This document shows positions 1 to 64,000 of a stretch of DNA of 64,000 nt, piece after piece. Within the stretch, counting starts at the first letter, position 1; each line of letters opens with the position of its first letter. The notes beneath the pieces were generated by a model, which was not told the origin of the DNA, searched no databases, and saw only the letters and a program-made list of their open reading frames with translations. This DNA is from a virus. The translations under genes and the position numbers were made by a program. The DNA is taken from the IMG/VR virus record IMGVR_UViG_3300037493_005685, positions 1-64,000 of that record; one strand, given 5' to 3'.

Positions 1-544
1 GCATGTGGAGCTTGGAGGCGAGGTTGTAGCCGATGTGGTCCCAGTCGAGGACCCGGAGCAGCGTGCCGATGCGATAGACCGTGTAAATCGGGACGACGGT
101 GGCCTCGTCGATCAGGGCGACGTTGGTGATGACGGAGGTGGTCGCCGCGCCCGTGGCGTAGGAGGCCACCACGTAGCTGAGGGTGTTGTCCGCGAAGGGG
201 GCGTTGGTGACGGCTGCGAGGCTGTACTCGACGATGTCGCCCGAGCCCAGGGCGTTGTCGTAGAGGCGCACGGTGCCCGTGCCGAGATTAGCCGTGCCGT
301 TCCCATTGTCCGTCCAGGTCGGCTGCACCGCGATGCCCGCCGAGAGATATTGGCGAACTGTGTCTACGTAGTCCTTTGTTGTAAGATCATCCCCACCTAA
401 CGGATCAGCTCCGCGCACTATGGCGTAAGCGTTGTTTGCGTTGTTTCTCGCTTCAACAACTCCAGCTGAGTTGTTTATTTTGGGGCCACCCTTGCCGAGT
501 TCAACGAGGGTACCAACGCCGTCTATGCCGTAGTGCTTAGCCAT
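1..544 (-). CDS. tail fibre protein with adaptor-like N-terminus, partial (3' end outside window)
   Basis: The reading frame starts at an ATG at 544 and runs off the left edge, so only about 181 residues are visible. The first 55 residues repeat the N-terminus of the next gene upstream (597-1421): both have a KHY start, an ELGKGGPKI core, an S-G-x-(V/I)-EAR segment and then a D-x2-T(L/T) stretch. LTTKDYVDT at about residue 54 is a familiar spacer motif of phage tail fibres. From about base 350 leftward the DNA becomes clearly more GC-rich, while the shared N-terminus does not, which suggests the distal part was exchanged by recombination. Probably a receptor-contacting fibre attached through a common adaptor; exact role unknown. 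Confidence 0.75.
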   Translation of the reverse strand, partial: MAKHYGIDGVGTLVELGKGGPKINNSAGVVEARNNANNAYAIVRGADPLGGDDLTTKDYVDTVRQYLSAGIAVQPTWTDNGNGTANLGTGTVRLYDNALGSGDIVEYSLAAVTNAPFADNTLSYVVASYATGAATTSVITNVALIDEATVVPIYTVYRIGTLLRVLDWDHIGYNLASKLHM

Positions 545-596
545 AAATCACCTCTGAAAAACGTTACGGAGTAAACCAAAGAAAGAATAGGACTAG

Positions 597-1421
597 TCAC
601 GCTTCGGACCACTCGACAAAGAGAGTGGCTGCGCCCTGGCTGGAGCTGTCTGCCACGTAGGTAGCCGTGATCTGAGTCTCAGCTGGCATCATGTAGAACG
701 TGTCTACCCAACAGCATCCTGTAGCCTTCAGGTTGTTCTCAATCGCAGTCATGAAGCGGTCAGCGTCAGGCGACGCACCTGCGTCACCAACCGTAACCGT
801 GGGGGCTGTGCCGTTGAATGCCTGAGTCACGTTAACGCAGACGCGGAGGATACGCCCGTAGATGGGAATGACTGTCCCGACGTTTAACGACCCGGCAGAG
901 CCAAACACAAGGTCAACTTCTCGCGTCTTCGTAATCTTTGCAAGAGAAGTAGCTGCAGCTGGCCCCAGGTCAATCCAAGTAGTACCGTCTGCATCCCACA
1001 GATACGAATGGTCTGCTGAGAAAGTAAGGGTTCCACCAGATAAAGCATCTGTAACCGCAATCGAAAGACCTTCAGACGGTACAACCTCTTCCCAAGTAGC
1101 TCCATTATCGTAATAGAGGTACTTTACTGTGTACCCTCCACCAGTAGTCGTGCACACGTACACTCTACCAGCTACGCCCGCTGCAGGAGGAGAACCGCCA
1201 TTAATCTGACCAATGACAACAACCGCGCCCTTGGTCTGCAAGTACCGCAGGGTCACAACGTCGTTGGCATCAACAGGGTGTCCCGCACGAAGTTTTGCAA
1301 ACGCAGTACCGGCCTGGTCACGCGCTTCGATGGTGCCAGAGGAGTCAACGATCTTTGGTCCGCCCTTACCGAGCTCTACAGTCCCGTTAAGGCCGTTTAC
1401 GTCGTAATGTTTTGAGGTCAT
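597..1421 (-). CDS. tail fibre-like protein sharing the adaptor N-terminus
   Basis: 274 residues. Residues 1-60 are paralogous to the start of the neighbouring fibre gene (1-544). The middle is Gly/Thr/Val-rich, as in fibre shafts, and the C-terminal part is beta-rich with a cysteine pair (GCCWVDTFYMMP). It lies last but one in the tail module on the same strand as the tape measure. No enzyme motif is seen. Likely a second, exchangeable fibre or spike tip mounted on the same attachment site. Confidence 0.7.
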   Translation of the reverse strand: MTSKHYDVNGLNGTVELGKGGPKIVDSSGTIEARDQAGTAFAKLRAGHPVDANDVVTLRYLQTKGAVVVIGQINGGSPPAAGVAGRVYVCTTTGGGYTVKYLYYDNGATWEEVVPSEGLSIAVTDALSGGTLTFSADHSYLWDADGTTWIDLGPAAATSLAKITKTREVDLVFGSAGSLNVGTVIPIYGRILRVCVNVTQAFNGTAPTVTVGDAGASPDADRFMTAIENNLKATGCCWVDTFYMMPAETQITATYVADSSSQGAATLFVEWSEA

Positions 1422-1444
1422 CTCTTCCTGCTCCTACCTGTGTC

Positions 1445-1837
1445 TCACACAGGGGCTGGTACGCGGGTGATCCGGTACCTAAAGGACAGATTTTCATCCA
1501 CACCGCTTGTTACGATAGTCCAACTCACGTTACCCCCCGTGAGAGTCGTTCCATAAGTAATTCCGGTGAACGGAGCCGCTTCGAAGTAGTTGAACTCATG
1601 TGACGTTAGGTATGAAGCAGTTCCATCATGCGAGATGGTAATCGTACCATCCTCTTTGTGGTGACTGACGAGCTTCTCAACCATATACTCAATCTTGAAT
1701 GAGCTATATGACGCAGCAGCACCAAGAAGAATGGATACGTTGTCAATGAGGCCAGTTACGTCTTCTTGGGTATAGGCGCTAAGGGGCTCGTACAGCTGGT
1801 CTGCACGTGGTTTAGTGAGGGCATTCTTTAGGTCCAT
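1445..1837 (-). CDS. small tail fibre-associated protein
   Basis: 130 residues, ATG at 1837. The opening segment LTKPRADQLYEPLSAYTQED is a pattern common at the start of phage fibre and baseplate-wedge-attached proteins; the remainder is rich in Thr, Ser, Gly and Tyr and predicted beta. It lies between two poly-glycine proteins and two fibre genes, so a structural role in the distal tail is likely. Function otherwise unknown. Confidence 0.6.
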   Translation of the reverse strand: MDLKNALTKPRADQLYEPLSAYTQEDVTGLIDNVSILLGAAASYSSFKIEYMVEKLVSHHKEDGTITISHDGTASYLTSHEFNYFEAAPFTGITYGTTLTGGNVSWTIVTSGVDENLSFRYRITRVPAPV

Positions 1838-1862
1838 TCAAGTCTACCTTTCTAAACAGGGG

Positions 1863-2915
1863 CTACAGCGTCAAGGTACCAACTTCGCCTATCGTAGTTG
1901 TCTGAGTAGTATCTGATCCTTCGATGTAGGAAGATACACCTGAAGATAGACAGGCATACAGCGCTGCACCTTTACTGCCTCCAAGGCCCGAAGTTCCTGT
2001 TCCCATAGAATTATTTCCTGTACCACCAGAAACATCTAAAGTTAACGTTCCTGTTCCGGTACGCCTACCTACAAGAAGAATTATAGCACCTCCACCCCCA
2101 CCTCCTCCACCTCCCCCGCCGCCACTCCACTCTGCGTAACCGTTATCCCAGAAAGTGGCACCGAACCCACCAACTCCACCAGAGCCTCCAACACTGCTGA
2201 TAGTTAGCGAAGACCCTGCTGGTATATACAGGTGGTTTATGTACATACACAGAATACCACCAGAAGCACCACCAGCTCCTCCACCACCACCGTTGCACTT
2301 ATCAGGTGTATGGTCTATTGCACAACCAGCTCCTCCAGCTCCACCACCCCCACCCATGGCCGCTTTAAAAGCGGTATCTACAGTTTGGTGTAGGTCAAAT
2401 GTTAGCTTTGCGCGTTGAGGAATAATAACTGCGTTGGGGGTTGCACCTACCGTGCTATTTGATACACCCCAGTTACCGTTACCGCCCTTTCCCCCTTTAC
2501 CACTTCTTCCTCCAAAAACTTTAGTTGGACCGTAAACCCCTGGGGGTCTTGATGAGTCGCAAACAGCGCCTTGAAGAAGATAGATACCTCCTTCACCTGC
2601 AGCTGCAGCTACAAGGTTAATTTCAGCCGCTACGGCCGCACTTACCCCTCCTAGACCACCTCCGCTACCAGGATTTCCAGCTCCTCCTGCTCCGCCAGAC
2701 GCGGTCAACTTTGCAGCTGTAGCATTCGCCACATAAAGAGAACCCTTTACAAATACTCTGGCCCCATTCAAAACCAAAGACGCCGCTGTAGCTAACGTGA
2801 GGTCGTTGTAAGCAGCATCCGTAAAGATATGCGAACTCGAAAGTGTAACATCCCCTGACGCTCCGCTTCCAAACAGCGTACTTAACTCATGTACAGTCGT
2901 AGCTTGGTAGGTCAT
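1863..2915 (-). CDS. poly-glycine adhesin-like tail protein A
   Basis: 350 residues. After an N-terminal beta domain (about 75 residues with AYNDL, LNGARVFVKGSL) the protein is dominated by glycine runs, including one of about ten consecutive glycines, separated by short Ala/Ser segments and hydrophobic residues. Such glycine-rich stretches form polyglycine-II sandwich domains in the S16/T2-type gp38 adhesins. Its start overlaps the end of the paralogous gene 2912-3937. Likely a receptor-binding or fibre-tip component. Confidence 0.65.
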   Translation of the reverse strand: MTYQATTVHELSTLFGSGASGDVTLSSSHIFTDAAYNDLTLATAASLVLNGARVFVKGSLYVANATAAKLTASGGAGGAGNPGSGGGLGGVSAAVAAEINLVAAAAGEGGIYLLQGAVCDSSRPPGVYGPTKVFGGRSGKGGKGGNGNWGVSNSTVGATPNAVIIPQRAKLTFDLHQTVDTAFKAAMGGGGGAGGAGCAIDHTPDKCNGGGGGAGGASGGILCMYINHLYIPAGSSLTISSVGGSGGVGGFGATFWDNGYAEWSGGGGGGGGGGGGAIILLVGRRTGTGTLTLDVSGGTGNNSMGTGTSGLGGSKGAALYACLSSGVSSYIEGSDTTQTTTIGEVGTLTL

Positions 2916-3937
2916 AAGGTGAAGTCTCCTGTTGCGCCTGGACCGCCAACAGAACCAGAAGGACTTCCCATAACTTTGTCAGTAGCGCCTACAGTTAAAA
3001 TATTTTTACCGAAACACACGTACAAGAAGGACCCAATAGACCCTCCGTAACCGCCGCTCCCTGCCGTACCCGTACCCGACCCTGCGCCACCTGACCCACC
3101 ATTGCCTCCGTTTATAGACACAGCCGCTAGTAGGTAACCGAGCACGTTATCACATACAATTTGTACGTAGCCGCCCGAACCACCACCACCGCCTGCTCCA
3201 CCGCCCGCTGGTCCTGGAGCGTAAGCAGCTCTACCATTACCGCCTGTTCCACCATTAACAGAAATAACGCCTCCGTTTGAACAGGTTACAAAAGCGATGT
3301 TGCGTGCGTAAATAAAGGCTGCACCTCCTCCAGCGCCACCGCCACCGCCACCGCCACCTGTGTGTATGTTATTCCCCCCACCACCCCCACCTCCTACACC
3401 GCCCATACCTACAAACAGTGAAGTGCTTCCTTTAAGTAAATGATGCCCAGGAGTTCTTGGTTGGAAAGTAGCATCTGGACTAACAGATGCTACCGCAGCA
3501 CCTCCACTCCAAGTAGCTGACCCACCTGAGCCACTAGTACCGCCTCTACCGCCAACACAGTTATATGTCTGAGTTGCCGCTCCGGAGGATCCCGCATTCA
3601 CAGAACCATATCCTCCGACACCTCCAGCTGTACCACCTCTAAAATGACCGTAGTTCCCTGCGACACCACCCAAACCACCCGTCTCAACCGTAGCTGTGGC
3701 CCCTGCTGCGCCAGCAGCAGAAATAGTCCCAGCGTCAGCGGTCACGAAGGTAAGCGTGTCTTTTACGAATAGTCGCCAGCCATTTAGGTTAAAGCGCGCG
3801 CCAGCTCGTAGAATCAGATTGTTGTAGGCTCTGTCGCCAATGAACGTCTGGGTAGAAGTTGTGTCTACATTACCTAAGGAGCCATCACCATACCAGAACG
3901 CTTTACGGAAGAACTCAAGCTTATTGAAGTAGGTCAT
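2912..3937 (-). CDS. poly-glycine adhesin-like tail protein B
   Basis: 341 residues, paralogue of the next gene downstream (1863-2915): both start MTY, carry an AYN-L-L block followed by LNG-x-R-x-FVK-x-(T/S)L, and then become glycine-rich with GGGGG runs. The stop of this gene overlaps the start of its paralogue by 4 bases, implying translational coupling. Expected to adopt a polyglycine-helix sandwich and to sit at the distal end of the tail. Duplicated adhesins suggest broadened or switchable receptor use (inference). Confidence 0.65.
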   Translation of the reverse strand: MTYFNKLEFFRKAFWYGDGSLGNVDTTSTQTFIGDRAYNNLILRAGARFNLNGWRLFVKDTLTFVTADAGTISAAGAAGATATVETGGLGGVAGNYGHFRGGTAGGVGGYGSVNAGSSGAATQTYNCVGGRGGTSGSGGSATWSGGAAVASVSPDATFQPRTPGHHLLKGSTSLFVGMGGVGGGGGGGNNIHTGGGGGGGGAGGGAAFIYARNIAFVTCSNGGVISVNGGTGGNGRAAYAPGPAGGGAGGGGGSGGYVQIVCDNVLGYLLAAVSINGGNGGSGGAGSGTGTAGSGGYGGSIGSFLYVCFGKNILTVGATDKVMGSPSGSVGGPGATGDFTL

Positions 3938-3945
3938 GCTAGCTC

Positions 3946-6234
3946 CTAGATGATGTGCCAGACGTTTGTCGGTGCGCCCTCATACAGCATCTTAGCCGAC
4001 TCATACAGGCCCAACGTAATCGAGGCAACGCCATCGATATTGTGGCCGTTCCCACTCACGGTAATGACGCCCGTGTTTACACTCTTTACGGTTAAGACGC
4101 GATTAGCGGCAGGAGACGCTTCCATAGTAACAGTGAAGTCTGTAGTCGAGCTGCAAACAAAGACTGTGCCGTTGGCGTCTCCAGCAACGACAGGATATGT
4201 AGTCGTCTTGCGGGATACTACTTCAGCGGTGCCGCTGCCTAGGTCAGCGATGGCTACGCCACTGTCGGAGATGTTTCCAAACGCATCTAATGTAACAATG
4301 GACCCTTCATTTCCATTTGGAAGGAAGCCGTCCATAACACGCGTGGTGTACCCATCGTCCCATACACCGGTAAGCTCCGTTGCAAGCCACGCTGATACGC
4401 CGTCACTGGTAAGTACCAATGTGCTGTAACTCTGGGTAGTATTCAGCCTATTTGCGTCTGTGCGACCCATCCACGAGAGATCGTCTCCAGAGAACCTATT
4501 TATAGTGAACGTATCAGGGGGTACCTCGCCCGCGTAAGTACCCAGAGAGATGATTCTCAACCAGTAACCAGCTCCAAAAGAAGAAGCTGCCGGAAGGATA
4601 ACATCACAAAAAGCATTTGCGCCTTTAATAGCGACAATGGTTTTGTTTCGGTCATACTCAGTGAGCGTAATGGTGTCTATCGCAGAATATATCTGAAAAG
4701 TCTCAGGTATATCGCGCAGCTCAGGCTTAGGCGGGGTGTCATAAACAATCGACATCGGCTGGGATACGAACGCGTGTTCTACCCCAGTTCCTGTAGCGTG
4801 AATAGTGATACGCGCGATAGGGACTACGTTACCCATCTCTGCGTAGTCAGGCTGTCTACCATCACCAGGTAGCATTGGAACCAGAGGGACTACTTCGTTC
4901 TTAGCCTCTCTCGCTGTCATATAGGTTGCGGTGCTGTACATCACACAAATAGACGCAGCGCCTACCTCAGCCATGGTACCCACATCTTCAGCGCATAACC
5001 TAGCGTATACCCAAAGATTTCCCCACAAACCCGCAGGTATCGCAGTGGGTGCAACTCCTACGTTGTCATAGTTACGCAGTAATGTGAGACTAGACGTAAC
5101 GCTAATATCCGTACCGTTATTCCACAAGTACGGTATAGGTGCGCCTCCGGGTGTAGCAGGTACTATGTAGCGCTTTAAACCATACTGAATAGACCCAGAC
5201 GTTATACCTAGTAAGTCCAACGCAGGGTTTACGGAAACTACGCAGCCGTTACGCCCTGTGATAGCGCCTAGTCCATACTTGAAAGATTGGTCAATCTTAG
5301 TCGTTAGGTCCTGATGATTACTGCGCATATCCGTTACGTAGTAGTATTCAGTATCGTCTTCTGAATACACCGTAAGCATAAAGAGCAGCGCCCTGGTTCG
5401 GTCATACGCCCTGTCCCAAGTCGCAGTAGACTGTATGATAGGTGTGGCTAATTCAGGGTCATATACCGCGTAAATATATCTTATAGGACCGATAGCTTCT
5501 ACGGACGTATTCGCAGCGACTCTATACGTCGTAAGCGCCGCTGTTGGATTTGTAGAAGAACGTAACGTCACATCTCCCGCATCAATAGATAAGAAATACC
5601 TAAGCGGGATAGGGTCTGGACCTGGGTCAGCCGTGATGCTTATTAAGTCAAATCCGCCAGTAACAGAGGTTGAGTATGTCTGGTTAAACCACTCGTCTCC
5701 CGTGTCTAGAGCTGTCACAGCACCAGACACTGGCATAAGAATATCTGAAAGATTTGTAGCGGTACCTATTGGTAGCGCATAAAAGCCTTTGTCACCGCTT
5801 GAGTTGGTTCCGTAGTAAGTAGTCGCTCCAGGTGAACCACTATCACCAACAAGTTTTACAACACCTGCAGTCTCGTCTACCGAGTCCTGAAAGTCATAAC
5901 CGTCAAACAGTGCGGGGAAGGGTAGGAACCCTTTAACGCCTGACTCATTTGTACCGTAGTACTGTCCAGCTACGGCGGTAAACAAATCATTAACAAGGGT
6001 TACATTATTCTCAATGTCTGCGACTACAGAGCCGCTAAAGGTATTTGTAGTTCCGCCACCGTTATCCCAAGCAGCGTTCATAGCAGCAATTAAGCTGGTA
6101 GTAGAACCGTAATTGGTTATAAAATCTTCCCACTCTTGCTGCGTACTGCTTAACATTAAAGCATCCCCACCAGCAGCATAGAGATAACCGTCAAGCCAAC
6201 CAAACGTCTCTTTAGTCTTTGTAATTTTGCTCAT
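3946..6234 (-). CDS. large tail fibre protein
   Basis: 762 residues, the largest fibre in the window. Composition is Thr/Gly/Ser/Tyr-rich with repeated short motifs (YYGTNxSGxKGFxxLP occurs at least twice near the N-terminus), typical of a trimeric fibre shaft. A stretch near residue 470 onward resembles structural beta domains followed by a C-terminal segment rich in Val/Thr/Gly. No catalytic motif is recognised. It is co-directional with and abuts the spike gene 6243-7478. Probably the long tail fibre or its main shaft. Confidence 0.7.
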   Translation of the reverse strand: MSKITKTKETFGWLDGYLYAAGGDALMLSSTQQEWEDFITNYGSTTSLIAAMNAAWDNGGGTTNTFSGSVVADIENNVTLVNDLFTAVAGQYYGTNESGVKGFLPFPALFDGYDFQDSVDETAGVVKLVGDSGSPGATTYYGTNSSGDKGFYALPIGTATNLSDILMPVSGAVTALDTGDEWFNQTYSTSVTGGFDLISITADPGPDPIPLRYFLSIDAGDVTLRSSTNPTAALTTYRVAANTSVEAIGPIRYIYAVYDPELATPIIQSTATWDRAYDRTRALLFMLTVYSEDDTEYYYVTDMRSNHQDLTTKIDQSFKYGLGAITGRNGCVVSVNPALDLLGITSGSIQYGLKRYIVPATPGGAPIPYLWNNGTDISVTSSLTLLRNYDNVGVAPTAIPAGLWGNLWVYARLCAEDVGTMAEVGAASICVMYSTATYMTAREAKNEVVPLVPMLPGDGRQPDYAEMGNVVPIARITIHATGTGVEHAFVSQPMSIVYDTPPKPELRDIPETFQIYSAIDTITLTEYDRNKTIVAIKGANAFCDVILPAASSFGAGYWLRIISLGTYAGEVPPDTFTINRFSGDDLSWMGRTDANRLNTTQSYSTLVLTSDGVSAWLATELTGVWDDGYTTRVMDGFLPNGNEGSIVTLDAFGNISDSGVAIADLGSGTAEVVSRKTTTYPVVAGDANGTVFVCSSTTDFTVTMEASPAANRVLTVKSVNTGVITVSGNGHNIDGVASITLGLYESAKMLYEGAPTNVWHII

Positions 6235-6242
6235 TGGTTACC

Positions 6243-7478
6243 TCAGGACGGTGCGCCGCCAGTAGTGGATACGATTGCAATGTCTACATATCCCGACCAA
6301 ATAACGTATGGATAATTGTTGGTGGAATCTTGCACAATATTGAGGTCTAGACTCGTAAGATTTGCGCTAGTGGCAGGCACTGAAAGGTCCCAACTACCTT
6401 CTGCGTACGCAGGCGTGCCAGAAAGAACATTCTTCTCGATAGTCCAGTCCTGATACGTGATGCCAGCGGCCGTAGCGATAGCCTGTATCTCGCCATCAAA
6501 GGTTACTAAGGCTGGTGTACTACCATCAGGCATATCAGATTTAGCAACCACATGAACTTGAATGTTCATAAAGGAATACGCAGGCACCGGACCTATGGCG
6601 AATAGCTCCGAGGGGTCCACGTATAGTTTTGATACAGCTCCAGCTGAAGTCGTTATGCCATTTACAGGTATGCGGACAGTCTGAGGATTCGTAATCTGTC
6701 CCGCAGATGAATTGTCATACCCTACTGAAAGAGACATAGGGAACGCATTTTGGTACCCGTAACCAAAACACGTAGAGCCGTCTAGGGACCTTACGCTGAC
6801 GCCAAAACAGAACGAGTAGTCGCCGTATGCGTCACTGGCAGACCCAAAAGCAATCGAGGAAATTCCTGTAGAAACAGAGTTGGCACCTAAAGCCCACGAA
6901 TTGGCTCCAACAGCCTCAGAGGCCACGCCTAATGACCACGAATAGTCGCCAGATGCGTCACCAAAATCAATACGCTGTAAAGAATCCGTTCCGGAGCCCA
7001 CCTCGAAGAAGGTGTCGCCTGTGCCGCCTCCTGTACCAGCCTTAGAGGCCAACACACGCAGAAACGCGTACATCTTTTCCCACCACCCATATTCAGGATG
7101 GCTGATGCTGTTGTCGTGTGTGGTCTCGTTTAGCGCCGGAAGACACAACTCAGTGTCATCAATTACAGTGGGAATACCGAAGTACAGAAGGTCCACGTCT
7201 TCATTCGGTGAACCGGGATTTACAGTGAGCTTAACGATGTAGCCGCCGTCTTGCTCGGCCATCAAAGTAGCCGATTGGCTCGTAACACCGCTTAGAATAC
7301 CAGCAGCACCTGGAGGCTGGATGAGTTCCCAGCGATAAACTTGCCCCGAGTTTTCAGCTTCAAAGGTAATGTCCCCGCCTGCCGTATAAGGGAGGATATC
7401 GCGTCTAGCTACCCCGTACGCCACAACTGGAACTGGGTTAGCTGCCTGGCTTATGCGGAAACTTGCGAGGTTTGCCAT
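6243..7478 (-). CDS. tail spike with YadA-like head repeats
   Basis: 411 residues. The central part (about residues 165-235) contains consecutive repeats of the form S-x-(S/A)-x-G-x-x-S-x-A-x-G (for example SWSLGVASEAVGANSWALGA), the signature of the left-handed beta-roll head of trimeric autotransporter adhesins such as YadA. The N-terminal 130 residues look like an Ig-like or carbohydrate-binding beta domain and include a Pro/Gly-rich turn; the C-terminal 170 residues are a separate beta domain. Adjacent to fibre and structural genes, start codon one base from the stop of the upstream gene. Likely a trimeric surface-binding spike. Confidence 0.7.
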   Translation of the reverse strand: MANLASFRISQAANPVPVVAYGVARRDILPYTAGGDITFEAENSGQVYRWELIQPPGAAGILSGVTSQSATLMAEQDGGYIVKLTVNPGSPNEDVDLLYFGIPTVIDDTELCLPALNETTHDNSISHPEYGWWEKMYAFLRVLASKAGTGGGTGDTFFEVGSGTDSLQRIDFGDASGDYSWSLGVASEAVGANSWALGANSVSTGISSIAFGSASDAYGDYSFCFGVSVRSLDGSTCFGYGYQNAFPMSLSVGYDNSSAGQITNPQTVRIPVNGITTSAGAVSKLYVDPSELFAIGPVPAYSFMNIQVHVVAKSDMPDGSTPALVTFDGEIQAIATAAGITYQDWTIEKNVLSGTPAYAEGSWDLSVPATSANLTSLDLNIVQDSTNNYPYVIWSGYVDIAIVSTTGGAPS

Positions 7479-8657
7479 TTATAGATTCCTCATTGGTAGT
7501 CGAGGGGGATTATTGGTGGCTGAAGTACTTGCCCCAAAAAGGTCAATAAGCGCTTTTTCATTTTCAAAACCTAAGTTTGCCTCAGCCTTAGCATATAAAT
7601 CATCCACATAAGCGTCAGGGTTACGAGCCGCTGCTTTAGCGTACAGGTCATCTACGTATGCATCAGGGTTCGTTGTCCTAGACGTAGCTGCCACTCCGTC
7701 ATTAACGGCCGCGTCAGGCTCGCTAGGATTAACAACAGGCATAACACCTTCGTAGGTATTAAGCTCGTTATAATCGATGTCTGTGTCGTAGAAGCCTTTG
7801 TACGCAGCAGGCAACTTAGTAGGCGGAGCGGAAGAACCGCGAACAGGGGAGATATTCTGCACCAAGAATTGAAAGCTAAACGACGTGAACATCTCATTAG
7901 AAGATGAGATGTCCCACTGAAAGCGCGTCATGCCTCCAGTTATAATCATGGAGTCATAGCGTATTGACAGCATAAGCCCGCGTTGGGCTAGCCGCGTTCC
8001 TCGGCCCATATCAGAGTAGAGACGCCACATATTCATCGTCCAGTCATCCTGGTACGTGTTCATAAGAGCGCCACTGAACGTCCACATAGGCGCGCGTTGC
8101 CCAAAGAAGAAAGCTACGTAGTTATCTTCTAGAACTTCACTTACTTGGAATTTCTCATCGAGAGACTGGCTCACACTCATCAATATGAAATCGAGATACC
8201 CCGAGGTTTTTGTCTCTCCACCGCCTTTTGCGAGACCGAACACAGTGTCAGCTACCTTACGTAACTGGATGTCACGTTTCGTGTACGAGTTCCGAATATT
8301 CTCTAAAGATTTTTGTTTCTTTACTGGAATATAAATACGGGCAAGACCGCCTAGATTTACGCTTAAGCTATGTCCGCCATTATGCTTAACGTACTTAGGT
8401 GACATCGACGGATACGCCGCGTACACACCTATAGCGTCAACTGGTAGGTTAGTCGCGGAGTTAGCGCCTACAGCTTCGCCAGAACCCGTAAGAGAATAAG
8501 GAACAGCTTTGGGTGACATCGTCGAAGGATCGAGATGCGCGTCCCCATTGCTGTTAGGGATAGTTATCTTGCCCGTATTAACATACTGAAACCTAGAGAT
8601 GATATCAGTATTCTCGAACTGTGCCTTACTCGAAACGTTACTGGTGTCGTCAGCCAT
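7479..8657 (-). CDS. tail/baseplate structural protein
   Basis: 392 residues. The core (residues 90-270) reads like the baseplate or tail-associated proteins of large myoviruses, with a FFFGQRAPMWTFSGALMNT segment followed by WxxNMWRLYSDMGRGT; this is recognition by resemblance only. Near the C-terminus an 11-residue unit NPDAYVDDLYA is repeated twice in tandem with Lys-Ala linkers. Located between the tape-measure region and the spike gene. Probably baseplate-associated; function not proven. Confidence 0.55.
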   Translation of the reverse strand: MADDTSNVSSKAQFENTDIISRFQYVNTGKITIPNSNGDAHLDPSTMSPKAVPYSLTGSGEAVGANSATNLPVDAIGVYAAYPSMSPKYVKHNGGHSLSVNLGGLARIYIPVKKQKSLENIRNSYTKRDIQLRKVADTVFGLAKGGGETKTSGYLDFILMSVSQSLDEKFQVSEVLEDNYVAFFFGQRAPMWTFSGALMNTYQDDWTMNMWRLYSDMGRGTRLAQRGLMLSIRYDSMIITGGMTRFQWDISSSNEMFTSFSFQFLVQNISPVRGSSAPPTKLPAAYKGFYDTDIDYNELNTYEGVMPVVNPSEPDAAVNDGVAATSRTTNPDAYVDDLYAKAAARNPDAYVDDLYAKAEANLGFENEKALIDLFGASTSATNNPPRLPMRNL

Positions 8658-8660
8658 GCG

Positions 8661-8921
8661 CTATTGCCTCGTCTGAAATTGTACGTCTGCAGTGTAGTCC
8701 TGCACGTCCAACAACGTCGTCTCGTTCACAATCGCGAACGCTGTAGAAACAATAGGAGGCCGCATCGCTGGCAGCTCTTCGGAGAGCGTGTTCATGGTCG
8801 TCTGCAACATTACGCCGTTAATATGGCGCAACAGGAACTCCGCTCGTGGCGGAATCTTCTTGATGCGTGGGGTTACTTGGGGCTTAACCTGCGCTTGGGA
8901 TATTTGATAGTCAGTTAGCAT
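8661..8921 (-). CDS. small tail protein of unknown function
   Basis: 86 residues, directly downstream of the tape-measure gene (3 bases) and directly upstream of the structural gene at 7479-8657. No recognisable domain; Gln/Thr/Leu-rich with a predicted central helix. Position suggests a tail-completion or tape-measure-associated role. Confidence 0.6.
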   Translation of the reverse strand: MLTDYQISQAQVKPQVTPRIKKIPPRAEFLLRHINGVMLQTTMNTLSEELPAMRPPIVSTAFAIVNETTLLDVQDYTADVQFQTRQ

Positions 8922-8923
8922 GG

Positions 8924-11900
8924 TCAGCCATCCCTTCCGAATGATTCCGGCACTGCTTTGTTGTAGGTCTCTGCGAGAGCCTTGGCACCTTCAGCAAAGT
9001 TCTTAGCCGCAGCGGGTGTGAAGTACTTAAAGGCTTCTGCCATAGAGCTTGATACGCCGTCTAGAGACTTGGCTGATGCCGCAAGTTGCTGGGCTTGTTC
9101 TCCAGTAGCAGCCGTAAGGGACTCGTAGGTTCCGCTCTTGTCTGCGCCGCCTTGGCCGATGAGGGCTAGTACCTTATTCTGCGCCGCAGATATATCTCTC
9201 TCATTTGTCCCGTTAATACCGCCCTTAGTAGCTGATTTATAACCGCTAAGTGCCTCAGCTAAATCCGCGTGTCCACTTGCCTTAAGGGATGCTATCTTTT
9301 CAGAGGTAATAGCCCCCGCATTAATTTTACCGCCATCCATAACATCACCAAGGATGTCCTTCATGGCGCCTATTGCTGAGGCAGTCTGTCCCTTGACAAG
9401 TGTCTGGTTAGAAACGTCAAGAGCTGCACGGAACTTAGTATCGCCCAACTTATCACGAGAAGCCATGAGAGCATCTTTAACATTTGCGGATAACGGTCCA
9501 CCTTTAGTCTGCATCAACTCCACGACCCTGGCTTTGATGGCAGACTTCTTAGCTCCAGGCATCTCTTTCGTTACGAGCTCTGTTAGCTTGGCTTCATTAG
9601 CAGCTGTGTTGCCTGGGTCACTTGCAAGACCTAAGGCCGTAGCGTACTGCACTGATTCTTTGGTGCCCTTCATCCATTTAGTTACGTCTTCCTGTGCGTC
9701 TGAAGACATACCCATGGTGTCACCCAACATAAAGTCTAATTGACCTTGGTAACGTTTAATACCCGCTTGAGCGTTTTCCCAACCTGCTTTACCTTCGTTA
9801 AAGAAAGCTTCCGATTCTGCAAATCCTGCTGCCTCTTTAGCCGTAGCTCCACCTTTACCTGAAGCGACAACATTCTGCAGTATTTTTGCTTGGTCTGCTT
9901 CAGATAAAGCGTTAAATTTTGCCCTAGCTTCTGCGGGCAAACTATCCACAAAAGCGCTTTTTATTTTAGTAGTACCTATGCGGTTATTTTGTCCGACTAT
10001 CTTCTGTCCTGCACCTGCTAATTTTGCTACCTTACCACCAGCAGAACTAGAGTACTGAGCAAACTGAGCAGCGGATAAACCTAGCTGCGCTCCCATCTTT
10101 TCTGCGCTGGCTAAACCCTTTTTACCTGTCAGTACCACATCAGACGTATTTAAGGCTCTACCCTCAGACCGTTTAGATTCCTCAGCTTGTCGAATAGTCT
10201 CCTGAATATTCTTGTCTGACTGTCCTGCTGCTAGACCCGCGCCCATCATACTCTGCATAGATTCGTAATCGAACCCTGCAAGCCCTAAAGGAGTCATCCA
10301 AGCAGCGGCCGTACTTGCCGCGTCTAGTCCAGCTTCTCCCCAAGAACGAGAACCTTTATCTTCTCTACCTAAATACTGAAGTGCACTTGTGTAGTCGCGG
10401 TAATGAAAACCACCGCCCTTCATAGTGGGAGTGGCCTTACTGCCCAAAGTCTTTAACTTAGACTTATAGACATCACCCTCTTGCTGGGTCATCCCGCTAA
10501 ATGTATTCTCAGCATAGTAATACTGCCCACTCTCACGCGCAGCTTCCGACCTATTCTCATCACCCCAATGCTTAAAGAATCTACTGATACCTCGAGAAGC
10601 GCCAATATCAATTGTTCTATCGACACTACGCCCTGCAGCGCCTAAAGATTCTTTAATGCCACCAAAGAAACCAGGGGCGTTATCTTTAATGTCCTGGAAC
10701 TGCTGAACAGCGAGCTCGTTCTGCTGACGCCTTACGCTGTCCTTAAGAGACTTCCAATACTGGGGACTCGAGGCTTCCTTGAGCATCTGCGTGGCAACTT
10801 CATCACCAAACATCATGCGTGAGCCAAGAGCAAAAGCCCCGGCTCCCTTGAGGCCCATCTGCTTACCCGTCGCAAGAGCACTCTGGAACCGCATCGCCGT
10901 TTGCTGCTCTGGGCTCATGGCCCTGGAGACTTCGTCCTGCATCATCCCCGCTTGGAGCGGATACATCGCGAGAGCGCCCACGCCACCACTTTGCACTGCA
11001 CGCCCAAGATTCGCAGCTGCACCCATAACAAAACCGGCAGCTCCACCACGTCCACTCATCCTTTGGGAAGCTTGGTTGTAATCGACACCCCAAGAGCCAC
11101 CCTGGAAAGAAGCCATCGACGCGCCCACAAGAGGCATCGACATCATCGCGGCTTGGGCTTGCATGTTGCGCTGTGCGATACCGGACTGCCCACCAAGAAG
11201 AGCCGCCTGCGCGGGCGAGTACACACCTGAAGCTATCGACTGCCTCGCGGCCATAGCCGAGAACATGCCGTACTGCATACCTGACGCTGCAGAGAGTCCC
11301 ATGCCCTGGTAGGTCATAGCTCCAGCACCGCCCATCTGCATAATGCCGTCGATAGTCGTACCAGCACCGCGAGAGAAACGCCGCATTCCGTACGCAGCGC
11401 CTTCCATATCTCCGGGTCCGTAGCCTAAGCGCTGTAGGTCCGCCATCTTGCGGATGATGCCACTCACGTCGGGGTCGTTGGTGAGCTCCATGAACTTCTT
11501 GAGGCTCAGAGCTGTACGGCGTAATTGTTCTTTGATTTGGTCGGTGTTCTGCGTGAAGTCCATCAGGCCCGCGCGTCCGCCTGTCTGAAGGATGTTCGCC
11601 ATGTCATGACGAGAGAACATACCGCCCGTCTGCTGCTTGAACCCTCGGTCCTCCGTCATGTCCATGATGCCCTTAGAAAGGTCCATGGAAGCACCACGGG
11701 TCAAGCCTCGCCCCATGGCGTGCATCTGGCTACCACCGACAACCCAGTCCTGTGACATCCTCTGCACAGACGCACCCATCTGGTGTGTCTCCATAGAAGG
11801 ACGGAAGGGCATCATCGCCAAGTCGCCCATCCCACCAGCAAGACCAGACATGCCCGCACCAACCATGCCCATGGCTGCGCCGATCAGCGGGCGACCCATT

Positions 11901-12493
11901 CGGCCACCCATCATCGCACCGGCCATGGCACCAGCACCATACCCCGCCATGTTTCCACCCATGCGAGGGGCTTGAATAGCATAGCTGTAGATTGAGTCAG
12001 CACGGTAGTCGCGCTGCTGCAGCTCTTGCTCCCAAGCGGTCTGGAACTGTGGCCGGGGAATCTGCGGCGTAAACGGCGTTTGGATTACGGGCATCACAGC
12101 CATGGGTGCGATGGGCTGCATACCCATAGAGGGCATCTGCGGGCGAAACACACCTGTGTTCGCTGGGGTCATCATAATGGGAGAAGGCAAGTTCATTTGC
12201 CCTCCCCCATAACCACCTGCGCTCCCCATCATGTTAGCCATGTAGGGGTTAAAGGACTGCATCTGCTGTGCGGCTTGAAACTGCTGTTGAAACTGCTGAC
12301 CGAAAGACATCATCTGCGGCATATTCCGCGCGACCTGAGGACCAATAGAAGAAGCGTACTGAAGGTTTGCCGTTGCTTGCGCCGACAACTCAGCCGCCAT
12401 CTGGGCTGGCGACTTTATGTTCATTGTCATCGTCGGCTGCCCAACATTGGGCAACAAACCCAAGTTCGCTTGCATGCTATTATAGTCAGGCAT
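8924..12493 (-). CDS. probable tail tape-measure protein
   Basis: 1189 residues from the ATG at 12493; this start overlaps the end of the upstream gene, and a longer TTG start at 12508 is less likely. The N-terminal 200 residues are Met/Gln/Pro-rich, followed by long Gly/Ala/Met segments that look like membrane-inserting helices (AGAMAGAMMGGRMG and similar), then mainly helical Lys/Ala/Gln-rich sequence to the end. Great length, helical character and position immediately after a tail-chaperone-like pair are the usual signs of a tape measure. An internal virion protein is the alternative. Confidence 0.7.
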   Translation of the reverse strand: MPDYNSMQANLGLLPNVGQPTMTMNIKSPAQMAAELSAQATANLQYASSIGPQVARNMPQMMSFGQQFQQQFQAAQQMQSFNPYMANMMGSAGGYGGGQMNLPSPIMMTPANTGVFRPQMPSMGMQPIAPMAVMPVIQTPFTPQIPRPQFQTAWEQELQQRDYRADSIYSYAIQAPRMGGNMAGYGAGAMAGAMMGGRMGRPLIGAAMGMVGAGMSGLAGGMGDLAMMPFRPSMETHQMGASVQRMSQDWVVGGSQMHAMGRGLTRGASMDLSKGIMDMTEDRGFKQQTGGMFSRHDMANILQTGGRAGLMDFTQNTDQIKEQLRRTALSLKKFMELTNDPDVSGIIRKMADLQRLGYGPGDMEGAAYGMRRFSRGAGTTIDGIMQMGGAGAMTYQGMGLSAASGMQYGMFSAMAARQSIASGVYSPAQAALLGGQSGIAQRNMQAQAAMMSMPLVGASMASFQGGSWGVDYNQASQRMSGRGGAAGFVMGAAANLGRAVQSGGVGALAMYPLQAGMMQDEVSRAMSPEQQTAMRFQSALATGKQMGLKGAGAFALGSRMMFGDEVATQMLKEASSPQYWKSLKDSVRRQQNELAVQQFQDIKDNAPGFFGGIKESLGAAGRSVDRTIDIGASRGISRFFKHWGDENRSEAARESGQYYYAENTFSGMTQQEGDVYKSKLKTLGSKATPTMKGGGFHYRDYTSALQYLGREDKGSRSWGEAGLDAASTAAAWMTPLGLAGFDYESMQSMMGAGLAAGQSDKNIQETIRQAEESKRSEGRALNTSDVVLTGKKGLASAEKMGAQLGLSAAQFAQYSSSAGGKVAKLAGAGQKIVGQNNRIGTTKIKSAFVDSLPAEARAKFNALSEADQAKILQNVVASGKGGATAKEAAGFAESEAFFNEGKAGWENAQAGIKRYQGQLDFMLGDTMGMSSDAQEDVTKWMKGTKESVQYATALGLASDPGNTAANEAKLTELVTKEMPGAKKSAIKARVVELMQTKGGPLSANVKDALMASRDKLGDTKFRAALDVSNQTLVKGQTASAIGAMKDILGDVMDGGKINAGAITSEKIASLKASGHADLAEALSGYKSATKGGINGTNERDISAAQNKVLALIGQGGADKSGTYESLTAATGEQAQQLAASAKSLDGVSSSMAEAFKYFTPAAAKNFAEGAKALAETYNKAVPESFGRDG

Positions 12494-12833
12494 CTTTTCG
12501 CTTCTCAACCATTTCTTTCAGTTCTTCGTCCGTAACAGTCATCTGCTCAAGCTTGCGCATTTGACGGGCTTGCTCGGCTGCTTTCTGAACATGCTGAACA
12601 ACCCTACGGTGCTTGACCGTCGCATACTTGTAATTGTAGCGCAGCTGGTAGAGCTCTTCCTTGTACTCGTCCAACAGCTCGTCTACAGCAGTATCATTGA
12701 CCTTTAGGCCCGCACCTATCAGTCGCGCAAACATAGACACAACGGCGAACTTCTCGTTCTTCTCGCGCAGAATAGTTTCAAAGAGCAAACGTTCTTGAAA
12801 CGAGCCCGTGGGCGGCAACGGGGCTTTATGCAT
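12486..12833 (-). CDS. tail assembly chaperone, downstream part (frameshift partner)
   Basis: 115 residues from the ATG at 12833; the same frame is open further upstream, to within the end of the preceding gene. Highly charged and helical, with K/R/E-rich C-terminus. It sits between the 212-residue gene 12869-13507 and the tape-measure gene, the classic position of the lambda G-T type extension. It may be made independently or mainly as the C-terminal extension of a -1 frameshift product. Confidence 0.65.
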   Translation of the reverse strand: MHKAPLPPTGSFQERLLFETILREKNEKFAVVSMFARLIGAGLKVNDTAVDELLDEYKEELYQLRYNYKYATVKHRRVVQHVQKAAEQARQMRKLEQMTVTDEELKEMVEKRKDA

Positions 12834-12868
12834 GTACGCATAGGTCCGGACATGCCCCGCTGCCGAGT

Positions 12869-12895
12869 TTAAAAATCCTGGGGGGCTCCGTCACC
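12869..12895 (-). promoter_or_regulatory. putative -1 programmed frameshift site
   Basis: In the last codons of the upstream chaperone gene the message has a run of six C followed by a run of five T running into the TAA stop (GCC CCC CAG GAT TTT TAA). The -1 frame becomes open only just upstream (a TGA lies four codons earlier) and then continues unbroken into the gene ending at 12486. A -1 slip on CCC or TTT would therefore fuse the two proteins. Confidence 0.5.
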
Positions 12896-13507
12896 AAACA
12901 CAGCCATCATCTTTCTGTCGAACTCGTAGGAGAACTGCATAAGCTTCACCGACACGAGCTGGGACAGACGCCGTACGTACTTGAGGCGCGTCTCAAACGC
13001 CTCTTCAATCTCAAGCTCAGAAGCGACTTGGGGATCTGGATGCTCAAAAATGATCTCCCCATAACGCACGAGAGACGCTGCGGTGTTGTAGCGATTGAGT
13101 ACCTCTTGAACAGACGAGGAATACTCAAGCCGCTCAGCTTCCAGCAGGCGCTGGGTACGAATGAGGTCTTCATACACGCGGGTACGTAGCACACAGGTAA
13201 TCGGGCCAAGTTTAAACTCCTCCGAGTAGTGTCCCTTGGTGACCATCTGCTCCATAATCGAGCGCGCATCGCGGAGAGTGAGGTCGAACTCCTTCAGGTT
13301 GTTCTCGTAGCTCTCTTCTGGAGAGAGCTTCTTCTCAGGCACGTCAGCCTTATCGCCTGCCATCTCTGAGATGATACCCAGAGACTCTTCAATCTTCTCT
13401 TTTTGTTTACTCGGTAAATTGGCGGCTCTGGGAGCGTTGTCCCTTGGGCCAGAAAACATCTTCGTGTCGCCGATTACGGGCATCCCATCTTTCGTCGCGC
13501 CTGGCAT
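12869..13507 (-). CDS. tail assembly chaperone, upstream part
   Basis: 212 residues from the ATG at 13507, chosen because GAGGTGAGG precedes it; an upstream TTG-type extension lacks a ribosome site. Residues 75-130 include EFDLTLRDARSIMEQM, resembling the beta-strand-plus-helix start of phage tail chaperones, and the rest is helical with many Glu/Arg. It starts the minus-strand tail module and ends at the homopolymer runs that may direct -1 frameshifting into the next gene. Assigned from gene order (directly before the tape measure) more than from sequence. Confidence 0.6.
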   Translation of the reverse strand: MPGATKDGMPVIGDTKMFSGPRDNAPRAANLPSKQKEKIEESLGIISEMAGDKADVPEKKLSPEESYENNLKEFDLTLRDARSIMEQMVTKGHYSEEFKLGPITCVLRTRVYEDLIRTQRLLEAERLEYSSSVQEVLNRYNTAASLVRYGEIIFEHPDPQVASELEIEEAFETRLKYVRRLSQLVSVKLMQFSYEFDRKMMAVFGDGAPQDF

Positions 13508-13557
13508 ATCCTCACCTCTGCATGGTTGGTAGTTAACGTAGAGATAACATATCTTTT

Positions 13558-13567
13558 TTGGTACAAT
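13558..13567 (+). promoter_or_regulatory. TTGGTACAAT promoter element
   Basis: Extended -10-like element (TGG followed by TACAAT) 18 bases before the ATG of the glycosylase gene, in the divergent gap between the tail and replication modules. It matches the family of TTGGTAtaAG elements seen before other units in the window. Confidence 0.55.
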
Positions 13568-13585
13568 AAGCAAAGGAGAAAACAA

Positions 13586-14146
13586 ATGTCACTACTTCAA
13601 GAGCTTCAAGCCTGTACTAAATGTGAAGGTCTCGCAAAAAACAGAAAGCTGATAGTAACAGCTGAAGGCCCCTTTCCTTCTGACATCATGTTTCTTGGCA
13701 GCTCTCCCAAAGACAGAGAGGAAATACAAGGAAGACCTTTCTCGGGCATCAGCGGTAAATTTCTCAGGGCTACGGTGCAGTCTGTGTATGACGGACACTA
13801 TCGCATCTCTTATATGTGCTCCATTCTTTGTAGGACACCCAAACGTGAAGCTTCCGATGAAGAGATAACAAATTGCCGGGACAACGTTCTGCGTCAAATA
13901 GAGGTATATACGCCTAAGGTAATCGTGGCTCTTGGTAAGACGGCGCAATCGGTTGTACTAGGCTGTCCACTTAGTGAAACATCGCACTCGTCGGTAGGAA
14001 CTTTACAGAGTATGCGGGTAAAGGATAAGTCTGTGCCTGTTATCATAACATTTGACCCACAACAAGTCTTGAAAGACCGCATAAATCTTGAGAGTATCTT
14101 CATTCGTCATTTGAGGGCAGCCACGAAGCTGACGTTCACTGTCTGA
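13586..14146 (+). CDS. uracil-DNA glycosylase, family 4/5-like
   Basis: 186 residues; start at 13586 because AAAGGAG lies 8 bases upstream. Removes uracil from DNA. Visible signatures: an N-terminal Cys pair (ACTKC) and a second pair (CSILC, plus NCR) that match the four [4Fe-4S] cysteines of family-4 enzymes, and the active-site region GSSPKDREEIQGRPFSGISG, equivalent to the usual GEAPGxxEDxxGxPFxGxAG. Length agrees with family 4. The usual Glu in the first motif is Ser/Lys here, so specificity may differ. First gene of the plus-strand replication block. Confidence 0.8.
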   Translation: MSLLQELQACTKCEGLAKNRKLIVTAEGPFPSDIMFLGSSPKDREEIQGRPFSGISGKFLRATVQSVYDGHYRISYMCSILCRTPKREASDEEITNCRDNVLRQIEVYTPKVIVALGKTAQSVVLGCPLSETSHSSVGTLQSMRVKDKSVPVIITFDPQQVLKDRINLESIFIRHLRAATKLTFTV

Positions 14147-14174
14147 GCGACTGACCCAACTAAAACAAAACTGT

Positions 14175-14195
14175 AACTGGCTCGCTGTATAGCAG
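14175..14195 (+). other. small intergenic hairpin
   Basis: Between the glycosylase and helicase genes, TCGCTG and CAGCGA form a 6-bp stem with a 5-base loop, about 25 bases before the helicase start. It lacks a U-tract, so it is more likely a message-stabilising or translational element than a terminator. Confidence 0.35.
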
Positions 14196-14217
14196 CGAAT
14201 TAACCCGAGGAGTATCC

Positions 14218-16530
14218 ATGCGTTGTTTGCAATGTAGGGGAGAGTTGCCGCTGTCGGCAAGAGACCTAGGTCTAACCAAATGCACCACTTGCGGCTTGGA
14301 CTTTATGTACGACGTCACCGACATATTCGAAGATGGGGCTGAGGGAATCGTTAGAGAGAAGCGCCCTGGGCAGATAGCGATGGCCCAGCTTATCGAAGAG
14401 AACCTGTACACGGACGAGCAGACCGTGATGCTCATCGAAGGCGGAACAGGAATTGGTAAGAGCTACGCGTATCTTATCCCTCCGATGCTCAAGCACCGTG
14501 AGGATATCATCTCACGCCGCATCGAGAATAAAACTGGGTATGAGCAGCACGAAGACGTGAAGCGCTTCTTGAAGGGTAAGATTTACGTCTCAACTACCAA
14601 GATTCAGCTCCAAGACCGTATATGTGACATCGACCTTAACGAGGTCATCATCCCCAAGTTGGGGCTTGCGCCTGAAATCAAGGCCATCATCCTCAAGGGC
14701 AGCAAGCATTACGCTTGTCTACACCCAGCGGTGACAAAGAACCTAGACGACCAGTTCTCACGTAAAGAATTCGAGAGCTTCGTGCGTACGTACAGGGATA
14801 ACAAGGAGTTCGCAGAGGACGGTGACTGGGAAGGTACAGTGCCAAAATGGTGGCACGCCATCTCATTAGAAAACTGCGTATGTGAAGATGATAAGCGTCA
14901 GTGTGAGCACAGCGATTACTGCCGCCCTGACTTGAACAAGTACAACGTCATCGTGACTAACCACGCGCTGATGACGTTGCTTATGGCCAAGAATCTCCTG
15001 CGCGAAAAGACACGTTACGGCGTATTGGAGATGTTGGTCGTGGATGAGGCGCACCTCTTCATCAGCAGCCTCTACAAAGCCTGCACGGAATCTGCCACGC
15101 TTAAGTCCCTGACTTACTGGGGAAAGAAGATAAACAAAGACCCCTACGTAACGAACATGGCGGTTCACCAGACTGTGGACCTTATGCTTGACGCGTTCAA
15201 TACGCTGCACCAAGAGTGCTTAAGCTGGAGTAAGCTCTCCAGCGCCCCTGGGGGCATCCTACTCCCAAAGGCAGGCTTCTCCACAAAAGAGCAGCGCATA
15301 GTCTCTCAGCTTTACCCGCCCTTCATGACTCTGCTGGATGCAGTGCGTGCGCACGTCGGCAAGATTGCAGACCAAGTAAAACCCCTTGATACGCCAAGTA
15401 GTGATGCCCCAACGCGGAAAGGCGTTCAAAAGAACACCAGCAAAGACTTGGAGGGTATGGCGGCTTACTCGCGGTTACTGAAATACGGTGTCACACTCGC
15501 ACGGTTTAGGGACGCCCTCGAAGAGGCTATGAAGACCTTCAGCACAGGCGTTATCGACAAACAGCTCCCTACTGTCACAGAGGACGGCATCAACATCGTC
15601 CCTGCCAACATCGGTGAGTACGCGCAACAGTTCCTAGACGGTGTCCCTAAGTCCCTGTTCTTGTCCGCGACGTTGAGCCTGGGAGGTACGTTCGCGTACA
15701 TCAAAAACCAGCTCGGCCTCAATCGCCCACCTCTGACGCCCACACGTCCAACTAAGGTGATAGAAGGCATCTACCACAGCCCCTTCGACTACACCCGGCA
15801 GGGGTTCTCATACACACCCATCCACGTAGCAAAGTGCCCCACCTACAAGTCCTCGCAGGAAGAGAGGGAAGCTTGGTACATCTCCATGGCGGACGAAATC
15901 ACCATGCTCACGGAGCTCAACGGCGGAGACGCCTTCGTCTTGTTCACGTCGAGAGTAGAGATGAACAAGATTTATGAGCACTGCCGGTATAACAAACCCG
16001 CCAATAGCAAGGTGTCCTACGTGATTCAAGACGCCGATGGCCGCATTGCGGAAGAACAGTATCGGAATACAGACCATGCAGTGCTGTTTGGGGTGAAGTC
16101 CTTCTGGGAAGGCATAGACGTCCCTGGGGATAAGCTCCGTATGGTCATCATCGTCAAGCTCCCCTTCCCCATGCTAAGCGACCCCGTAATCGCCATCGAA
16201 GAGCGAAAAGCTAAGGAAGAAGGGCTACAGCCGTTCGAAGAGGTACAGATACCCCGTATGCTCTTTGACCTGAAGCAGGCAGCTGGTCGGCTTATCCGAA
16301 CCATGGATGACAGGGGCGTTGTGGCGGTTCTGGACTCGCGTATCTGGACCGGCGGTAAGCACTGGCTTCTCAAGGGTATGCAGGATGACCAGCTAAGGGG
16401 GAGAGCCGTTAACCCCATTGGTTATGGAGCGCAGGCTATGAGCGCGTTAAACTTCAAATATAGAGTTGACAATAGACAAATGTTCCCTAAGATGCTTAAT
16501 AGACTTTATGCAACAAACCCTGTTAAGTAA
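14218..16530 (+). CDS. DinG/XPD-family superfamily 2 DNA helicase
   Basis: 770 residues, GAGGAGT before the ATG. 5'-3' helicase of the XPD/DinG type. Order: an N-terminal zinc-ribbon-like CxxC...CxxC (residues 3-22), Walker A GGTGIGKS (about 77-84), a four-cysteine cluster (YACLHP ... CVCEDDKRQCEHSDYC, about 158-236) typical of the Fe-S domain, DEAH box (VDEAH, about 275), SATL motif, FTSR and the motif VI stretch QAAGRLIR near the C-terminus. The extra zinc ribbon is not part of the usual DinG layout. Probably acts in replication, repair or recombination with the glycosylase upstream. Confidence 0.88.
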   Translation: MRCLQCRGELPLSARDLGLTKCTTCGLDFMYDVTDIFEDGAEGIVREKRPGQIAMAQLIEENLYTDEQTVMLIEGGTGIGKSYAYLIPPMLKHREDIISRRIENKTGYEQHEDVKRFLKGKIYVSTTKIQLQDRICDIDLNEVIIPKLGLAPEIKAIILKGSKHYACLHPAVTKNLDDQFSRKEFESFVRTYRDNKEFAEDGDWEGTVPKWWHAISLENCVCEDDKRQCEHSDYCRPDLNKYNVIVTNHALMTLLMAKNLLREKTRYGVLEMLVVDEAHLFISSLYKACTESATLKSLTYWGKKINKDPYVTNMAVHQTVDLMLDAFNTLHQECLSWSKLSSAPGGILLPKAGFSTKEQRIVSQLYPPFMTLLDAVRAHVGKIADQVKPLDTPSSDAPTRKGVQKNTSKDLEGMAAYSRLLKYGVTLARFRDALEEAMKTFSTGVIDKQLPTVTEDGINIVPANIGEYAQQFLDGVPKSLFLSATLSLGGTFAYIKNQLGLNRPPLTPTRPTKVIEGIYHSPFDYTRQGFSYTPIHVAKCPTYKSSQEEREAWYISMADEITMLTELNGGDAFVLFTSRVEMNKIYEHCRYNKPANSKVSYVIQDADGRIAEEQYRNTDHAVLFGVKSFWEGIDVPGDKLRMVIIVKLPFPMLSDPVIAIEERKAKEEGLQPFEEVQIPRMLFDLKQAAGRLIRTMDDRGVVAVLDSRIWTGGKHWLLKGMQDDQLRGRAVNPIGYGAQAMSALNFKYRVDNRQMFPKMLNRLYATNPVK

Positions 16531-16556
16531 TTACGGGGTAAACGAAAGGGAGCCAA

Positions 16557-16838
16557 ATGGCACGTCAAGCTGGCAGCAAAGTTATCGAGTGTACGAACCC
16601 CAAGTGCGGCACTCGTTTGGTTGGGTTTCCGGGCGAGCAGGTTATCTGCAAGAAATGCGGCACCAAGATTCGCCTGACCAAGGCCATTCTCGCCGCTGAG
16701 AAGAAGCCCGTCGCTAAGAACGTCCCGGCCAAGAAGAGCGTGAAGAAGGTTGCGGAGCCCGTCGCCGCTAAGAAAAGCGCCAAGGCTACCACAGAGCCCG
16801 TCGCCAAAAAGCGCGGTCGTCCGGCCAAAGCGAAGTGA
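16557..16838 (+). CDS. zinc-ribbon protein with basic AT-hook tail
   Basis: 93 residues. N-terminal zinc ribbon (CTNPKCG ... CKKCG), then a low-complexity Lys/Ala/Val/Pro tail ending in KKRGRPAKAK, which contains an AT-hook core (RGRP). Such tails resemble histone H1-like and other bacterial nucleoid proteins, so it probably binds DNA. AAAGGGAG precedes the ATG. It is the last gene before a terminator, and follows the helicase by 27 bases, suggesting co-transcription. Confidence 0.75.
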   Translation: MARQAGSKVIECTNPKCGTRLVGFPGEQVICKKCGTKIRLTKAILAAEKKPVAKNVPAKKSVKKVAEPVAAKKSAKATTEPVAKKRGRPAKAK

Positions 16839-16885
16839 TAGCCTCCTAGCTTCTCCCAAGTTGCAATAGGGCCATCGCGGGGAAT

Positions 16886-16920
16886 AGCCGTAGTTCGAAA
16901 GGACTGCGGCTTTTCTTTTT
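16886..16920 (+). terminator. intrinsic terminator
   Basis: Stem AGCCGTAG / CTGCGGCT (8 bp, one G-U) with a 10-base loop, followed by TTTCTTTTTT. Ends the unit that begins at 13586. Confidence 0.85.
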
Positions 16921-16924
16921 TCCT

Positions 16925-16953
16925 TTGACAATGGGTTACCGTGTAGTCATAAA
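16925..16953 (+). promoter_or_regulatory. sigma70-like promoter, nearly leaderless
   Basis: TTGACA, 17-base spacer, CATAAA. The predicted +1 falls within a few bases of the ATG at 16961, so the message would be leaderless or almost so. Confidence 0.5.
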
Positions 16954-16960
16954 ATAACAT

Positions 16961-17470
16961 ATGCGCTTTACTATAGGTGTCTTTACAAAGAAAAAGTTAG
17001 ACGGCACCTACATGGTGTGCGCCTCTACCTGGTTTGCACAGAAGCCAGATTTCTCGCTGAGCAAAGCAAATGTGGCTCAGATGAAGAAAGAGTTGATATC
17101 CCTCGTGTGCGTAGAAGGTAAGAGGGAAGCAACGACTATCAACGTCGCAGTGACACGAGCTATCGAGCAGTTGTTCATAAAGAATCTTGTCGCTAATCCT
17201 CTTAATGACTATCCGCCCATCATTATCCACGCGCCTGCTACAGCCCGCGTGATATCATCCCAATACCGCTTCACCCCTGTGCGTGGGTGCTGGTTGATGA
17301 ACTGTTCAAAGAGAGCACTGGAGGAGATATATGAGTCTAGACTTCCCAAAACCCGAGGACATGCGGCCACATGTGGATGTGAGGACCTGCGCAAGATGCA
17401 GAAAAAAGTTCCTGCCGGGAGACCGGGTAGCAGTCGCGCATATCTACCTCAATATCGCCATGGACTCTAG
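16961..17470 (+). CDS. hypothetical protein, overlaps next gene
   Basis: 169 residues as an open frame. The first 125 residues look protein-like (Ile/Val/Ala-rich alternating with charged residues); the last 45, which overlap the start of gene 17331-17564 in another frame, are Arg/Gly-rich and lack character. Either the genes truly overlap by 140 bases or the 3' end was extended by loss of a stop. No recognised domain. No ribosome site, consistent with the near-leaderless promoter. Confidence 0.55.
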   Translation: MRFTIGVFTKKKLDGTYMVCASTWFAQKPDFSLSKANVAQMKKELISLVCVEGKREATTINVAVTRAIEQLFIKNLVANPLNDYPPIIIHAPATARVISSQYRFTPVRGCWLMNCSKRALEEIYESRLPKTRGHAATCGCEDLRKMQKKVPAGRPGSSRAYLPQYRHGL

Positions 17471-17564
17471 CAACCGCGTACCTGGTGCTAACCTAAGCGA
17501 TGAGTATGAGCTCGTGCATATCAACTGCAAAGACACGCGCTTGGTGAACGGGCTGCAGAACTAA
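17331..17564 (+). CDS. small zinc-binding protein
   Basis: 77 residues. GGAGGAGATAT immediately precedes the ATG, so the start is well supported despite the overlap with the upstream gene. CARCRKKFLPGDRV near the N-terminus and a later HINC suggest one zinc site of the type found in phage zinc-finger proteins. Its stop overlaps the next start (TAATG). Confidence 0.7.
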   Translation: MSLDFPKPEDMRPHVDVRTCARCRKKFLPGDRVAVAHIYLNIAMDSSNRVPGANLSDEYELVHINCKDTRLVNGLQN

Positions 17565-18013
17565 TGGCTACCGGTGTACATAATCCGTTTGGACCTCGGC
17601 AGAAGCCACCTAACAAGATTAGCAAGCACGAGATAGGGGACTTCGATACCGAGAGCCACCTACGTAGGGTGCCACCTACCGTGTCGCTCGATGGCCTCAA
17701 CTACGTCATCACATTTGTGGGCACAGATAAGATAGACGAGGTCGTCGATAAGCTGATTGCGCTGCTGTATGACGTATCTAAGACGCACGCGTCACAGCTC
17801 GCGAAGAGAGGCATCTTTGCCGGTCCCAGGATAGTCAAGGACGACGAGCGGGCTATCACCTCAAAGGGCAGGCAAGTCACGGTTTATGCGCCAGAAGATA
17901 GCTCGCGTGAAGAAGCCATCTATAGCCGTATCGCCCATGCGCTGTTGGGGTTGCCTATAAAAAACATCTTGGTTAAGCACCAAGTAAAACTCATGGAAAG
18001 GAGCATGCCGTGA
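17564..18013 (+). CDS. hypothetical protein
   Basis: 149 residues, unrecognised. Mixed alpha/beta pattern; basic N-terminus (FGPRQKPPNKISKHE) followed by a beta-rich segment (LNYVITFVG) and a helical middle part. Translationally coupled to its neighbours on both sides by start/stop overlaps. Confidence 0.65.
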   Translation: MATGVHNPFGPRQKPPNKISKHEIGDFDTESHLRRVPPTVSLDGLNYVITFVGTDKIDEVVDKLIALLYDVSKTHASQLAKRGIFAGPRIVKDDERAITSKGRQVTVYAPEDSSREEAIYSRIAHALLGLPIKNILVKHQVKLMERSMP

Positions 18014-18261
18014 ATAACAAACCTTGTGGGATGTGTGAGGGTTTCTTTGCGTTGGAGAAAGGGCTACAGGACGGTTCTCGTAAAGAATTGAAGCATGGGT
18101 ATTGTCTGAAGAAGAGCACATTCGCGTCCAACAAAGTGGGCAACCCTGTGCTGCCTCCTCGTGCAAAGACGGCAGAGCTGCCCAACGCAGTCCACAAGCT
18201 AAAGATTGTGCGCGTGAACGAAGTCGTACCAACCTGCAACGAGTTCAACCGTAAGGGGTAA
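18010..18261 (+). CDS. small cysteine-containing protein
   Basis: 83 residues from a GTG start preceded by AAAGGAG. CGMCEGFFALEKG, a later YCLKK and a C-terminal PTCNEF give four cysteines that could bind one metal ion. The pattern resembles ferredoxin-like or zinc-knuckle modules but is not diagnostic. Confidence 0.6.
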   Translation: MNNKPCGMCEGFFALEKGLQDGSRKELKHGYCLKKSTFASNKVGNPVLPPRAKTAELPNAVHKLKIVRVNEVVPTCNEFNRKG

Positions 18262-18264
18262 ATC

Positions 18265-18627
18265 ATGGCTGAAGAGAAAAGAGCAGACGTAAAGGTGCCG
18301 GATGGTAAGGGCGGTTGGGTCACCGTGGAGCCTGGCACGAAAGCCAACTTGGATTCGAAGAAGACGTCTGATGCCGCTGAGATTGCCGCGCGTAAAGATT
18401 TCTTTGAGCGCGTGGGAGCTGCGACTGAGGCCCTCAACAAGTTCATGGCGCTGTACGTTAAGGACTATAACCTTAAGCCCCTCGAGGCTGCAGCGGCTAT
18501 CTATCTCGAGAACTGCAATAACCGCTTTTACTTTCCGGCAGACCTCGGCGGGCAAGAAACCTTTGACCATATGACATCTGAAATCTGGGATTGGTTTGTA
18601 AAACAGGTAAAGTCAAGCCCCAAATAA
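18265..18627 (+). CDS. hypothetical protein
   Basis: 120 residues. Acidic/basic N-terminus, then helices; a conserved-looking segment YLENCNNRFYFPADLGG near residue 86. No domain recognised. Last gene before the promoter gap at 18628-18753. Confidence 0.6.
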   Translation: MAEEKRADVKVPDGKGGWVTVEPGTKANLDSKKTSDAAEIAARKDFFERVGAATEALNKFMALYVKDYNLKPLEAAAAIYLENCNNRFYFPADLGGQETFDHMTSEIWDWFVKQVKSSPK

Positions 18628-18651
18628 ATCCTTCCAAAAATCCTCTTTCCC

Positions 18652-18661
18652 TTGGTATAAC
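18652..18661 (+). promoter_or_regulatory. TTGGTATAAC promoter element
   Basis: Clear member of the TTGGTAtaAG set in the 126-base gap before the transglycosylase gene; probably drives that gene, the structured RNAs behind it and perhaps the genes up to 22370. Confidence 0.6.
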
Positions 18662-18753
18662 TCCATACACGGACGCTTCTACTACTTGTGTCGTATGCTT
18701 TTAGCTACGCATAGGGAGGTGAGGAGAAGTCTCTCAACCCCAAGGAGGAAGAG

Positions 18754-19356
18754 ATGAGACGTTTTATTCCTGGTCTATTTATGTTCGCGTTAACGACGCT
18801 AATGTTGTTAAATGTGAACGCTGCAGAACGCCCCTTATCTAAGGAGGCAAAGGGTGCCTGGATGACGGCCACCCCTGCAGAAGTTGAGACTGCTATCCAG
18901 CATATCCTGGAAACAGAGCCAGCCCATCATCTGAATAAAGATGATGACGCCCGAAAGAACATGGCGGATAAGATTGTTGAAGTGGGTCAAGCTATCAACG
19001 TTCCACCCCTTCTCATGTTATCCATTGTGTTCCGTGAGTCCTCGTTCGATGAAAAGGCTGTCGGTAAGCTGGGGGAACTTGGGCTTATGCAGGTAGCAAA
19101 GATTCATGTGCGGCACCTAGAGTGCGACATGAGCAATGCCGTGGGTCAGATGACCTGTGGGACAAAAATGTTGCGTGACGCCTTCGATATTTGCCACACT
19201 TGGAATGGGGCACTTACCCGGTACGCTACGAAGGCAGGACAGTGTACCAGCGATTCTCCTCACGTTATGAGCAAGGTGAACTTGCGCATGCGTGATTGGC
19301 AGCGCCTATCCATTGCGGTACAATCTCACCGTTATGAGGAAGGGACAGAGGAATAG
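18754..19356 (+). CDS. secreted lytic transglycosylase (SLT-type), endolysin candidate
   Basis: 200 residues, strong AAGGAGGAAGAG before the ATG. Residues 1-23 form an N-terminal signal sequence (RR, hydrophobic core, cut after NAA). The SLT fold signature follows: PPLLMLSIVFRESSF with catalytic Glu95, then KLGELGLMQV about 10 residues on, the usual E-S-x-F...G-x-x-G-L-M-Q arrangement. It cleaves peptidoglycan glycan strands. The Sec signal suggests export without a classical holin, as in SAR or exported endolysins; a later membrane protein (21981-22370) could serve as holin or pinholin. Confidence 0.85.
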   Translation: MRRFIPGLFMFALTTLMLLNVNAAERPLSKEAKGAWMTATPAEVETAIQHILETEPAHHLNKDDDARKNMADKIVEVGQAINVPPLLMLSIVFRESSFDEKAVGKLGELGLMQVAKIHVRHLECDMSNAVGQMTCGTKMLRDAFDICHTWNGALTRYATKAGQCTSDSPHVMSKVNLRMRDWQRLSIAVQSHRYEEGTEE

Positions 19357-19363
19357 TTTGAAC

Positions 19364-19511
19364 GGGTCTTTGTATTCATTGGCAACTGTGATCGCATGCA
19401 TACGCAGTAACTGCGTACTTTTATGCTTCGTGCCAGAGCGCACAATCCTTCACGTAGCTGGGTCGAGCTCGATGGAGCTCTCGGCCCTCAAAGCAATGAG
19501 TACAAAGGCCC
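19364..19511 (+). ncRNA. structured RNA element, copy 1
   Basis: An 18-bp closing stem (19364-19381 with 19494-19511, two G-U pairs) encloses a conserved hairpin ACGCAG-TAA-CTGCGT, a variable region with further small hairpins (for example GAGCTC-GATG-GAGCTC) and the conserved box CCCTCAAAGC just before the 3' arm. Two more copies follow. The element lies between two same-strand genes and has no plausible ORF. Confidence 0.75.
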
Positions 19512-19519
19512 TACCCTTT

Positions 19520-19665
19520 TACAAGACCGTGTCGCTACAATGTTTGGACCATGACTTTTCCTAGCGTAGTAACTACGCTCCCTTTGTTTCTGCGGGTCGT
19601 CGCCCGGTGTATGCCCGATGCATGTATAGTCCCTCAAAGCAAACAAGTAGCGACACGGTCTTGTA
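19520..19665 (+). ncRNA. structured RNA element, copy 2
   Basis: A perfect 19-bp closing stem (19520-19538 with 19647-19665), unrelated in sequence to those of copies 1 and 3, followed inward by the helix GTTTG/CAAAC. Inside are the hairpin GCGTAG-TAA-CTACGC, a CCCTTTG segment, a variable GC-rich hairpin and the box CCCTCAAAGCAAAC. The compensatory change in the small hairpin (GCAG/CTGC to GTAG/CTAC) supports RNA structure. Confidence 0.8.
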
Positions 19666-19677
19666 GTTCTTTCCCTG

Positions 19678-19837
19678 AAAACCCTGCAGAGTAAGTTTGG
19701 TATTCGCTCGTTCGACGCAGTAACTGCGTCCCTTTATGTTTCGCGAAGACGCGGGTAAAACCACCCGAGGCTCTTTTCTCCGCCAGGACATACTAGCCCT
19801 CAAAAGCAAACCTCTGCAGGGTTTTCTTTTTGTTTTG
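19678..19837 (+). ncRNA. structured RNA element, copy 3, with terminator
   Basis: A 14-bp closing stem (19678-19691 with 19812-19825), the inner helix GTTTG/CAAAC (19695-19699 with 19807-19811), the hairpin GACGCAG-TAA-CTGCGTC, segment CCCTTTATG, two or three hairpins (CGCG-AAGA-CGCG; GGGT...ACCC) and the box CCCTCAAAAGCAAAC. The 3' arm runs directly into TTTTCTTTTTGTTTT, so this stem doubles as an intrinsic terminator. Confidence 0.8.
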
Positions 19838-19869
19838 CCTTTACAGCGTAACGCCATTAAACTCAGCCC

Positions 19870-20151
19870 ATGTTTACAGACAAAGAGAAGGTAGTCGGCG
19901 TCATCGACGTCACATCAGGCGGCATTCTCGTTACAGACGCTGTGTGGGCCAGCGCACTTCCTATCACAACTGACAGCAGTCTTACGCTGGACTTGAGTGT
20001 TCCAGCCGGTAAGATTCCTATTCTCTCACTTATGCGCGGGGGCAAGCGCCTACTCATCATTGATATCGATGGCATGTGGAAGAACACAAACATGGCCGAG
20101 AACGTGGAGGTAAGAAATCCACTCTCAAATGAGGAGGTAGAGAAATGGTGA
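19870..20151 (+). CDS. hypothetical protein
   Basis: 93 residues, mainly beta (VVGVIDVTSGGILVTDAVW, RLLIIDIDG). Not recognised; no strong ribosome site. Its stop overlaps the start of the kinase gene, suggesting a shared message. Confidence 0.6.
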   Translation: MFTDKEKVVGVIDVTSGGILVTDAVWASALPITTDSSLTLDLSVPAGKIPILSLMRGGKRLLIIDIDGMWKNTNMAENVEVRNPLSNEEVEKW

Positions 20152-20696
20152 TTGTTGGGATCCATGGGAAAGCCCGTAGCGGAAAGACTACGGCAGCAGA
20201 GTATCTCATGCGGGTACATGGGTTTATGCGCCTATCGTTTGCTGACGCCTTAAAAGAAGCAGCGCACCTTATCTTCGGCATACCCATGACGGAGCTCTAT
20301 AGCGACCAGAAATCCGAGTTCACACGTGATGTTCTTCAGAAGCTAGGCACGGATTGCTGCCGCACACTGGACCCTCAAGTATGGGTGAAAGCCTTGGACC
20401 GTAAGATAGGTGACCTCTACAAGTTCAAACCTGGCTCGAAGATAATCGTGGATGACGTCCGCTTTTTCAACGAAGCGGAAATGCTTAAAAACTGGGGAGC
20501 AGGCATCATAAAGCTTAAGGCAGGTCATGAAGATGACCTGACTACCGAAGAGCAAAAGAAACACCTCAGTGAAGTTGACATGGATAGAGTTCCTGAGTCA
20601 TTCTTTACCGCTACGTACATTAACAGCGGAACAAAAGAGGAGCTCTACCAATTCATGGATACCGCCGTGTACCTGACCACACGAGGTGCTGTATGA
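20145..20696 (+). CDS. deoxynucleoside monophosphate kinase
   Basis: 183 residues. P-loop GKARSGKTT at residues 8-16, a substrate-binding FADALKEAA segment and a DxxR-type region (VDDVRFFNEAEML) match the dNMP kinase family of T4 gene 1 type. It phosphorylates dNMPs to dNDPs for phage DNA synthesis, working alongside the ThyX encoded at 22408-23031. Preceded by GAGGTAGAGAA and overlapping both neighbours by a few bases. Confidence 0.82.
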   Translation: MVIVGIHGKARSGKTTAAEYLMRVHGFMRLSFADALKEAAHLIFGIPMTELYSDQKSEFTRDVLQKLGTDCCRTLDPQVWVKALDRKIGDLYKFKPGSKIIVDDVRFFNEAEMLKNWGAGIIKLKAGHEDDLTTEEQKKHLSEVDMDRVPESFFTATYINSGTKEELYQFMDTAVYLTTRGAV

Positions 20697-21124
20697 TTCA
20701 GCACGACGCACTCCCAGCTGACCCAGACCACCTTGAGAAATTTATAGTGCCCGCTGAACTAACTATTGGAGTAAGCGCGTTCATAAGAATATTTCAAGAA
20801 AATGAGTACGTAGGAGAGGCCGTGTCTTTGGAGAAAGTAGCGAATATTTCGCATGCTTGGATGCTAAGTCATGTTATAATGTTTAGGCCGGTAGACTTTA
20901 ACGTACTAGTAACGGTAAAAACTAGCGTGTCTTCAGCCTCAACTTTAGGCTACTTTGATACTGAAGGTTGGACAGTAACTGCTTTTAGAAGCGCACCATT
21001 ACATGAGACTTCTTATACAGGTATGTTGTCAAAGAATGCTGTAACACGAGACTACGTTGCAGCTGATATCCTCGTATTTGAGCAGCTAGGCTTTAAAACC
21101 GACAAAAAAGGAGAGACCCTATGA
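20693..21124 (+). CDS. hypothetical protein
   Basis: 143 residues, mixed alpha/beta, unrecognised. AT-richer than its neighbours and with many Ser/Thr/Val. ATGATT start overlaps the kinase stop; end overlaps the next start after GGAGAGACC. Confidence 0.6.
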   Translation: MIQHDALPADPDHLEKFIVPAELTIGVSAFIRIFQENEYVGEAVSLEKVANISHAWMLSHVIMFRPVDFNVLVTVKTSVSSASTLGYFDTEGWTVTAFRSAPLHETSYTGMLSKNAVTRDYVAADILVFEQLGFKTDKKGETL

Positions 21125-21738
21125 ACAATCAACGTCCCCAGCTCCAAGGTATGCCCGGTGGTCGCGCCCCTCAGCAGCAGCCCACGCCTGAGCAAGCACG
21201 CATGCAGATGAACCCCATGCCCAACGACAAGAACCTCATCCCTACGCTGCGTGGGCTGCAGCAGTGCAAGATTGCCGCTGAGCAAAACGGCATGAACAAG
21301 ATTCTCACCGAGCTTGTTCAGACACACGACGAGAAGCATCTCCCGCTCATCTCTGAGGCCATCTTCGAAGGTATGAAGTCTGAGTTCGCGTGTCGCAAGA
21401 TGCTCGAGGAGCGTACGATGGCCAACCTCTCAGAGGACCCGGCGCTGTCGGCGATGCTGGGTGAGCTGCGCACCATCGAAGAGAAGATGGAGTCGCTGCA
21501 GCAAGAGCTGGATACCAACGCCAGGCGCATGCAAGAGCTCAGCAAGAACCTCTGGACGACCACAGTGAAGAACTACGGTCTCACTCCCGAGCAGCGCTCC
21601 TACACCTTTAACGAAGATGGCGGCGTGGTGAAGCAGGTGTCTCTCAACTGTGACGCCTGCCCTGTGTTCCAGAGCACCGTTGAGATGCGGAAGAAGCTGG
21701 CGGCTGCGCTGCTCTCACACGGACAAAACAATGGCTGA
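21121..21738 (+). CDS. coiled-coil protein with Gln/Pro-rich N-terminus
   Basis: 205 residues. Residues 1-40 are Gln/Pro/Met-rich and probably disordered; residues 100-145 form a coiled coil (ELRTIEEKMESLQQELDTNA); the C-terminal part has CDACPVF, a possible half metal site. Function unknown. Strong AAAGGAGAGACC before the ATG. Confidence 0.65.
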   Translation: MNNQRPQLQGMPGGRAPQQQPTPEQARMQMNPMPNDKNLIPTLRGLQQCKIAAEQNGMNKILTELVQTHDEKHLPLISEAIFEGMKSEFACRKMLEERTMANLSEDPALSAMLGELRTIEEKMESLQQELDTNARRMQELSKNLWTTTVKNYGLTPEQRSYTFNEDGGVVKQVSLNCDACPVFQSTVEMRKKLAAALLSHGQNNG

Positions 21739-21988
21739 CGAGCAGCCAAAGAAGATGAAGGCTAGCATCGAGTTCGAGATCGTTGAGGGTGCTGGCATCG
21801 ACGCTGACTCTTTCCTGTTTACCCTAGACGGTAAGCTCATTGGTTGTATGGATAACTTTGAGCTAAGGGTAAATAAAGACGAGAAGATAGGCATGCTGTA
21901 CTTTACTCAAAACCGCATTGTTCCTGGAACAGGCGTGCACGAGTTTACTGGAACGATGCTTAAAGAGGAGCACAAGTCAGATGACTGA
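21731..21988 (+). CDS. small acidic beta protein
   Basis: 85 residues from the ATG at 21731, which overlaps the upstream stop; a longer in-frame open stretch upstream has no ribosome site. Predicted beta (SFLFTLDGKLIGCMDNFEL). No domain recognised. Confidence 0.6.
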   Translation: MADEQPKKMKASIEFEIVEGAGIDADSFLFTLDGKLIGCMDNFELRVNKDEKIGMLYFTQNRIVPGTGVHEFTGTMLKEEHKSDD

Positions 21989-22370
21989 CAACGAAGCCCA
22001 GCTAGAACACGTCAGGCTCAACCACAATCTCTTCCGCGAGATGCAGCACCCGGCGTTCAAGAGCAAGAAGTTCCTGGCGTTCTTTATCTACGAGATTCTC
22101 TCCGCCGGTATGGCTGCACTTACCGTGTGGAAGCAGCCCAACCTCGACTGGCCCTTGGCTGGCTACATGCTCGGCATCGCCTTCTCTATGGGCGCTGCCG
22201 CGATGTGGTATCTCGGAAAGCAAGCCGCGACGGATATGTATGTTCGTGGGTTTGCTATGGTCGCTGGGAAGCCTGGCGTAACCAAAGAAGAAGTCGAAGA
22301 GCAGATCAAGCAGTCCGTACCTCCTGCCGCCAGCCACCTTGGTGGAGTTGAATATACCTCGCGTCCCTAA
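21981..22370 (+). CDS. membrane protein, holin candidate
   Basis: 129 residues from the ATG at 21981. Two transmembrane helices (FLAFFIYEILSAGMAALTVW and WPLAGYMLGIAFSMGAAAMW) separated by a short NLDWPL turn, then a charged C-terminus. This two-helix, cytoplasmic-tail layout fits class II holins, and a lytic transglycosylase lies in the same unit. Without homology it could equally be another inner-membrane protein. Last gene before the bidirectional terminator. Confidence 0.55.
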   Translation: MTDNEAQLEHVRLNHNLFREMQHPAFKSKKFLAFFIYEILSAGMAALTVWKQPNLDWPLAGYMLGIAFSMGAAAMWYLGKQAATDMYVRGFAMVAGKPGVTKEEVEEQIKQSVPPAASHLGGVEYTSRP

Positions 22371-22376
22371 GAGCAA

Positions 22377-22405
22377 AAGAAAGGGAGCTCAAAGCTCCCT
22401 TTCTT
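22377..22405. terminator. bidirectional intrinsic terminator
   Basis: A 13-bp stem (22377-22389 with 22393-22405, loop CAA) with A-rich 5' and T-rich 3' flanks reads as a terminator from both strands, separating the plus-strand block from the minus-strand ThyX gene. Confidence 0.85.
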
Positions 22406-22407
22406 CG

Positions 22408-23031
22408 TTACGGCCTCTCTGGTTTGTCTTTGACGATATCCTCAAAGAGTACGTGGTGCGACGTTGGGATTGCCGTGTGCATATCCCAAGCGAGATTACG
22501 GTACTCAAGGAGAACGTCTTTGTTCAGGCGGGTGTTAAAGAGGTTGCGCAAAGACCGCGCATTGATTGTGAAGATAAGCTGGGTGTACATCGCTTCAGGG
22601 ATTGCGTACTTCGCGAGGTCGTTGGGGATACCGCACATAACAATCTCACGTAAGTTCTGCATCTGGCATAATGACGCGCTGTCTACCACAGAGTTGCCTG
22701 TGTGATAGTACAGCTCTTCCACGTCTGTTTCTTTACGGAGTAATTTCCCCAGAGTGAACCTAGAGCTCTGGACGCTCTCGACAGCGATGCGTGTCCTCGA
22801 GAACTCCTGAAGACACGCGCGAGATAGCGCAATCTCGAACGTGAAGACACAGTGCTCAAGGACGCTGGTGTGGCCGCTGTTGATGCAGCGAACAATGAGG
22901 TCTCGGTCTTTAGGACCAAGATCCCAACTAAGCTCGTCCGTATCCGACTTGTCTTGAGATGCTTTGCACATCCTTATCGCTTCGACAACTGCGATGAGGG
23001 GTGTGAATCGAAGTATCTTAGCGGCTGTCAT
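22408..23031 (-). CDS. thyX: flavin-dependent thymidylate synthase
   Basis: 207 residues. Converts dUMP to dTMP using FAD, NADPH and methylene-THF. Signatures: GHTSVLEH (residues 53-60, the ThyX H-x-S-x-x-E-H box) and RTR-x7-S (residues 79-89), the family RHR-x7-S motif with Thr in place of His. The C-terminal helix NTRLNKDVLLEYRNLAWDM fits the fold. Slightly shorter than typical ThyX (about 220-250). Terminal gene of the minus block; likely coupled to gene 23028-23222. Confidence 0.9.
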   Translation of the reverse strand: MTAAKILRFTPLIAVVEAIRMCKASQDKSDTDELSWDLGPKDRDLIVRCINSGHTSVLEHCVFTFEIALSRACLQEFSRTRIAVESVQSSRFTLGKLLRKETDVEELYYHTGNSVVDSASLCQMQNLREIVMCGIPNDLAKYAIPEAMYTQLIFTINARSLRNLFNTRLNKDVLLEYRNLAWDMHTAIPTSHHVLFEDIVKDKPERP

Positions 23032-23222
23032 TCTGTTTTTCTCCTAGGAATCTTGAGAGCTTCTTCTCTCAGTAAGAACTCAAAGAACTCAGCCACCAAC
23101 AAGCGGGGACTACATACCTCAAGGGGCTTTTCTGCTTCCTTCATATAGATAAAGAAGCGGTCAACGTAGCTGCCCGTTCGTTTTGTGTACTGTTCCTTTT
23201 CTGTTAGCTCGGGCATAGGCAC
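23028..23222 (-). CDS. small hypothetical protein
   Basis: 64 residues, charged and helical, no recognised domain. Lies between the DHH phosphoesterase and ThyX genes and overlaps both by a few bases. Confidence 0.55.
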   Translation of the reverse strand: MPMPELTEKEQYTKRTGSYVDRFFIYMKEAEKPLEVCSPRLLVAEFFEFLLREEALKIPRRKTE

Positions 23223-24211
23223 AGCAGCTTCCCCATCAAGAACTCCCAGCTCGTCTGGAAGCCCGCCGCGCCTTTGTGTTCGCCACCACCTGGGAATGGC
23301 CCAGCCTCGCCACAGCGCTTTGCTATTGCGCCGCAGTCAATATCTGGGTTAGTGGAGTAAAGGCTGACCGTGACCTTGCTGGTGTTCTCGTATGCGAAGC
23401 CGAGCATAATCTCGTGCTTCTCTGCGTTGTAAACACTGGCGAAGCGGTCGCTGCCTCGAGCTCCCATGTTGGCTGCTATCACCTTGTATATGGTGGACGC
23501 CGGAACCGGATGCTCGTATGGGACAACGAGCTTGGCATCGAATGCACGGCTCTTCATGAGGGCTGCGCTCTCGTATTTCTCGTACGCCTTAACCCTACGA
23601 CCCGTATCTACGATGTCCCACGGAGAAATCTTAGGGGCAGGTCCTGAACCGGTACAGTGGCTCGTTAAATCCATAAACCACGCGATGACTTCCTCAGACG
23701 TAAAGGTGTCAAATCCCGCTTTGAAATGTGGCGCAGTACTGTTCTCAATCTTTACATGACGCCAGGTATCCCAGTCGCCGACGAGCTTGATGGCGTCTGG
23801 GGCTTCGTGGCAGAGCTCTTCTAGTTCGCTGAGAGACCTGTCGGGAAGTCTGAACCACGCCCACGTCAACTCTGCGCCGCAGTAACCATCGAGGCGTACG
23901 CCGTCATAGCCCCAGGATAGTCCCTTCTCTTGCTGCAACAGCTTATAGGCGCTGATGCTGCTGGCGTGGTGGTCAATCCAGATGAACTTGTCCACACTGT
24001 TGGCCAGAGCTTCCATGGCTGCATCGAAGGGCTGCAGCGAGAAGTCCAACATGTAAACCGTGTCCTGCTGGTTGAACACATCCGGCAGCGTCATGCCGTA
24101 GTTCATCTCGATGAAGTTGGGGTGTATACCCTGCTTATCAAGGAACGCTTTGGCTATGCCTGCGCTGGCGTAGCCGTCGAGGTCGTTGTGGTGGATGATG
24201 TGTGTGGTCAT
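23204..24211 (-). CDS. DHH-DHHA1 phosphoesterase
   Basis: 335 residues. DHH-superfamily metal-dependent phosphodiesterase: NDLDG (residues 9-13), DFS (56-58), WIDHH (78-82, the DHH triad) and, near the C-terminus, GGGEHKGAAGF, the DHHA1 substrate-binding loop. Members hydrolyse pAp, nanoRNA, or cyclic di- and oligonucleotides. Length is typical of NrnA-like enzymes. The substrate cannot be told from sequence; a role in recycling short oligonucleotides after host or phage nucleic-acid turnover is the simple reading. Confidence 0.85.
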   Translation of the reverse strand: MTTHIIHHNDLDGYASAGIAKAFLDKQGIHPNFIEMNYGMTLPDVFNQQDTVYMLDFSLQPFDAAMEALANSVDKFIWIDHHASSISAYKLLQQEKGLSWGYDGVRLDGYCGAELTWAWFRLPDRSLSELEELCHEAPDAIKLVGDWDTWRHVKIENSTAPHFKAGFDTFTSEEVIAWFMDLTSHCTGSGPAPKISPWDIVDTGRRVKAYEKYESAALMKSRAFDAKLVVPYEHPVPASTIYKVIAANMGARGSDRFASVYNAEKHEIMLGFAYENTSKVTVSLYSTNPDIDCGAIAKRCGEAGPFPGGGEHKGAAGFQTSWEFLMGKLLCLCPS

Positions 24212-24435
24212 TAGTCCTCCTTGAGTATGTCCTTTATCTCTTCATCTGAAAATCCTGTTTTATCCTGTGAGCAATGCGGGCACAGGTCTTGCGCTGCGGT
24301 ACACTCAGGTGTGGCCTTCGTCCGCGTCCACCCCAGAGCCTTGAGCTTCTTACGGGCTTTAGCTGCTGTCTCTATTGAGCGCTCCCAGGTGTTGCAGGCG
24401 TCGCACCAGATTGTCACTTCGTGGGTGAGGCTCAC
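24211..24435 (-). CDS. small zinc-ribbon protein
   Basis: 74 residues from a GTG start at 24435 with GAGGAGG 8 bases upstream. WCDACNTWE and LCPHCS give a CxxC...CxxC zinc ribbon, with a basic linker (AAKARKKLKALG) between them. Overlaps the DHH start. Confidence 0.65.
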   Translation of the reverse strand: MSLTHEVTIWCDACNTWERSIETAAKARKKLKALGWTRTKATPECTAAQDLCPHCSQDKTGFSDEEIKDILKED

Positions 24436-24436
24436 A

Positions 24437-24727
24437 TCAGTCCTCCTCAGTAAAGTGACTGCACACGAGCTCCATGCGCTCTTTCCACTCAAATCCCTTA
24501 TCCCGCTCGCACTTGAGATAGTCCTCGCGGAATGTGTCTGCGGCTTCGTAGCAGGAGTCCAAAATCTTGGTCACGTCGGCTAGTTGCTTGTTCACGGCGT
24601 CGAGTTGTTGATGGAGTTCTGCTGTCTCAGCTCGGTGGATGCTTGCCGTCTTAACTGCAAAGACGACAACAGAAGTCCCGCAGCACGCAATCAATGCGAG
24701 GATTGATATGGACCAGGTCTTTATCAT
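24437..24727 (-). CDS. single-pass membrane coiled-coil protein (i-spanin-like?)
   Basis: 96 residues: an N-terminal transmembrane helix (WSISILALIACCGTSVVVFA) followed by a coiled coil (ETAELHQQLDAVNKQLADV) and a Cys-containing tail. This is the layout of inner-membrane spanins, but no outer-membrane partner was found nearby, so function stays open. Start overlaps upstream stop. Confidence 0.6.
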   Translation of the reverse strand: MIKTWSISILALIACCGTSVVVFAVKTASIHRAETAELHQQLDAVNKQLADVTKILDSCYEAADTFREDYLKCERDKGFEWKERMELVCSHFTEED

Positions 24728-24960
24728 TTTCCCTCCGTCAGCAGCTGAGCCATATAAGACAAAGATAACAGCTGCTTCTCAGTCATGTATCCCTTCATGA
24801 GCAGGATGGCTGACTTGTACGCTTCAATCTCCTCGCGCTGCTTGGCTATGGTGTCAATGAGGCTCTGCACGTCTGGGTACACAACGGGGTATACAGGAGC
24901 AGATTTCTCATCCATAGGAGGCAGGGGGCAGGCGTAGCTGTAGGTGCCTTCAGTTGTCAT
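24724..24960 (-). CDS. hypothetical protein
   Basis: 78 residues from the ATG at 24960, which overlaps the upstream stop (ATGA). Pro/Tyr-rich N-terminus and a helical C-terminus (KQREEIEAYKSAILLMKG). Not recognised. Confidence 0.6.
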   Translation of the reverse strand: MTTEGTYSYACPLPPMDEKSAPVYPVVYPDVQSLIDTIAKQREEIEAYKSAILLMKGYMTEKQLLSLSYMAQLLTEGK

Positions 24961-25156
24961 CGTTGGCCTCACTCTCATCCAACTCAAGCTTGATACGCTC
25001 CTCACGCGCCTCATCTTCTTGAGCTGCATCCAGGCGCTCCTCCACGTATTCCTTAAGCTCCTCAAGAACCTCGATATAATCCTCACGGGAGAGCTCCGAG
25101 GTTTCGTTAGCAATGTTATTACAAATGCGGCTGATGGTGTTGGGGGCTATGGGCAT
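24950..25156 (-). CDS. acidic coiled-coil protein
   Basis: 68 residues, strongly acidic and helical (YIEVLEELKEYVEERLDAAQ). No recognised function; coupled to both neighbours. Confidence 0.6.
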   Translation of the reverse strand: MPIAPNTISRICNNIANETSELSREDYIEVLEELKEYVEERLDAAQEDEAREERIKLELDESEANDDN

Positions 25157-25482
25157 TATTCTTCTTCCTCTTCTTCCTCTGTGTCTTCGTCTTCAACGGC
25201 TTCGCTGTTCTTCAAGCGAGCAGCCGCAAACCTGTCCGCACACGCCTGGCGCTGCTCGGGCGTCATGGGGCGCACGACGTCTGACTTTAACTGCATTCCC
25301 ATCTTCTTGGGAGAGTAAAGTTCCCAATCTCTGTCTGGATTGAGAGCAGCGTAGGGCATCCAGTTATATAGTGGACACCTTTGGTTGAGACAGTCCACCT
25401 TGCCATCTACGTAGTGCCCCATGCAGTCGTGGCATTTGGAGAGTATGGCTTGCTTCATCGAGACTTTTTTCTTTTCGCCCAT
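25156..25482 (-). CDS. small cysteine-rich protein with acidic tail
   Basis: 108 residues. The N-terminal segment ILSKCHDCMGHYVDGKVDC and the following RCPLYNW match a short four-cysteine module widespread in phage and bacterial proteins, presumably zinc-binding. The C-terminus ends in a poly-Glu tail. Confidence 0.65.
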   Translation of the reverse strand: MGEKKKVSMKQAILSKCHDCMGHYVDGKVDCLNQRCPLYNWMPYAALNPDRDWELYSPKKMGMQLKSDVVRPMTPEQRQACADRFAAARLKNSEAVEDEDTEEEEEEE

Positions 25483-25719
25483 TCAGTCCTCCTTACATAG
25501 CAGGTTCTCAAGGTCTCTTAGTTCTTTGGATATCCTAGCATAGCTAGCATCCGCCCTGTTAACGCGTTCTTCGTCTTCTTTAAGAAGAAAGGATAAGCGC
25601 ACCGCAGCCTGCTTATGGTTCTCGATGCTGGCCCTTAAGGTCATAATCTCTCGCCATATTTCTTCTCTGTATCTGTTCTTATGAATGAAATCTTCTAGGA
25701 TAGAATACTTGCTAGGCAT
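25483..25719 (-). CDS. coiled-coil protein
   Basis: 78 residues, heptad-rich helices (EEIWREIMTLRASIENHKQ, RISKELRDLENLL). No enzymatic motif. Directly abuts its neighbours. Confidence 0.6.
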   Translation of the reverse strand: MPSKYSILEDFIHKNRYREEIWREIMTLRASIENHKQAAVRLSFLLKEDEERVNRADASYARISKELRDLENLLCKED

Positions 25720-25721
25720 TG

Positions 25722-26096
25722 TTACGCGCTCTCCTTATTGCGCAGTTTGCGCCAGTGGTTGCGTAGATTTCTGTCCGCTATTTCTTTGTGCTCATGGCTC
25801 CAATTTCCAAGGATGATAAGTCGCGTGGCCCAGTATTGATTTATCTCGTTCTCAGTAAGGAACTTGCGCTCGTAGTAATCAGAAGAACTCCACTCCTCAT
25901 ACTGCTCAAAATCTTTAAGAGTCTTAACCTCAAGAGAAGAACTGCTGCTACAATCATCGCATAGCTCTAGCCTCAATGGAATATCCCAAAGATTTCTCAA
26001 ATTATTCTCCTTCCTTACACGCTGTGAACGCCTAGTGACCATCATGTGTTCACGGCCGCATTGTGTACAAATGTGCATCGAAGAGATGAATGGCAT
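25722..26096 (-). CDS. zinc-binding hypothetical protein
   Basis: 124 residues (a start at MHICTQC six residues in is possible). ICTQCGREH and LCDDCS form a CxxC...CxxC site; the rest is charged and helical. First gene after the promoter at 26147-26156. Confidence 0.6.
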   Translation of the reverse strand: MPFISSMHICTQCGREHMMVTRRSQRVRKENNLRNLWDIPLRLELCDDCSSSSSLEVKTLKDFEQYEEWSSSDYYERKFLTENEINQYWATRLIILGNWSHEHKEIADRNLRNHWRKLRNKESA

Positions 26097-26146
26097 TATT
26101 GACTCCTTTGCTTTGGGTTTAGAAGCCCTTTGCTCCTAGACGTATA

Positions 26147-26156
26147 CTCATACCAA
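26147..26156 (-). promoter_or_regulatory. TTGGTATGAG promoter element
   Basis: Member of the recurrent promoter set, about 50 bases before the gene ending at 25722 and just downstream of the terminator of the next unit. Likely starts the 26.1-22.4 kb minus operon. Confidence 0.6.
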
Positions 26157-26189
26157 TATTACATGGGACTATTTAAGAAACGGCTGGCA

Positions 26190-26260
26190 GCAAAAAAGGG
26201 CCTGTCACCGTTGTGACAAGACCGACAGACCCTTTAAAACCCACAGCATTATGGGTTTTA
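26190..26260 (-). terminator. double intrinsic terminator
   Basis: Read on the minus strand: first AAAACCCA...TGGGTTTT (8 bp), then AAAGGG-(x)-CTGTC...GACAG-(x)-CCCTTT followed by a run of six T. Ends the unit that terminates with gene 26258-26542. Confidence 0.85.
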
Positions 26261-26542
26261 CATCTTCAGCGAGACTCCCACAACTAAACGACCAACGACG
26301 TCAAGCTGCTCTACCTTAGGTGTGCGATACCTGAGACCAGACGAGTCTTTACAGAGAACCAAGTACCGGTCACTCGCTGCGTACCGCAACCCGTGCATGC
26401 GCACTCCGCGTCCTTTGTTCTCTGGAGGCAGGTAGTTATAGAGGTCTCTCCCGGAAGGTATGAAGCCCACAACGTTGCCATCTAGAATGCGCCCCTGGTA
26501 GTCCCAGGATACTCGGTCACCTTGGTTGAATCTATTGGCCAT
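26258..26542 (-). CDS. small SH3-like protein
   Basis: 94 residues. N-terminus FNQGDRVSWDYQGRILDGNV is a typical SH3/KOW-like barrel opening (compare 63206-63520). Function unknown. Last gene before the terminator. Confidence 0.6.
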   Translation of the reverse strand: MANRFNQGDRVSWDYQGRILDGNVVGFIPSGRDLYNYLPPENKGRGVRMHGLRYAASDRYLVLCKDSSGLRYRTPKVEQLDVVGRLVVGVSLKM

Positions 26543-26765
26543 TACCGTGTAATTCCGCCCTACGGAATTCCTTCTGTAGCTGGGCTGATAGGTGCTTGCT
26601 GGTTATGAACAACGTAACGCCGTATTTCTTTCCGAGTAACAAATCTATGGTATCGTAACCGTTAGTCTTTGCAATCATGTTTATAGCTTTAAGGTCATGA
26701 GCTGGAACCGGACCCCTCACACGCACGCTGTCCCCCCACACTTCTACGGTGTATTCAGCTGGCAT
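26532..26765 (-). CDS. hypothetical protein
   Basis: 77 residues from the ATG at 26765. Mixed alpha/beta (YTVEVWGDSVRVRGPVP). Overlaps the next start. Not recognised. Confidence 0.6.
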   Translation of the reverse strand: MPAEYTVEVWGDSVRVRGPVPAHDLKAINMIAKTNGYDTIDLLLGKKYGVTLFITSKHLSAQLQKEFRRAELHGNGQ

Positions 26766-26769
26766 GTTG

Positions 26770-27015
26770 TTACCTTTGTATTGCTCCCCAGGCGTCAATG
26801 ATGCTGTCCAGTAGTGATTCCTCCGCCTCGATGTGAACTACGTCGCCGTTGGCCATATTGAGAGATAGCTGCCCCAAAGAGTTGCTAGGAGCATATTCTG
26901 TTATGGTTACCACGTGCTTAAGACTAACCCATTTTGTGTGCGCTGCCACACAAGTGGATTCTACCGTCATTACGCCGTTATCAAGTAATATAGCCGACTT
27001 GTAGGTCTCGTACAC
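26770..27015 (-). CDS. hypothetical protein
   Basis: 81 residues, beta-rich then helical (SLLDSIIDAWGAIQ). No motif recognised. Confidence 0.6.
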   Translation of the reverse strand: MYETYKSAILLDNGVMTVESTCVAAHTKWVSLKHVVTITEYAPSNSLGQLSLNMANGDVVHIEAEESLLDSIIDAWGAIQR

Positions 27016-27027
27016 TGAATGCCTCCT

Positions 27028-27261
27028 CTACGCTTTTACGGAACGAGCTACGATATCAGAAGCAATCAACACATCGATGTTTGGGAAATAGTAGATAGAC
27101 GCACCACAGAACAACCTCAAGGAAGAACTATTACCTTCGAAGACGCACGAGTCTATACTAGACATCCTAATATAGACATGCTTGTCCCTACAGATTTCGC
27201 CCTTCACGTAGGTCGGCGTGTGCTTCACGTACTTCAGCGTAGTGACGGGATTGCTCATCAT
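27028..27261 (-). CDS. hypothetical protein
   Basis: 77 residues, beta-rich with three cysteines (ICRDKH, DSC, FCGAS). Its 5' part overlaps gene 27188-27499 by 74 bases in another frame. Confidence 0.5.
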   Translation of the reverse strand: MMSNPVTTLKYVKHTPTYVKGEICRDKHVYIRMSSIDSCVFEGNSSSLRLFCGASIYYFPNIDVLIASDIVARSVKA

Positions 27262-27499
27262 AGTACTCTCCAGAAATCAGCTTCAAGCATTCCTTGAATA
27301 CCTTGTCTCTGGAAAGTGTACGGCTAACTACGCGAGCAACGCGGCGGTCTAGATTCAGGTTTGCGGCTACATTGATTGTCGCAATAACCTCGTCACAGAG
27401 CTTCTTTGCTTCGGCTTCTAGTACTGGGGCGTTTATCGCTCTTAGGCTCCACGGCTTTCCGTTCTCTAGTTCGCTTGAGGGGACTATTTGTACTCGCAT
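27188..27499 (-). CDS. hypothetical helical protein
   Basis: 103 residues; GAGGTGAAGG precedes the ATG, so the start is well supported although it lies 107 bases inside the upstream gene. Helical, basic C-terminus. Not recognised. Confidence 0.55.
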   Translation of the reverse strand: MRVQIVPSSELENGKPWSLRAINAPVLEAEAKKLCDEVIATINVAANLNLDRRVARVVSRTLSRDKVFKECLKLISGEYYDEQSRHYAEVREAHADLREGRNL

Positions 27500-27821
27500 C
27501 CTTCACCTCTTTTTTGTTTTCGGCGTGTAGGTCATAGATGTCCTTGATGATTCTTCCGTAGCGGGCTTGCATCTCATCGATGTGGCTCACCTCCAAGAAG
27601 ACGCAAAGGGTCTCATCGTAAAAGTGAAAGGCGTCTAAAAGCTGGTTGCTGTAAAATGTACGTAGGACTAAACGGAGCTTTAAGAGGCTCGGAAAAGTGT
27701 CTCTATGAGTCACGCTCTCTACTCTGTAGATGTTGTCATCGATAGAGAACTTTTTGTCTAACCAAACAAGGTCACCCTTTGTAAAGCCCTTAAGCTTACT
27801 GACGATTGGACTTCTTGGCAT
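27393..27821 (-). CDS. hypothetical SH3-like protein with basic tail
   Basis: 142 residues. FTKGDLVWLDKKFSIDDNIY is a beta-barrel-like opening; the last 40 residues are Lys/Arg/Ser/Thr-rich and overlap the next gene in another frame. The overlap may be real or the tail may be an artefact of a lost stop. Confidence 0.55.
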   Translation of the reverse strand: MPRSPIVSKLKGFTKGDLVWLDKKFSIDDNIYRVESVTHRDTFPSLLKLRLVLRTFYSNQLLDAFHFYDETLCVFLEVSHIDEMQARYGRIIKDIYDLHAENKKEVKDASTNSPLKRTRERKAVEPKSDKRPSTRSRSKEAL

Positions 27822-27822
27822 A

Positions 27823-28440
27823 TTACCTACTTAGAAAGGTCACAACGTCTTGTGACCAGGCTTCTAGGCGCTCGAAGCTTTCTGGGAGCATGAGCTGTTG
27901 AGGGCGCATCCAGCTGACGATAGTACAATCCTCTGCTGCTGGCGCAGCTGTCTCAGTCGGCGCTCCGAATGCGTAAACAACGCCGAAGTGAACCGAATTG
28001 ACAGTCGTATCCGTTCTGCGAATGAAACCTCGAAGTGTAAAGTCCGTGGGTAGGGCAGTTCTCGCGCGGCTACCAGTAAAAACGAATTCCTCGTTGACTT
28101 CTCGAGCTGCAGCAACTGTAAAAATGTCATCCCCAGTGTTGTCCACGGGGTTGATGTGTCCACCAACACCGACCGACCATTTAGAGTGTAGACGAGATTC
28201 CCCTCCTTTTGTTGTTCTCTCATAAACCAGCACTGCGGGCTTCCATCCGTATACGTAGGCATAGGGAATCACCTGTAGAATGGTGGGGTCGAACTCAGCT
28301 TCTTTACGCGGTACAAACGACGACGCGCTTCGAATCTCACTGAGAAGATTTCTATACTGTGGCTTGTAAGCTTTGAAGCCCTCGAAGTCATAATCGTGCA
28401 GAATCCTCGCAGGGAACACCAATACTTCTTCTTCCATCAT
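27823..28440 (-). CDS. Nudix hydrolase
   Basis: 205 residues. Nudix box near residue 95-120: GHINPVDN, then AAAREVNEEFVF, containing the REUxEExG-like core (R-E-V-N-E-E-F); the spacing to the leading Gly is a little longer than the standard 23-residue box. Hydrolyses nucleoside diphosphates linked to another moiety; substrate unknown. Longer than minimal Nudix proteins, with an extra N-terminal segment. Confidence 0.8.
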   Translation of the reverse strand: MMEEEVLVFPARILHDYDFEGFKAYKPQYRNLLSEIRSASSFVPRKEAEFDPTILQVIPYAYVYGWKPAVLVYERTTKGGESRLHSKWSVGVGGHINPVDNTGDDIFTVAAAREVNEEFVFTGSRARTALPTDFTLRGFIRRTDTTVNSVHFGVVYAFGAPTETAAPAAEDCTIVSWMRPQQLMLPESFERLEAWSQDVVTFLSR

Positions 28441-28450
28441 ATTCTCCTGT

Positions 28451-28669
28451 TCACATGTAGTTGTAATATTCTAGCGCCTCGTAGGTTGTTTGGGAATCAT
28501 AAAAGATGCGTAGAAAATAGTCTTGCACGTAGTAAGGGCTTAAGAAATGCTGACGGCTGCCCATAGCGACGCTGTGACTAAAGAGTACAAAGTAGCGAAA
28601 TCTGTTTCGTTTCTTACTGTGTAGCGAGCTCATATACGTAGTGCAATGAGGCATGTAGTCATTGTCCAT
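28451..28669 (-). CDS. microprotein, Tyr/Arg-rich array member
   Basis: 72 residues, strikingly rich in Tyr, His, Phe and Arg. Weakly similar in pattern to the product of 32184-32426 (VLF...HF...P-x-Y...YD). Last gene of the upper microprotein array; overlaps its upstream neighbour by 11 bases. Confidence 0.55.
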   Translation of the reverse strand: MDNDYMPHCTTYMSSLHSKKRNRFRYFVLFSHSVAMGSRQHFLSPYYVQDYFLRIFYDSQTTYEALEYYNYM

Positions 28670-28889
28670 ACAAATCCCTCAGCTCCATCATGACGACCTT
28701 AAGGGCTCCTTGCCAGCCTAGGTCGTGTTCTTTAATCAGGTACTCTATGCTTCTGGGGTGGTTTGGGTGGTCCACATAGTAGATGTTAATCAGAGTTGCC
28801 CTAAGATAGTTGTGCGCCTTCTTTAAGAAGTATTTCGTCGCCATGCTCATAGCGTATGGCATGTTCTCGTAGGGCGGAAGTCGTATCAC
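28659..28889 (-). CDS. microprotein, LY-motif array member
   Basis: 76 residues. Contains YYVDHPNHPRS and ends ELRDLYGQ. Both features recur in the product of 32582-32782 (FYVD...HPRS...LRSLY), so these two are paralogues about 4 kb apart. No known function. Confidence 0.6.
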   Translation of the reverse strand: MIRLPPYENMPYAMSMATKYFLKKAHNYLRATLINIYYVDHPNHPRSIEYLIKEHDLGWQGALKVVMMELRDLYGQ

Positions 28890-29037
28890 GTTGGTGCCTC
28901 CTCCAGTTTATGTACTTGTAATGCATGTCCCAAGTTATCCCGCCTGTGAATACCCGTGTCGCATTCAGCCCCATAACAAACGCTTCGTTTCTTAACCTGT
29001 GCATAAGGCCAGACATATAAATCTCGTAATTGTTCAT
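28801..29037 (-). CDS. microprotein, array member
   Basis: 78 residues from the ATG at 29037, which overlaps the upstream TGA (ATGA). Arg/His/Tyr-rich. Overlaps the next gene by 89 bases in another frame. Confidence 0.55.
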   Translation of the reverse strand: MNNYEIYMSGLMHRLRNEAFVMGLNATRVFTGGITWDMHYKYINWRRHQRDTTSALREHAIRYEHGDEILLKEGAQLS

Positions 29038-29213
29038 GTCTCTCTCAACACCCTGTATTCCACGCGGTGATACCACGTTGAGAAGTTAAAGAGCTTCACA
29101 ACCTCGTCAGCGTCGTAGATGTTGTGTATAAGGTCGAAGCACATAGTTCTAGGCGTGGTAAACATTACGAAGTCAAGAAGCTCATCTAAGGCTACGCGTG
29201 TGTAGGTTGCCAT
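29034..29213 (-). CDS. microprotein, array member
   Basis: 59 residues (begins MATYTRVALDELLDF). Too short for routine gene calling but flanked by and overlapping other array genes. Hydrophobic/aromatic, with a YHRVEYRVL ending. Unknown function. Confidence 0.5.
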   Translation of the reverse strand: MATYTRVALDELLDFVMFTTPRTMCFDLIHNIYDADEVVKLFNFSTWYHRVEYRVLRET

Positions 29214-29272
29214 ACTCAGACCTCAAGAATCTCTGCAGCGTCATACACCCGTGAGACTGAAGCAGCATTCGC

Positions 29273-29626
29273 TTACTTAGACGTTGAAGGAGTACTTTGC
29301 TCGTCTCGAACCTCAGCTGCTCCATCACCTTCGTTACTAGGTTGTGCCTGTACACGCTCCAATATCTCCTTCATCATTTTGGCTGTTGCGTCGTTGGGGA
29401 AGGCCACGGCATTGGCCTTATGGCATAGGTATTCGTTGCAGATGTCAGGGCGCTCATTACGCGGTAAACGACAGCCTGTCTCGGTGTTGTTGGGGCAGGG
29501 CTGCCAGTAGGATTGGTTGGGATACTGGGCTGTGAGCTCGTCTATATCCCGCCAGTAGCTGCAGCATTCTCCGCAGGCTATGGGACAAGAGATGTCAGCT
29601 GATTTTATTTCTTCGTCGTTGGGCAT
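29273..29626 (-). CDS. YkgJ-like cysteine cluster protein
   Basis: 117 residues. CPIACGECCSYW, then CPNNTETGCRLP, RPDICNEYLC: eight or more cysteines in the order seen in the CxxxCxxCC...CxxY...RPxxCxxyxC family (YkgJ-type putative Fe-S/zinc cluster proteins). Biochemical role of the family is poorly known. Low-complexity C-terminal tail. Confidence 0.65.
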   Translation of the reverse strand: MPNDEEIKSADISCPIACGECCSYWRDIDELTAQYPNQSYWQPCPNNTETGCRLPRNERPDICNEYLCHKANAVAFPNDATAKMMKEILERVQAQPSNEGDGAAEVRDEQSTPSTSK

Positions 29627-29825
29627 TGTGCTTAATTCCTTTCCACATGAGTTCTAACCAGAATCTACCTGATTGTATGTAAGACCCAGCTAGTTTGGGC
29701 TTATCAGGACAGTATTGATACGGTGTGTATTCCCGCATATGAAAAGCTTTTTCGCTTATTAGGCCCTTCATGTTAGCGATAACCTGAGCAGAACGCTCTT
29801 CTTGTAGTGTTTTTATATCAGTCAT
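29595..29825 (-). CDS. microprotein, array member
   Basis: 76 residues from the ATG at 29825, overlapping the upstream stop. Helical N-terminus, then Tyr/Pro-rich, with a basic ending (QRRRNK). Not recognised. Confidence 0.55.
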   Translation of the reverse strand: MTDIKTLQEERSAQVIANMKGLISEKAFHMREYTPYQYCPDKPKLAGSYIQSGRFWLELMWKGIKHNAQRRRNKIS

Positions 29826-30034
29826 CTCTTCTGTTCTAACCTCAACCACTCATCTCTTAGTATGCCTGAGCAGGCACGGAAGGCTATGTTATTTCCGCGC
29901 TTGTTGGGGAACCACTCACCAGCCCCGTATACATGGTGGGTTTGTAAGTCCCTACGTAGATTATATAAACGAACCTTAATGGTTCTCAGGGCTGTGTCGG
30001 TGCTTAAGTTTGGATATCTTAAAGGCTCTATCAT
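29822..30034 (-). CDS. microprotein, array member
   Basis: 70 residues from the ATG at 30034. Contains IKVRLYNLRRDLQTHH, close to the recurrent LRxLY pattern of the arrays. Function unknown. Confidence 0.55.
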   Translation of the reverse strand: MIEPLRYPNLSTDTALRTIKVRLYNLRRDLQTHHVYGAGEWFPNKRGNNIAFRACSGILRDEWLRLEQKR

Positions 30035-30213
30035 TCCTCCCTCCAAGCCCACAGGTAACTATAAGCAACCACTAGGTTGTAAGATATGTTTATAAAGCAG
30101 TTGCGCCTATTGACCCAGCGAGACTCGGGGTACTTATTTGCTAGGGGTAAAGACTTCTCTAGCGTCCACATAAGATTACAGATTGTTACGTAGCCTATGC
30201 CGTCTCTGATCAT
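30031..30213 (-). CDS. microprotein, array member
   Basis: 60 residues, Trp/Tyr/Asn-rich (NCFINISYNLVVAYSYLW). Overlaps both neighbours. Confidence 0.5.
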   Translation of the reverse strand: MIRDGIGYVTICNLMWTLEKSLPLANKYPESRWVNRRNCFINISYNLVVAYSYLWAWREE

Positions 30214-30403
30214 TTAGCCTCCTACGACGCTTGCGCTCCACATAGACATACAGGTCCTTCAGTGAGCTGGCGCAGTTACGGAAAGGAGTATCAATCTCCC
30301 AAGCAAGAGAAGTAATCTTTCCTTGTAGAGCACAGAGTTGCACCCAAAACACTGAGTACTGCGCTCTACGTAGGTCGCGTATTATGTAACGTAGCTGCGT
30401 CAT
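30176..30403 (-). CDS. microprotein, LY-motif array member
   Basis: 75 residues. Contains SSLKDLYVYVERKRRRR, one of the clearest copies of the LRxLY-plus-basic motif. A start three codons upstream (30412) is possible. Confidence 0.55.
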   Translation of the reverse strand: MTQLRYIIRDLRRAQYSVFWVQLCALQGKITSLAWEIDTPFRNCASSLKDLYVYVERKRRRRLNDQRRHRLRNNL

Positions 30404-30404
30404 G

Positions 30405-30809
30405 TCACCCATTATCCACCACTATATGCCGAGAGATACAGCTCCGGGTGTCACAGTTGCATGAGCTCTCTTGGGTGTTGTCGTCGCTGTCTTCCCCTAC
30501 GCACGTGAACTCCCACTCTAGGCCAAGCACGTCTTCTACATATTTTAGTATCTCGTCCTTTATGCTTTCGAAGTTATACATCTTAACGCTGTTGTCGGCG
30601 AAGTAGAGGTAGTCATCGTTGGGCATGGAGTTGTCTTCGTCAAAACCCTCTGTGAGCAACCAATTATACCAACCCTTATCGAAAAGAGTTGTTGTGCCGT
30701 TGTTAAGCTCCTCTTCTGCTTTGGCGTGAAGCCATACATAAAGCTGCACCATCTCTCTTGTCTGGCCATTACCGTGAATGATGAACACGAAGTCGCTTCT
30801 GTAGCCCAT
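30405..30809 (-). CDS. phage protein of the MGYRSD type
   Basis: 134 residues. The opening MGYRSDFVFIIHG is shared by a family of uncharacterised phage proteins. Middle acidic and aromatic, C-terminal SSCNCDTRSC cluster. Function unknown. Confidence 0.65.
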   Translation of the reverse strand: MGYRSDFVFIIHGNGQTREMVQLYVWLHAKAEEELNNGTTTLFDKGWYNWLLTEGFDEDNSMPNDDYLYFADNSVKMYNFESIKDEILKYVEDVLGLEWEFTCVGEDSDDNTQESSCNCDTRSCISRHIVVDNG

Positions 30810-30812
30810 AGC

Positions 30813-31004
30813 TCACCAGCCCCTCATAATGAAGTAGCGGTCGCGCTGCGCTTTGTTGCACGCCTTAAAATTCTTTCGGTATTCTTTCTCGAGCATGGTG
30901 GACACAAACAACGCCGACACTTGGTCAAAGAGCTCTCGTCGTACGTGCCTGTACCACCCAACAATATTGATGGGCAACGCTGCCCTGTCGCTAAAATCCA
31001 CCAT
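30813..31004 (-). CDS. microprotein, array member
   Basis: 63 residues; Arg/Phe-rich (YRKNFKACNKAQRDRYFIM). First gene of the unit driven from 31041-31053. Confidence 0.55.
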   Translation of the reverse strand: MVDFSDRAALPINIVGWYRHVRRELFDQVSALFVSTMLEKEYRKNFKACNKAQRDRYFIMRGW

Positions 31005-31040
31005 GTCGTTACCTCCTCAAAAGTGTTTAGCATTTCAGGT

Positions 31041-31053
31041 GCTTATACCCCAA
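31041..31053 (-). promoter_or_regulatory. TTGGGGTATAAG promoter element
   Basis: Minus-strand member of the promoter set, 37 bases before the ATG at 31004, in the divergent gap with the metalloprotease gene. Confidence 0.55.
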
Positions 31054-31083
31054 CCCTATCATTTCTTTCGGAGGTAACTAAGC

Positions 31084-31710
31084 ATGTTAATGGACGAACA
31101 GAAAGTGTCAGTGAAGCTCTCGCTCTTGGAATTCCAAAGCAAGCGAACCTATGGGCTATGCATTAGACACAAGGAAGACGTGCTGGGCTGGAGAATCCTG
31201 GCAGCTATCGTTCGCTTTCTCACCGTAGGTAAGGTCAACCTTCTCGAGAAGTTCTGGACCACCATCGGTAACGTTGTGTACGTCCCAAAGCGCGTAGACC
31301 AAAATGGAAAGAATCTCCGGTTTGGAGACCTTCCATTCGCAGACTACCCGGCACTTAGGCACGAGCTCTTCCACGTGGCACAGTTCTATAAGTGGGGCTT
31401 TCCGTCGTTTCGAGGTGGGCGTGCTATCGGCGTTGTGCTGTTGGGGTTTTGTTACTTCTTTGTGTTCTTCCCTGTAGGGCTAGCTTATGTGCGCTACAGG
31501 CTGGAACGAGAAGCGTACCTGGAGGGTCTACTCGCAGCGAGGTCTATTGGGCTAAACATTCTTCAACGGAAGGAGAAGGCGATTCAGTATTGCTCGGTGT
31601 CTCCGTACTATCTGTGGATGTGGCCGTTTCCTCGGTCGGTGCGTCGATGGTTTGAGACGCAACTGGACATACGATCCCACAGTGCGCTTCGACCTTCTCA
31701 AGACGCATAA
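31084..31710 (+). CDS. membrane-associated HExxH metalloprotease-like protein
   Basis: 208 residues, GGAGGTAACTAAGC before the ATG. RHELFHVAQFYKWGF (about residue 95) is a zinc-protease HExxH helix and RLEREAYLEG about 45 residues later supplies the third ligand; between them is a hydrophobic transmembrane segment (GVVLLGFCYFFVFFPVGLAY). Similar to the zincin-like proteins in bacterial genomes; may be a peptidase or a degenerate binding domain. The only plus-strand gene in a long minus block, with its 3' end antisense to gene 31544-31903. Confidence 0.65.
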   Translation: MLMDEQKVSVKLSLLEFQSKRTYGLCIRHKEDVLGWRILAAIVRFLTVGKVNLLEKFWTTIGNVVYVPKRVDQNGKNLRFGDLPFADYPALRHELFHVAQFYKWGFPSFRGGRAIGVVLLGFCYFFVFFPVGLAYVRYRLEREAYLEGLLAARSIGLNILQRKEKAIQYCSVSPYYLWMWPFPRSVRRWFETQLDIRSHSALRPSQDA

Positions 31711-31903
31711 AGATTTCGTTCAGGCAGCGCCCAATCTCATCCATCATAGCGTTCGTGTTCTTCTTCAAGCCCACGTTGATGTGCATGAGCTTATCGTTCA
31801 TCTCCTGCAGACCCTCAAGAGCCTCAGATAGCTTCTTCTCTTTGGCCTCTTTGGCGGCGTTGGTTTTGGGTTCGGACGTGCGGATAATTTTTCTTCTGGT
31901 CAT
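31544..31903 (-). CDS. coiled-coil protein with Ser/Thr/Glu-rich tail
   Basis: 119 residues: basic N-terminus (MTRRKIIRTSE), a coiled coil (AKEKKLSEALEGLQEMNDKL) and a Thr/Ser/Glu/Pro tail. The last 167 bases run antisense to the end of the metalloprotease gene, so one of the two 3' regions may not be translated. Confidence 0.5.
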   Translation of the reverse strand: MTRRKIIRTSEPKTNAAKEAKEKKLSEALEGLQEMNDKLMHINVGLKKNTNAMMDEIGRCLNEIFMRLEKVEAHCGIVCPVASQTIDAPTEETATSTDSTETPSNTESPSPSVEECLAQ

Positions 31904-32058
31904 AGCTCCCTCATTCTGTTTGCTAGTTGTCTGTACCTAAAACTGTACATACCGTGTTGGTTGTAGAACCTAACAAGAAATTCGGATTGTGTGAATGGGT
32001 ACACCTTGCAATAAAGTATGGACGTCAGCCAGAATAGAATACTTTTGTCGTCATTCAT
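31900..32058 (-). CDS. microprotein, array member
   Basis: 52 residues from the ATG at 32058, overlapping the upstream stop. Phe/Tyr/Leu/Arg-rich (FLVRFYNQHGMYSFRYRQL). Confidence 0.5.
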   Translation of the reverse strand: MNDDKSILFWLTSILYCKVYPFTQSEFLVRFYNQHGMYSFRYRQLANRMREL

Positions 32059-32245
32059 TCTGATCTCTGTGCCGTAGCTCTTTGTATAACAAGTCTGCCT
32101 CGATGCCAACCAGCCCAAACAATCTTTTCAACTCGAGCTTATCTTTGGTTCTATAACGGTTGATATGATAACGCAGGTGGTGCCTAACATGGAAGACCAT
32201 GTTGGTTTTTCTGTAGCTCAAAAGCCCCTCGCTTGTTCCTGGCAT
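32051..32245 (-). CDS. microprotein, array member
   Basis: 64 residues from the ATG at 32245 with GGAG upstream. His/Arg/Leu/Tyr-rich (MVFHVRHHLRYHINRYR). Confidence 0.5.
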   Translation of the reverse strand: MPGTSEGLLSYRKTNMVFHVRHHLRYHINRYRTKDKLELKRLFGLVGIEADLLYKELRHRDQNE

Positions 32246-32426
32246 AGTTAACTCCGTCATACAGATAGTTATGTAAGTGGCGCCTGCACGCCTCCATATA
32301 CTCTGGGGCTTCAAAGGGATGTTTGGAACACTGGCCGAATAGCACGCGCACACCCAAGTAGATGCGGCAGTGATTGACACACATGTTTTTATTTTGGTCG
32401 TGCACCATAACGTAGCTAGTCATCAT
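32184..32426 (-). CDS. microprotein, array member
   Basis: 80 residues from the ATG at 32426. Pattern VLF...HPF..P-E-Y...R...YD resembles that of 28451-28669. His/Tyr/Asn-rich. Confidence 0.5.
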   Translation of the reverse strand: MMTSYVMVHDQNKNMCVNHCRIYLGVRVLFGQCSKHPFEAPEYMEACRRHLHNYLYDGVNYARNKRGAFELQKNQHGLPC

Positions 32427-32580
32427 AGAGCACCTTCTTGAACCAGTCGTTGCGGGAGTTGCGCCAAGAAGCAAGCATGGGAAATTGGTGTTTGTTACCC
32501 ACGTAAACGTACCTAGCAATCTTAAGCAACTCCCAGAACATCATATTGTGGGAGTATCTGACGTAGAAGAGGTTGCTCAT
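32416..32580 (-). CDS. microprotein, array member
   Basis: 54 residues from the ATG at 32580. YVRYSHNMMFWELLKIARYV, then basic; aromatic-rich. Overlaps both neighbours. Confidence 0.5.
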   Translation of the reverse strand: MSNLFYVRYSHNMMFWELLKIARYVYVGNKHQFPMLASWRNSRNDWFKKVLYDD

Positions 32581-32581
32581 C

Positions 32582-32782
32582 TTAGTGATACGCCTCCAAG
32601 TTATCAAAGCGGTACAAAGACCGAAGGCTTACAACTGCGTCCCTTAACAGGTACTTATGTCGCACATACCATTTAGACTGACTTCGAGGATGGCACCACA
32701 AGTTTAACTGGTCCACATAAAAGTCCCTGCAAGCCAAAGCGGCGTTGTGTTGTAGGTTAATGCGCACGCGTTCCGTGTTCAT
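32582..32782 (-). CDS. microprotein, LY-motif array member
   Basis: 66 residues. FYVD...HPRS and SLRSLYRF align with the product of 28659-28889, a paralogue. Function unknown. Confidence 0.6.
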   Translation of the reverse strand: MNTERVRINLQHNAALACRDFYVDQLNLWCHPRSQSKWYVRHKYLLRDAVVSLRSLYRFDNLEAYH

Positions 32783-32987
32783 AGATGTACCTGTAGTTGT
32801 GTTCGCACAGATAGAAGTTACGCTCGAAGATTGAACGGGGGGATTCTGTGTTGCTAGCTATCAAGAATTCATCGGCTTTAACATTGTGCCTATACCCCAC
32901 CCACCATAAGAACTGCTTGAAGGTCTCCATACGCAAGCGGCTGGTTGTGTACAGGAGTGAGTCAACGGCTACGAGATTGGTGGGCAT
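32757..32987 (-). CDS. microprotein, array member
   Basis: 76 residues; SPRSIFERNFYLCEHNYRYI echoes the PRSIEYLIKEH stretch of 28659-28889, suggesting a diverged third relative. Confidence 0.5.
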   Translation of the reverse strand: MPTNLVAVDSLLYTTSRLRMETFKQFLWWVGYRHNVKADEFLIASNTESPRSIFERNFYLCEHNYRYIYEHGTRAH

Positions 32988-33175
32988 ACTAGCTCTCCTA
33001 GCTCTCTGAGGGCCTTGGCTGCACTGTAGTTATGTAGACGTCTTACGTCGTAATTAGAGAATACTGTGCGGGGCCAGTTAAAGAACGCGTACCTACGTGA
33101 GTACTGAAGAGCGCTATATGCTGTGCATTTGTTCGTTAAGTCTTTTATTTTCTTGCCAGAGCTGCTGTGCAACAT
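32969..33175 (-). CDS. microprotein, array member
   Basis: 68 residues (start at the ATG at 33175; 33211 also possible). SRRYAFFNWPRTVFSNYDVR; Tyr/Arg-rich. Overlaps the next gene start. Confidence 0.45.
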   Translation of the reverse strand: MLHSSSGKKIKDLTNKCTAYSALQYSRRYAFFNWPRTVFSNYDVRRLHNYSAAKALRELGELVCPPIS

Positions 33176-33419
33176 GGAAGAATACCCCGTAATTCCTTTC
33201 TGCCAGCCCAAAGTTTACAAGGGCGTTGGTGTAATCCTGCGCCTTATGGAATTTGAGGGCCATGCCACACTCGAGCTCAAGCTTGAACTTGAGGTCTTTG
33301 AGTACGGCCATGGCTGGTTCGTTGAGCTCTGCGATGGGAAGAATCTTCTCCCATCTCTCTTTGAAGAGCTCCTCGAGGTTGGTGATTTCTTGTTCGAAGG
33401 CTTGGGTGAAGCTGGTCAT
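33114..33419 (-). CDS. helical microprotein
   Basis: 101 residues, helical and coiled-coil-like (NLEELFKERWEKILPIAELN, QQLWQENKRLNEQM). Unlike its neighbours it is acidic. Function unknown. Confidence 0.6.
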   Translation of the reverse strand: MTSFTQAFEQEITNLEELFKERWEKILPIAELNEPAMAVLKDLKFKLELECGMALKFHKAQDYTNALVNFGLAERNYGVFFHVAQQLWQENKRLNEQMHSI

Positions 33420-33658
33420 CGTAACCTCCCTGGGTTGTCGTTAAAACGCATAGCCAACGTAAAGAAGCACGTACGGCGCCAGATATAGGAGTTCTTACCC
33501 CAGTAGCGCATAACGTTGCCTTTATACTTGTCAGCCTTTTCCCACATTATTTTATTGTACTCGAGCAAGAACTTAGCATCCTCATCAGCCGCCATTTGCG
33601 CGGCTACCTGGTTAAAGACGTGTGTGAGTATGTCCCCTGCATAGTCTAGTAATGACAA
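33416..33658 (-). CDS. microprotein of the DKxxxNAMRY family
   Basis: 80 residues. Contains ADKYKGNVMRYWGKNSYIWR, the family motif D-K-x-K-x-N-x-M-R-Y; the upstream genes 33646-33903 and 33878-34105 carry diverged copies, so this is a tandem three-gene family. Confidence 0.65.
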   Translation of the reverse strand: MSLLDYAGDILTHVFNQVAAQMAADEDAKFLLEYNKIMWEKADKYKGNVMRYWGKNSYIWRRTCFFTLAMRFNDNPGRLR

Positions 33659-33903
33659 GCTAGCCTCGTTCTTATGTCGGCTGTTAGGGCGTGTTTCTTT
33701 ATCTCATGGAAGTTAATGAGCTTGTAACCTCGTAGCGTATACTCAGAGAAAGCAAAGCGCATAGCGTTGCTCTTACACTTGTCTGCTTGAGAGAATGCAA
33801 AGGTTCGCCACTCACTTAGTATTCTAGCGTCCTCTGTGTCTTGGATTTGCTGGGCTGCATACCGTGACCACTCTTTGTTATGGATGCGTGTCAGCATAGT
33901 CAT
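33646..33903 (-). CDS. microprotein of the DKxxxNAMRY family
   Basis: 85 residues from the ATG at 33903. ADKCKSNAMRFAFSEYTLRG aligns with the downstream paralogue, and the preceding (D/E)D-A-(R/K)-x-L segment also matches. Confidence 0.65.
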   Translation of the reverse strand: MTMLTRIHNKEWSRYAAQQIQDTEDARILSEWRTFAFSQADKCKSNAMRFAFSEYTLRGYKLINFHEIKKHALTADIRTRLACHY

Positions 33904-34105
33904 ACCTCTGAGTGCCATCAGCATAGTAGCGCAGAAAGATAAACAAACCCTTCATGTCTTCATAGTTACGCCGATAGCGCATGGCGCTGGCCTTGTAAAC
34001 GTTTGCGGTAAACCACATGTGACGCAGAGACATGTTCTTTTTGGGCTCGTCAGGAAACAAGGTGGCGTAAAGAGTGTGCTCTATGGAGAATGTTAGCGGG
34101 TCCAT
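33878..34105 (-). CDS. microprotein of the DKxxxNAMRY family
   Basis: 75 residues from the ATG at 34105. FTANVYKASAMRYRRNYEDM is the most diverged copy of the motif found in the next two genes. Confidence 0.6.
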   Translation of the reverse strand: MDPLTFSIEHTLYATLFPDEPKKNMSLRHMWFTANVYKASAMRYRRNYEDMKGLFIFLRYYADGTQRYDYADTHP

Positions 34106-34308
34106 CTCAATGTCCTCAGCGCCTCTAGCTTGTCCACAGGATAAGACAACGCCACCCAAGAGACAAGACCAACTCCAGCTATAAGAGCCAACGAGAAGAT
34201 TGGGTCATCAAACAAGGTGGCACTGATGAGAGTCACAATCGTGATTGGCGGAAGCCAGCGCTGTCGGCGTTGGTGGGCACGGTTATATTCGCGCTCTATG
34301 GATGTCAT
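34093..34308 (-). CDS. small membrane protein
   Basis: 71 residues from the ATG at 34308, AAAGGAGG before it. Basic N-terminus (EYNRAHQRRQRW) then two hydrophobic segments (ITIVTLISATLF, FSLALIAGVGLVSWVAL). Confidence 0.65.
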   Translation of the reverse strand: MTSIEREYNRAHQRRQRWLPPITIVTLISATLFDDPIFSLALIAGVGLVSWVALSYPVDKLEALRTLRWTR

Positions 34309-34334
34309 GAGTCCTCCTTTTTGTTGTTCGCTGA

Positions 34335-34344
34335 CTGATACCAA
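34335..34344 (-). promoter_or_regulatory. TTGGTATCAG promoter element
   Basis: Member of the promoter set, 27 bases before the ATG at 34308, probably starting the 34.3-31.5 kb unit. Confidence 0.55.
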
Positions 34345-34360
34345 AAAGAAGGAGAACGTT

Positions 34361-34543
34361 TTAGTCTTGGTCGATTGGGATGAGCTCGACGTAATTGATG
34401 TGAGTAACGCGCACGGTGTGAGAGCCTATATCTGTATTGGTCACGCCAACGTCGATACGTCGCAGCTTCTTTGTCTTTACCTTGCCCGCGAGCTCTCTTA
34501 GATGCTTCAGCACCATCTTGATGCCAGCGTCACTCATGGCCAT
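34361..34543 (-). CDS. small hypothetical protein
   Basis: 60 residues (start at 34543, or 34537). Helical N-terminus (SDAGIKMVLKHLRELAGKVK) and beta C-terminus. Start overlaps the upstream stop. Confidence 0.55.
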   Translation of the reverse strand: MAMSDAGIKMVLKHLRELAGKVKTKKLRRIDVGVTNTDIGSHTVRVTHINYVELIPIDQD

Positions 34544-34751
34544 CGTTGTCCTCGTAGCCTTCCATCTGGGTCTCCATATAATCAAACACGGCATTTACGT
34601 AAGGATTCTCACCGTACCGTATCACAGGGAAGGACAGGGGTGGTGGGAGCATACACTCGCCCTGCCACAGCACGTGTCCGTTAAAGACCATGAGAGGAAA
34701 GATATATTGGCACTTTGTGTGGGCCAAGGGCTTGATTAAGAAACGCGGCAT
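34530..34751 (-). CDS. small hypothetical protein
   Basis: 73 residues; Phe/Tyr/Val-rich, acidic end. Not recognised. Confidence 0.55.
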   Translation of the reverse strand: MPRFLIKPLAHTKCQYIFPLMVFNGHVLWQGECMLPPPLSFPVIRYGENPYVNAVFDYMETQMEGYEDNDGHE

Positions 34752-34782
34752 AGAGGGAGTTTAACGGCTGGAAGCTCAGGCA

Positions 34783-35157
34783 TCAAGGAATAACTGCAGC
34801 AGTCTCTCCATCATCTTTACCGAGTAAAATACGTACAGCCTCTTCACAAGTATTCGAGACTTTGTGAGCTTCTTCGTACTGCATATGCAAGCGCTTCATC
34901 ATCTCACGCTCTGAGAGCTCATGGACGATGATAGCGGAGAGATCCTTGCCAGACAAGCCAGCCTCAATCCAAATCTCATCTTCGGGGATGAACGGATAGA
35001 TGTAATGATGCCCGCCCACTGAGAAGCTTTGGTCGTGAGCTCTAGCTTGGGCACCATCGATGGCGAGAATGCTTACAGAATCGAGAGGGCCTGTTAAGCC
35101 CTTAAGACTGCTAACAGCGTCGTGGACTACTGCGAGGGATGCTTGTTTATTATCCAT
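34783..35157 (-). CDS. HExxE-motif protein, putative metal-dependent
   Basis: 124 residues from the ATG at 35157. IIVHELSEREMM followed by MQYEEAHKVSN has a zinc-helix-like H-E-L-S-E with a third His-containing segment 14 residues on. A small predicted beta domain precedes it. Could be a degenerate peptidase or a metal-binding virion protein. Confidence 0.55.
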   Translation of the reverse strand: MDNKQASLAVVHDAVSSLKGLTGPLDSVSILAIDGAQARAHDQSFSVGGHHYIYPFIPEDEIWIEAGLSGKDLSAIIVHELSEREMMKRLHMQYEEAHKVSNTCEEAVRILLGKDDGETAAVIP

Positions 35158-35608
35158 TGTAGGTAAAATTACCAATCAAACCACCCGTAAGAGCGCCACC
35201 TGCTGCGCCAGCTAAGCCACCTGCGCCAGCTCCGCGAACACGCGACATACCAAGCGGCTTAGACAGTGCAAGACCACCAAGAACACCCGCACCAGCACCA
35301 ATAGGTAGTCCCCACGTAAGGCCCTTAAGCTGGCCTCTATAACCGCGAGCTATCTCAGCGTCAAACTCAGCCTTAGTCATGCCAGTCTGTTGCTTGAGAT
35401 ACCTATCCTCGAACTCGGCGTCTGACATCGCTATCTTCTCGAGCACAGTGTCAGCAATCTCAGCAGCAGTTTTGTTCATTTTATGCTCCGGTAACACCTT
35501 GATGTCAGGCGTATGCTCAGCCCAACGCTCTGCTGTGCCTCTGGGCAGCTCACCTTTTGATTCAGCCGAGAACATAAAGCGCTGTTGGGCTTTGGATTTG
35601 AATGGCAT
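35150..35608 (-). CDS. virion-like protein with KSKAQ head and glycine-zipper tail
   Basis: 152 residues from the ATG at 35608. The opening MPFKSKAQQRFMFS is common to small phage proteins; a helical tag KTAAEIADTVLEKIAMS follows, and the C-terminal half is Gly/Ala-rich with two zipper segments (GAGAGVLGGLALSKPLG, GAGAGGLAGAAGGALTGG). Likely packaged or membrane-active. Overlaps the next gene by 8 bases. Confidence 0.6.
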   Translation of the reverse strand: MPFKSKAQQRFMFSAESKGELPRGTAERWAEHTPDIKVLPEHKMNKTAAEIADTVLEKIAMSDAEFEDRYLKQQTGMTKAEFDAEIARGYRGQLKGLTWGLPIGAGAGVLGGLALSKPLGMSRVRGAGAGGLAGAAGGALTGGLIGNFTYNG

Positions 35609-35634
35609 GCAACAAGTATAGCAAAAAGAAAGAC

Positions 35635-35688
35635 GGCCCCCTAAACCTAAAAACTTTGGTGGTGCTGCTGGTCTTGGCCTAGGGGGCC
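35635..35688 (-). terminator. intrinsic terminator
   Basis: Arms GGCCCCCTA and TAGGGGGCC (9 bp) around a 36-base loop, followed on the minus strand by GTCTTTCTTTTTGC. Ends the unit containing 35759-36943 and 36958-37488. Confidence 0.75.
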
Positions 35689-35758
35689 TGAGGTGTGACA
35701 AGTACGAATATACGTATTCTGCGTCACAATGCAAGCAACTTATTTACGCCGGAAAGGT

Positions 35759-36943
35759 TCAGTCCATGTGATGGGCGAGGTAGGTGCCCACAGGTCTGCC
35801 GAGATAGGAGCCCATAACGTAGCCAGAGGGACCACCAAGCGTGAGCCCTGCAAGGCCACCAACGGCGTCACCGGCAAGACTACCTGCAAGAGTGCGCCCT
35901 AGCTGGTTTAGATGTTCACCAGGGTTAGCCGTAGCAGCTGAGCCTATTGAAGCACCAACAGGGTGAAGCATGGAAGCACCGTAGAGCAGCCCTTGGCGTA
36001 CGTCGCTGTAGCCATCTGCAGCTGTCTCTGGGATATGCTCGTGGTGGGGGTAGTCCATGTAGCTGTACTCTTCGCTGGTCTTGGTTCCGTGGTAGGCATC
36101 CACGATGGGCTGGGAGGCAAGCCACGCAGCAGAAGATGTAGCTAAAGGAACACCAGCGCGCACGCCTAAGTCCATGCCCTTGCTCGCTAAGCCCTTGATA
36201 CCCTTCTCAGCAGCCCAAGGCATCTTGAAGCGGTTGTGCAGCAATAGACCTGTACCGAGACCTACGCCGCCAGATAGCAAGCCAGGAATCAGTGTGGCGG
36301 TAGCTGGCTGACGACGAGCTAAGAAGTCACGAACGCCTTCTTCGCCGTCACGCTTATAAATCTCTTCCACAGCCGGACGAGATGTAACCGCTGATTGTCC
36401 GGCACCAAAAAGAGAGCCAGAAGCAGCTCCCATGTAAGCGCCTCCTGCACCAGCAAGCAAGCCTGCCTTAGGAGACTTCATTAGTATACCTAGAGGAATG
36501 CCCGCAATACCACCACCTGTAACAGCTGAGCCCAAAGCATTCGAGAGTACTTTATAGCGCCTATCAGCAAGCACAGCTTCCTGCTGCAGGTCATGCTCAA
36601 CAGGCACTTCAGCAGTCTTGGCACACAGCTCAGATAAGAACGTAGATATCTTGTCCAGGTCCATAGAAGCTAGCGCCTTATCCTCTGGTTTAGGAACGAC
36701 AGGCGCTCGCTTCAACTTCTCTTCTTGCTGCTGGCTCGTGTTGATGCCAGAGAGACAAGTAGGCCCAGAGATAGGAGGGAAGTTGGCGCCGCCAGCGGTC
36801 TTCTGCGCATCCTCAGCAGCCCACTGGGCCTCACGGTCTCGCTTAGTCTTCTCACGAAGCTTAGCCATGAAGAGCTGGTCTACGCCTTCTTCACCTAGTT
36901 CAGAGATGATGCGCCCGATTTGTCGTGAGGAGCTTGGGTCCAT
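35759..36943 (-). CDS. large glycine-zipper virion-like protein
   Basis: 394 residues. Helical charged N-terminus (residues 1-90), tag-like segment MDLDKISTFLSELCAKTA at about 92-109, then several Gly/Ala-rich hydrophobic segments (GSAVTGGGIAGIPLGIL, AGLLAGAGGAYMGAASG, IPGLLSGGVGLGTGLLL) and Gly-rich ending. Resembles internal head or membrane-inserting proteins of large phages; no homology claimed. TTG/ATG start region just after the next gene's stop. Confidence 0.6.
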   Translation of the reverse strand: MDPSSSRQIGRIISELGEEGVDQLFMAKLREKTKRDREAQWAAEDAQKTAGGANFPPISGPTCLSGINTSQQQEEKLKRAPVVPKPEDKALASMDLDKISTFLSELCAKTAEVPVEHDLQQEAVLADRRYKVLSNALGSAVTGGGIAGIPLGILMKSPKAGLLAGAGGAYMGAASGSLFGAGQSAVTSRPAVEEIYKRDGEEGVRDFLARRQPATATLIPGLLSGGVGLGTGLLLHNRFKMPWAAEKGIKGLASKGMDLGVRAGVPLATSSAAWLASQPIVDAYHGTKTSEEYSYMDYPHHEHIPETAADGYSDVRQGLLYGASMLHPVGASIGSAATANPGEHLNQLGRTLAGSLAGDAVGGLAGLTLGGPSGYVMGSYLGRPVGTYLAHHMD

Positions 36944-36957
36944 GAGGGAAGTATAGC

Positions 36958-37488
36958 CTAATGGCTATCAGAACGTAACCAACCAGGAAGACCAGCGAGG
37001 CCACCAAGCGCACCGCCAGCAGCCATACCCATACCGGCACCAACAAGGCCACCACCAACGCGACCATGCCAGGGTTTAATGCCGTGCTCAGCCGCCTGGG
37101 CCAACAGTTTAGGCTCTTGTTTACCGATGGCACTAATAGCGGAATTACTACCTAAAGCGCCAGCAACACCGCCCAGACCAGCACCAATACCTGCGCCATA
37201 AGCTGTGCCGCGCCCAGTGCTCTCAGGCGTTGCAAGGGCACCGATACCACCGCCAAGAGCAGTAGCTCCTAGACCAGCAGCTAAAGCAGCGCGTCCATGC
37301 CCTCTAGAGGCAAGAGGAGCAGCTGCTAAGCTGCCTACCAAGCCACCTGCCGCAGTACCGCCAATGGCACCAGAATAACGGTCACCCGCTGAAGGGTCAC
37401 GCTCAGCAGCTTGCTTGGTGAGGCCCAGCTCTTCAAGGGCAACTTTGCACCCGTATTCATACGCCTGCTTAATCATTTCGTCGTGCAT
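36958..37488 (-). CDS. glycine-zipper protein with N-terminal tag
   Basis: 176 residues. The N-terminus IKQAYEYGCKVALEELGL carries the tag pattern Y-x-x-G-x-x-x-A-L-E-x-L-G-L that recurs at 45185, 48934 and inside 43097-45181. The rest is almost continuous Gly/Ala repeats (AIGGTAAGGLVGSLAAAP, GAGIGAGLGGVAGALG). Probably virion-associated and membrane-active. Confidence 0.65.
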   Translation of the reverse strand: MHDEMIKQAYEYGCKVALEELGLTKQAAERDPSAGDRYSGAIGGTAAGGLVGSLAAAPLASRGHGRAALAAGLGATALGGGIGALATPESTGRGTAYGAGIGAGLGGVAGALGSNSAISAIGKQEPKLLAQAAEHGIKPWHGRVGGGLVGAGMGMAAGGALGGLAGLPGWLRSDSH

Positions 37489-37560
37489 CTTCTTCCTCGT
37501 AGATGGAGATGTGTAGTCTCTTTGACCACTGAGAAAGTTTAGGACGTGGGAGGGGGAGGG

Positions 37561-40500
37561 TCAATAGCGAGAGCGAGACGCGATAGCCTTGTTACCCAAG
37601 GATCTTTGTGAGGCAGCTAGACGAGCTTCTTCTAGCACACACTTAATTTGGACACTAACTCGTATTACAGGCAGCTTATCTAAGTCAGTTATTCCGTCTT
37701 CTTTTATCATCTTCATAGCTAATAAGTTAGCTCGGTTAGCAATAACAAACCAAGTGCGCCCAGGGCAGCATAACATAAGCTCGCGCCTATCATCCTCCGT
37801 TAGGTCCTTTCTATACAATCTAAGAATAGCCAAGTCTTCCTCGGTGCTGAAATGCAACCGCATTTTTTTGCCTTCAGAGTTACCGAGACGCTTGTTAAGC
37901 TCATAAGCAGCTTTATGGTCCTCTAATGCTTTTCTGCGACGAATAGCGGTGCTAGATTTAAAGGATAGTTTCTTAAATACAGAGAAGTCTAGATTTCGCC
38001 ACTCGAGTAGAAAAGACTCAAAATCAGGTATGATGTCTTTAGGATTACCCTTACCTCCCCAATCCTGTGCCCCTAGAGTATCAAAGGCATCTAGGCTAAG
38101 AACAAAGCCTACACCTGAAAATAACCGCACAGCCTTGCAACTACCAATACGACGTCGTTCCTCTGTAAAGTCCTTCCCCCACCACTCAAGAAGGTCTTTC
38201 ATGTCTGTGTACTTATCACGCTCTACCCAGTCATAAAAAGTCATGTAAAGCCAGCGGTTAGAAGTTTTTCTAGCGTCATCGGTGGCGAACTTAACTTTAA
38301 GTCTGTCTGATATTTTACGCGCGTAAACTACCGTAGGTTTGGGAGGTAGAATACCAAACCATTCATGTAGGTGCCGCCAAGGTAACGACACATAAGTCTG
38401 GTAACCTTTGTTTAGTACTTTAACAGGCATAACCAAACCATTACTACTCAAGGTGTGTTTGAGCTGGTAATGATTAAAACCAGAGCGAGTGTTAGGTTTT
38501 TTACCTGATTTAGGCACGGCGATAATTCTGTCTTTAACGGGCTGGAAAGTAGCTTTAGTACCGTTATGGCACTTACTGTATGCTCCCCTTACTAAAGATA
38601 ATACAGGCGAAATAGGCACACAGAAACATCTCTTCGTCTCTAATAGGTCAGACCCTCGTAAAATTGAGTTTTCATAATCAATCCAAATAGGGTGAAACTT
38701 AGCCGCTAGTCCATCCGCCTCTAACTCCTCCAGCTCTGTGTAAAACATAGATTGCACCGGAATAGAACCGAACAGTAGGGGTACAATATTTCGGTTTATT
38801 CTGTACAAGAACTCAGTGTAACGAAGCATAGAAACGCCGCTACCAGTAGCAGGATGCCACCCAAATAGCTCACACGCTTTTTCTGTTTTAAGTTTAAGTG
38901 CCCGTTTTACAGGGACCAAACCTTTAAGAAAAGTACCAAAATTACCGCAGTAAGAAAGAAAACGCATGTAGCGTGGAAGGTTAACGTACATATAAGGACC
39001 CAGCTCAAAGATATCCTGGTACTTAGATTTCTTAACGACTTTAGTCTCTTTAGGTATGTTGTCATGCGCTACACCAATTTCTGCAGCTAATCTATACAAA
39101 GGAGTGGCGAAAAGAGACTCGTCATTCATACTGGTAGCACGAGGAACTCCTGGCCTAGATAGGTAGGAACCTAGCGCAGAAGCTAAGCTAGCAGTGTAAG
39201 CCATAAAGTATTCAGATGACTGCCTAGAACAACTGGGGGTGATGAGAGTTGAAGGCTCGTAGGCATCAGTACGCGCGTCATTTCCACTTAGTAACTTCCA
39301 AGTATTTGTAGCTAGGTAAGTAACAGCGGGTAATGTGCGTACAAAAGCACCTGAGGGCTCGCAGTGATTAGAAACACGACCAGTAAACTTATGGATACTT
39401 ACCGTAAAGTATAAACGATTAAAGGCATCCTCTAATGAGTCACTACCTACACAAGCCAAGTCACGTAAAACGTCAGCGGTCTCAGGAAACTCAACGAAAC
39501 TATCTTTCACTCTATTAAACAAGAAAGTGCGCGCGTCCTTTGACGAGCCTTGAGCATAACCAAAAATAGCCCCGAGGGATGTATAGATGTGACTCATGAA
39601 TCTAACGTCACGTTTAAGTTTACGCAGAGCGGCGTATTCAGCTACGCCATACATTACGGCGTAACGTGTATGAGTAGTCACGTCTTCTGCGTACAAACGG
39701 TCTACACCCTCACTCTCTATATGGACGTTGTTCCTACCAGGAAGAGCAGCTTTAGCACCGATAGAGGTAGCCCCTATATGGGATGGAATTTTTGCCTCTA
39801 AAGTACCCATAGAGTGGTCTAGGTAAGTACCAGCGTCGAACAGATAAGTACCAGACAAGAAGTCGTAACCATGGCGGGCAGAAGGAACAACACACATAAG
39901 TTGGTTCTTAATTAAGGAAGATAAACGAGACAGAGAAGTAGGGTCGTCTGATTTAAAGGTAAATCTCTCAGTGTGCAACCTGACCTTATTTAGATAGTCA
40001 GTTTGGGATGCCGAATAGTGAGAGACTAAACCAGGGTAATAAACATTGTATTTTTCAGCTTCAGATTGATAGACGCGGTAAAAGTTATGAGGAGTAAAGA
40101 CACTGCGCTTATTGTGGTCGAACCACGCAGCAGAGTGTAGGTGCTTATTAGTAGCGAGGTAAGCGTATAACCGGGATAAGATACACTCATACGCAAAGGG
40201 ATTGTAAGCCTTAACTAAAGGAAGCTGTAGCAGCAGTAGCCAACCCAGGGCAGAAGACGATGGGTAGGCGCAACTGACATCGGATTCCTCCGTAGCGTCA
40301 AACATCGCAGTTAGGTCCATCAGGGCATCTACAACAGAAAACGACATGGCAGGAGAACGGTCCACAGTGAAGAAGATACCTTCTGGGTGCAAGGAGCGCT
40401 TTACATATAGGGCGTTGTACCTATTCTTCGATCTCGCCCAATTCTGCAACGGATTCGTAGCAAAAACAGAGTCAAAGTAGGGGGCCTGCTCTCGGTAGGA

Positions 40501-40647
40501 CCGTGTCAGGTAGGCTTCAAGTAACTGCAGAAGCTCTTCAGGATCGATGTTCGCTTGGATGTAGGCGTGCAGGGCCTCGGGGGACCGGCACGCCGCCTGG
40601 AGCAGTGAGGCCGCTTTGATATTCGAGATGAGTTCCACGTCGAACAA
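37561..40647 (-). CDS. 1028-residue protein of unknown function with Myb/SANT-like C-terminus
   Basis: 1028 residues, the second-largest protein in the window. A stop lies just upstream, so the start is TTG at 40647 or, better placed behind AAAGG, GTG at 40638. Composition is Tyr/Ser/Leu/Phe-rich and AT-rich in codons. No polymerase, nuclease or helicase motif is evident over the first 900 residues. Near the end, FSTEEDLAILRLYRKDLTEDD...GRTWFVIANRANLL resembles a Myb/SANT helix-turn-helix, suggesting DNA binding. It adjoins the 2-kb gene-free region. Confidence 0.6.
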   Translation of the reverse strand: MFDVELISNIKAASLLQAACRSPEALHAYIQANIDPEELLQLLEAYLTRSYREQAPYFDSVFATNPLQNWARSKNRYNALYVKRSLHPEGIFFTVDRSPAMSFSVVDALMDLTAMFDATEESDVSCAYPSSSALGWLLLLQLPLVKAYNPFAYECILSRLYAYLATNKHLHSAAWFDHNKRSVFTPHNFYRVYQSEAEKYNVYYPGLVSHYSASQTDYLNKVRLHTERFTFKSDDPTSLSRLSSLIKNQLMCVVPSARHGYDFLSGTYLFDAGTYLDHSMGTLEAKIPSHIGATSIGAKAALPGRNNVHIESEGVDRLYAEDVTTHTRYAVMYGVAEYAALRKLKRDVRFMSHIYTSLGAIFGYAQGSSKDARTFLFNRVKDSFVEFPETADVLRDLACVGSDSLEDAFNRLYFTVSIHKFTGRVSNHCEPSGAFVRTLPAVTYLATNTWKLLSGNDARTDAYEPSTLITPSCSRQSSEYFMAYTASLASALGSYLSRPGVPRATSMNDESLFATPLYRLAAEIGVAHDNIPKETKVVKKSKYQDIFELGPYMYVNLPRYMRFLSYCGNFGTFLKGLVPVKRALKLKTEKACELFGWHPATGSGVSMLRYTEFLYRINRNIVPLLFGSIPVQSMFYTELEELEADGLAAKFHPIWIDYENSILRGSDLLETKRCFCVPISPVLSLVRGAYSKCHNGTKATFQPVKDRIIAVPKSGKKPNTRSGFNHYQLKHTLSSNGLVMPVKVLNKGYQTYVSLPWRHLHEWFGILPPKPTVVYARKISDRLKVKFATDDARKTSNRWLYMTFYDWVERDKYTDMKDLLEWWGKDFTEERRRIGSCKAVRLFSGVGFVLSLDAFDTLGAQDWGGKGNPKDIIPDFESFLLEWRNLDFSVFKKLSFKSSTAIRRRKALEDHKAAYELNKRLGNSEGKKMRLHFSTEEDLAILRLYRKDLTEDDRRELMLCCPGRTWFVIANRANLLAMKMIKEDGITDLDKLPVIRVSVQIKCVLEEARLAASQRSLGNKAIASRSRY

Positions 40648-42680
40648 ACCTTTCTAGTATGTAGGCAGAAATACTACAGAACCATACTTGTAGGTACACT
40701 GCCAAACCGGACCATTTTGTAGCTTGAAACTTGTACCAGATGCAACTAAATTTTTTAGGCTAAACAGGGGTAGAGGACATTAAGTTGTTTAGTACCCCTT
40801 AAAGAGTTAATAGATTTATGTCCATGTTATAGATTTAAAAGATACTCAAGTGTCACACGGTTATTAAAAAGTATGTGAGCTACAAGATACGATTAATACA
40901 GGCTTAGCCAGTAAAAAAGAGGGCTTACAAACTTATTCTGTTAAAACGTGAAAAACAGACATCGGTACAAGCCGAATAAGTCGTTAAGGAGGCTAAACAA
41001 GCAACAAAGAAAACGTAATGAAAACCAGAAAGGACAATGATTACGCTAAAGGGTAACGATTAATAAGGCGATACAAAAGGTACGATACAAACCGATTTAG
41101 TGGGTACGTTTGAGAAAGGGCCAGGTAGAAAAAAAAGAAGAACAAAAACAAGGCGAGAGGGAGCAAGCATCGTGTTTTGTAAGTATGAGACTAAGTAGTC
41201 AAGTAACAACAAAGCAACAACAAAATAACTAATAATTACAGTTAGTTAAAGGCCAAAAAGGGCGTACACGTCTTAGCAACGTAACCCCTTGTCTCTCGGT
41301 ACATACATAAGGTCAACCAATAGAGGACGAACACGAACGCACCCCTCCGGACAGAATTCGCACCTACATGTAGGGACATGTCAGTACGATGTATGTATGC
41401 AGAGCGTTTTTTTCGTGATTGGGGGGGCTTTGTTATGTAAAGAGGGAGTATTAAATAGATTGCCAAGATTTTTAGAGCAATTTCGCACCGTCTCCAACCT
41501 TGAAAATAGGCCAAGGGAAGCCTTCCTTTTCCCAGGAAAACCCCAACAACCCAACGGCGCAACGGCTCTAGCGGCCCTTCAAAGAAGGGGGGCACCTGCT
41601 GAAGACTAACGAAGTACTCATAGCAAGATAAGGCCCGGAGAACCGACCCTACAAGAGTAGCCAACAGACTTATCCGAAGAAGCGTATCCAAGAGTACCTT
41701 TAAAAAGGGCCTAATAAGGGAAAACAGGGATACACAGTCAAATAGGAACAGTATGAGATACTAATGGATAACGAGAAATGAAAAACGAATTTATAGTGAA
41801 CTAACCACTACTTACATACTATCTTATAGATTAAAAATAGTAGTAGTAGGGCTATCTGGCCTTTATCCCATCCACTCACGTTTCTCTTTGTTTCGCTGCA
41901 TTTCCCTACCTTTTCTGTGGGCTGACAAGCCTTACCTACCATTCCAACACTGCTAACCTACAGCCCTCACTTATCTTCGACTACCTCTGTCTCTAGTTTT
42001 AGCTCTTCTTCGCCGGTTTTTTACCCTCACCCTCTACCTTCGTTATGCTCGTACTGTTCTAGGGCGACTTTGACCCTCGACAAACCTGGCAAATATCCCT
42101 TCGTATCCTCTTGACCCTTTCTCGTGCAATATCCTTGTCTTACCTTGCCTGTTTTTGTGCGGTACGAACTATTGTAGGTAAATAGGCAAAAGCTGCATAC
42201 TTAAATTGAGGCTTACATTTTCGCTGAAACCTTTGTAATCCTGCACCTTTACGTGTTATGTACCTTTCATTTGTGCAATTTGTCTTATGCTCCTTCTGCA
42301 TTTCGTGTGAGTGTCCTACTGCCTATATTCGAGTACACAGTTCTTTTAAGTCTTTATCTGCCGATACAGCGCCGTTATATAACTTTTTAGCCTCTGGCTC
42401 AGCTCCCTACTTTTCTTATAGCCTTGGTATGTTCGAGTAACATTTAGGTTGTTAGTCCCTACTTCGACTGGTCGGGCTCCATTACTTTCGTCCTACTTTT
42501 CGGTGTACCAATTATAACGGATAGCGCGTATGCATGGAATCCGGTTCCACTGTTCTTGCCTCTTTGGTTACTTGTTCGGTCCAATCCCCCTTGGCTCCCC
42601 CCTCTACCGTATATAATTTTTTGACTACCTATACTTACACGTAGGTTTATTCCCTCCCTTATCCTACTGTGTTACTTAGG
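40648..42680. other. 2-kb gene-free region with strand-switching purine bias
   Basis: No convincing gene in 2,030 bases. From about 40650 to 41840 the plus strand is purine- and A-rich; from about 41850 to 42660 it is pyrimidine-rich, so the purine-rich strand switches once. Several hairpins are visible on the left half: AGGGGTA...TACCCCT (40766-40798), ATTGC...GCAAT (about 41458-41481), CCCTTC-AAA-GAAGGG (41576-41590). A 12-base palindrome CCTACATGTAGG lies at about 41362. Could hold two converging non-coding RNAs, an origin, or a packaging region. Confidence 0.7.
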
Positions 42681-43040
42681 TTATTTACGGCAAGCCTTGC
42701 AGACATTACGAACGCGGCTATCATCCAGAAGTACTTCGAGTGTCTCTATATCGAGCAGACCGTCTTCCAGGCGCTGCTTCATCACGCAGCCACATACCGC
42801 ACATACCCATTGTGTGTAGAAGCACTTGTGACGGACGGAGTATCTCAGACGTGGTATGAGGGAGATTTGCTGTCGCACATAGTGTTCAAAGAGCATACCA
42901 TGTACGCCAATGTACAACAGGGCCAGCACAGATACCCCAAGAGCCCAGTAATCCACGTATGTCGCCACGTCAGCATCCACATCTCCCCGGATAGCCCCTT
43001 GAACAAAGCATAGTTCACCTTTGTGACCCCCACAGCCCAA
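42681..43040 (-). CDS. membrane-anchored zinc-ribbon protein
   Basis: 119 residues with a TTG start at 43040; an internal ATG at 42896 would give 71 residues. A transmembrane segment (WALGVSVLALLYIGVHGML) precedes a zinc ribbon (WVCAVCGC ... NVCKACRK). Lies between the gene-free region and the plus-strand polyprotein-like gene. Start uncertain. Confidence 0.5.
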   Translation of the reverse strand: MGCGGHKGELCFVQGAIRGDVDADVATYVDYWALGVSVLALLYIGVHGMLFEHYVRQQISLIPRLRYSVRHKCFYTQWVCAVCGCVMKQRLEDGLLDIETLEVLLDDSRVRNVCKACRK

Positions 43041-43068
43041 ACGGCCCTTACATCTCTTGTCTTCTACG

Positions 43069-43086
43069 TACGTCGTTTTCGACGTA
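43069..43086 (+). promoter_or_regulatory. hairpin in gap before 43097
   Basis: TACGTCG-TTTT-CGACGTA, a 7-bp stem with a TTTT loop, 10 bases before the ATG at 43097. No ribosome site is visible there, so the hairpin may control initiation or mark an RNA end. Confidence 0.4.
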
Positions 43087-43096
43087 GACTTTCTCT

Positions 43097-45181
43097 ATGC
43101 AAAGACATCAATCCCACAGAGACGACGAGCCGTTTGACCTCTTTACGAAGTTGGACCCTGAGAATCCTTTGCACGTGTGGAATGACGCTGCCAACGACAC
43201 GACAGAGGGTCGTCAGCGTTTATTGATAGACGGCCCTTACGTTAAGCGCGCCTATGACTTTCAGGGAAACCTGCGTCGTTTCTTTAAGCCCAACCCTTAC
43301 AAGAAGATGCCCCTTGAGGCTCTGAGCGACATTAAGCCTTCCAGCTTCGAGGGCAAGCACCCTGACGACTTCTTGTTCTATAACAAGGCTCTTAACAAGA
43401 ACATCGATGCTCTTAGTGAAGAGGACCTAGCTGCCTTCTATCACGGGCACAAGCAAAAGGTGCAGGCTGCCCAAGAAGCCGTTGACCAAGAGGCCGCTGA
43501 GCAAGCCGCAGCTGAAGAGGCAAGGGTACAGGCCCTCCTTCAAGAGCACATCACCAAGTCCAACAAGGCCACTCACAACGTTGGCACCGATGTGATGCTT
43601 GGCACAGGTGGTCTTGGTGCAGGTCTTTACGGCGGAAAGAAGGTCTATGACACTCTGAGAGAGAAGGGTGCGGCTGCTCCTCCCACTCCTACCGAGGCTG
43701 CTCTCTTCTTGAAAGACGCCATCAAGAAGCTGACGTTGTTTCATCCTGAGAAGTTAACAAGCCCAAGGGACCTAGATTCGCTTGGAGCCCATGTACGAGA
43801 GTACGTTGCAGCTCTTCCTCCTGAGGTTAAAGCTCAGATTAACCATCTTCACGGTGACTTTGAGGCTGGGCATGCTACTGCGCATGACATCTTAAAGGGC
43901 AACATTCCGGCTCCACCCATTAAGGCTGCTCCCCCACAACCCCAACAGCCCAAACAACATAACGACGCTAGCAGCTCATCCACCTCTAGCGACGCCGCCC
44001 CCTCCAAATCCAAGTGGCCCTTGTACACAGTTTTAGGTGTAGGCGGTGCTGGGCTTCTTGGGGGTGCGGGGGCTGTTGGGCATCACCTATACAAAGAACG
44101 TGAGGCTGAGAATATGTTAAACAAAGAATCCGAGGAGCAACCCCTCAGCGAAGAGCAAATACAGACCCTACGCCTTATGTCTCTCACCCCAGAGCAGAGG
44201 GCTATGTACATGCAGGTTAACCCTGCTGGAGTACCAAAGATGGCAACCAATATGACGCCCGAGCATCTTAAGTCTCTTAGAGACGTGGATAAGAAGCAGG
44301 ACAAGACCAAGTACCTACCCAAGAAGGTGCGGGGCATTCGGGAGGAATCCAAAGAAGCAGGCGTACGTGACTTCGTAAGCCGCCACCTAGGGCGCAAGAG
44401 CGAAGAGTTTATCCAAGGCCGCAAGGCTCTTGATGTGGCTGCCAAGGCTAAGAACGAAGAAGACCTCTTGGCCGCTTATGCCAAGAAGCGCGGTCTGCAT
44501 GTGGACGAGAAGGGTGTGATTGGTAACCCACCTGCCCCTAAGGAGCCAGGGTTCCTACAACGTAACAAATGGCCGCTAGGTATGGCGGCTGCTGGAGCTG
44601 GAGGTCTGTATATGCTCAACCAACAAGACAAGATGAGTTCCTACGACGAAACCCTATGCCGCCTGGGCCTAGCCAAGCTGGCTGCCAAGATGCCGCCGCC
44701 TATTCCATTGAAGGCAAAGGGGCCTGCCGCCTCGAAGGGCAAGCCCTTCTTCACTCCTTCTCAGTCCACCGCCGCTAAGAAGATGAGTGGTCCTGCTCCG
44801 GCTAAAGCTCCTTGGGAAGAAGCCCAAGATGTAAAGCTGTCCTTTGATAGGGGTTACGTTGACGCTCTTGCTTCTCTTAAGCTCGCTGGCGCTATGGCAC
44901 AGATGCTAAAGAAGGCGCCTATCCATAGTGGCGCAGCTCCCAAAGCGTATGCTGAAGGCTTTGGTGTGAGAGCTGCTAAGCCGGTGCAAGGGCCAGGAGC
45001 TGTGGATAAGGTTAAGGGTGCTGTGAGCGGTGCTGCTGATAAGGCTAAGAGCACCTGGGACAAGATGCCTACCTGGGGTAAGGGCATGGCTGCAGGTGGA
45101 GCGGGCCTAGGGCTGTTGGGAGCGGGTGCTGGCGTAGGCTCTGCTATGTCTTCTCCTGCTCCGGTTATCGTTAACCATTAA
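43097..45181 (+). CDS. polyprotein-like virion protein with three zipper segments and internal tags
   Basis: 694 residues. Charged N-terminal domain (1-120), coiled coil (ALSEEDLAAFYHGHKQKVQA), then three Gly/Ala hydrophobic segments each preceded by KW or GK (WPLYTVLGVGGAGLLGGAG, WPLGMAAAGAGGLYML, WGKGMAAGGAGLGLLG). Two internal tag copies (YDETLCRLGLAKLA at about 515 and FDRGYVDALASLKLAG at about 578) recall the N-terminal tags of neighbouring proteins. Suggests a protein built from, or cleaved into, several tagged units. No known homologue recognised. Confidence 0.6.
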   Translation: MQRHQSHRDDEPFDLFTKLDPENPLHVWNDAANDTTEGRQRLLIDGPYVKRAYDFQGNLRRFFKPNPYKKMPLEALSDIKPSSFEGKHPDDFLFYNKALNKNIDALSEEDLAAFYHGHKQKVQAAQEAVDQEAAEQAAAEEARVQALLQEHITKSNKATHNVGTDVMLGTGGLGAGLYGGKKVYDTLREKGAAAPPTPTEAALFLKDAIKKLTLFHPEKLTSPRDLDSLGAHVREYVAALPPEVKAQINHLHGDFEAGHATAHDILKGNIPAPPIKAAPPQPQQPKQHNDASSSSTSSDAAPSKSKWPLYTVLGVGGAGLLGGAGAVGHHLYKEREAENMLNKESEEQPLSEEQIQTLRLMSLTPEQRAMYMQVNPAGVPKMATNMTPEHLKSLRDVDKKQDKTKYLPKKVRGIREESKEAGVRDFVSRHLGRKSEEFIQGRKALDVAAKAKNEEDLLAAYAKKRGLHVDEKGVIGNPPAPKEPGFLQRNKWPLGMAAAGAGGLYMLNQQDKMSSYDETLCRLGLAKLAAKMPPPIPLKAKGPAASKGKPFFTPSQSTAAKKMSGPAPAKAPWEEAQDVKLSFDRGYVDALASLKLAGAMAQMLKKAPIHSGAAPKAYAEGFGVRAAKPVQGPGAVDKVKGAVSGAADKAKSTWDKMPTWGKGMAAGGAGLGLLGAGAGVGSAMSSPAPVIVNH

Positions 45182-45184
45182 AGG

Positions 45185-45694
45185 ATGACTACCATGACAC
45201 CCAACAACGTAAAACAGGCATACGAGCTCGGTTACAACGACGTGCTCGAGTCGCTCCATCTCAAAGAAGCTGGCTTCTTCATGAACATGGCTGGTAAGGC
45301 CCGAGATCTAGGGTCTCGTGCAATGGGCGCTAGCCCTGGACATGTGGCAGCCCGTAGAACAGCTATTAACGAAGGCCGGGCAGCTGTCCAAGGGGCAAAA
45401 GAGACGAGTCAGCTTGCTGCCACCAAGGGCAAGTTCGAGCAGAAGGTACAGAAGATTCAGGGCGGTGCTCCCACTACTCCCCCAGCTGCTGGTGCAACGC
45501 CTACCCCGGCTGCTGGCGCTGAAGGCGCTGCCACTGGTGCGGCAGACAAAGCCAAGGGTTGGTGGGCGCAGCGTTCTCCGTGGGCTAAGGCAGGTATTGG
45601 AGCTGCTGTGGGTCTGCCCATTGCTGGTGGCCTCTACGCCGCTGGTGGTATGAATCCTCCCCGGCCTCAGCAGTATCCTCCGCAGCAGCAGTAA
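45185..45694 (+). CDS. tagged virion-like protein
   Basis: 169 residues (an ATG at 45194 has better AAAGGA spacing). VKQAYELGYNDVLESLHLKEA is the shared tag, followed by a Gln/Ala/Lys-rich part, a Pro/Ala/Gly linker (AGATPTPAAGAEGAATGA) and a final zipper helix (WAKAGIGAAVGLPIAGG) with Pro/Gln-rich end. The layout of tag, linker and zipper is that of the neighbour 43097-45181. Confidence 0.6.
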   Translation: MTTMTPNNVKQAYELGYNDVLESLHLKEAGFFMNMAGKARDLGSRAMGASPGHVAARRTAINEGRAAVQGAKETSQLAATKGKFEQKVQKIQGGAPTTPPAAGATPTPAAGAEGAATGAADKAKGWWAQRSPWAKAGIGAAVGLPIAGGLYAAGGMNPPRPQQYPPQQQ

Positions 45695-45700
45695 GCCTCA

Positions 45701-45746
45701 AAACAAAAAAAAGAAAGGGAACGCACACACCATTGTGTGGTTCCCC
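45701..45746 (-). terminator. intrinsic terminator
   Basis: Stem GGGAAC...GTTCCC with inner CACAC...GTGTG; on the minus strand it is followed by TTTCTTTTTTTTG. Ends the minus-strand gene 45774-46091 and faces the plus-strand gene ending at 45694. Confidence 0.8.
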
Positions 45747-45773
45747 TTCTGCTAGGCAAGGAGGCGCGCGTTG

Positions 45774-46091
45774 TTACGCGGCCTTCTTCTCCTTGGCAGC
45801 CGCAGCCGCCGCCTTGTCGCGGGCTTCGGCTTCCTTCTCGAGGCGCTTGTTGAGGGCCTTGAGCTCGACCTTGTGGTTGGCGCTGTCCTCGATGTCCGCG
45901 AGTTCCAACTTCCTGATACGGGAGTTGGACTGCAGAATCTCTTCGAAGGCCAGTCTGTCCGCGAGGACTTCCTGCTTTGCCGACCTCTTGAAGATGCTGT
46001 TGCCTCCGATGAGGCCCAATTTCTTCGCGAGGTACATGGCGCCGACCGTGGACAGAGCGATTACGATAACCGTTGCGATTGTTTTGAACAT
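45774..46091 (-). CDS. membrane coiled-coil protein
   Basis: 105 residues from the ATG at 46091, AAGGAG upstream. N-terminal transmembrane helix (TIATVIVIALSTVGAMYLA), then a long charged coiled coil ending in an Ala/Lys-rich stretch. Possible anchor or spanin-like role. Has its own promoter and terminator. Confidence 0.65.
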   Translation of the reverse strand: MFKTIATVIVIALSTVGAMYLAKKLGLIGGNSIFKRSAKQEVLADRLAFEEILQSNSRIRKLELADIEDSANHKVELKALNKRLEKEAEARDKAAAAAAKEKKAA

Positions 46092-46180
46092 GAGAGACTC
46101 CTTGATGTCCCCCCTAACCACGGCCTTAACCGGGGGAGGGACTGCAGGGGGATGTCTAATCCCCATTGTTTCTACATTAT

Positions 46181-46190
46181 CTTTTACCAA
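46181..46190 (-). promoter_or_regulatory. TTGGTAAAAG promoter element
   Basis: Member of the promoter set, about 90 bases before the gene 45774-46091 on the minus strand. Confidence 0.55.
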
Positions 46191-46215
46191 GGAATAGGGT
46201 CTGTTTCTGACGTTT

Positions 46216-46302
46216 AGGGGGGGAGGGGGGGGTACCCCCTCCCAGAGGCAAAAGCAGAGCCCTTTCGGGGTGCTTTAGGCTCTCTTACCTCCCGGTAAGA
46301 GA
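46216..46302. repeat. G-tract palindrome and hairpin cluster
   Basis: Plus strand has G7-A-G8-TAC5-T-C3, a long poly-G/poly-C palindrome (46216-46243), then GAGCCC-TTTC-GGGGTGC, then TCTCTTACC-x4-GGTAAGAGA (9 bp). These lie just past the stop of gene 46307-46696; they may stop transcription without a U-tract or fold into unusual G-rich DNA. Confidence 0.5.
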
Positions 46303-46306
46303 ACCC

Positions 46307-46696
46307 CTAGATTCCGTGGGAGACGAGGGGATTAACCTCGATCTCCAAAGAGGCAGGTGCCGTGGCGGCGGCCTTTTTGGCGGCTTTGGCAGCTGCCATT
46401 CGGGCACTGAATTCTGCGTCTCTGGCCTTCGCAACTGCCTCTTCCGCCTCATCCTCAGCTTCTTCCACCGCCTCGCAAACCGCCGAGGAGACGGACTTCC
46501 CTAGGTTGGAGAATCCTTTCTTTACCTCGGCCACGATGGCCGGGAGGCATGCCGAGAAGTCCGCGACCTCTTCGGCCAGGTCACAACCGGAGATATCGCT
46601 GCCGAAGCGCAGCATCGCGTTCATGGAGCAGGAGCCCGGCGCCGTCTTCGGCAGCTGGGCCAATACGAACAGGATGGGGTTCGGGTTGTAACGCAT
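46307..46696 (-). CDS. hypothetical protein with acidic Ala/Glu-rich tail
   Basis: 129 residues from the ATG at 46696, GGAGG upstream. Cysteine-containing N-terminal half (CSMN, GCDL, SACL), then an Ala/Glu coiled-coil-like tail (EAVEEAEDEAEEAVAKARDA) and a Lys/Ala stretch. Not recognised. Confidence 0.65.
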   Translation of the reverse strand: MRYNPNPILFVLAQLPKTAPGSCSMNAMLRFGSDISGCDLAEEVADFSACLPAIVAEVKKGFSNLGKSVSSAVCEAVEEAEDEAEEAVAKARDAEFSARMAAAKAAKKAAATAPASLEIEVNPLVSHGI

Positions 46697-46760
46697 GGTT
46701 ACACCTCCAAGTAGGGACGCAGCTTTCAAGCCCCTATAGCTCGAAATGGTCCTACATACT

Positions 46761-46801
46761 CTTTTACCAAAAAAGAGGCTCCTTTACGGTGTAAAGGAAC
46801 C
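46761..46801 (-). promoter_or_regulatory. overlapping terminator and TTGGTAAAAG promoter
   Basis: On the minus strand GGTTCCTTTAC-ACC-GTAAAGGAGCC (11 bp, one mismatch) is followed by TCTTTTTT, the end of an intrinsic terminator for gene 46813-46974; the same T-run continues into TTGGTAAAAG at 46761-46770, the promoter for 46307-46696. Termination and restart share bases. Confidence 0.6.
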
Positions 46802-46812
46802 CCTCCTAGGGC

Positions 46813-46974
46813 TTATAGCCCCATCCTGGTCATTGCGCGGTTTACATCATCGTTTACATCTTGGTTTACATCTGGTTGGGATAGTATCTCTGACGTTACC
46901 TTGGACACAATAGTGCCAAGAGCTGCCATTGCTGCGGCCTTCAAGATACTCGTCACGAGTGCTTCCCAGTTCAT
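46813..46974 (-). CDS. 53-residue hypothetical protein
   Basis: 53 residues from the ATG at 46974, with AAAGGACC upstream. Hydrophobic/amphipathic first half (LVTSILKAAAMAALGTIV), Asn/Asp/Val-rich second half. Own promoter (47022-47031) and terminator. Confidence 0.55.
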   Translation of the reverse strand: MNWEALVTSILKAAAMAALGTIVSKVTSEILSQPDVNQDVNDDVNRAMTRMGL

Positions 46975-47021
46975 TTGCGGTCCTTTCTGTTGAGAGAAAT
47001 GACCAGAGGGGTACGTACAAC

Positions 47022-47031
47022 CTCATACCAA
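47022..47031 (-). promoter_or_regulatory. TTGGTATGAG promoter element
   Basis: Member of the promoter set, about 50 bases before the ATG at 46974. Confidence 0.6.
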
Positions 47032-47059
47032 GTAAGAGTCTTATTTTTAAACGTGTAGC

Positions 47060-47539
47060 CTAAGTGATGTGTTTCCAGTCTTTACGGAGTTTTACTCGTG
47101 ATATCTGTACCTGGCTAACACCGTATATAATCCCTAATTCGGCTTGAGTAAGTTTGCTTACCCTTATTGCTGTAATATCTTCTGCTCGTAGCTTAGCGCG
47201 CGCATTTTTACCGTAGTTAATCCTTCCTTTATTCAACATATCTTGTATATTTTCCGCTGGTGTAGCTACAAATAAGTGCTCGGGGTTAATACACTGCGGA
47301 TTATCACACTTATGAGCTATAACCTTTCCTTTAGGTATACGCCCCACAAACACTTCATAGCTAGCTCTGTGTGCTTGTAGTGTGTGCCGCTTGTGGGTTC
47401 TAGGGTGTATGACTTCTGTTCGACCGTAACCATCCCGGTCTCTATACCCCGTCCATTCCCAACAACCGGACTCAGTATTTGTATTGTAGTGTTTTATTAG
47501 TTTTTCTTTTAAAGGCATGTAGCCAGACGCTCTACACAT
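47060..47539 (-). CDS. HNH endonuclease (homing type)
   Basis: 159 residues; the start at 47539 has GAAAGGA upstream (an ATG at 47518 is possible). Signature: CWEWTGYRDRDGYGRT, HRASYEVFVG, VIAHKCDNPQCINPEHL with the HNH-type H...N...H order and a CxxxxC, then TPAENIQDMLNKGR, the standard phage homing-endonuclease layout. A C-terminal helix-turn-helix (TQAELGIIYGVSQVQISRV) follows. AT-richer than its surroundings, consistent with recent arrival. Likely self-promoting by cutting DNA lacking it. Confidence 0.85.
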   Translation of the reverse strand: MCRASGYMPLKEKLIKHYNTNTESGCWEWTGYRDRDGYGRTEVIHPRTHKRHTLQAHRASYEVFVGRIPKGKVIAHKCDNPQCINPEHLFVATPAENIQDMLNKGRINYGKNARAKLRAEDITAIRVSKLTQAELGIIYGVSQVQISRVKLRKDWKHIT

Positions 47540-47575
47540 GTGTTGTGTCCTTTCGTCACAGTAAGTACTACGTAT

Positions 47576-47585
47576 TTTTACCCAA
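47576..47585 (-). promoter_or_regulatory. TTGGGTAAAA promoter element
   Basis: Member of the promoter set, about 37 bases before the HNH start, on the minus strand and overlapping the leader region of the divergent plus-strand gene 47604-48749. Confidence 0.5.
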
Positions 47586-47589
47586 GAAA

Positions 47590-47607
47590 CCTACAATTTT
47601 CGCATGC
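47590..47607 (+). promoter_or_regulatory. shared leaderless start element, copy 1
   Basis: CCTACAATTTTCGCATGC, which ends in the ATG of 47604-48749, is repeated exactly at 48920-48937 before another gene. It contains TACAAT as a -10, so the transcript would start at or next to the ATG; no ribosome site is present. Confidence 0.5.
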
Positions 47608-48749
47608 AAAAGACAGCCCAAGACCTAGCCCAAGTAGTCTTTGAGAAGCTAGCCGTCTCCCGTTGGCGGGAAGCTATATATAGTGGGGAGTTGAACACGC
47701 CTGAAGCCGAGAAACTAAAGGCGTACATGGGTAAAGACCCAACACAGTACTCTGAAGGTCTTAGGCAGGGTACAATTAACCGCTTAGCTGACCGGCATAT
47801 GAGCTATGATGAACATGAGCGCTTTACCCCGAGAGAACATCTACGAAATATAAAGAATAAATATATACCAAGTGGTGCTTTACCTAAGAATTATTCTTCG
47901 ACTGAGCTGGTTACAGGTAATGTAAATGTCGCTCACCCCGAAGCTAAGAATCTAGGTTATATGGGAGGGCTTAAGGATAATCCAGAGCACCACAAGCAGC
48001 TTGCTAATCTAATTACAGGACATGAAGGACGAGAATCGGACTTCTCGTTTAAGAATTTAGATCACCGAGCCAACAAGTTATGGAATCGGTCACCTAGAAA
48101 TGAACCCATCTTCACGGACACTGAAGCCAAGAACCGAATGTCACCTCGTGACTATGCTAAAACACAGTTACGTGAGGACATAGCTAGGCAAGAAGTAATT
48201 AGTAAATTTAAGCGAAGGCATTTTAAGGAGACCTCTAGAGACTTTGCTCCAACGCCAAAGACATTACTGCCTAGAGAGGAGAGAGCTGCAACTTATAAAG
48301 CGTTGCAACACGCTTCAAACATGGAGTACGGTTACGGCGCTCCTAGAGCAGAAGTGATGAAGAACTTAGAGAACACCGTTGTAAAGCCTTTGATACGTAG
48401 AGGAGCTCATTTTGACCCTGCTGTTTTGATAGACGAGGCACGGAACGCACGTATGATGTCGCCAGAAGTAGCCAAAGCTATGGAGAATGTACGCAAGGGT
48501 ACAGGAGAACAATCCTTAGTACGTAGTGTAACTAACACGCCCGTTGGAGCAGACACCTATTTACCAGGTAAAGATGCTAAGTCGATTGCAAATAAGGTGA
48601 TGGACGAGAGTAGTAACAGGATGAAAGCTCATGCGAGCAAAATTACAGGTAAAGTCGAAGAAAATTTAACTAAGCTTGACCCGTGGGTACAGCGTGGAAG
48701 GTGGGCAGTCGACAAACTAAAGCGCGGAGTAGGACTACTCAAGAGGTAA
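47604..48749 (+). CDS. tagged helical protein
   Basis: 381 residues. The N-terminus QKTAQDLAQVVFEKLAVSRW resembles the KTAxxxAxxVxEKxA tag of gene 35150-35608. Otherwise charged, helical, AT-rich and unrecognised. It starts with the leaderless element and ends at a terminator. Confidence 0.6.
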   Translation: MQKTAQDLAQVVFEKLAVSRWREAIYSGELNTPEAEKLKAYMGKDPTQYSEGLRQGTINRLADRHMSYDEHERFTPREHLRNIKNKYIPSGALPKNYSSTELVTGNVNVAHPEAKNLGYMGGLKDNPEHHKQLANLITGHEGRESDFSFKNLDHRANKLWNRSPRNEPIFTDTEAKNRMSPRDYAKTQLREDIARQEVISKFKRRHFKETSRDFAPTPKTLLPREERAATYKALQHASNMEYGYGAPRAEVMKNLENTVVKPLIRRGAHFDPAVLIDEARNARMMSPEVAKAMENVRKGTGEQSLVRSVTNTPVGADTYLPGKDAKSIANKVMDESSNRMKAHASKITGKVEENLTKLDPWVQRGRWAVDKLKRGVGLLKR

Positions 48750-48750
48750 A

Positions 48751-48775
48751 AAAGGGCCAGAGCCCTCTTTTCTTG
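48751..48775. terminator. intrinsic terminator (both strands)
   Basis: AGGGC-CAGA-GCCCT with CTTTTCTTG on the plus side and TTTTTTA on the minus side. Separates 47604-48749 (plus) from 48776-48868 (minus). Confidence 0.75.
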
Positions 48776-48868
48776 TCAGTGCCCCTCCTTTTTCTTCTTC
48801 AGCCAACTTAAAATACTTCGAACAGTACCTACGAATAGCTTGGCCCATATAGATGGTTCCAGAATCAT
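48776..48868 (-). CDS. 30-residue membrane-active-looking peptide
   Basis: 30 codons with strong AAGGAGGTAAAGC before the ATG. Hydrophobic N-terminus containing FVGTVRSILSWL, then KKKKEGH. This resembles small membrane toxins or holin-like peptides, but no homologue is recognised. It has its own promoter (48889-48900) and a terminator. Confidence 0.6.
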   Translation of the reverse strand: MILEPSIWAKLFVGTVRSILSWLKKKKEGH

Positions 48869-48888
48869 GTGCTTTACCTCCTTGTTTA

Positions 48889-48900
48889 CTTATACCTCAA
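48889..48900 (-). promoter_or_regulatory. TTGAGGTATAAG promoter element
   Basis: Variant of the promoter set with a short leader to the ATG of the 30-residue gene. Confidence 0.5.
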
Positions 48901-48908
48901 TACTACCC

Positions 48909-48937
48909 TTGGTATTATTCCTACAATTTTCGCATGC
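48909..48937 (+). promoter_or_regulatory. TTGGTATTAT element plus shared leaderless start element, copy 2
   Basis: TTGGTATTAT at 48909-48918 is followed directly by CCTACAATTTTCGCATGC (48920-48937), identical to the element at 47590-47607 and ending in the ATG of 48934-49581. Confidence 0.5.
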
Positions 48938-49581
48938 TAACACCCTACGAACAAGGCTACCAAGACCAGCTAGAGAAGCTAGGCTTCAGCTTTAACCCTA
49001 TCAAGGGCTTAAAGAACATGTTTGGAGGGGCTAAACCAGCCGTAACCCCAACAGCCCAAGCCACCCAACTCCCCTTTGCGAAGACAAGAGTGAGTCTTAA
49101 CCCAGGCCAACCATCTCCAAGTTCAGGTATGGGGCTACCTAGGCTAGCTGAACCAGGAAAAAGGACGCCTGGGTTGTTGGCCGAGGGTAAGCAGCTACAC
49201 AAAGAACAACGCATCTACAATAAATCAGACGCTGCTATGCAGGGCTTCTACGCCCGGCACAACCCTGCCATGGTTGGGAAGCGTACAAACTGGAATCTCG
49301 ATGCTGCGGAAGCTACCATACCTTACCCCGGTGATGCTGCGCACATCCAAAACCTCCAAGAAACCGACCGGCTTAACAAGGGTATCGAAGCTATTAAGGT
49401 AAAGAAGGCTCCGCAAGCAGGTGAAGTGGCCCTTAACACCCGTATGGTACGCCAGGGTAACCAGCTAGGCAGGGAAGCTGGTAATGAAATGCCTACCGCC
49501 ATGAAGGTTGGCAGCTCTAACCAAAAAGAAGAACGCTTTGCAGCGTCCTTCTACGCGGGCCTCTACTCTTCAGTCGGCTGA
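48934..49581 (+). CDS. tagged virion-like protein
   Basis: 215 residues from the ATG at 48934. Opening TPYEQGYQDQLEKLGFSFNP is the shared tag (Y-x-x-G-Y-x-x-x-L-E-K-L-G). Then Pro/Gly/Ala-rich and charged helical sequence. The last 19 bases overlap the minus-strand gene 49563-49748. Unknown function. Confidence 0.6.
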   Translation: MLTPYEQGYQDQLEKLGFSFNPIKGLKNMFGGAKPAVTPTAQATQLPFAKTRVSLNPGQPSPSSGMGLPRLAEPGKRTPGLLAEGKQLHKEQRIYNKSDAAMQGFYARHNPAMVGKRTNWNLDAAEATIPYPGDAAHIQNLQETDRLNKGIEAIKVKKAPQAGEVALNTRMVRQGNQLGREAGNEMPTAMKVGSSNQKEERFAASFYAGLYSSVG

Positions 49582-49748
49582 GAAAGCAAGCCCACAACGC
49601 GCTCTATCTCGATGGGGTGGATGTCCATCGATTTGAGGGCAGCGCGTAGGCCCTCTTCACGGTTTGTGTACCTCTGACGAGCGGCCTCAATCCGCTTCTT
49701 GAGGAGTTCGTACTCCTCTTTCGTCAAGTCACTGATGCGCCTCCTCAT
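49563..49748 (-). CDS. small helical protein
   Basis: 61 residues, highly charged helix (KEEYELLKKRIEAARQRYTN). GAAAGGAAGGCAGAGG before the ATG. Unknown. Confidence 0.6.
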   Translation of the reverse strand: MRRRISDLTKEEYELLKKRIEAARQRYTNREEGLRAALKSMDIHPIEIERVVGLLSQPTEE

Positions 49749-49763
49749 CCTCTGCCTTCCTTT

Positions 49764-50579
49764 CTACGGTGCGATACTTCCCTCACAACACGTCTGCCCA
49801 TCCGGGCAGGCACCAGGAAGTATGACAGCCATCCAACCGAGACAACTATTTACACAACCCCATGCTCTTTTGGGGTCCAGGAGTATAGGCCGCATATCCT
49901 CCCCACAATCCAAGTCCGTCTCCCACCCCGTATCAGATGACCACAAGGGTGGGTCGAGACACTGACCGAATGCGTCCCACGACGACCCGTCGTTACAGGT
50001 GTCAGGGCCGGTGTCTGTGTCCGCCGTATCCGTGCCGGGGTCGCTGCCCGTATCGACTGTGTCGGTGCCGGGGTCGCTGCCCGTATCGATGGCAGGTCCG
50101 GTGTCTAAGCCAGTGTCCGTTTCGATGGCAGGTCCGGTGTCCGTGCTGGAACCGGTGTCTGTTTCTACGGCAGGTCCGGTGTCTAAGCCAGTGTCAGTCT
50201 CTATGGCAGGGCCGGTATCCATGCTGGAACCGGTGTCAGTTTCGATGGCAGGGCCGGTATCCATGCTGGAACCGGTGTCAGTTTCGATGGCAGGGCCGGT
50301 GTCCATGTTGGAACCGGTGTCTGTTTCGATAGCAGGGCCGGTGTCCATGTTGGAACCGGTGTCAGTTTCGATGGCAGGGCCGGTGTCCATGTTGGAACCG
50401 GTGTCTGTTTCGATAGCAGGGCCGGTGTCAGCTGCCGTGTAAGAGGGGTAGTACGGGCTCTTCTTGCCCGTGTCGGTGGCAGGGATAGTGTCCACACTAG
50501 TGTCAGAGCCCGAGGGCTCGTCTACCAGCAAGGAACAGCCCATAAAGAACGCACAAAACACGATTGCTAGAGTTTTCAT
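49764..50579 (-). CDS. lipoprotein with DTG-rich repeat
   Basis: 271 residues. Signal with lipobox FFMGC (residues 12-16), so likely an outer-membrane lipoprotein. A central repeat of about 14 residues, DTGPAIETDTGSNM and variants, occurs about eight times, then (D)TGSDPGT units, and a C-terminal cysteine-rich domain of about 80 residues with at least seven cysteines (CNDG, GQCLD, LDCG, WGCVNSC, GACPDG, TCC). The Asp/Thr/Gly repeats resemble bacterial surface lipoproteins. May alter the host surface or block superinfection. Confidence 0.75.
   Translation of the reverse strand: MKTLAIVFCAFFMGCSLLVDEPSGSDTSVDTIPATDTGKKSPYYPSYTAADTGPAIETDTGSNMDTGPAIETDTGSNMDTGPAIETDTGSNMDTGPAIETDTGSSMDTGPAIETDTGSSMDTGPAIETDTGLDTGPAVETDTGSSTDTGPAIETDTGLDTGPAIDTGSDPGTDTVDTGSDPGTDTADTDTGPDTCNDGSSWDAFGQCLDPPLWSSDTGWETDLDCGEDMRPILLDPKRAWGCVNSCLGWMAVILPGACPDGQTCCEGSIAP
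50070..50432. repeat. 42-bp coding tandem repeat
   Basis: Within the lipoprotein gene a 42-base unit encoding DTGPAIETDTGSNM repeats with small changes. Open frames on the plus strand through this part are shadows of the repeat. Confidence 0.75.
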
Positions 50580-50629
50580 GACTTGGCCTCCTTAAAGGCT
50601 GGGTTGGTTGTACTACTAGCTTATACCCA

Positions 50630-50640
50630 ATAAGCTCCTC
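50630..50640 (-). promoter_or_regulatory. TTGGGTATAAG promoter element
   Basis: Consensus copy about 50 bases before the lipoprotein ATG at 50579 on the minus strand. Confidence 0.6.
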
Positions 50641-50647
50641 TAAACCT

Positions 50648-50674
50648 CAAAAGCAAAAGGGGAAGACCCCCTTT
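50648..50674 (-). terminator. intrinsic terminator
   Basis: AAAGGGG-GTCTT-CCCCTTT followed by TGCTTTTG on the minus strand. Ends the 18-residue peptide unit and thereby the microprotein array. Confidence 0.75.
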
Positions 50675-50681
50675 ATACCCC

Positions 50682-50738
50682 TCATGCCAGCTTATCCAGC
50701 TGGAGCATGAGGAGTACTAGCGCACATGCTGTCAGCAT
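50682..50738 (-). CDS. 18-residue hydrophobic peptide
   Basis: MLTACALVLLMLQLDKLA, with AAGGAGGCACCC before the ATG, a promoter at 50774-50784 and a terminator right behind it. A complete single-gene transcription unit for a tiny hydrophobic peptide. Could be a small membrane toxin, lysis modulator or a leader peptide. Confidence 0.55.
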   Translation of the reverse strand: MLTACALVLLMLQLDKLA

Positions 50739-50766
50739 GGGTGCCTCCTTGATGTTAAAGAGTTGT

Positions 50767-50952
50767 CTACTTTCTTATACCCTTAATAACCAGCGGTTCT
50801 CGAGCAAACCCCAACAGCGCATGAAACGCCACGTCGTTTTTATGTACCCAACCGCCTATTAGGCAGTCAAGTCGTAATCCTGGCTTTGCTAGGTTTTTGG
50901 GCAGAAGGAAGATATCCATAAAGATGTCACGCTTTTCCCACCTCAGGTACAT
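50767..50952 (-). CDS. microprotein, array member
   Basis: 61 residues, basic and aromatic (LRWEKRDIFMDIFLLPKNL). Last gene of the dense lower array, whose 3' end contains the promoter for the 18-residue gene. Confidence 0.5.
   Translation of the reverse strand: MYLRWEKRDIFMDIFLLPKNLAKPGLRLDCLIGGWVHKNDVAFHALLGFAREPLVIKGIRK
50774..50784 (-). promoter_or_regulatory. AAGGGTATAAG promoter element
   Basis: Member of the promoter set, 36 bases before the ATG of the 18-residue peptide; lies inside the end of gene 50767-50952. Confidence 0.5.
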
Positions 50953-51059
50953 GTTTCCTGTTCCTTAGCTAGGTCCCACAGCTTCAGGTACGCGTAGAAA
51001 CGACAGTGATACAGCGCATCTACAGGTAGAACTCTTTCTTTACCCCAATCAGTAACCAT
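50943..51059 (-). CDS. microprotein, array member
   Basis: 38 residues (DALYHCRFYAYLKLWDLAK). Too short for routine callers; overlaps both neighbours at start and stop. Weak support. Confidence 0.45.
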   Translation of the reverse strand: MVTDWGKERVLPVDALYHCRFYAYLKLWDLAKEQETCT

Positions 51060-51228
51060 CTCGAATATGCGGCGGTTTATTCGCAAGGTACCTCCTCTGT
51101 GCGTTTAGCAGTATCCTGAATGTCTGGGTCTTGAATATGTACAGGTCTTGCATGAAGGGCCTGGAGCCTGATGTATGCAGGTGCTTTATGTAAGTGCAGA
51201 TGAGCCGAAACGAGCCTTTATCCAGCAT
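51049..51228 (-). CDS. microprotein, LY-motif array member
   Basis: 59 residues. FMQDLYIFKTQTFRILLNAQ carries the (M/L)-(R/Q)-D-L-Y motif. Overlaps both neighbours by about 10-40 bases. Confidence 0.5.
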   Translation of the reverse strand: MLDKGSFRLICTYIKHLHTSGSRPFMQDLYIFKTQTFRILLNAQRRYLANKPPHIRDGY

Positions 51229-51365
51229 CTTATCTTGAGTCCTTTTACATACAGCCTAGAGAATTCGTCACGCTTTAGGCCGTACATGTTGAGCTCCACA
51301 TTGGTAGCCATGCCCCGATGGGCGTAGCCGCTTATAACGGCAAAGATGTAGGGGCTAATTAGCAT
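51186..51365 (-). CDS. microprotein, LY-motif array member
   Basis: 59 residues; DEFSRLYVKGLKIRCW near the end. Start overlaps the stop of the upstream gene (ATGCTAATTAG). Confidence 0.5.
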   Translation of the reverse strand: MLISPYIFAVISGYAHRGMATNVELNMYGLKRDEFSRLYVKGLKIRCWIKARFGSSALT

Positions 51366-51516
51366 GTTGAAGCGAGAATGAAGCGTGCTGGTGTAATAGA
51401 CGTAGAAAGGAGTTTACTATTACTCCATTAATGTTTATCCCTACCGACCTCCTGTGAATGTACCTTCTATCAGCCCTGTCGGCTATTAGCCAAAACGTTC
51501 CTTGTGAGATTTTCAT
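51355..51516 (-). CDS. microprotein, array member
   Basis: 53 residues; AAGGTGGTGATATA before the ATG. Arg/Ile-rich (ADRADRRYIHRRSVG). Confidence 0.5.
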   Translation of the reverse strand: MKISQGTFWLIADRADRRYIHRRSVGININGVIVNSFLRLLHQHASFSLQHAN

Positions 51517-51520
51517 TATA

Positions 51521-51769
51521 TCACCACCTTAAGGCGTCGCAGTATCCAGAGAAAGGGCCAGGTTCTAGCTGCGTAGGTGGACCTTTGGATTCCTTTGTCT
51601 GGATAGTGCCGCTGGAATGAGCCTTTATTAACGTACATCTTGCACACCCACACTGCTCAACCTGGAGCCAATAGCGTAATTGTTCATATGGAAACACCCT
51701 GCGCTTGAAGTTCTCCTCAATATTCACGCCCTCCCCGGCCAGCTTAAAGCTGAATTTGTTTATGAGCAT
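51521..51769 (-). CDS. microprotein, array member
   Basis: 82 residues. FPYEQLRYWLQVEQCGCARC includes a CGCARC cysteine cluster unusual for the array. ATG overlaps the upstream gene. Confidence 0.5.
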   Translation of the reverse strand: MLINKFSFKLAGEGVNIEENFKRRVFPYEQLRYWLQVEQCGCARCTLIKAHSSGTIQTKESKGPPTQLEPGPFSGYCDALRW

Positions 51770-51943
51770 CTACCACTCCAACATCAAAGGCCACGCCCAC
51801 GGCTCTAGCCCGTCTCTGTCCGCGTAGTGGTCCATTAAGATGATTATGTTGATTGTCTTGAAGAACCAGACATCCTGCCTGTTCCTTCTAGGGTTGTGTA
51901 AATACTTGTGAACTACGTGGAAGGCGTCTTCTTTGGGGGACAT
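51770..51943 (-). CDS. microprotein, array member
   Basis: 57 residues; AGGAGGTACTG before the ATG. Trp/His/Asp-rich (VVHKYLHNPRRNRQDVWFF). Confidence 0.5.
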   Translation of the reverse strand: MSPKEDAFHVVHKYLHNPRRNRQDVWFFKTINIIILMDHYADRDGLEPWAWPLMLEW

Positions 51944-52176
51944 CAGTACCTCCTGAGGTCAATCCCAGGCAACCACTCGAGGTGTTCTGGCGTTTGCTCC
52001 ATTAACCACAAACCCAAACAACCCCACGGCCCTTGTATCTCCAGCCCCCTCTGCCTCTCAAGCAGCATTACGGCGTATTCCAGCCATGCCTCCCTCCTTG
52101 TCTCAGCGCCTTCGCCGGTTAAGGATGTAATCAATACTTGCAATTCCCCCAAGTTCTCTTTTACGTAGTAGCTCAT
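51943..52176 (-). CDS. microprotein, array member
   Basis: 77 residues, helical and Leu/Glu/Gly-rich (GELQVLITSLTGEGAETRRE). Less aromatic than most array members. Start overlaps the previous gene. Confidence 0.55.
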   Translation of the reverse strand: MSYYVKENLGELQVLITSLTGEGAETRREAWLEYAVMLLERQRGLEIQGPWGCLGLWLMEQTPEHLEWLPGIDLRRY

Positions 52177-52309
52177 TGTACAATAATTCTAACCTAGTTG
52201 AGCAGCGGTCGAAGTAGGCGAGCATAGCCCACCTATTCTCACCCATCTGAGAGCCATCTTTAACGCCGTAGAGCATGCCCCACATCATGGGGCTTGGTTT
52301 TTCCCACAT
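52103..52309 (-). CDS. microprotein, array member
   Basis: 68 residues, Met-rich N-terminus and Arg-rich C-terminus (LRKRELGGIASIDYILNRRR). AAGGTGAAAT before the ATG. Confidence 0.5.
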   Translation of the reverse strand: MWEKPSPMMWGMLYGVKDGSQMGENRWAMLAYFDRCSTRLELLYNELLRKRELGGIASIDYILNRRRR

Positions 52310-52312
52310 ATT

Positions 52313-52489
52313 TCACCTTAAGCGCTCTCGTATGTGTCTTGTTTCCAGCCGCATATACTTAAGCTTCAAAGCTTTTATTACGTCTTCCCAGTGGAAGACC
52401 ATGCCTATACTCACATGCGCGCTAGGTGAGAAGTAGTTACGCTTGTAGAGCAAGCGCATATTATATACAGCCTCATCTGTGAAGTACAT
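52313..52489 (-). CDS. microprotein, LY-motif array member
   Basis: 58 residues. NMRLLYKRNYFSPS contains the MRxLY motif. GGAGGTAAGCC before the ATG. Confidence 0.55.
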   Translation of the reverse strand: MYFTDEAVYNMRLLYKRNYFSPSAHVSIGMVFHWEDVIKALKLKYMRLETRHIRERLR

Positions 52490-52492
52490 GGC

Positions 52493-52684
52493 TTACCTCC
52501 CAAACCAAATTGGATGTGGGTGAACGTACATTTTCGCTAGCTCTCTGGCTGCTTCTCGGGTGTTGTAGGGGATTACCCCCACAAAGTAATCAAACACTTC
52601 TGTACTTTGTCTTTTAAATACCTCGCGCCTGTTCAGTCGCATGGCCCGGACGTGCAGGACTGGGCGGATGTTGCTTATTCGCAT
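52493..52684 (-). CDS. microprotein, array member
   Basis: 63 residues, Arg-rich (RISNIRPVLHVRAMRLNRRE). GGGAGCAAT before the ATG; overlaps gene 52614-52814 by 71 bases. Confidence 0.5.
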   Translation of the reverse strand: MRISNIRPVLHVRAMRLNRREVFKRQSTEVFDYFVGVIPYNTREAARELAKMYVHPHPIWFGR

Positions 52685-52814
52685 ATTGCTCCCTCATCAG
52701 CGAAGCCCCCTCTAGTATGAACCAACGTTCAAACATACCGTGGTGGCTGAGGTCCCAATAAGACGCAGAGATTAGTCCTATCCGCGCCTTAGCGTAGTAG
52801 TCTACATCGAGCAT
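52614..52814 (-). CDS. microprotein, array member
   Basis: 66 residues; AAGGGGC before the ATG. SYWDLSHHGMFERWFILEG then a Pro/Ala/Arg end that overlaps the next gene. Confidence 0.45.
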   Translation of the reverse strand: MLDVDYYAKARIGLISASYWDLSHHGMFERWFILEGASLMREQYANKQHPPSPARPGHATEQARGI

Positions 52815-52929
52815 GCCCCTTCATTGCCTCCTTAAATGTCATTCTTATGTAAAAGCGGCTACACGCAGTCTGCATCCACTCATGGTCCTGTATTACATGC
52901 TGCTGAACTGCGACCCTAAACATCCGCAT
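52789..52929 (-). CDS. microprotein, array member
   Basis: 46 residues (start at 52929 or 52923). HEWMQTACSRFYIRMTFKE; short, overlapping, supported mainly by context. Confidence 0.4.
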   Translation of the reverse strand: MRMFRVAVQQHVIQDHEWMQTACSRFYIRMTFKEAMKGHARCRLLR

Positions 52930-53113
52930 AGTTTCTGAGTACATCATAAATCTCCCAGAAGTCCTTGCGCTTTTGGCGGTACATCCATGAGTGGCCAGCG
53001 TAACTAGGGTTAAAGACTACTTGGCGCTTAAAGAACGTTCCGTAGAACTTAAAGATGTTCCGGCGAAAGTCTTTGTTACATATCACGGCAGCGCTCCGGG
53101 TAGGAGACCCCAT
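52916..53113 (-). CDS. microprotein, array member
   Basis: 65 residues; FKFYGTFFKRQVVFNPSYAG, C-terminal LRNYADV. Lys/Arg/Phe/Tyr-rich. Confidence 0.5.
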   Translation of the reverse strand: MGSPTRSAAVICNKDFRRNIFKFYGTFFKRQVVFNPSYAGHSWMYRQKRKDFWEIYDVLRNYADV

Positions 53114-53246
53114 ACCTAGCCCAGCTATAGAGGCTCCTTATGTTAATAACGCGTCTTTCAAATTGAAAGTTTAGTTCCCATATGTACTCTGCAGGTGTTA
53201 TAGGCATAGGCGCATTGCGAATTGTTTCTGCTAACAGGTGATGCAC
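53076..53246 (-). CDS. microprotein, LY-motif array member
   Basis: 56 residues from a GTG at 53246 with AAGGAGAAATATCC upstream. INIRSLYSWARYGVSYP shows the LRSLY motif. Overlaps the next gene by 38 bases. Confidence 0.5.
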   Translation of the reverse strand: MHHLLAETIRNAPMPITPAEYIWELNFQFERRVINIRSLYSWARYGVSYPERCRDM

Positions 53247-53398
53247 GGATATTTCTCCTTCAGGATTCTAATCCAGGTAGTAAAGTACTGCCGCCTGTCT
53301 ACCTTGGCTACGTCTAGGTGGTGGCGGGCGTACACGAAGGCGGGTATGGAGGCGCATATGATTCTAAGACGGTGTTTCTTTCCGATGGTGCCATACAT
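53231..53398 (-). CDS. microprotein, array member
   Basis: 55 residues. SIPAFVYARHHLDVAKVDRR; ends DRRQYFTTWIRILKEK. Overlaps both neighbours. Confidence 0.5.
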   Translation of the reverse strand: MYGTIGKKHRLRIICASIPAFVYARHHLDVAKVDRRQYFTTWIRILKEKYPCITC

Positions 53399-53516
53399 GC
53401 AGGTTACTCCATACCGCTCTTTTTGTGGGGTATATGCGGGCTAACGGTATGTCTAGGTACACGGTACCCATGTACTTGACGTAATACCTAAACAGGCTAG
53501 ACGTAGCGGTTAACAT
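53364..53516 (-). CDS. microprotein, array member
   Basis: 50 residues (SSLFRYYVKYMGTVYLDIPL). Tyr/Arg-rich; start near the preceding stop. Confidence 0.45.
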   Translation of the reverse strand: MLTATSSLFRYYVKYMGTVYLDIPLARIYPTKRAVWSNLHVWHHRKETPS

Positions 53517-53704
53517 TTTTGTATCTGTTTCTGCCTTAGGCGCATGCTTTCTCGGAAGTAGTAGCCGATGTGCCAGTCGAAGCCACTTAGGTTTTCGCTG
53601 AACACCCAGGGGCCAAACTCAATCCGCGCATAGTCGAGGTATAGCGCATCCTCCACACACCCAAAGCAGTATTTATGGTTGAATTGCCGTAAGTAGAAGC
53701 TCAT
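53510..53704 (-). CDS. microprotein, array member
   Basis: 64 residues; MSFYLRQFNHKYCFGCVEDA with a CFGC pair. Ends MRLRQKQIQKC. Confidence 0.5.
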   Translation of the reverse strand: MSFYLRQFNHKYCFGCVEDALYLDYARIEFGPWVFSENLSGFDWHIGYYFRESMRLRQKQIQKC

Positions 53705-53834
53705 GGAAGTCGCGCTCCTTTACGCGTAGGTATTCTTCTAGGTAGAAAAACGGGTCAAAGTTCCAGAACGACCTGTGGTTACCTAGGCACATATTGATTA
53801 CTTGGATGATTTGGCGTAGGTCTGACTTGTTCAT
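53673..53834 (-). CDS. microprotein, array member
   Basis: 53 residues (NKSDLRQIIQVINMCLGNHR). Start ATGA overlaps the upstream stop. Reads as a 53-codon unit with a helical middle. Confidence 0.5.
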   Translation of the reverse strand: MNKSDLRQIIQVINMCLGNHRSFWNFDPFFYLEEYLRVKERDFHELLLTAIQP

Positions 53835-53992
53835 AGCCGTATAAACTCTGCAAACATAAGCCGGTTGTACTCGACTAGTTTGTTCATTATGTGCCTCCTC
53901 GTAGTAAAGGTATGCCAGTCGTCGTTAACGTCGCTGATTAGGTTTGTTATCAAGGTGAACTTTCCCATACATTTCCCTGTAAGTTTGAGCAT
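53831..53992 (-). CDS. microprotein, array member
   Basis: 53 residues. An internal ATG at 53887 with GAGGAGGC upstream would give an 18-residue C-terminal product in the same frame, so two products are conceivable. Function unknown. Confidence 0.5.
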   Translation of the reverse strand: MLKLTGKCMGKFTLITNLISDVNDDWHTFTTRRHIMNKLVEYNRLMFAEFIRL

Positions 53993-54099
53993 CTCCACAC
54001 TCCTGCGTGAAATTTTAGGAACCCAATGTTGCGAAAGTAGGCTGTGCGGTCATGAGCCCAGCGGAGGTCATTAGCGCGGACGTATGATATAACCATCAT
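53950..54099 (-). CDS. microprotein, array member
   Basis: 49 residues (ANDLRWAHDRTAYFRNIGFL). Aromatic/Arg-rich. Starts inside the previous gene. Confidence 0.45.
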   Translation of the reverse strand: MMVISYVRANDLRWAHDRTAYFRNIGFLKFHAGVWRCSNLQGNVWESSP

Positions 54100-54250
54100 C
54101 CAGCCATATTGATGGACTTTTAACATAGAGTTGGTGCCACCTCTGTATTTTTAGAGTGCGCAGGTCGTTCATACCGCGCACAGCCCATATACGAGCATTA
54201 TCGCGTACGTCGTCTAAAACAGACGCCCATATTTGTTTGTAGTTAATCAT
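54071..54250 (-). CDS. microprotein of the WxSVxDDVR pair
   Basis: 59 residues. IWASVLDDVRDNARIWAVRG followed by RWHQLYV aligns with gene 54331-54510 over most of its length (W-x-S-V-x-D-D-V-R, WAV-x-G, R-W-H). A tandem paralogue pair separated by one gene. Confidence 0.6.
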   Translation of the reverse strand: MINYKQIWASVLDDVRDNARIWAVRGMNDLRTLKIQRWHQLYVKSPSIWLDDGYIIRPR

Positions 54251-54377
54251 GCTTGAAATGTAGCCTCATGACCTCTCTTTCGTACTTCATTCTTTTTATT
54301 GCGAGATCATTGTTGCCGTAACTCAAATGCTTAATAACCCACCATAGAGCTATACGTATTTCCCTTAATCGAGTCAT
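54243..54377 (-). CDS. microprotein, array member
   Basis: 44 residues between the WxSVxDDVR paralogues; basic helix (LREIRIALWWVIKHLSYG). Overlaps both. Confidence 0.4.
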   Translation of the reverse strand: MTRLREIRIALWWVIKHLSYGNNDLAIKRMKYEREVMRLHFKHD

Positions 54378-54510
54378 GTAGAATGTGCCACCTTTCTGCG
54401 CGATTTATCCTAAGGCAACGTGCGCCATGCACGGCCCAGTTTTGTCCGAAGCTAAACTGGGTTCTGACATCATCTATTACGGACTCCCAGGTAGGTATGT
54501 ACCTAGTCAT
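54331..54510 (-). CDS. microprotein of the WxSVxDDVR pair
   Basis: 59 residues. TWESVIDDVRTQFSFGQNWA then ERWHILHDS; paralogous to 54071-54250. Function unknown. Confidence 0.6.
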   Translation of the reverse strand: MTRYIPTWESVIDDVRTQFSFGQNWAVHGARCLRINRAERWHILHDSIKGNTYSSMVGY

Positions 54511-54667
54511 GGCACGCGTTGTCCCATATCAACTTCTTTCGCGAGTAGAGGTCCCGCATGTAGAATTCGGGGGGCACAATCTGCGCCCATACGCTGCTCC
54601 GCAAACTCCACCAAAGGGGCAGGGAATTTACCGTGGCCCTAAAATGGATGTGCAGGTGCTCGTGCAT
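54503..54667 (-). CDS. microprotein, LY-motif array member
   Basis: 54 residues. PEFYMRDLYSRKKLIWDNAC carries the MRDLY motif followed by basic residues. Confidence 0.5.
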   Translation of the reverse strand: MHEHLHIHFRATVNSLPLWWSLRSSVWAQIVPPEFYMRDLYSRKKLIWDNACHD

Positions 54668-54830
54668 ATAAACTCCGCAAGTTACTTATTCCTTGGTTAA
54701 TAAGCCTTCGCCGTACATCTATAAGCACAAAGAAGTCACGAATAGCTATATGTCTGTACTCAGGCTTAAAGAAGATACTGCTCACCATTCCCGCTGTGCT
54801 GGCTATCCCACACTGTAAGGTCAGAAACAT
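54639..54830 (-). CDS. microprotein, LY-motif array member
   Basis: 63 residues; GISNLRSLYARAP near the end. The ATG overlaps the upstream TGA. Confidence 0.5.
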   Translation of the reverse strand: MFLTLQCGIASTAGMVSSIFFKPEYRHIAIRDFFVLIDVRRRLINQGISNLRSLYARAPAHPF

Positions 54831-55120
54831 CCCAGTCTACCAGCCAGAAAGTAAGCCATAGCCATAATACACACCATGTTGATTACTAACATAACGGTGT
54901 CGAAGATGGCATAACGGCGATGCTTCATCAGACCGTGTATGCGGCGCAGTAGCTCTTCACGCTGGTCGTCATCCAACAAGGCGCCTTCTTCGTGGTAAAT
55001 ACGGCAGCCCTCCTCGAAAAGTTCAATACCGCGCGTGTTGTGCTTGAGATGCTTGATTCCTATCTTCAAGAAATAAGCATTAAAGACGATAACAAGAACG
55101 TTACCTATGATGGGCCACAT
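54821..55120 (-). CDS. small membrane protein heading the array
   Basis: 99 residues with two hydrophobic helices at the ends (IIGNVLVIVFNAYFLKIGI and TVMLVINMVCIMAMAYFLAG) and a charged middle containing EEGALLDDDQREELLRR. AAAGGAGAAAAC before the ATG; first gene of the 55.1-50.7 kb minus operon. Confidence 0.65.
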   Translation of the reverse strand: MWPIIGNVLVIVFNAYFLKIGIKHLKHNTRGIELFEEGCRIYHEEGALLDDDQREELLRRIHGLMKHRRYAIFDTVMLVINMVCIMAMAYFLAGRLGCF

Positions 55121-55151
55121 TGTTTTCTCCTTTGTTTGGGTTTGTTACCCA

Positions 55152-55161
55152 CTTTTACCAA
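55152..55161 (-). promoter_or_regulatory. TTGGTAAAAG promoter element
   Basis: Member of the promoter set, 32 bases before the ATG at 55120; probably drives the whole lower microprotein array. Confidence 0.55.
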
Positions 55162-55188
55162 GTAAATAACTCAGATTGTAAGAGGTAC

Positions 55189-55218
55189 TTGACTCCCCAA
55201 TCCCCCTTAAGCTATGCT
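55189..55218 (+). promoter_or_regulatory. sigma70-like promoter
   Basis: TTGACT, 18-base spacer, TATGCT on the plus strand, about 50 bases before the ATG at 55271. Unlike most units here it uses a conventional -35. Confidence 0.55.
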
Positions 55219-55270
55219 CCCCTTGCTGTTCGGTTTACACAACCACTACAACGAAAGGAGCCAAACAGCC

Positions 55271-55756
55271 ATGCGTCACTACCATATCGATTGGGATGAA
55301 ATCACCGGTAATTTTGACCAGGAACAAGCAGCGAGCGGCCTCTGGGCAATCTGCGATGCCCTCCAAAAGATTGAGACGGTCTATAACTCCGACACCGAGT
55401 TAAAGGGCCTCAATCTCCCACTGTATTCGTTTGTGAATACCTCCTACAGCTTAGACACTGAAAAAGGTGCAGCCCGCATTTGCTGTGGCTGGAAGACAGC
55501 TGTACTTCCTCTCAAAAAGATAGGGGTGCTTCAAGAAGTCATACCTTGTCACCGAGCACACGCGGTTACTACAGCGGTCTTAAAGGCAGAGAACGCAAAG
55601 CTCGATAACTCAGAGGCGAGCTCCACAGACAAATACAATCTTCAGCTGCGCCACATCTCTATCTCGCTGGAACATGGACTCGGTAATTACGAGGTAATCA
55701 CCACCTACGTCAGTTACCGAAGCCTCGAAGCCGCCTGGCTCCTCGCTATCCGCTAA
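55271..55756 (+). CDS. hypothetical protein
   Basis: 161 residues from the ATG at 55271, with AAAGGAGCC upstream. Beta-rich C-terminal half (LRHISISLEHGLGNYEVITT). No domain recognised. A single-gene plus-strand unit between two minus blocks. Confidence 0.65.
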   Translation: MRHYHIDWDEITGNFDQEQAASGLWAICDALQKIETVYNSDTELKGLNLPLYSFVNTSYSLDTEKGAARICCGWKTAVLPLKKIGVLQEVIPCHRAHAVTTAVLKAENAKLDNSEASSTDKYNLQLRHISISLEHGLGNYEVITTYVSYRSLEAAWLLAIR

Positions 55757-55793
55757 CCAAAAGAAAACCCCAACAGCATTAGTGCCATTGGGG
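55757..55793 (-). terminator. intrinsic terminator
   Basis: CCCCAA...TTGGGG (6 bp, 14-base loop) followed on the minus strand by TTTTCTTTTGG; ends the tRNA-Leu unit. Reads more weakly in the plus direction for 55271-55756. Confidence 0.7.
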
Positions 55794-55820
55794 CCTTCTA
55801 GGCTACATACGAGAGGCCAA

Positions 55821-55904
55821 TACGAGGAGCGGGGGTCGAACCCGCACGCCTTTACAGGCAAGAGATCTTAAATCTCCTGAGACTTCCAATTCCTCCATCC
55901 TCGC
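55821..55904 (-). tRNA. tRNA-Leu(UAA)
   Basis: 84 nt, class II. Acceptor GCGAGGA/TCCTCGT (one G-U), discriminator A, D-loop with GG, anticodon stem GGAGA/TCTCT with loop TTTAAGA (anticodon TAA), long variable arm (GCCT-GTAA-AGGC), T-arm GCGGG-TTCGACC-CCCGC. The CCA end is not encoded. Confidence 0.93.
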
Positions 55905-56003
55905 AAAAACCCCAACAACCCCCGCACCGCTCAAAGTAAAGGGGCCATTGGAGCAAGCAGTTTAGTGCGTCATACTCAGGACGCTTGACCAGCTGCCAAC
56001 TGG

Positions 56004-56480
56004 TTACTCACGAATGGTGACGTTCCCATCCAACATGTAGATATGCGCGCGAGGGATGAAGGTCAGCGCCTCGGCGACTTCATTACCCTGCTGGGTGCTC
56101 ACCTGGACAAGGACGCCGAGCCCTTCGATGTTCATGGCCTTGGTGCTCTTCATCCAGCCTTGCTCTTTGGAGCTGGCTTTGCACACGCACACCCAGGCAC
56201 CGGGGTCGCCGTGGAGTTGAACGTCCGAGACGTTGGCTTTGAGCTGGTCCATATTGGTGTTGTCGAGGGTCTTTTCGGTCATCTGGTTCTCCTTGTAATG
56301 CCCCGACGCCCGGAAGAAGGCGACGAAGGCGTTGTACAACTCTTTGTCTTCTGTGACTTCGCGACCGTGGACAAAGAACTTCCCGTCATAGCTCAGCTTG
56401 ATGGCGGGTTCGCCGGGTTCGCTATTAACCCTAAAGGTGATAGCGTTGTCGCGATTGGTTTCTGTTTTGAGTTCTTCCAT
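56004..56480 (-). CDS. hypothetical protein between tRNA and tmRNA
   Basis: 158 residues, GGAGACACC before the ATG. N-terminal half (LSYDGKFFVHGREVTEDKEL) resembles a small phage beta domain, C-terminal half Gly/Val-rich beta. It is not SmpB-like. Its placement between the tmRNA and tRNA-Leu suggests co-transcription with them. Confidence 0.6.
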   Translation of the reverse strand: MEELKTETNRDNAITFRVNSEPGEPAIKLSYDGKFFVHGREVTEDKELYNAFVAFFRASGHYKENQMTEKTLDNTNMDQLKANVSDVQLHGDPGAWVCVCKASSKEQGWMKSTKAMNIEGLGVLVQVSTQQGNEVAEALTFIPRAHIYMLDGNVTIRE

Positions 56481-56510
56481 GGTGTCTCCTTTGATTGTCC
56501 ATTACTTTAG

Positions 56511-56852
56511 TGGAGCTGCCGGTAATCGAAACCGGGTCCGATACATCGTCTTCTACACCCTCGTCCACACGCTTGGTGGCATCTCTCTTGGTACGCTACC
56601 TGCCACGATAGCGTATCAGTTTTCTCTCGTATCTTAGCCAACCATACTGAGAGCCTTTGGTTGAAGCGCCCTGGTTAATTACGCCACGTCAGCCCCTACA
56701 GGGGGAAGAGACTGGGTGACGGAGAACGGCTCACGCCGCTTTCAGGTACTCTTGCGGTTCGGCATTTGTACGTTGACACTTCTTTACCCAGTAAGCGTCA
56801 TCTGGGGCGTGCGAGCATAACTTCAGTTGTACCGTCAAAACCTTTCAGCCCC
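56511..56852 (-). ncRNA. ssrA: transfer-messenger RNA (tmRNA)
   Basis: 342 nt. 5' end GGGGCTGAAAGGTTTTGACG matches the tmRNA start (GGGGCTGA...GGxTTYGACGG). 3' end TCGGAC, T-arm CCGGT-TTCGATT-ACCGG and CAGCTCCA pair with the 5' end with the G3-U70 pair that directs alanine charging. The P2 region (CACGC / GCGTG and CTCG / CGAG) is also seen. The tag frame (56763-56731) reads AEPQEYLKAA then TGA, 10 codons like the usual tag. CCA is not encoded. It rescues stalled ribosomes and tags nascent chains for proteolysis. Confidence 0.92.
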
Positions 56853-56860
56853 ATAAAAAC

Positions 56861-56931
56861 TGGTCCCTGCTGTGTGATTCGAACACACATATTAACCTGC
56901 AGGTCTTTGCCTTCCAATCGGCCAAGCAGGG
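56861..56931 (-). tRNA. tRNA-like gene with aberrant anticodon arm
   Basis: 71 nt including CCA. Acceptor CCCTGCT/AGCAGGG, discriminator A, encoded CCA, T-arm GTGTG-TTCGAAT-CACAC and a D-arm (GGCCGATTGGAAGGC) are all good. The middle, however, is ACCTGCAGGT, a palindrome that cannot form a normal 5-bp stem with a 7-base loop; reading CTGCAGG as loop gives anticodon GCA (Cys). It ends 8 bases before the tmRNA. Either a shortened unusual tRNA or a decayed one. Confidence 0.6.
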
Positions 56932-56943
56932 ACCTCGAAAACC

Positions 56944-57129
56944 TTAACCGTTATTCTTAAGCGCGTCAATAAGCCCGTCGTAGAACTTAACCCGTTCTTC
57001 CCGGACCTCTGCCAGCCCACGCCATAAGCAGCCCAGGCTGCGAGCCTCGTCAGCCTTCGCCTTAGCAATAGCGCGCTGTTCTTGTAGGCTATACAGGATT
57101 AAAGACACGCCTTTTGCGTACTGTGACAC
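56944..57129 (-). CDS. small helical protein
   Basis: 61 residues from a GTG at 57129 with GAAGGGAG upstream; longer open frame upstream is not used because it overlaps the next gene out of frame. Helical (LQEQRAIAKAKADEARSLG). Not recognised. Confidence 0.55.
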   Translation of the reverse strand: MSQYAKGVSLILYSLQEQRAIAKAKADEARSLGCLWRGLAEVREERVKFYDGLIDALKNNG

Positions 57130-57152
57130 TGTCTTACTCCCTTCAGCCGGTA

Positions 57153-57347
57153 CTAGGCCCTTATGAAACCCTGTACCCGGCTCAGCTTGGTGATGGCCGC
57201 TTTGCAGCTGCGGCAGGTTACTTCGTCGAACTTTAACGTCAGAGTATACTTGATGTTCTCGGCGTTGAGTCTCTGGCTGTCGCACACACATAACGGGAGT
57301 CCTCCCTTACTTAAGTGTATACGCGTAGACCTACTCCTCTCTTTCAT
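57153..57347 (-). CDS. small zinc-type protein
   Basis: 64 residues. LPLCVCDSQRLN and EVTCRSCKAAI give a CxC...CxxC site. Overlaps the next gene by 17 bases. Confidence 0.6.
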   Translation of the reverse strand: MKERSRSTRIHLSKGGLPLCVCDSQRLNAENIKYTLTLKFDEVTCRSCKAAITKLSRVQGFIRA

Positions 57348-57651
57348 CTTTAGCCGTCTCCTCTGCTTCTTTTATGGACAGCAGGAACTCTTTATCCACC
57401 CGTACGCCCTTCGCTGTCTTGGCTACTTCCGAGGCCCCTTTTGTGAAGTATACCTCGGGTATGTAGTCTGACTGTGGCTCGATTCTGTTCGCGAGCTTGG
57501 CCTGCCTGAGCCCCAGGTTCGCCAGCTGAATCTGGCAGCGCATAAGCGCAACGGCGCTACGTATGTCGTCTTTCTTAACTTCCCCACTTAGCAGCTGGGT
57601 CATGTACTTATCTTGCAGGGTCATCAATTGACTGAGTCTGTTGCGTTTCAT
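57331..57651 (-). CDS. helical hypothetical protein
   Basis: 106 residues, helical, Arg/Lys/Leu-rich (LMTLQDKYMTQLLSGEVKKD). Start 44 bases inside the upstream gene. Function unknown. Confidence 0.6.
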   Translation of the reverse strand: MKRNRLSQLMTLQDKYMTQLLSGEVKKDDIRSAVALMRCQIQLANLGLRQAKLANRIEPQSDYIPEVYFTKGASEVAKTAKGVRVDKEFLLSIKEAEETAKDEREE

Positions 57652-58615
57652 TTGTCATTCCTTCCTTTTTTCGGTAGCGCAATTTTAAACTTCTGATGTG
57701 AGATTCTGAAATATCATAACGACGACTGAGTTCCCTTGTGCTATCTTTTAAAAGCTCCGTTACCTTCTCTTCCCATCTTATAGTTTTTATAAGCGTGCTT
57801 AAACGCTGGTTTAGGCTTATGAACATCTTAAATATTTCAGCGTTAACCTCCTCATTTTTGTCTGAACACTTAAGTCGCAACAACTCTTTATACGCCCTAC
57901 TACATTCTTCACTGCAATATTTCTGGTGTTTTATGGCCGTTTTATACCTCTTTCCGCACAAACACGTGCGCTCTTCTTTGTACCAAAGTAAACCTTGTTC
58001 TTGCCTTTTACAGACCATAGCTCTAATTTGCGCACCGTACTTTTTATCTAACTTTGTATTACTGTTAGCTACAGACTCAGCATGTTGTTTTCGGGCATAA
58101 CGTACTTGGTGTCTCGGTACACCAAATTCTCTTTCTATCTCTACGTCACTTTTTTCGAGCGATATTAAGCCACCGTCAAATATATTGGGAGACTTATACT
58201 CGGGTATACCTAATCTCGTTCTAGCTCTGAGTACGGACTGTTTACTGCACCCCCATTTTTTTGCTACTTCAACATCATACATTTTTCCTAAGTCCGTAAC
58301 CGAATCCCAGTCTACTCTTCTATGTCTAGTGAGACCCTTACGCGACCCAGGTATATGTCTACTTCGGGCATCTTTTACGGTCAGGGGGGAACATCCGAGT
58401 CTTTCTGCTATTATTGAGATATCTCCAGTTAAGAAGTCAGGTACACTATCCCAATCAATATGTGTAAATTGGGACGCATGTGACGGAATACCTCTAGCTT
58501 TCCTTACTTTATGTATCCATTTTGGATTACATCCTAAGCGCGCCGCTATTACCTTATCCGGAACCTTTCCTAGATCCTCAATGCTATTGGGATCTATGTC
58601 TAATTTCTTAGACAT
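57608..58615 (-). CDS. tandem helix-turn-helix DNA-binding protein
   Basis: 335 residues. Four units of about 45-50 residues recur (residues 5-170): W/I-D-x-x-x(V/I)-x-D-L-G-K-x-x-D-x-x(I/V)-A-x-(R/K)-x-G-C-x-x-x-x-V-x-x-A-R-x-x-x-G-I-P, each a helix-turn-helix. Then a zinc finger (CLCGKRY ... YCSEEC) and a final HTH (STRELSRRYDISESHIRSLK). AT-richer than neighbours. Multi-HTH proteins of this kind often accompany homing endonucleases; here no nuclease domain is visible, so it may be a regulator or a decayed mobile-element protein. Confidence 0.7.
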   Translation of the reverse strand: MSKKLDIDPNSIEDLGKVPDKVIAARLGCNPKWIHKVRKARGIPSHASQFTHIDWDSVPDFLTGDISIIAERLGCSPLTVKDARSRHIPGSRKGLTRHRRVDWDSVTDLGKMYDVEVAKKWGCSKQSVLRARTRLGIPEYKSPNIFDGGLISLEKSDVEIEREFGVPRHQVRYARKQHAESVANSNTKLDKKYGAQIRAMVCKRQEQGLLWYKEERTCLCGKRYKTAIKHQKYCSEECSRAYKELLRLKCSDKNEEVNAEIFKMFISLNQRLSTLIKTIRWEEKVTELLKDSTRELSRRYDISESHIRSLKLRYRKKEGMTNETQQTQSIDDPAR

Positions 58616-58944
58616 TACGCCCCCCTTTCTTTTGTCCTCCTCATGATGGTGTACAGCGACACCAACAAGTGCACCTGCTGCTCAAACACCCTATTTCTGT
58701 TTGGTTCTTTTTCCTCCCAAACCCGGACAGAAGAGTCCTCTATTACCTTCGATATATCGAACGTTGTATCCATTGAATTACGCCGTAACATCTCCATAGC
58801 GACACCCTTAGGCAACACTATCGACTTGTTTACGTCTGAGGACCGACAACAGCTACAGACGTCTGCCTTACCGATGAAGGTGTCCTCAGTTACCCAAACG
58901 TTGTCACAGCGATTACAGCGGTAGAGGCGGTAGTCCCTGGCCAT
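58615..58944 (-). CDS. zinc-ribbon protein
   Basis: 109 residues. YRCNRCDNVWV and CSCCRSSD form a zinc ribbon, resembling RNA-polymerase-type ribbons; remainder helical. Overlaps both neighbours. Confidence 0.65.
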   Translation of the reverse strand: MARDYRLYRCNRCDNVWVTEDTFIGKADVCSCCRSSDVNKSIVLPKGVAMEMLRRNSMDTTFDISKVIEDSSVRVWEEKEPNRNRVFEQQVHLLVSLYTIMRRTKERGA

Positions 58945-59341
58945 CGACCTTGGTTTCCTCCTCTGTCTGAGTTGCTTGTTCGACCGCGATAGCTCTCAGC
59001 CACCGCGCGATTTCTTTCAAAGGCGCGGTATCATCAGCTAGCTCCGCTGCAGCCACCGAGGCGCTGCAGAGGTCTAACCCCCTCTTTATGAGCTCGATAA
59101 CCTTTAGCTTGTTCTTGAGGGCTCCGTGCATGAGTCGGAACTCCCGGCGCAGCGGAAGCTCCGAAAGCTTTCTGGCGTTGGCGTGGTACACGGTCTTGTA
59201 CGCCACGAGCTCTTTGCTGCCGCAGGTACAACCATCCTTTTCGTACCGCGCCATGGTGTCTTCTACGGAACGGTACACGCTTTCTTTTAGTACGCGCTTG
59301 CCACAGTCTAGACAGGTAATGACGATGTGGATGTACCTCAT
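58913..59341 (-). CDS. zinc-binding protein
   Basis: 142 residues. TCLDCGKRV and CTCGSKEL give a CxxC...CxC site; the C-terminal 80 residues are helical. Not recognised. Confidence 0.65.
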   Translation of the reverse strand: MRYIHIVITCLDCGKRVLKESVYRSVEDTMARYEKDGCTCGSKELVAYKTVYHANARKLSELPLRREFRLMHGALKNKLKVIELIKRGLDLCSASVAAAELADDTAPLKEIARWLRAIAVEQATQTEEETKVDGQGLPPLPL

Positions 59342-60453
59342 CTCTTAACCTTCTTCACGACCTTTACGTCGTAACCGAGGCTGAGCTCCTCTATCTCGAT
59401 AGGAGCTGTTGATGCTAGACGGAACATTTTGCACGCAGACATGTTGTGTGTCCCCAAGATACGCAGAGCGTCTTCCTGTGACCTAAACTCTTGCATATAC
59501 GTAGTTGTCCATGAGCCACAGCTGCGCCCCTCAACGACAAGGAAGCGCTCGTGGATGGGGGTTTCGGTGACAACCTCTCCTAGTGGCTTTATGTATGTAA
59601 GCTTCCCATTCACTAGAATAAAGGAGACGCGGCAACTGGTACAGCGCCGTGGGGCGTCGGGGAAATTTCTGATTTTGTTCGACTCCTCAGTAGAGAATTT
59701 GAGATGACAACCAGGGCACTCAAGACGATTATCCTCTTTCATGTCGCGCACGCACGTCTCACACAGGTAAAACTCCTTACCTGGAACGCGGTAGCGATGT
59801 CCCTGCTGGGATTTAAAGCACACGCCACACGTGAATTTTGCGGGTTCAACCCTGGCAAAGGACATCACGGTGGGCCTGTCTTTCTTCAGGCTCTCTAGGC
59901 ACCGATAACACACAAAGCCCTCTATGCCAGGGACTTTGTACGCGGTGACGTGGTCGCTCTCGCCACACTCAGAGCACGTGAAGTTGGCTGGCGCAGGCTT
60001 CTCCTCCTTCTTCCTGCAGCTAAAACACACCGGCTCAGCCCCACCCTTAACAGCCAGGGTGGTTTTGAACTTGCGGCCGCAGTTGACGCAGACCACGCGT
60101 TTGGGTACCTCGGCAACTGGTGACTTCGGCTGCCCTACCTGCAGCTCGTGGCAGCGGGGAATCTTGAGGCTTTCATAGAAGCGACAGCCCTTTACAAAGC
60201 TAGCTTCCCCTACGTTCATTTTCGTCTTTGCACATGTCTTACCTGACTTAGCCTTGGGTAAGAAGTGCAGGCACTTACCACACTCGTGTGCCACTTTCTT
60301 TTCCTTCCTTTTGCGCGCATAGAACATGCACGCATCCGAAGTCGGCATGGTGTTGTACCCAGGTGGCCTGGTGCACCTACCATCTCCTCCAGCTCCGGGT
60401 GTTGTTTGTTTGTGGGATTCGAAGAAGGTGCAGGAGCTGCAGCGTGCTGTCAT
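59338..60453 (-). CDS. multi-zinc-ribbon protein
   Basis: 371 residues with at least six CxxC-type ribbons in series: CSSC, CGKC, CVNC...CFSC, CSEC...CYRC, CGVC...CETC, CPGC...CTSC, roughly every 40-45 residues. The C-terminal 90 residues lack cysteine pairs. Such arrays usually bind nucleic acid or proteins. No enzyme domain is visible. Confidence 0.7.
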   Translation of the reverse strand: MTARCSSCTFFESHKQTTPGAGGDGRCTRPPGYNTMPTSDACMFYARKRKEKKVAHECGKCLHFLPKAKSGKTCAKTKMNVGEASFVKGCRFYESLKIPRCHELQVGQPKSPVAEVPKRVVCVNCGRKFKTTLAVKGGAEPVCFSCRKKEEKPAPANFTCSECGESDHVTAYKVPGIEGFVCYRCLESLKKDRPTVMSFARVEPAKFTCGVCFKSQQGHRYRVPGKEFYLCETCVRDMKEDNRLECPGCHLKFSTEESNKIRNFPDAPRRCTSCRVSFILVNGKLTYIKPLGEVVTETPIHERFLVVEGRSCGSWTTTYMQEFRSQEDALRILGTHNMSACKMFRLASTAPIEIEELSLGYDVKVVKKVKR

Positions 60454-61040
60454 GGCTTCTCCGCTGGCTTCTTAACCCCAGTGTTAATAACCCGGCACTT
60501 CCATTCTCCAAACGAGAACGGCCGAATGCACTCGGATGTCTCACCCGTCACAGGGTTGGAGATGAGCTTGACGTCCTTGTCCTGTGTCATGGCGAAGGCG
60601 ATGTCGTCGTTGGCGCAGCCCTTAAAGCTCATGAACACGCCTCCTATCACTACCGCCGCAATTGCTACGATGATCATGAGCTCGATGAGGGTGAAACCTC
60701 TCTCACCTTCCACACAGCGCTGTACTTCCGCCTGCCTCTTTCCCTTCTCAGTCAATTTCCACACCGTTATCTCCACGCCGTGGGACCCCTTCCTTGACCC
60801 GCACTCACAAATCAAACCTTGGTCTATGAGTTCTGCCACGCGTGGTCGGATAGAGTGTTCCTGTATGCGCGGATTATCGTTGTACAGGTCTTCATTCGTC
60901 GCGCCTTTATCTCCTGCGCGGACGAACGTGTTAAACGCAATTTGCCTTAACCTCGGCCGGTGGGTCTGTATTGCCGCTGCCCCCGAGTGGCTAGCGGTGT
61001 TGTCTGTATTTCTCACTGGAACTTTTGTTTCGTCTCTCAT
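60450..61040 (-). CDS. winged-helix protein fused to a prepilin-like segment
   Basis: 196 residues. Residues 28-100 form a winged helix (LRQIAFNTFVRAGDKGATNE ... SIRPRVAELIDQGLI ... VWKLTEKGK). At about residue 112 follows GERGFTLIELMIIVAIAAVV, a canonical class III prepilin cleavage site and transmembrane helix (cut G|F). An internal GTG at the valine of VEGERGF would give a separate prepilin with a short normal leader. C-terminal 55 residues carry two cysteines. No pilus machinery is seen in the window. Confidence 0.7.
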   Translation of the reverse strand: MRDETKVPVRNTDNTASHSGAAAIQTHRPRLRQIAFNTFVRAGDKGATNEDLYNDNPRIQEHSIRPRVAELIDQGLICECGSRKGSHGVEITVWKLTEKGKRQAEVQRCVEGERGFTLIELMIIVAIAAVVIGGVFMSFKGCANDDIAFAMTQDKDVKLISNPVTGETSECIRPFSFGEWKCRVINTGVKKPAEKP

Positions 61041-61264
61041 GTTGCCTCCTCCACATCGTTTTCGATGTTCTGCACGCTCTCATTGAAGCGCTTTACTGCC
61101 TCGTCAGCATCCTCTTCATCGACATCAATGTATCTGGCGCTGAGCAGCTGCGAGGATGCCTTGCGGTATCCCCGTAGCGCGTTAATAACTTGTACGACCG
61201 CGAAGCGATTACCCGTCAGGGCACGGCGCTCGAGGTCCTGGAGGGGTGTACGTTCTTCAGGCAT
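61037..61264 (-). CDS. small acidic helical protein
   Basis: 75 residues; basic start (LQDLERRALTGNRFAVVQVI) and acidic helical end. Start overlaps the prepilin-fusion gene. Confidence 0.6.
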   Translation of the reverse strand: MPEERTPLQDLERRALTGNRFAVVQVINALRGYRKASSQLLSARYIDVDEEDADEAVKRFNESVQNIENDVEEAT

Positions 61265-61267
61265 TCT

Positions 61268-61576
61268 TTACTCCTTGCAGTCAGCGGCGACCTCGCGCCA
61301 ATTGTGGATGTCGTCTCTTTCGTCAGTAAGCACCTCTAGGTGCCTGCTTACTTCCTCCATATGTGACCCGTTTACACTCTCGTCCTTTATGCGCTTCCAG
61401 ATGATGTGACACCGGGAGTTCACCACGCCCTCGTAGTGGCTGTCGTTGAACTGCACCACAAACCACGTGTACACCGTAATGGCGGCGGCTAGAGCGCACA
61501 GCCAACCAATAATGACGACGGGGGAGAGTGACGGGCGGACGTAGAGAGGGAGGAACACCTTCTCGTCTTCTGTCAT
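61268..61576 (-). CDS. small membrane protein
   Basis: 102 residues with one transmembrane helix (SPVVIIGWLCALAAAITVYTW) and a charged C-terminal domain. Unknown. Confidence 0.65.
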   Translation of the reverse strand: MTEDEKVFLPLYVRPSLSPVVIIGWLCALAAAITVYTWFVVQFNDSHYEGVVNSRCHIIWKRIKDESVNGSHMEEVSRHLEVLTDERDDIHNWREVAADCKE

Positions 61577-61791
61577 GGCTTTTCTTTCTTCCTTATGAGT
61601 TTTTCGAGACGCGCAATCTCCATTTTTATTAGGCGAGCTCGATTAAGATATCCGGTTTGAGATAGTTTCAAAGAATCGATGTCTCGTTGTACCCGGTTAA
61701 CCTCTCCCTCAGCCACGGCTAAACGCCTTCTCTCAGCGATTAGGGCGCGCTCGGGGTCCTCGTCGTTGGAGTGTACTTTGGGCTCCTTCAT
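61573..61791 (-). CDS. small coiled-coil protein
   Basis: 72 residues from the ATG at 61791 (a longer frame to 61869 has no ribosome site). Charged coiled coil (RRLAVAEGEVNRVQRDIDSL). Unknown. Confidence 0.6.
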   Translation of the reverse strand: MKEPKVHSNDEDPERALIAERRRLAVAEGEVNRVQRDIDSLKLSQTGYLNRARLIKMEIARLEKLIRKKEKP

Positions 61792-62177
61792 TACTTCTCC
61801 TTCGCCATCGCCGAAAGCTCGTTTACACCCTTCACGCACTTGTTGGCGAGCTCTACGTAAATGGCACACCTAATCCCGCATGCTTCCTGTACCCAGTTGT
61901 TTTGCTTCTCTTCGCACTCCTTGAGGCGCTTATCCCAAACGCCCCTGGAGACCTTAGAGAGGACTAAGCAGTCTTGCTTATCCCGCGTCTGCGTCTTTAC
62001 TAGCGCGTTCAGGCTGTCGTTGCTCTTTTGCATCTCGGCTACGCGCGCCTGCAGTGCGATGTTCTCTTCTTTAATGCGTCCGTAGTCAGCATTCTTAGCT
62101 AGCATCAAGATTCCTATTACTAATAACGTAACAATCTCGACGGTGAGAAGTGCCACCATTGGTGTGGTCTTGTTCAC
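61791..62177 (-). CDS. membrane coiled-coil protein
   Basis: 128 residues: N-terminal transmembrane helix (VALLTVEIVTLLVIGILMLA), coiled coil (IKEENIALQARVAEMQKSND) and a C-terminal region with five cysteines. Layout like i-spanins or phage membrane anchors. Start overlaps the upstream stop. Confidence 0.65.
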   Translation of the reverse strand: MNKTTPMVALLTVEIVTLLVIGILMLAKNADYGRIKEENIALQARVAEMQKSNDSLNALVKTQTRDKQDCLVLSKVSRGVWDKRLKECEEKQNNWVQEACGIRCAIYVELANKCVKGVNELSAMAKEK

Positions 62178-62485
62178 GGATTCTCCTTTGCTCTATGCAG
62201 CAGCATCGCCCGCATGGCTTGCCACTCGTAGTTTCTATAGCCGCTGTCCACGTAGATGCGCGTCTCATTCATCCTGTGGCTATTGGCTGTGATATAGGCT
62301 TCTGCTGCGGCCTCAGTGAAGAACGGCTGAACGAACTCCCACTGGTCCACGTAGCCGGTGCGGTGGTACTTCGAGGGGACCGTAAAGGTTTCCTGATACA
62401 TCTCCTCGAGCCGGGCGCGCTCCTCGGCCTCTACTTCCTGGCAGTCATTCTCCTCATCCAACCAGACGACCTCGCTGTCGTCCAC
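62174..62485 (-). CDS. phage protein of the WEFVQPFFTE type
   Basis: 103 residues. QWEFVQPFFTEAAAEAYI, then AN-HR...IYVDSGYRNYEW is a pattern common in small uncharacterised proteins of proteobacterial phages and prophages. Function unknown. Confidence 0.7.
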   Translation of the reverse strand: MDDSEVVWLDEENDCQEVEAEERARLEEMYQETFTVPSKYHRTGYVDQWEFVQPFFTEAAAEAYITANSHRMNETRIYVDSGYRNYEWQAMRAMLLHRAKENP

Positions 62486-62618
62486 GATGTCGGGGGTCCA
62501 CGCCGTATAAGCGCTTTTTCTGCTGAACCAGATAAATGGGCTCAGCGGTGCAGCGGTTGTCCTGGCCCACTATGTCTTTGGCGGACTGGGCGAGGACTTC
62601 TCTGTAGTCGGTTATCAC
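62454..62618 (-). CDS. small phage protein of the IYLVQQKKRLYG type
   Basis: 54 residues from a GTG at 62618 with AAAGGAGCTCAA upstream. CTAEPIYLVQQKKRLYGVDP is common to small phage proteins adjacent to the previous type. The end overlaps the next gene by 32 bases. Confidence 0.65.
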   Translation of the reverse strand: MITDYREVLAQSAKDIVGQDNRCTAEPIYLVQQKKRLYGVDPRHRGRQRGRLVG

Positions 62619-62845
62619 TTGAGCTCCTTTAGGTTGTACGTCTCCACCCCCGCGTCTTCCTTGGTGCGGTACTGCATGGACCACCTCGAACCGAAGCGGT
62701 TAAACATCTCTTCACGGGCCGCATCAAAGGTCCCGTGGATTACGCAGTAACGTCCTGCGTACGCCTGGCCGCACCCGAAGGTGAATATCCAGTCCTGGGC
62801 TTCTTCTGTTTCGGGTACGAGCTCGACCTGTGTGTTACTTGACAT
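62615..62845 (-). CDS. small phage protein of the WIFTFGCGQ type
   Basis: 76 residues. DWIFTFGCGQAYAGRYCVIH is a conserved phage pattern. Forms a cluster of three with the two downstream genes, matching order in other phages as recalled. Function unknown. Confidence 0.7.
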   Translation of the reverse strand: MSSNTQVELVPETEEAQDWIFTFGCGQAYAGRYCVIHGTFDAAREEMFNRFGSRWSMQYRTKEDAGVETYNLKELK

Positions 62846-63209
62846 TCATGTCTCCTATTTCGGTTGTGGTCTTTCCGTACTTACGGATGAGACCGTCTGT
62901 TGTGGCAATTTCGATACGTAGCTTCAGCTCAAGCTCTTGTACCTTATACGCCATGCGTTTGTGCTCGGCCTTACGCGAGACCCTAGCAGCCCAAGCCAGC
63001 ATCTCGTGCGTCGCGTTTTCTTGGGTGCTTGTGCGGCCACGCATGTTGGCGAATGCCCGCTGGCACCGCTTGCACATTAGGGGCTGTTCTACCTTTCCTT
63101 TGATGTCGTACTCCTTGAGTATCCAGTGGTCCCACACGGGCATGAACCCTGCGGCATCTTTGCAGATGCAGCACTTGTGACAATCTCTGAGGGGTTTATC
63201 TGTGTTCAT
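62835..63209 (-). CDS. zinc-binding protein
   Basis: 124 residues from the ATG at 63209. CHKCCICKDAAG and LMCKRCQRA provide zinc ligands; helical C-terminus. Unknown. Confidence 0.6.
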   Translation of the reverse strand: MNTDKPLRDCHKCCICKDAAGFMPVWDHWILKEYDIKGKVEQPLMCKRCQRAFANMRGRTSTQENATHEMLAWAARVSRKAEHKRMAYKVQELELKLRIEIATTDGLIRKYGKTTTEIGDMNVK

Positions 63210-63520
63210 TTTGTTTCTTCCCACACCCAATCACCTTGTCGCGCTATGTTCCTGGCGTACCTGTGTTTAGTGGGATATTTAACATATTCAAGTCTGTACG
63301 TGCCCCGTGCGCAGCTCCACCTCTCCCATACAACACACACGACGTCGTCTTCGTGACACACCTTTTCTGGCTTAACGCGAACGTCCGCTGCAACAAAACC
63401 TCCAGCAGCGTTCATCGTGACTGTAATACTTTTTGTGTTTATCTTTTTTACGGTCCCACGCTCTAGGTTGTAGTCACGTAGCATGCAAACTCTGTCTCCT
63501 ATTTGAAGCTGTTTCTTCAT
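63206..63520 (-). CDS. SH3/KOW-like small protein
   Basis: 104 residues. LQIGDRVCMLRDYNLERGTV is an SH3-like barrel opening; strands continue. Ends DWVWEETK. Unknown. Confidence 0.6.
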   Translation of the reverse strand: MKKQLQIGDRVCMLRDYNLERGTVKKINTKSITVTMNAAGGFVAADVRVKPEKVCHEDDVVCVVWERWSCARGTYRLEYVKYPTKHRYARNIARQGDWVWEETK

Positions 63521-63798
63521 CTCTTCACCTTCAAGATGTTATTGACGTCCTCCACCGACATCGACTCATCCGGTGGAATACTGAGCTGGCACTCCCGCAG
63601 CCAGTCGTACACCTGACAGAATTCAGCGTAGAGGTCTGTGTTTCGTCTCTCGAGCTCATTGACCCTCTCCTGCAGCAGCCCGGCCTCAGCGCGTGTCTCG
63701 TTGATTCGATAGAGCATGAGGGCGTAAATGCCGAGCAGCGCGGCCCAGCAGACGACCATCCATGCCCAGCTGATAATGCGTTCTTTGCGGGTTCTCAT
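63517..63798 (-). CDS. single-pass membrane coiled-coil protein
   Basis: 93 residues: N-terminal helix (AWMVVCWAALLGIYALMLY), coiled coil (GLLQERVNELERRNTDLY) and acidic C-terminus. Resembles i-spanin layout; another such protein lies at 61791-62177. Confidence 0.65.
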   Translation of the reverse strand: MRTRKERIISWAWMVVCWAALLGIYALMLYRINETRAEAGLLQERVNELERRNTDLYAEFCQVYDWLRECQLSIPPDESMSVEDVNNILKVKR

Positions 63799-64000
63799 CC
63801 CAGCTCCTTCGCGCGGTTAGCAATATCTAGGTGCGTGTCCTCACGGTATAGACGCTTTGCTGTGGCTCGGGCTTCCCATCCTTGCTCATTTGCGCGCATC
63901 ATGAATACGCGTTTCCACTTAGGTGCGTATAAAAAGCACCACTCCCAAGGGTGGTATTCTCTCGGTTGGTAAAGCGTGAAGTGTGCGCACTTATCCAACT
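63795..64000 (-). CDS. hypothetical protein, 5'-partial
   Basis: At least 67 residues; the frame is open to the right edge of the window, so the start lies outside. Trp/Arg-rich (YHPWEWCFLYAPKWKRVFMM). Not recognised. Confidence 0.5.
   Translation of the reverse strand, partial: LDKCAHFTLYQPREYHPWEWCFLYAPKWKRVFMMRANEQGWEARATAKRLYREDTHLDIANRAKELG

Follow-up and report, generated by a model that had tools for sequence, protein, structure and literature searches.

Tandem structured RNA modules with variable closing stems at gene 3′ ends in uncultured phages

Introduction

Among the structured RNAs described in bacteria and phages, STAXI is a repeated pseudoknot located near DNA-binding genes, in two or three tandem repeats (PMC2864571). 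Like other tandem candidate RNAs (Weinberg et al. 2010, PMC2864571), it is a tandem structured RNA without an assigned role. CsrB/RsmZ-type protein sponges carry many similar hairpins in each RNA, as a decoy needs, and the type III toxin-antitoxin systems ToxIN, CptIN and TenpIN contain tandem structured RNA repeats. In bacterial 3′ UTRs, REP/BIME elements occur at gene 3′ ends and convergent junctions in variable copy number. GOLLD, ROOL and other ornate RNAs are large structured molecules, some of them phage-borne (PMC12286853), and the pRNA of phage phi29 is closed by a terminal helix. Each of these shares some trait with the phage RNA modules described here, phi29 pRNA also being of similar length.

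Three adjoining RNA modules between two phage genes

The window analysed is the first 64,000 bases of the viral contig G000 (95,498 bases). Its genes include a helicase, a secreted SLT transglycosylase-like protein and a dNMP kinase, which indicates that G000 is a bacteriophage. No relative of the region was found among cultured phages (phage collection), either by DNA or via two group-specific proteins, and the helicase has only distant matches there. A sequence-only reading of the window had proposed three tandem structured elements between two plus-strand genes, which was borne out by their stems and by their folding z-scores against dinucleotide shuffles (-8.3 for the whole array region). 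The features are listed below; bit scores refer to R1, a covariance model built from 17 copies.

18754-19356, plus strand: secreted lytic transglycosylase-like gene (SLT domain; Pfam PF01464, E 2.8e-9), with the array in its inferred 3′ UTR
19364-19511, plus strand: RNA element E1 (z -5.4; 27 bits, not in the R1 training set)
19364-19381 with 19494-19511: closing stem P1 of E1, 18 nt, 89% complementary
19402-19416, plus strand: hairpin HP1 of E1, ACGCA-GUAAC-UGCGU, supported by covariation
19485-19493, plus strand: 3′ box CCCUCAAAG of E1, its final AG invariant across the family
19520-19665, plus strand: RNA element E2 (z -7.0; 48.4 bits, training member)
19520-19538 with 19647-19665: P1 of E2, 19 bp, perfect
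19542-19546 with 19640-19644: inner stem of E2, GUUUG with CAAAC
19564-19578, plus strand: HP1 of E2, GCGUA-GUAAC-UACGC, with a compensatory C-G to U-A change relative to E1 and E3
19631-19639, plus strand: 3′ box CCCUCAAAG of E2
19677-19826, plus strand: RNA element E3 (z -5.5; 48.2 bits, training member)
19677-19691 with 19812-19826: P1 of E3, 15 bp, perfect
19695-19699 with 19807-19811: inner stem of E3 (GTTTG/CAAAC)
19715-19729, plus strand: HP1 of E3, ACGCA-GUAAC-UGCGU
19797-19806, plus strand: 3′ box CCCUCAAAAG of E3
19823-19836, plus strand: U-rich tail right behind the E3 closing stem, from the sequence
19870-20151, plus strand: next gene, conserved and without assigned function, the syntenic right edge of the array, followed by the dNMP kinase gene

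The closing stems had been given as 18, 19 and 14 bp; the first two lengths stand, and the third is 15 bp. The E2 and E3 stems are the only perfect inverted repeats of at least 15 bp within 300 nt in the whole 64 kb. The proposed inner helices, GTTTG/CAAAC in E2 and E3 and CATTG/CAATG in E1, are present and constitute the inner end of P1; in E1 the helix runs on continuously from the stem. Also as described, HP1 of all three elements shares the pattern CGYAG-TAA-CTRCG, the compensatory change lying in E2, a CCCTCAAAG box precedes each 3′ arm (starting at 19485, 19631 and 19797) and E3 terminates in TTTTCTTTTTGTTTTG. The U-rich tail is a possible terminator of a transcript comprising SLT and the array.

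A loose motif scan located two further copies in G000 (74351-74477 and 74489-74613), both beyond the window; each is closed by a separate stem, and their HP1 variants are CGAAG-UAA-CUUCG and CGCAG-UAA-CUGCG. A conserved 65-aa ORF (G000 74192-74389; G001 10777-10977) ends inside element E4, and its UAA stop codon is the HP1 triloop of E4, so that translating the ORF would unfold E4.

Distribution among phages

Relatives were fetched with a pattern of two hairpins about 150 nt apart, in which the variable stem position was not required to pair. It matched G001 (39 kb), whose DNA is about 67-82% identical, and G002 (113 kb), which is similar at the protein level only. An exact DNA pattern including the CCCTCAAA box had no match in viral contigs, and most other matches of the loose hairpin-pattern searches were spurious, the hairpin or the closing stems being absent. 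Further phages came from two-protein and six-protein helicase alignments; single-protein searches gave no relatives. The family compiled comprises 41 elements of about 105-190 nt, arranged in arrays of 1-9 copies on 10 contigs (39-194 kb) from uncultured phages, and the phage proteins share only about 30-50% identity.

In eight phages the array directly follows the same SLT gene, which is strong evidence of homology. In G002, four elements occupy the gap between the gene in the SLT position and the ortholog of ORF 19870. Since GTAAC and GTTAC are reverse complements, the strand of this array is ambiguous from the loop alone; a minus-strand reading was rejected in favour of the plus strand on the position of the box, the spacing between the 5′ arm and HP1, and synteny. 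The same gap holds four elements in G003 (one of which has HP1 and no clear P1), three in G004, one in G005, two in G006 and three in G007. The eighth phage, G021 (locus L174, 144 kb), was fetched via a neighbouring protein only and scanned with a second covariance model, R2, which placed three copies in the predicted gap (40.7, 22.7 and 21.4 bits). A fast R2 search of the whole L174 record returned nothing, and the full model applied to the locus returned the three copies.

The rule-based scan revealed a second site, in the gap between the convergent genes for the family A DNA polymerase and the terminase large subunit, occupied on the polymerase strand in G002, G004, G005, G007 and G010. In G006 and G008 these two genes abut, without an element. 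The genes at the SLT site of G008 are also adjacent, without an array. Because copy number is one in some phages and elements are missing at both sites in G008, the array is not essential for the clade. G004 carries one extra element after its helicase region, and inspection of the distant phage G010 (194 kb) showed nine tandem copies obeying the same rules. The strand of the elements is that of the upstream gene in every case in which the gene strand is clear.

Other repeats were encountered. In the DNA polymerase/terminase gap of G004 (L089; 53.1-54.2 kb, minus strand), 8-9 copies of the 12-mer GACAGCAGTGCC are spaced 60-140 nt apart, each spacer forming a different strong hairpin; this was not seen in the other genomes. 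Locus L062 (Paenibacillus alkalitolerans) has about 13 hairpins of the form CCGGAGTAACTCCGG, mostly with 52-nt spacing, and Cohnella contigs also matched the two-hairpin pattern (L060, L065 and L075, the last being Cohnella endophytica). R1 had no match in L062 and L075, and these bacterial hairpin repeats are probably unrelated to the phage RNA family. R2 had no match in five bacterial genomes, and none in 141 further bacterial genomes under strict filters; as such fast searches are able to miss members, these negatives carry little weight.

A common anatomy

The anatomy was established from 23 elements delimited by hand. From 5′ to 3′, the order is the P1 5′ arm, a G, HP0 in many copies, HP1, often HP2, a variable domain, a box, AG and the P1 3′ arm. 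P1 comprises 6-19 bp of any sequence, with the third pair from its inner end being U-A in 34 of the 41 elements and C-G in the remainder, and the invariant G just inside it is usually part of GA. HP0 is a small hairpin (summed energy -65.7, vs -25.2 ± 6.1 in shuffles). HP1 has six pairs and the loop G-N-W-A-C, found in all but one of the 41 copies. HP2, with a UUC triloop, was present in 9 of the 23 elements, compared to 0.3 in shuffles. The box preceding the 3′ arm, for example CUCAG or CUCAAAG, is followed by the invariant AG. Across all 41 elements, the unpaired G7, A17, A28 and G29 and the pair G14-C18 are invariant. The variable domain often holds GAGCUC or GCUCGA, which are enriched (9 and 8 of 31 elements, respectively, vs about 1 expected); this suggests a further conserved hairpin or a tertiary contact.

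The stems and the interior vary from copy to copy, and this could be taken to indicate an array of base-pairing small RNAs, each with one target and with the variable parts serving as seeds. Bacterial small RNAs are commonly derived from 3′ UTRs, which would also agree with such a function. However, the variable parts lie mostly in perfect stems and the conserved parts are unpaired, the reverse of a seed pattern, and we regard this explanation as quite unlikely.

Covariation and controls

The sequence-only reading had made its case depend on homologues in other phages and on covariation beyond chance, and both were found. In the core alignment of 41 sequences, 99.6% of the P1/HP1 cells pair, a percentage inflated for the rule-found members because some were recognised partly by pairing, an effect limited by the held-out and reversed-sequence tests; 213 cells are changed on both sides. 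The covariation score is 1.103, vs 0.219 in shuffled alignments and at most 0.138 in slid controls. The ungapped core of 23 sequences gave similar values, with 99.6% of cells pairing, both sides changed in 11 of the 12 pairs and a covariation of 0.958 (shuffled, 0.204 ± 0.027; slid, at most 0.168). The claim that the closing stems differ in sequence between copies while pairing is kept thus extends to the whole family.

Given the partial recognition by pairing, held-out tests were weighted more. R1 recovered its training copies and three held-out elements (E1, L105_b and G001_E5), in each case on the expected strand; 433 kb of control loci gave no match. On whole contigs it detected two tandem copies in G010, outside the training set, with E values of 2.6e-5 and 0.002. 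A rule-based scan of the ten contigs gave 37 matches, compared to 1 in the reversed sequence and 0, 0 and 0 in three shuffles. Moreover, corresponding P1 stems of G000 and L174 differ almost completely in sequence and pair in both phages. That the RNA family is real is, in our judgement, practically certain.

An ORF of 90 aa (19292-19564, plus strand) and one of 94 aa (19573-19857, minus strand) run across the array, which could suggest a coding region or chance structure. Neither has a Pfam match, and no evidence was found for translation across the region, which would have counted against an RNA. As the rule scan, the L174 model match and the covariation all exceed their controls, and the stems are almost wholly replaced at orthologous positions of G000 and L174, a chance or coding origin is refuted for practical purposes.

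A DNA-level element without an RNA role, such as a replication origin, a set of protein-binding palindromes or a recombination hotspot, has also to be considered, since HP1 with a GTWAC loop is a near-perfect DNA palindrome in several copies. Yet the loop is asymmetric (NWA, with the last A invariant), the loops CUA, AUA, GUA and CAA break the palindrome, and the orientation of the elements follows the upstream gene. The occurrence of G-U pairs and the strand-specific loop A argue for RNA, and we consider a DNA-level element very improbable.

Within an array, the 5′ and 3′ arms of the same copy pair over 6-19 bp, and the arms of different copies over at most 7 bp, so that the copies would fold separately. 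This supports the earlier suggestion that distinct stems keep the copies from mispairing, and the contrast between cognate and non-cognate arms would fit selection for independent domains within one transcript.

Comparison with described RNA classes

The RNA class had not been recognised from the sequence, which agrees with the database searches. With Rfam 15, the whole window matched only tmRNA; the array region, searched with E up to 10, gave two chance matches far below threshold, and 12 related loci, searched with E up to 1, gave nothing. The tmRNA is encoded at 56508-56852 (minus strand) with the tag AEPQEYLKAA, and the phage also encodes a tRNA-Leu(TAA) at 55820-55905 (minus strand). The sequence-only reading had named a phage regulatory RNA, a protein sponge and a decoy of a host RNA as candidates; without an Rfam match to the modules, nothing supports mimicry of a known host RNA. 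In the literature, no description was recognisable as this phage RNA module.

The modules differ from each of the systems introduced above. In contrast to the STAXI pseudoknot, they are large multi-hairpin units with a closing stem, and the published STAXI model gave no match. They lack the GGA hairpin loops of CsrB/RsmZ, where a CsrA/RsmA sponge would repeat GGA and HP1 has GNWAC, and each of their units, about 150 nt long, is a domain closed by a separate stem. The structural traits of a protein decoy are present, namely multiple copies, each an independent scaffold exposing the same nucleotides. Compared to the ToxIN, CptIN and TenpIN repeats, the phage units are far larger and follow housekeeping-type phage genes without an adjoining endoribonuclease toxin gene; no toxin was found among the neighbours (SLT, function-unassigned and dNMP kinase genes) with Pfam, PHROGs or PADLOC. 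REPs are short palindromes of conserved sequence, whereas the modules are several times longer, free in sequence and conserved in structure. They share the position of REPs at gene 3′ ends on the mRNA strand, at 8 of 8 SLT sites and five DNA polymerase sites. GOLLD and ROOL are much longer single molecules (PMC12286853). The phi29 pRNA is a single-copy RNA of small phages, whereas the modules are multi-copy and lie mostly after a cell-wall enzyme gene.

The multi-helix fold of the modules, their invariant nucleotides at the P1 junction and in the HP1 loop and the proximity of the DNA polymerase and terminase genes in five phages would be compatible with an RNA having its own activity, either self-cleaving, self-assembling or involved in packaging or replication. 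Rfam models of pRNA, STAXI, GOLLD, ROOL and ribozymes nevertheless had no match in the window, the array region or the 12 related loci, and no conserved core of the known small self-cleaving ribozymes was detected in Rfam. The commonest site follows the gene of a cell-wall enzyme and the internal domains differ among copies, both of which speak against such an activity, and it appears improbable from these comparisons. From the Rfam and literature results, we regard the phage RNA module as a new RNA class, although the way in which it acts may turn out to follow a known principle.

Transcription and possible functions

In 8 of the 8 phages, the first P1 starts -1 to 11 nt past the SLT stop codon, so that no promoter would fit between the gene and the array; behind the last copy, a terminator (U-tract or hairpin) is predicted in about six of the eight. 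The simplest reading is therefore that the array forms the 3′ UTR of the SLT transcript; more generally, we infer that the elements belong to 3′ UTRs and are not clearly independent genes. Within the last part of the SLT gene, a sigma-70-like promoter match (19296-19324) does not exceed chance expectation. After the array and upstream of the ORF 19870 ortholog, a motif like TTAAACTCTGTTAACGT occurs in G002, G003, G004 and G007 and is possibly a phage promoter for the next gene. Another motif, CCTTGGTATAACT-CAT, precedes both the SLT gene (window 18650) and the 65-aa ORF (L004 10178), and is a candidate phage promoter of the extended -10 type.

The following mechanism can be proposed. The array would be transcribed as the 3′ UTR of its upstream gene (SLT in G000), ending at the terminator behind the last copy. 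Each module would fold alone, because no two P1 stems of an array are interchangeable, and would offer one RNA-binding partner, from the phage or the host, a small common set of unpaired nucleotides, namely the GNWAC loop and the G and AG next to P1. With every module showing the same nucleotides, an array of several copies would act as a multivalent platform for binding, most probably either a decoy that titrates the partner or the RNA component of a small RNP. RNase III or a similar enzyme could also use the long P1 duplexes to cut the modules out of the mRNA.

That invariant nucleotides are exposed on scaffolds of varying sequence, and several times in each transcript, points to a common binder, and there is about an even chance that the modules would work by recruiting one common protein. 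The trans-acting form, as decoy or RNP, is suggested with somewhat less than even confidence. The most specific version, in which a new class of phage RNA recruits one dedicated protein via the GNWAC hairpin and the P1 junction, and in which expandable 3′-UTR arrays of up to nine diversified modules inhibit a host factor or build a phage RNP, is put forward tentatively. Models of defence systems gave no lead, and no protein stood out clearly as the partner when phyletic patterns were compared, in part because the contigs are incomplete.

The main rival to the decoy or RNP reading is a cis-acting role at mRNA 3′ ends, in which the modules would block 3′-5′ exonucleases and antisense read-through, aid termination and raise the SLT and DNA polymerase mRNAs. 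REP elements are thought to act in this manner at mRNA 3′ ends in bacteria. Every clear site is at a gene 3′ end, within 11 nt of the stop codon at all eight SLT sites, many sites have a terminator, in five phages the second site lies where the DNA polymerase and terminase genes converge, and copy number varies freely; both main sites and most of the rest come straight after genes, and the fixed position after the same gene fits a cis role as well. However, a stable stem would suffice for this purpose, yet six positions, four of them unpaired, are invariant in 41 copies and HP1 is kept, and a lone terminator hairpin could replace up to nine copies. We consider such a role somewhat less probable than the decoy or RNP reading.

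Biological significance

It is rare in phages for a structured RNA family to combine strong covariation and fixed synteny with a copy number that ranges, at the same sites, from one to nine, and large phages carry many unexplained intergenic regions. With the RNA delimited, six of its nucleotides seen to be invariant and a covariance model built, what binds the modules, and why, becomes directly testable. The family also illustrates that an array of RNA domains can exchange all of its closing stems and still keep the fold, presumably to prevent pairing between copies within one transcript.
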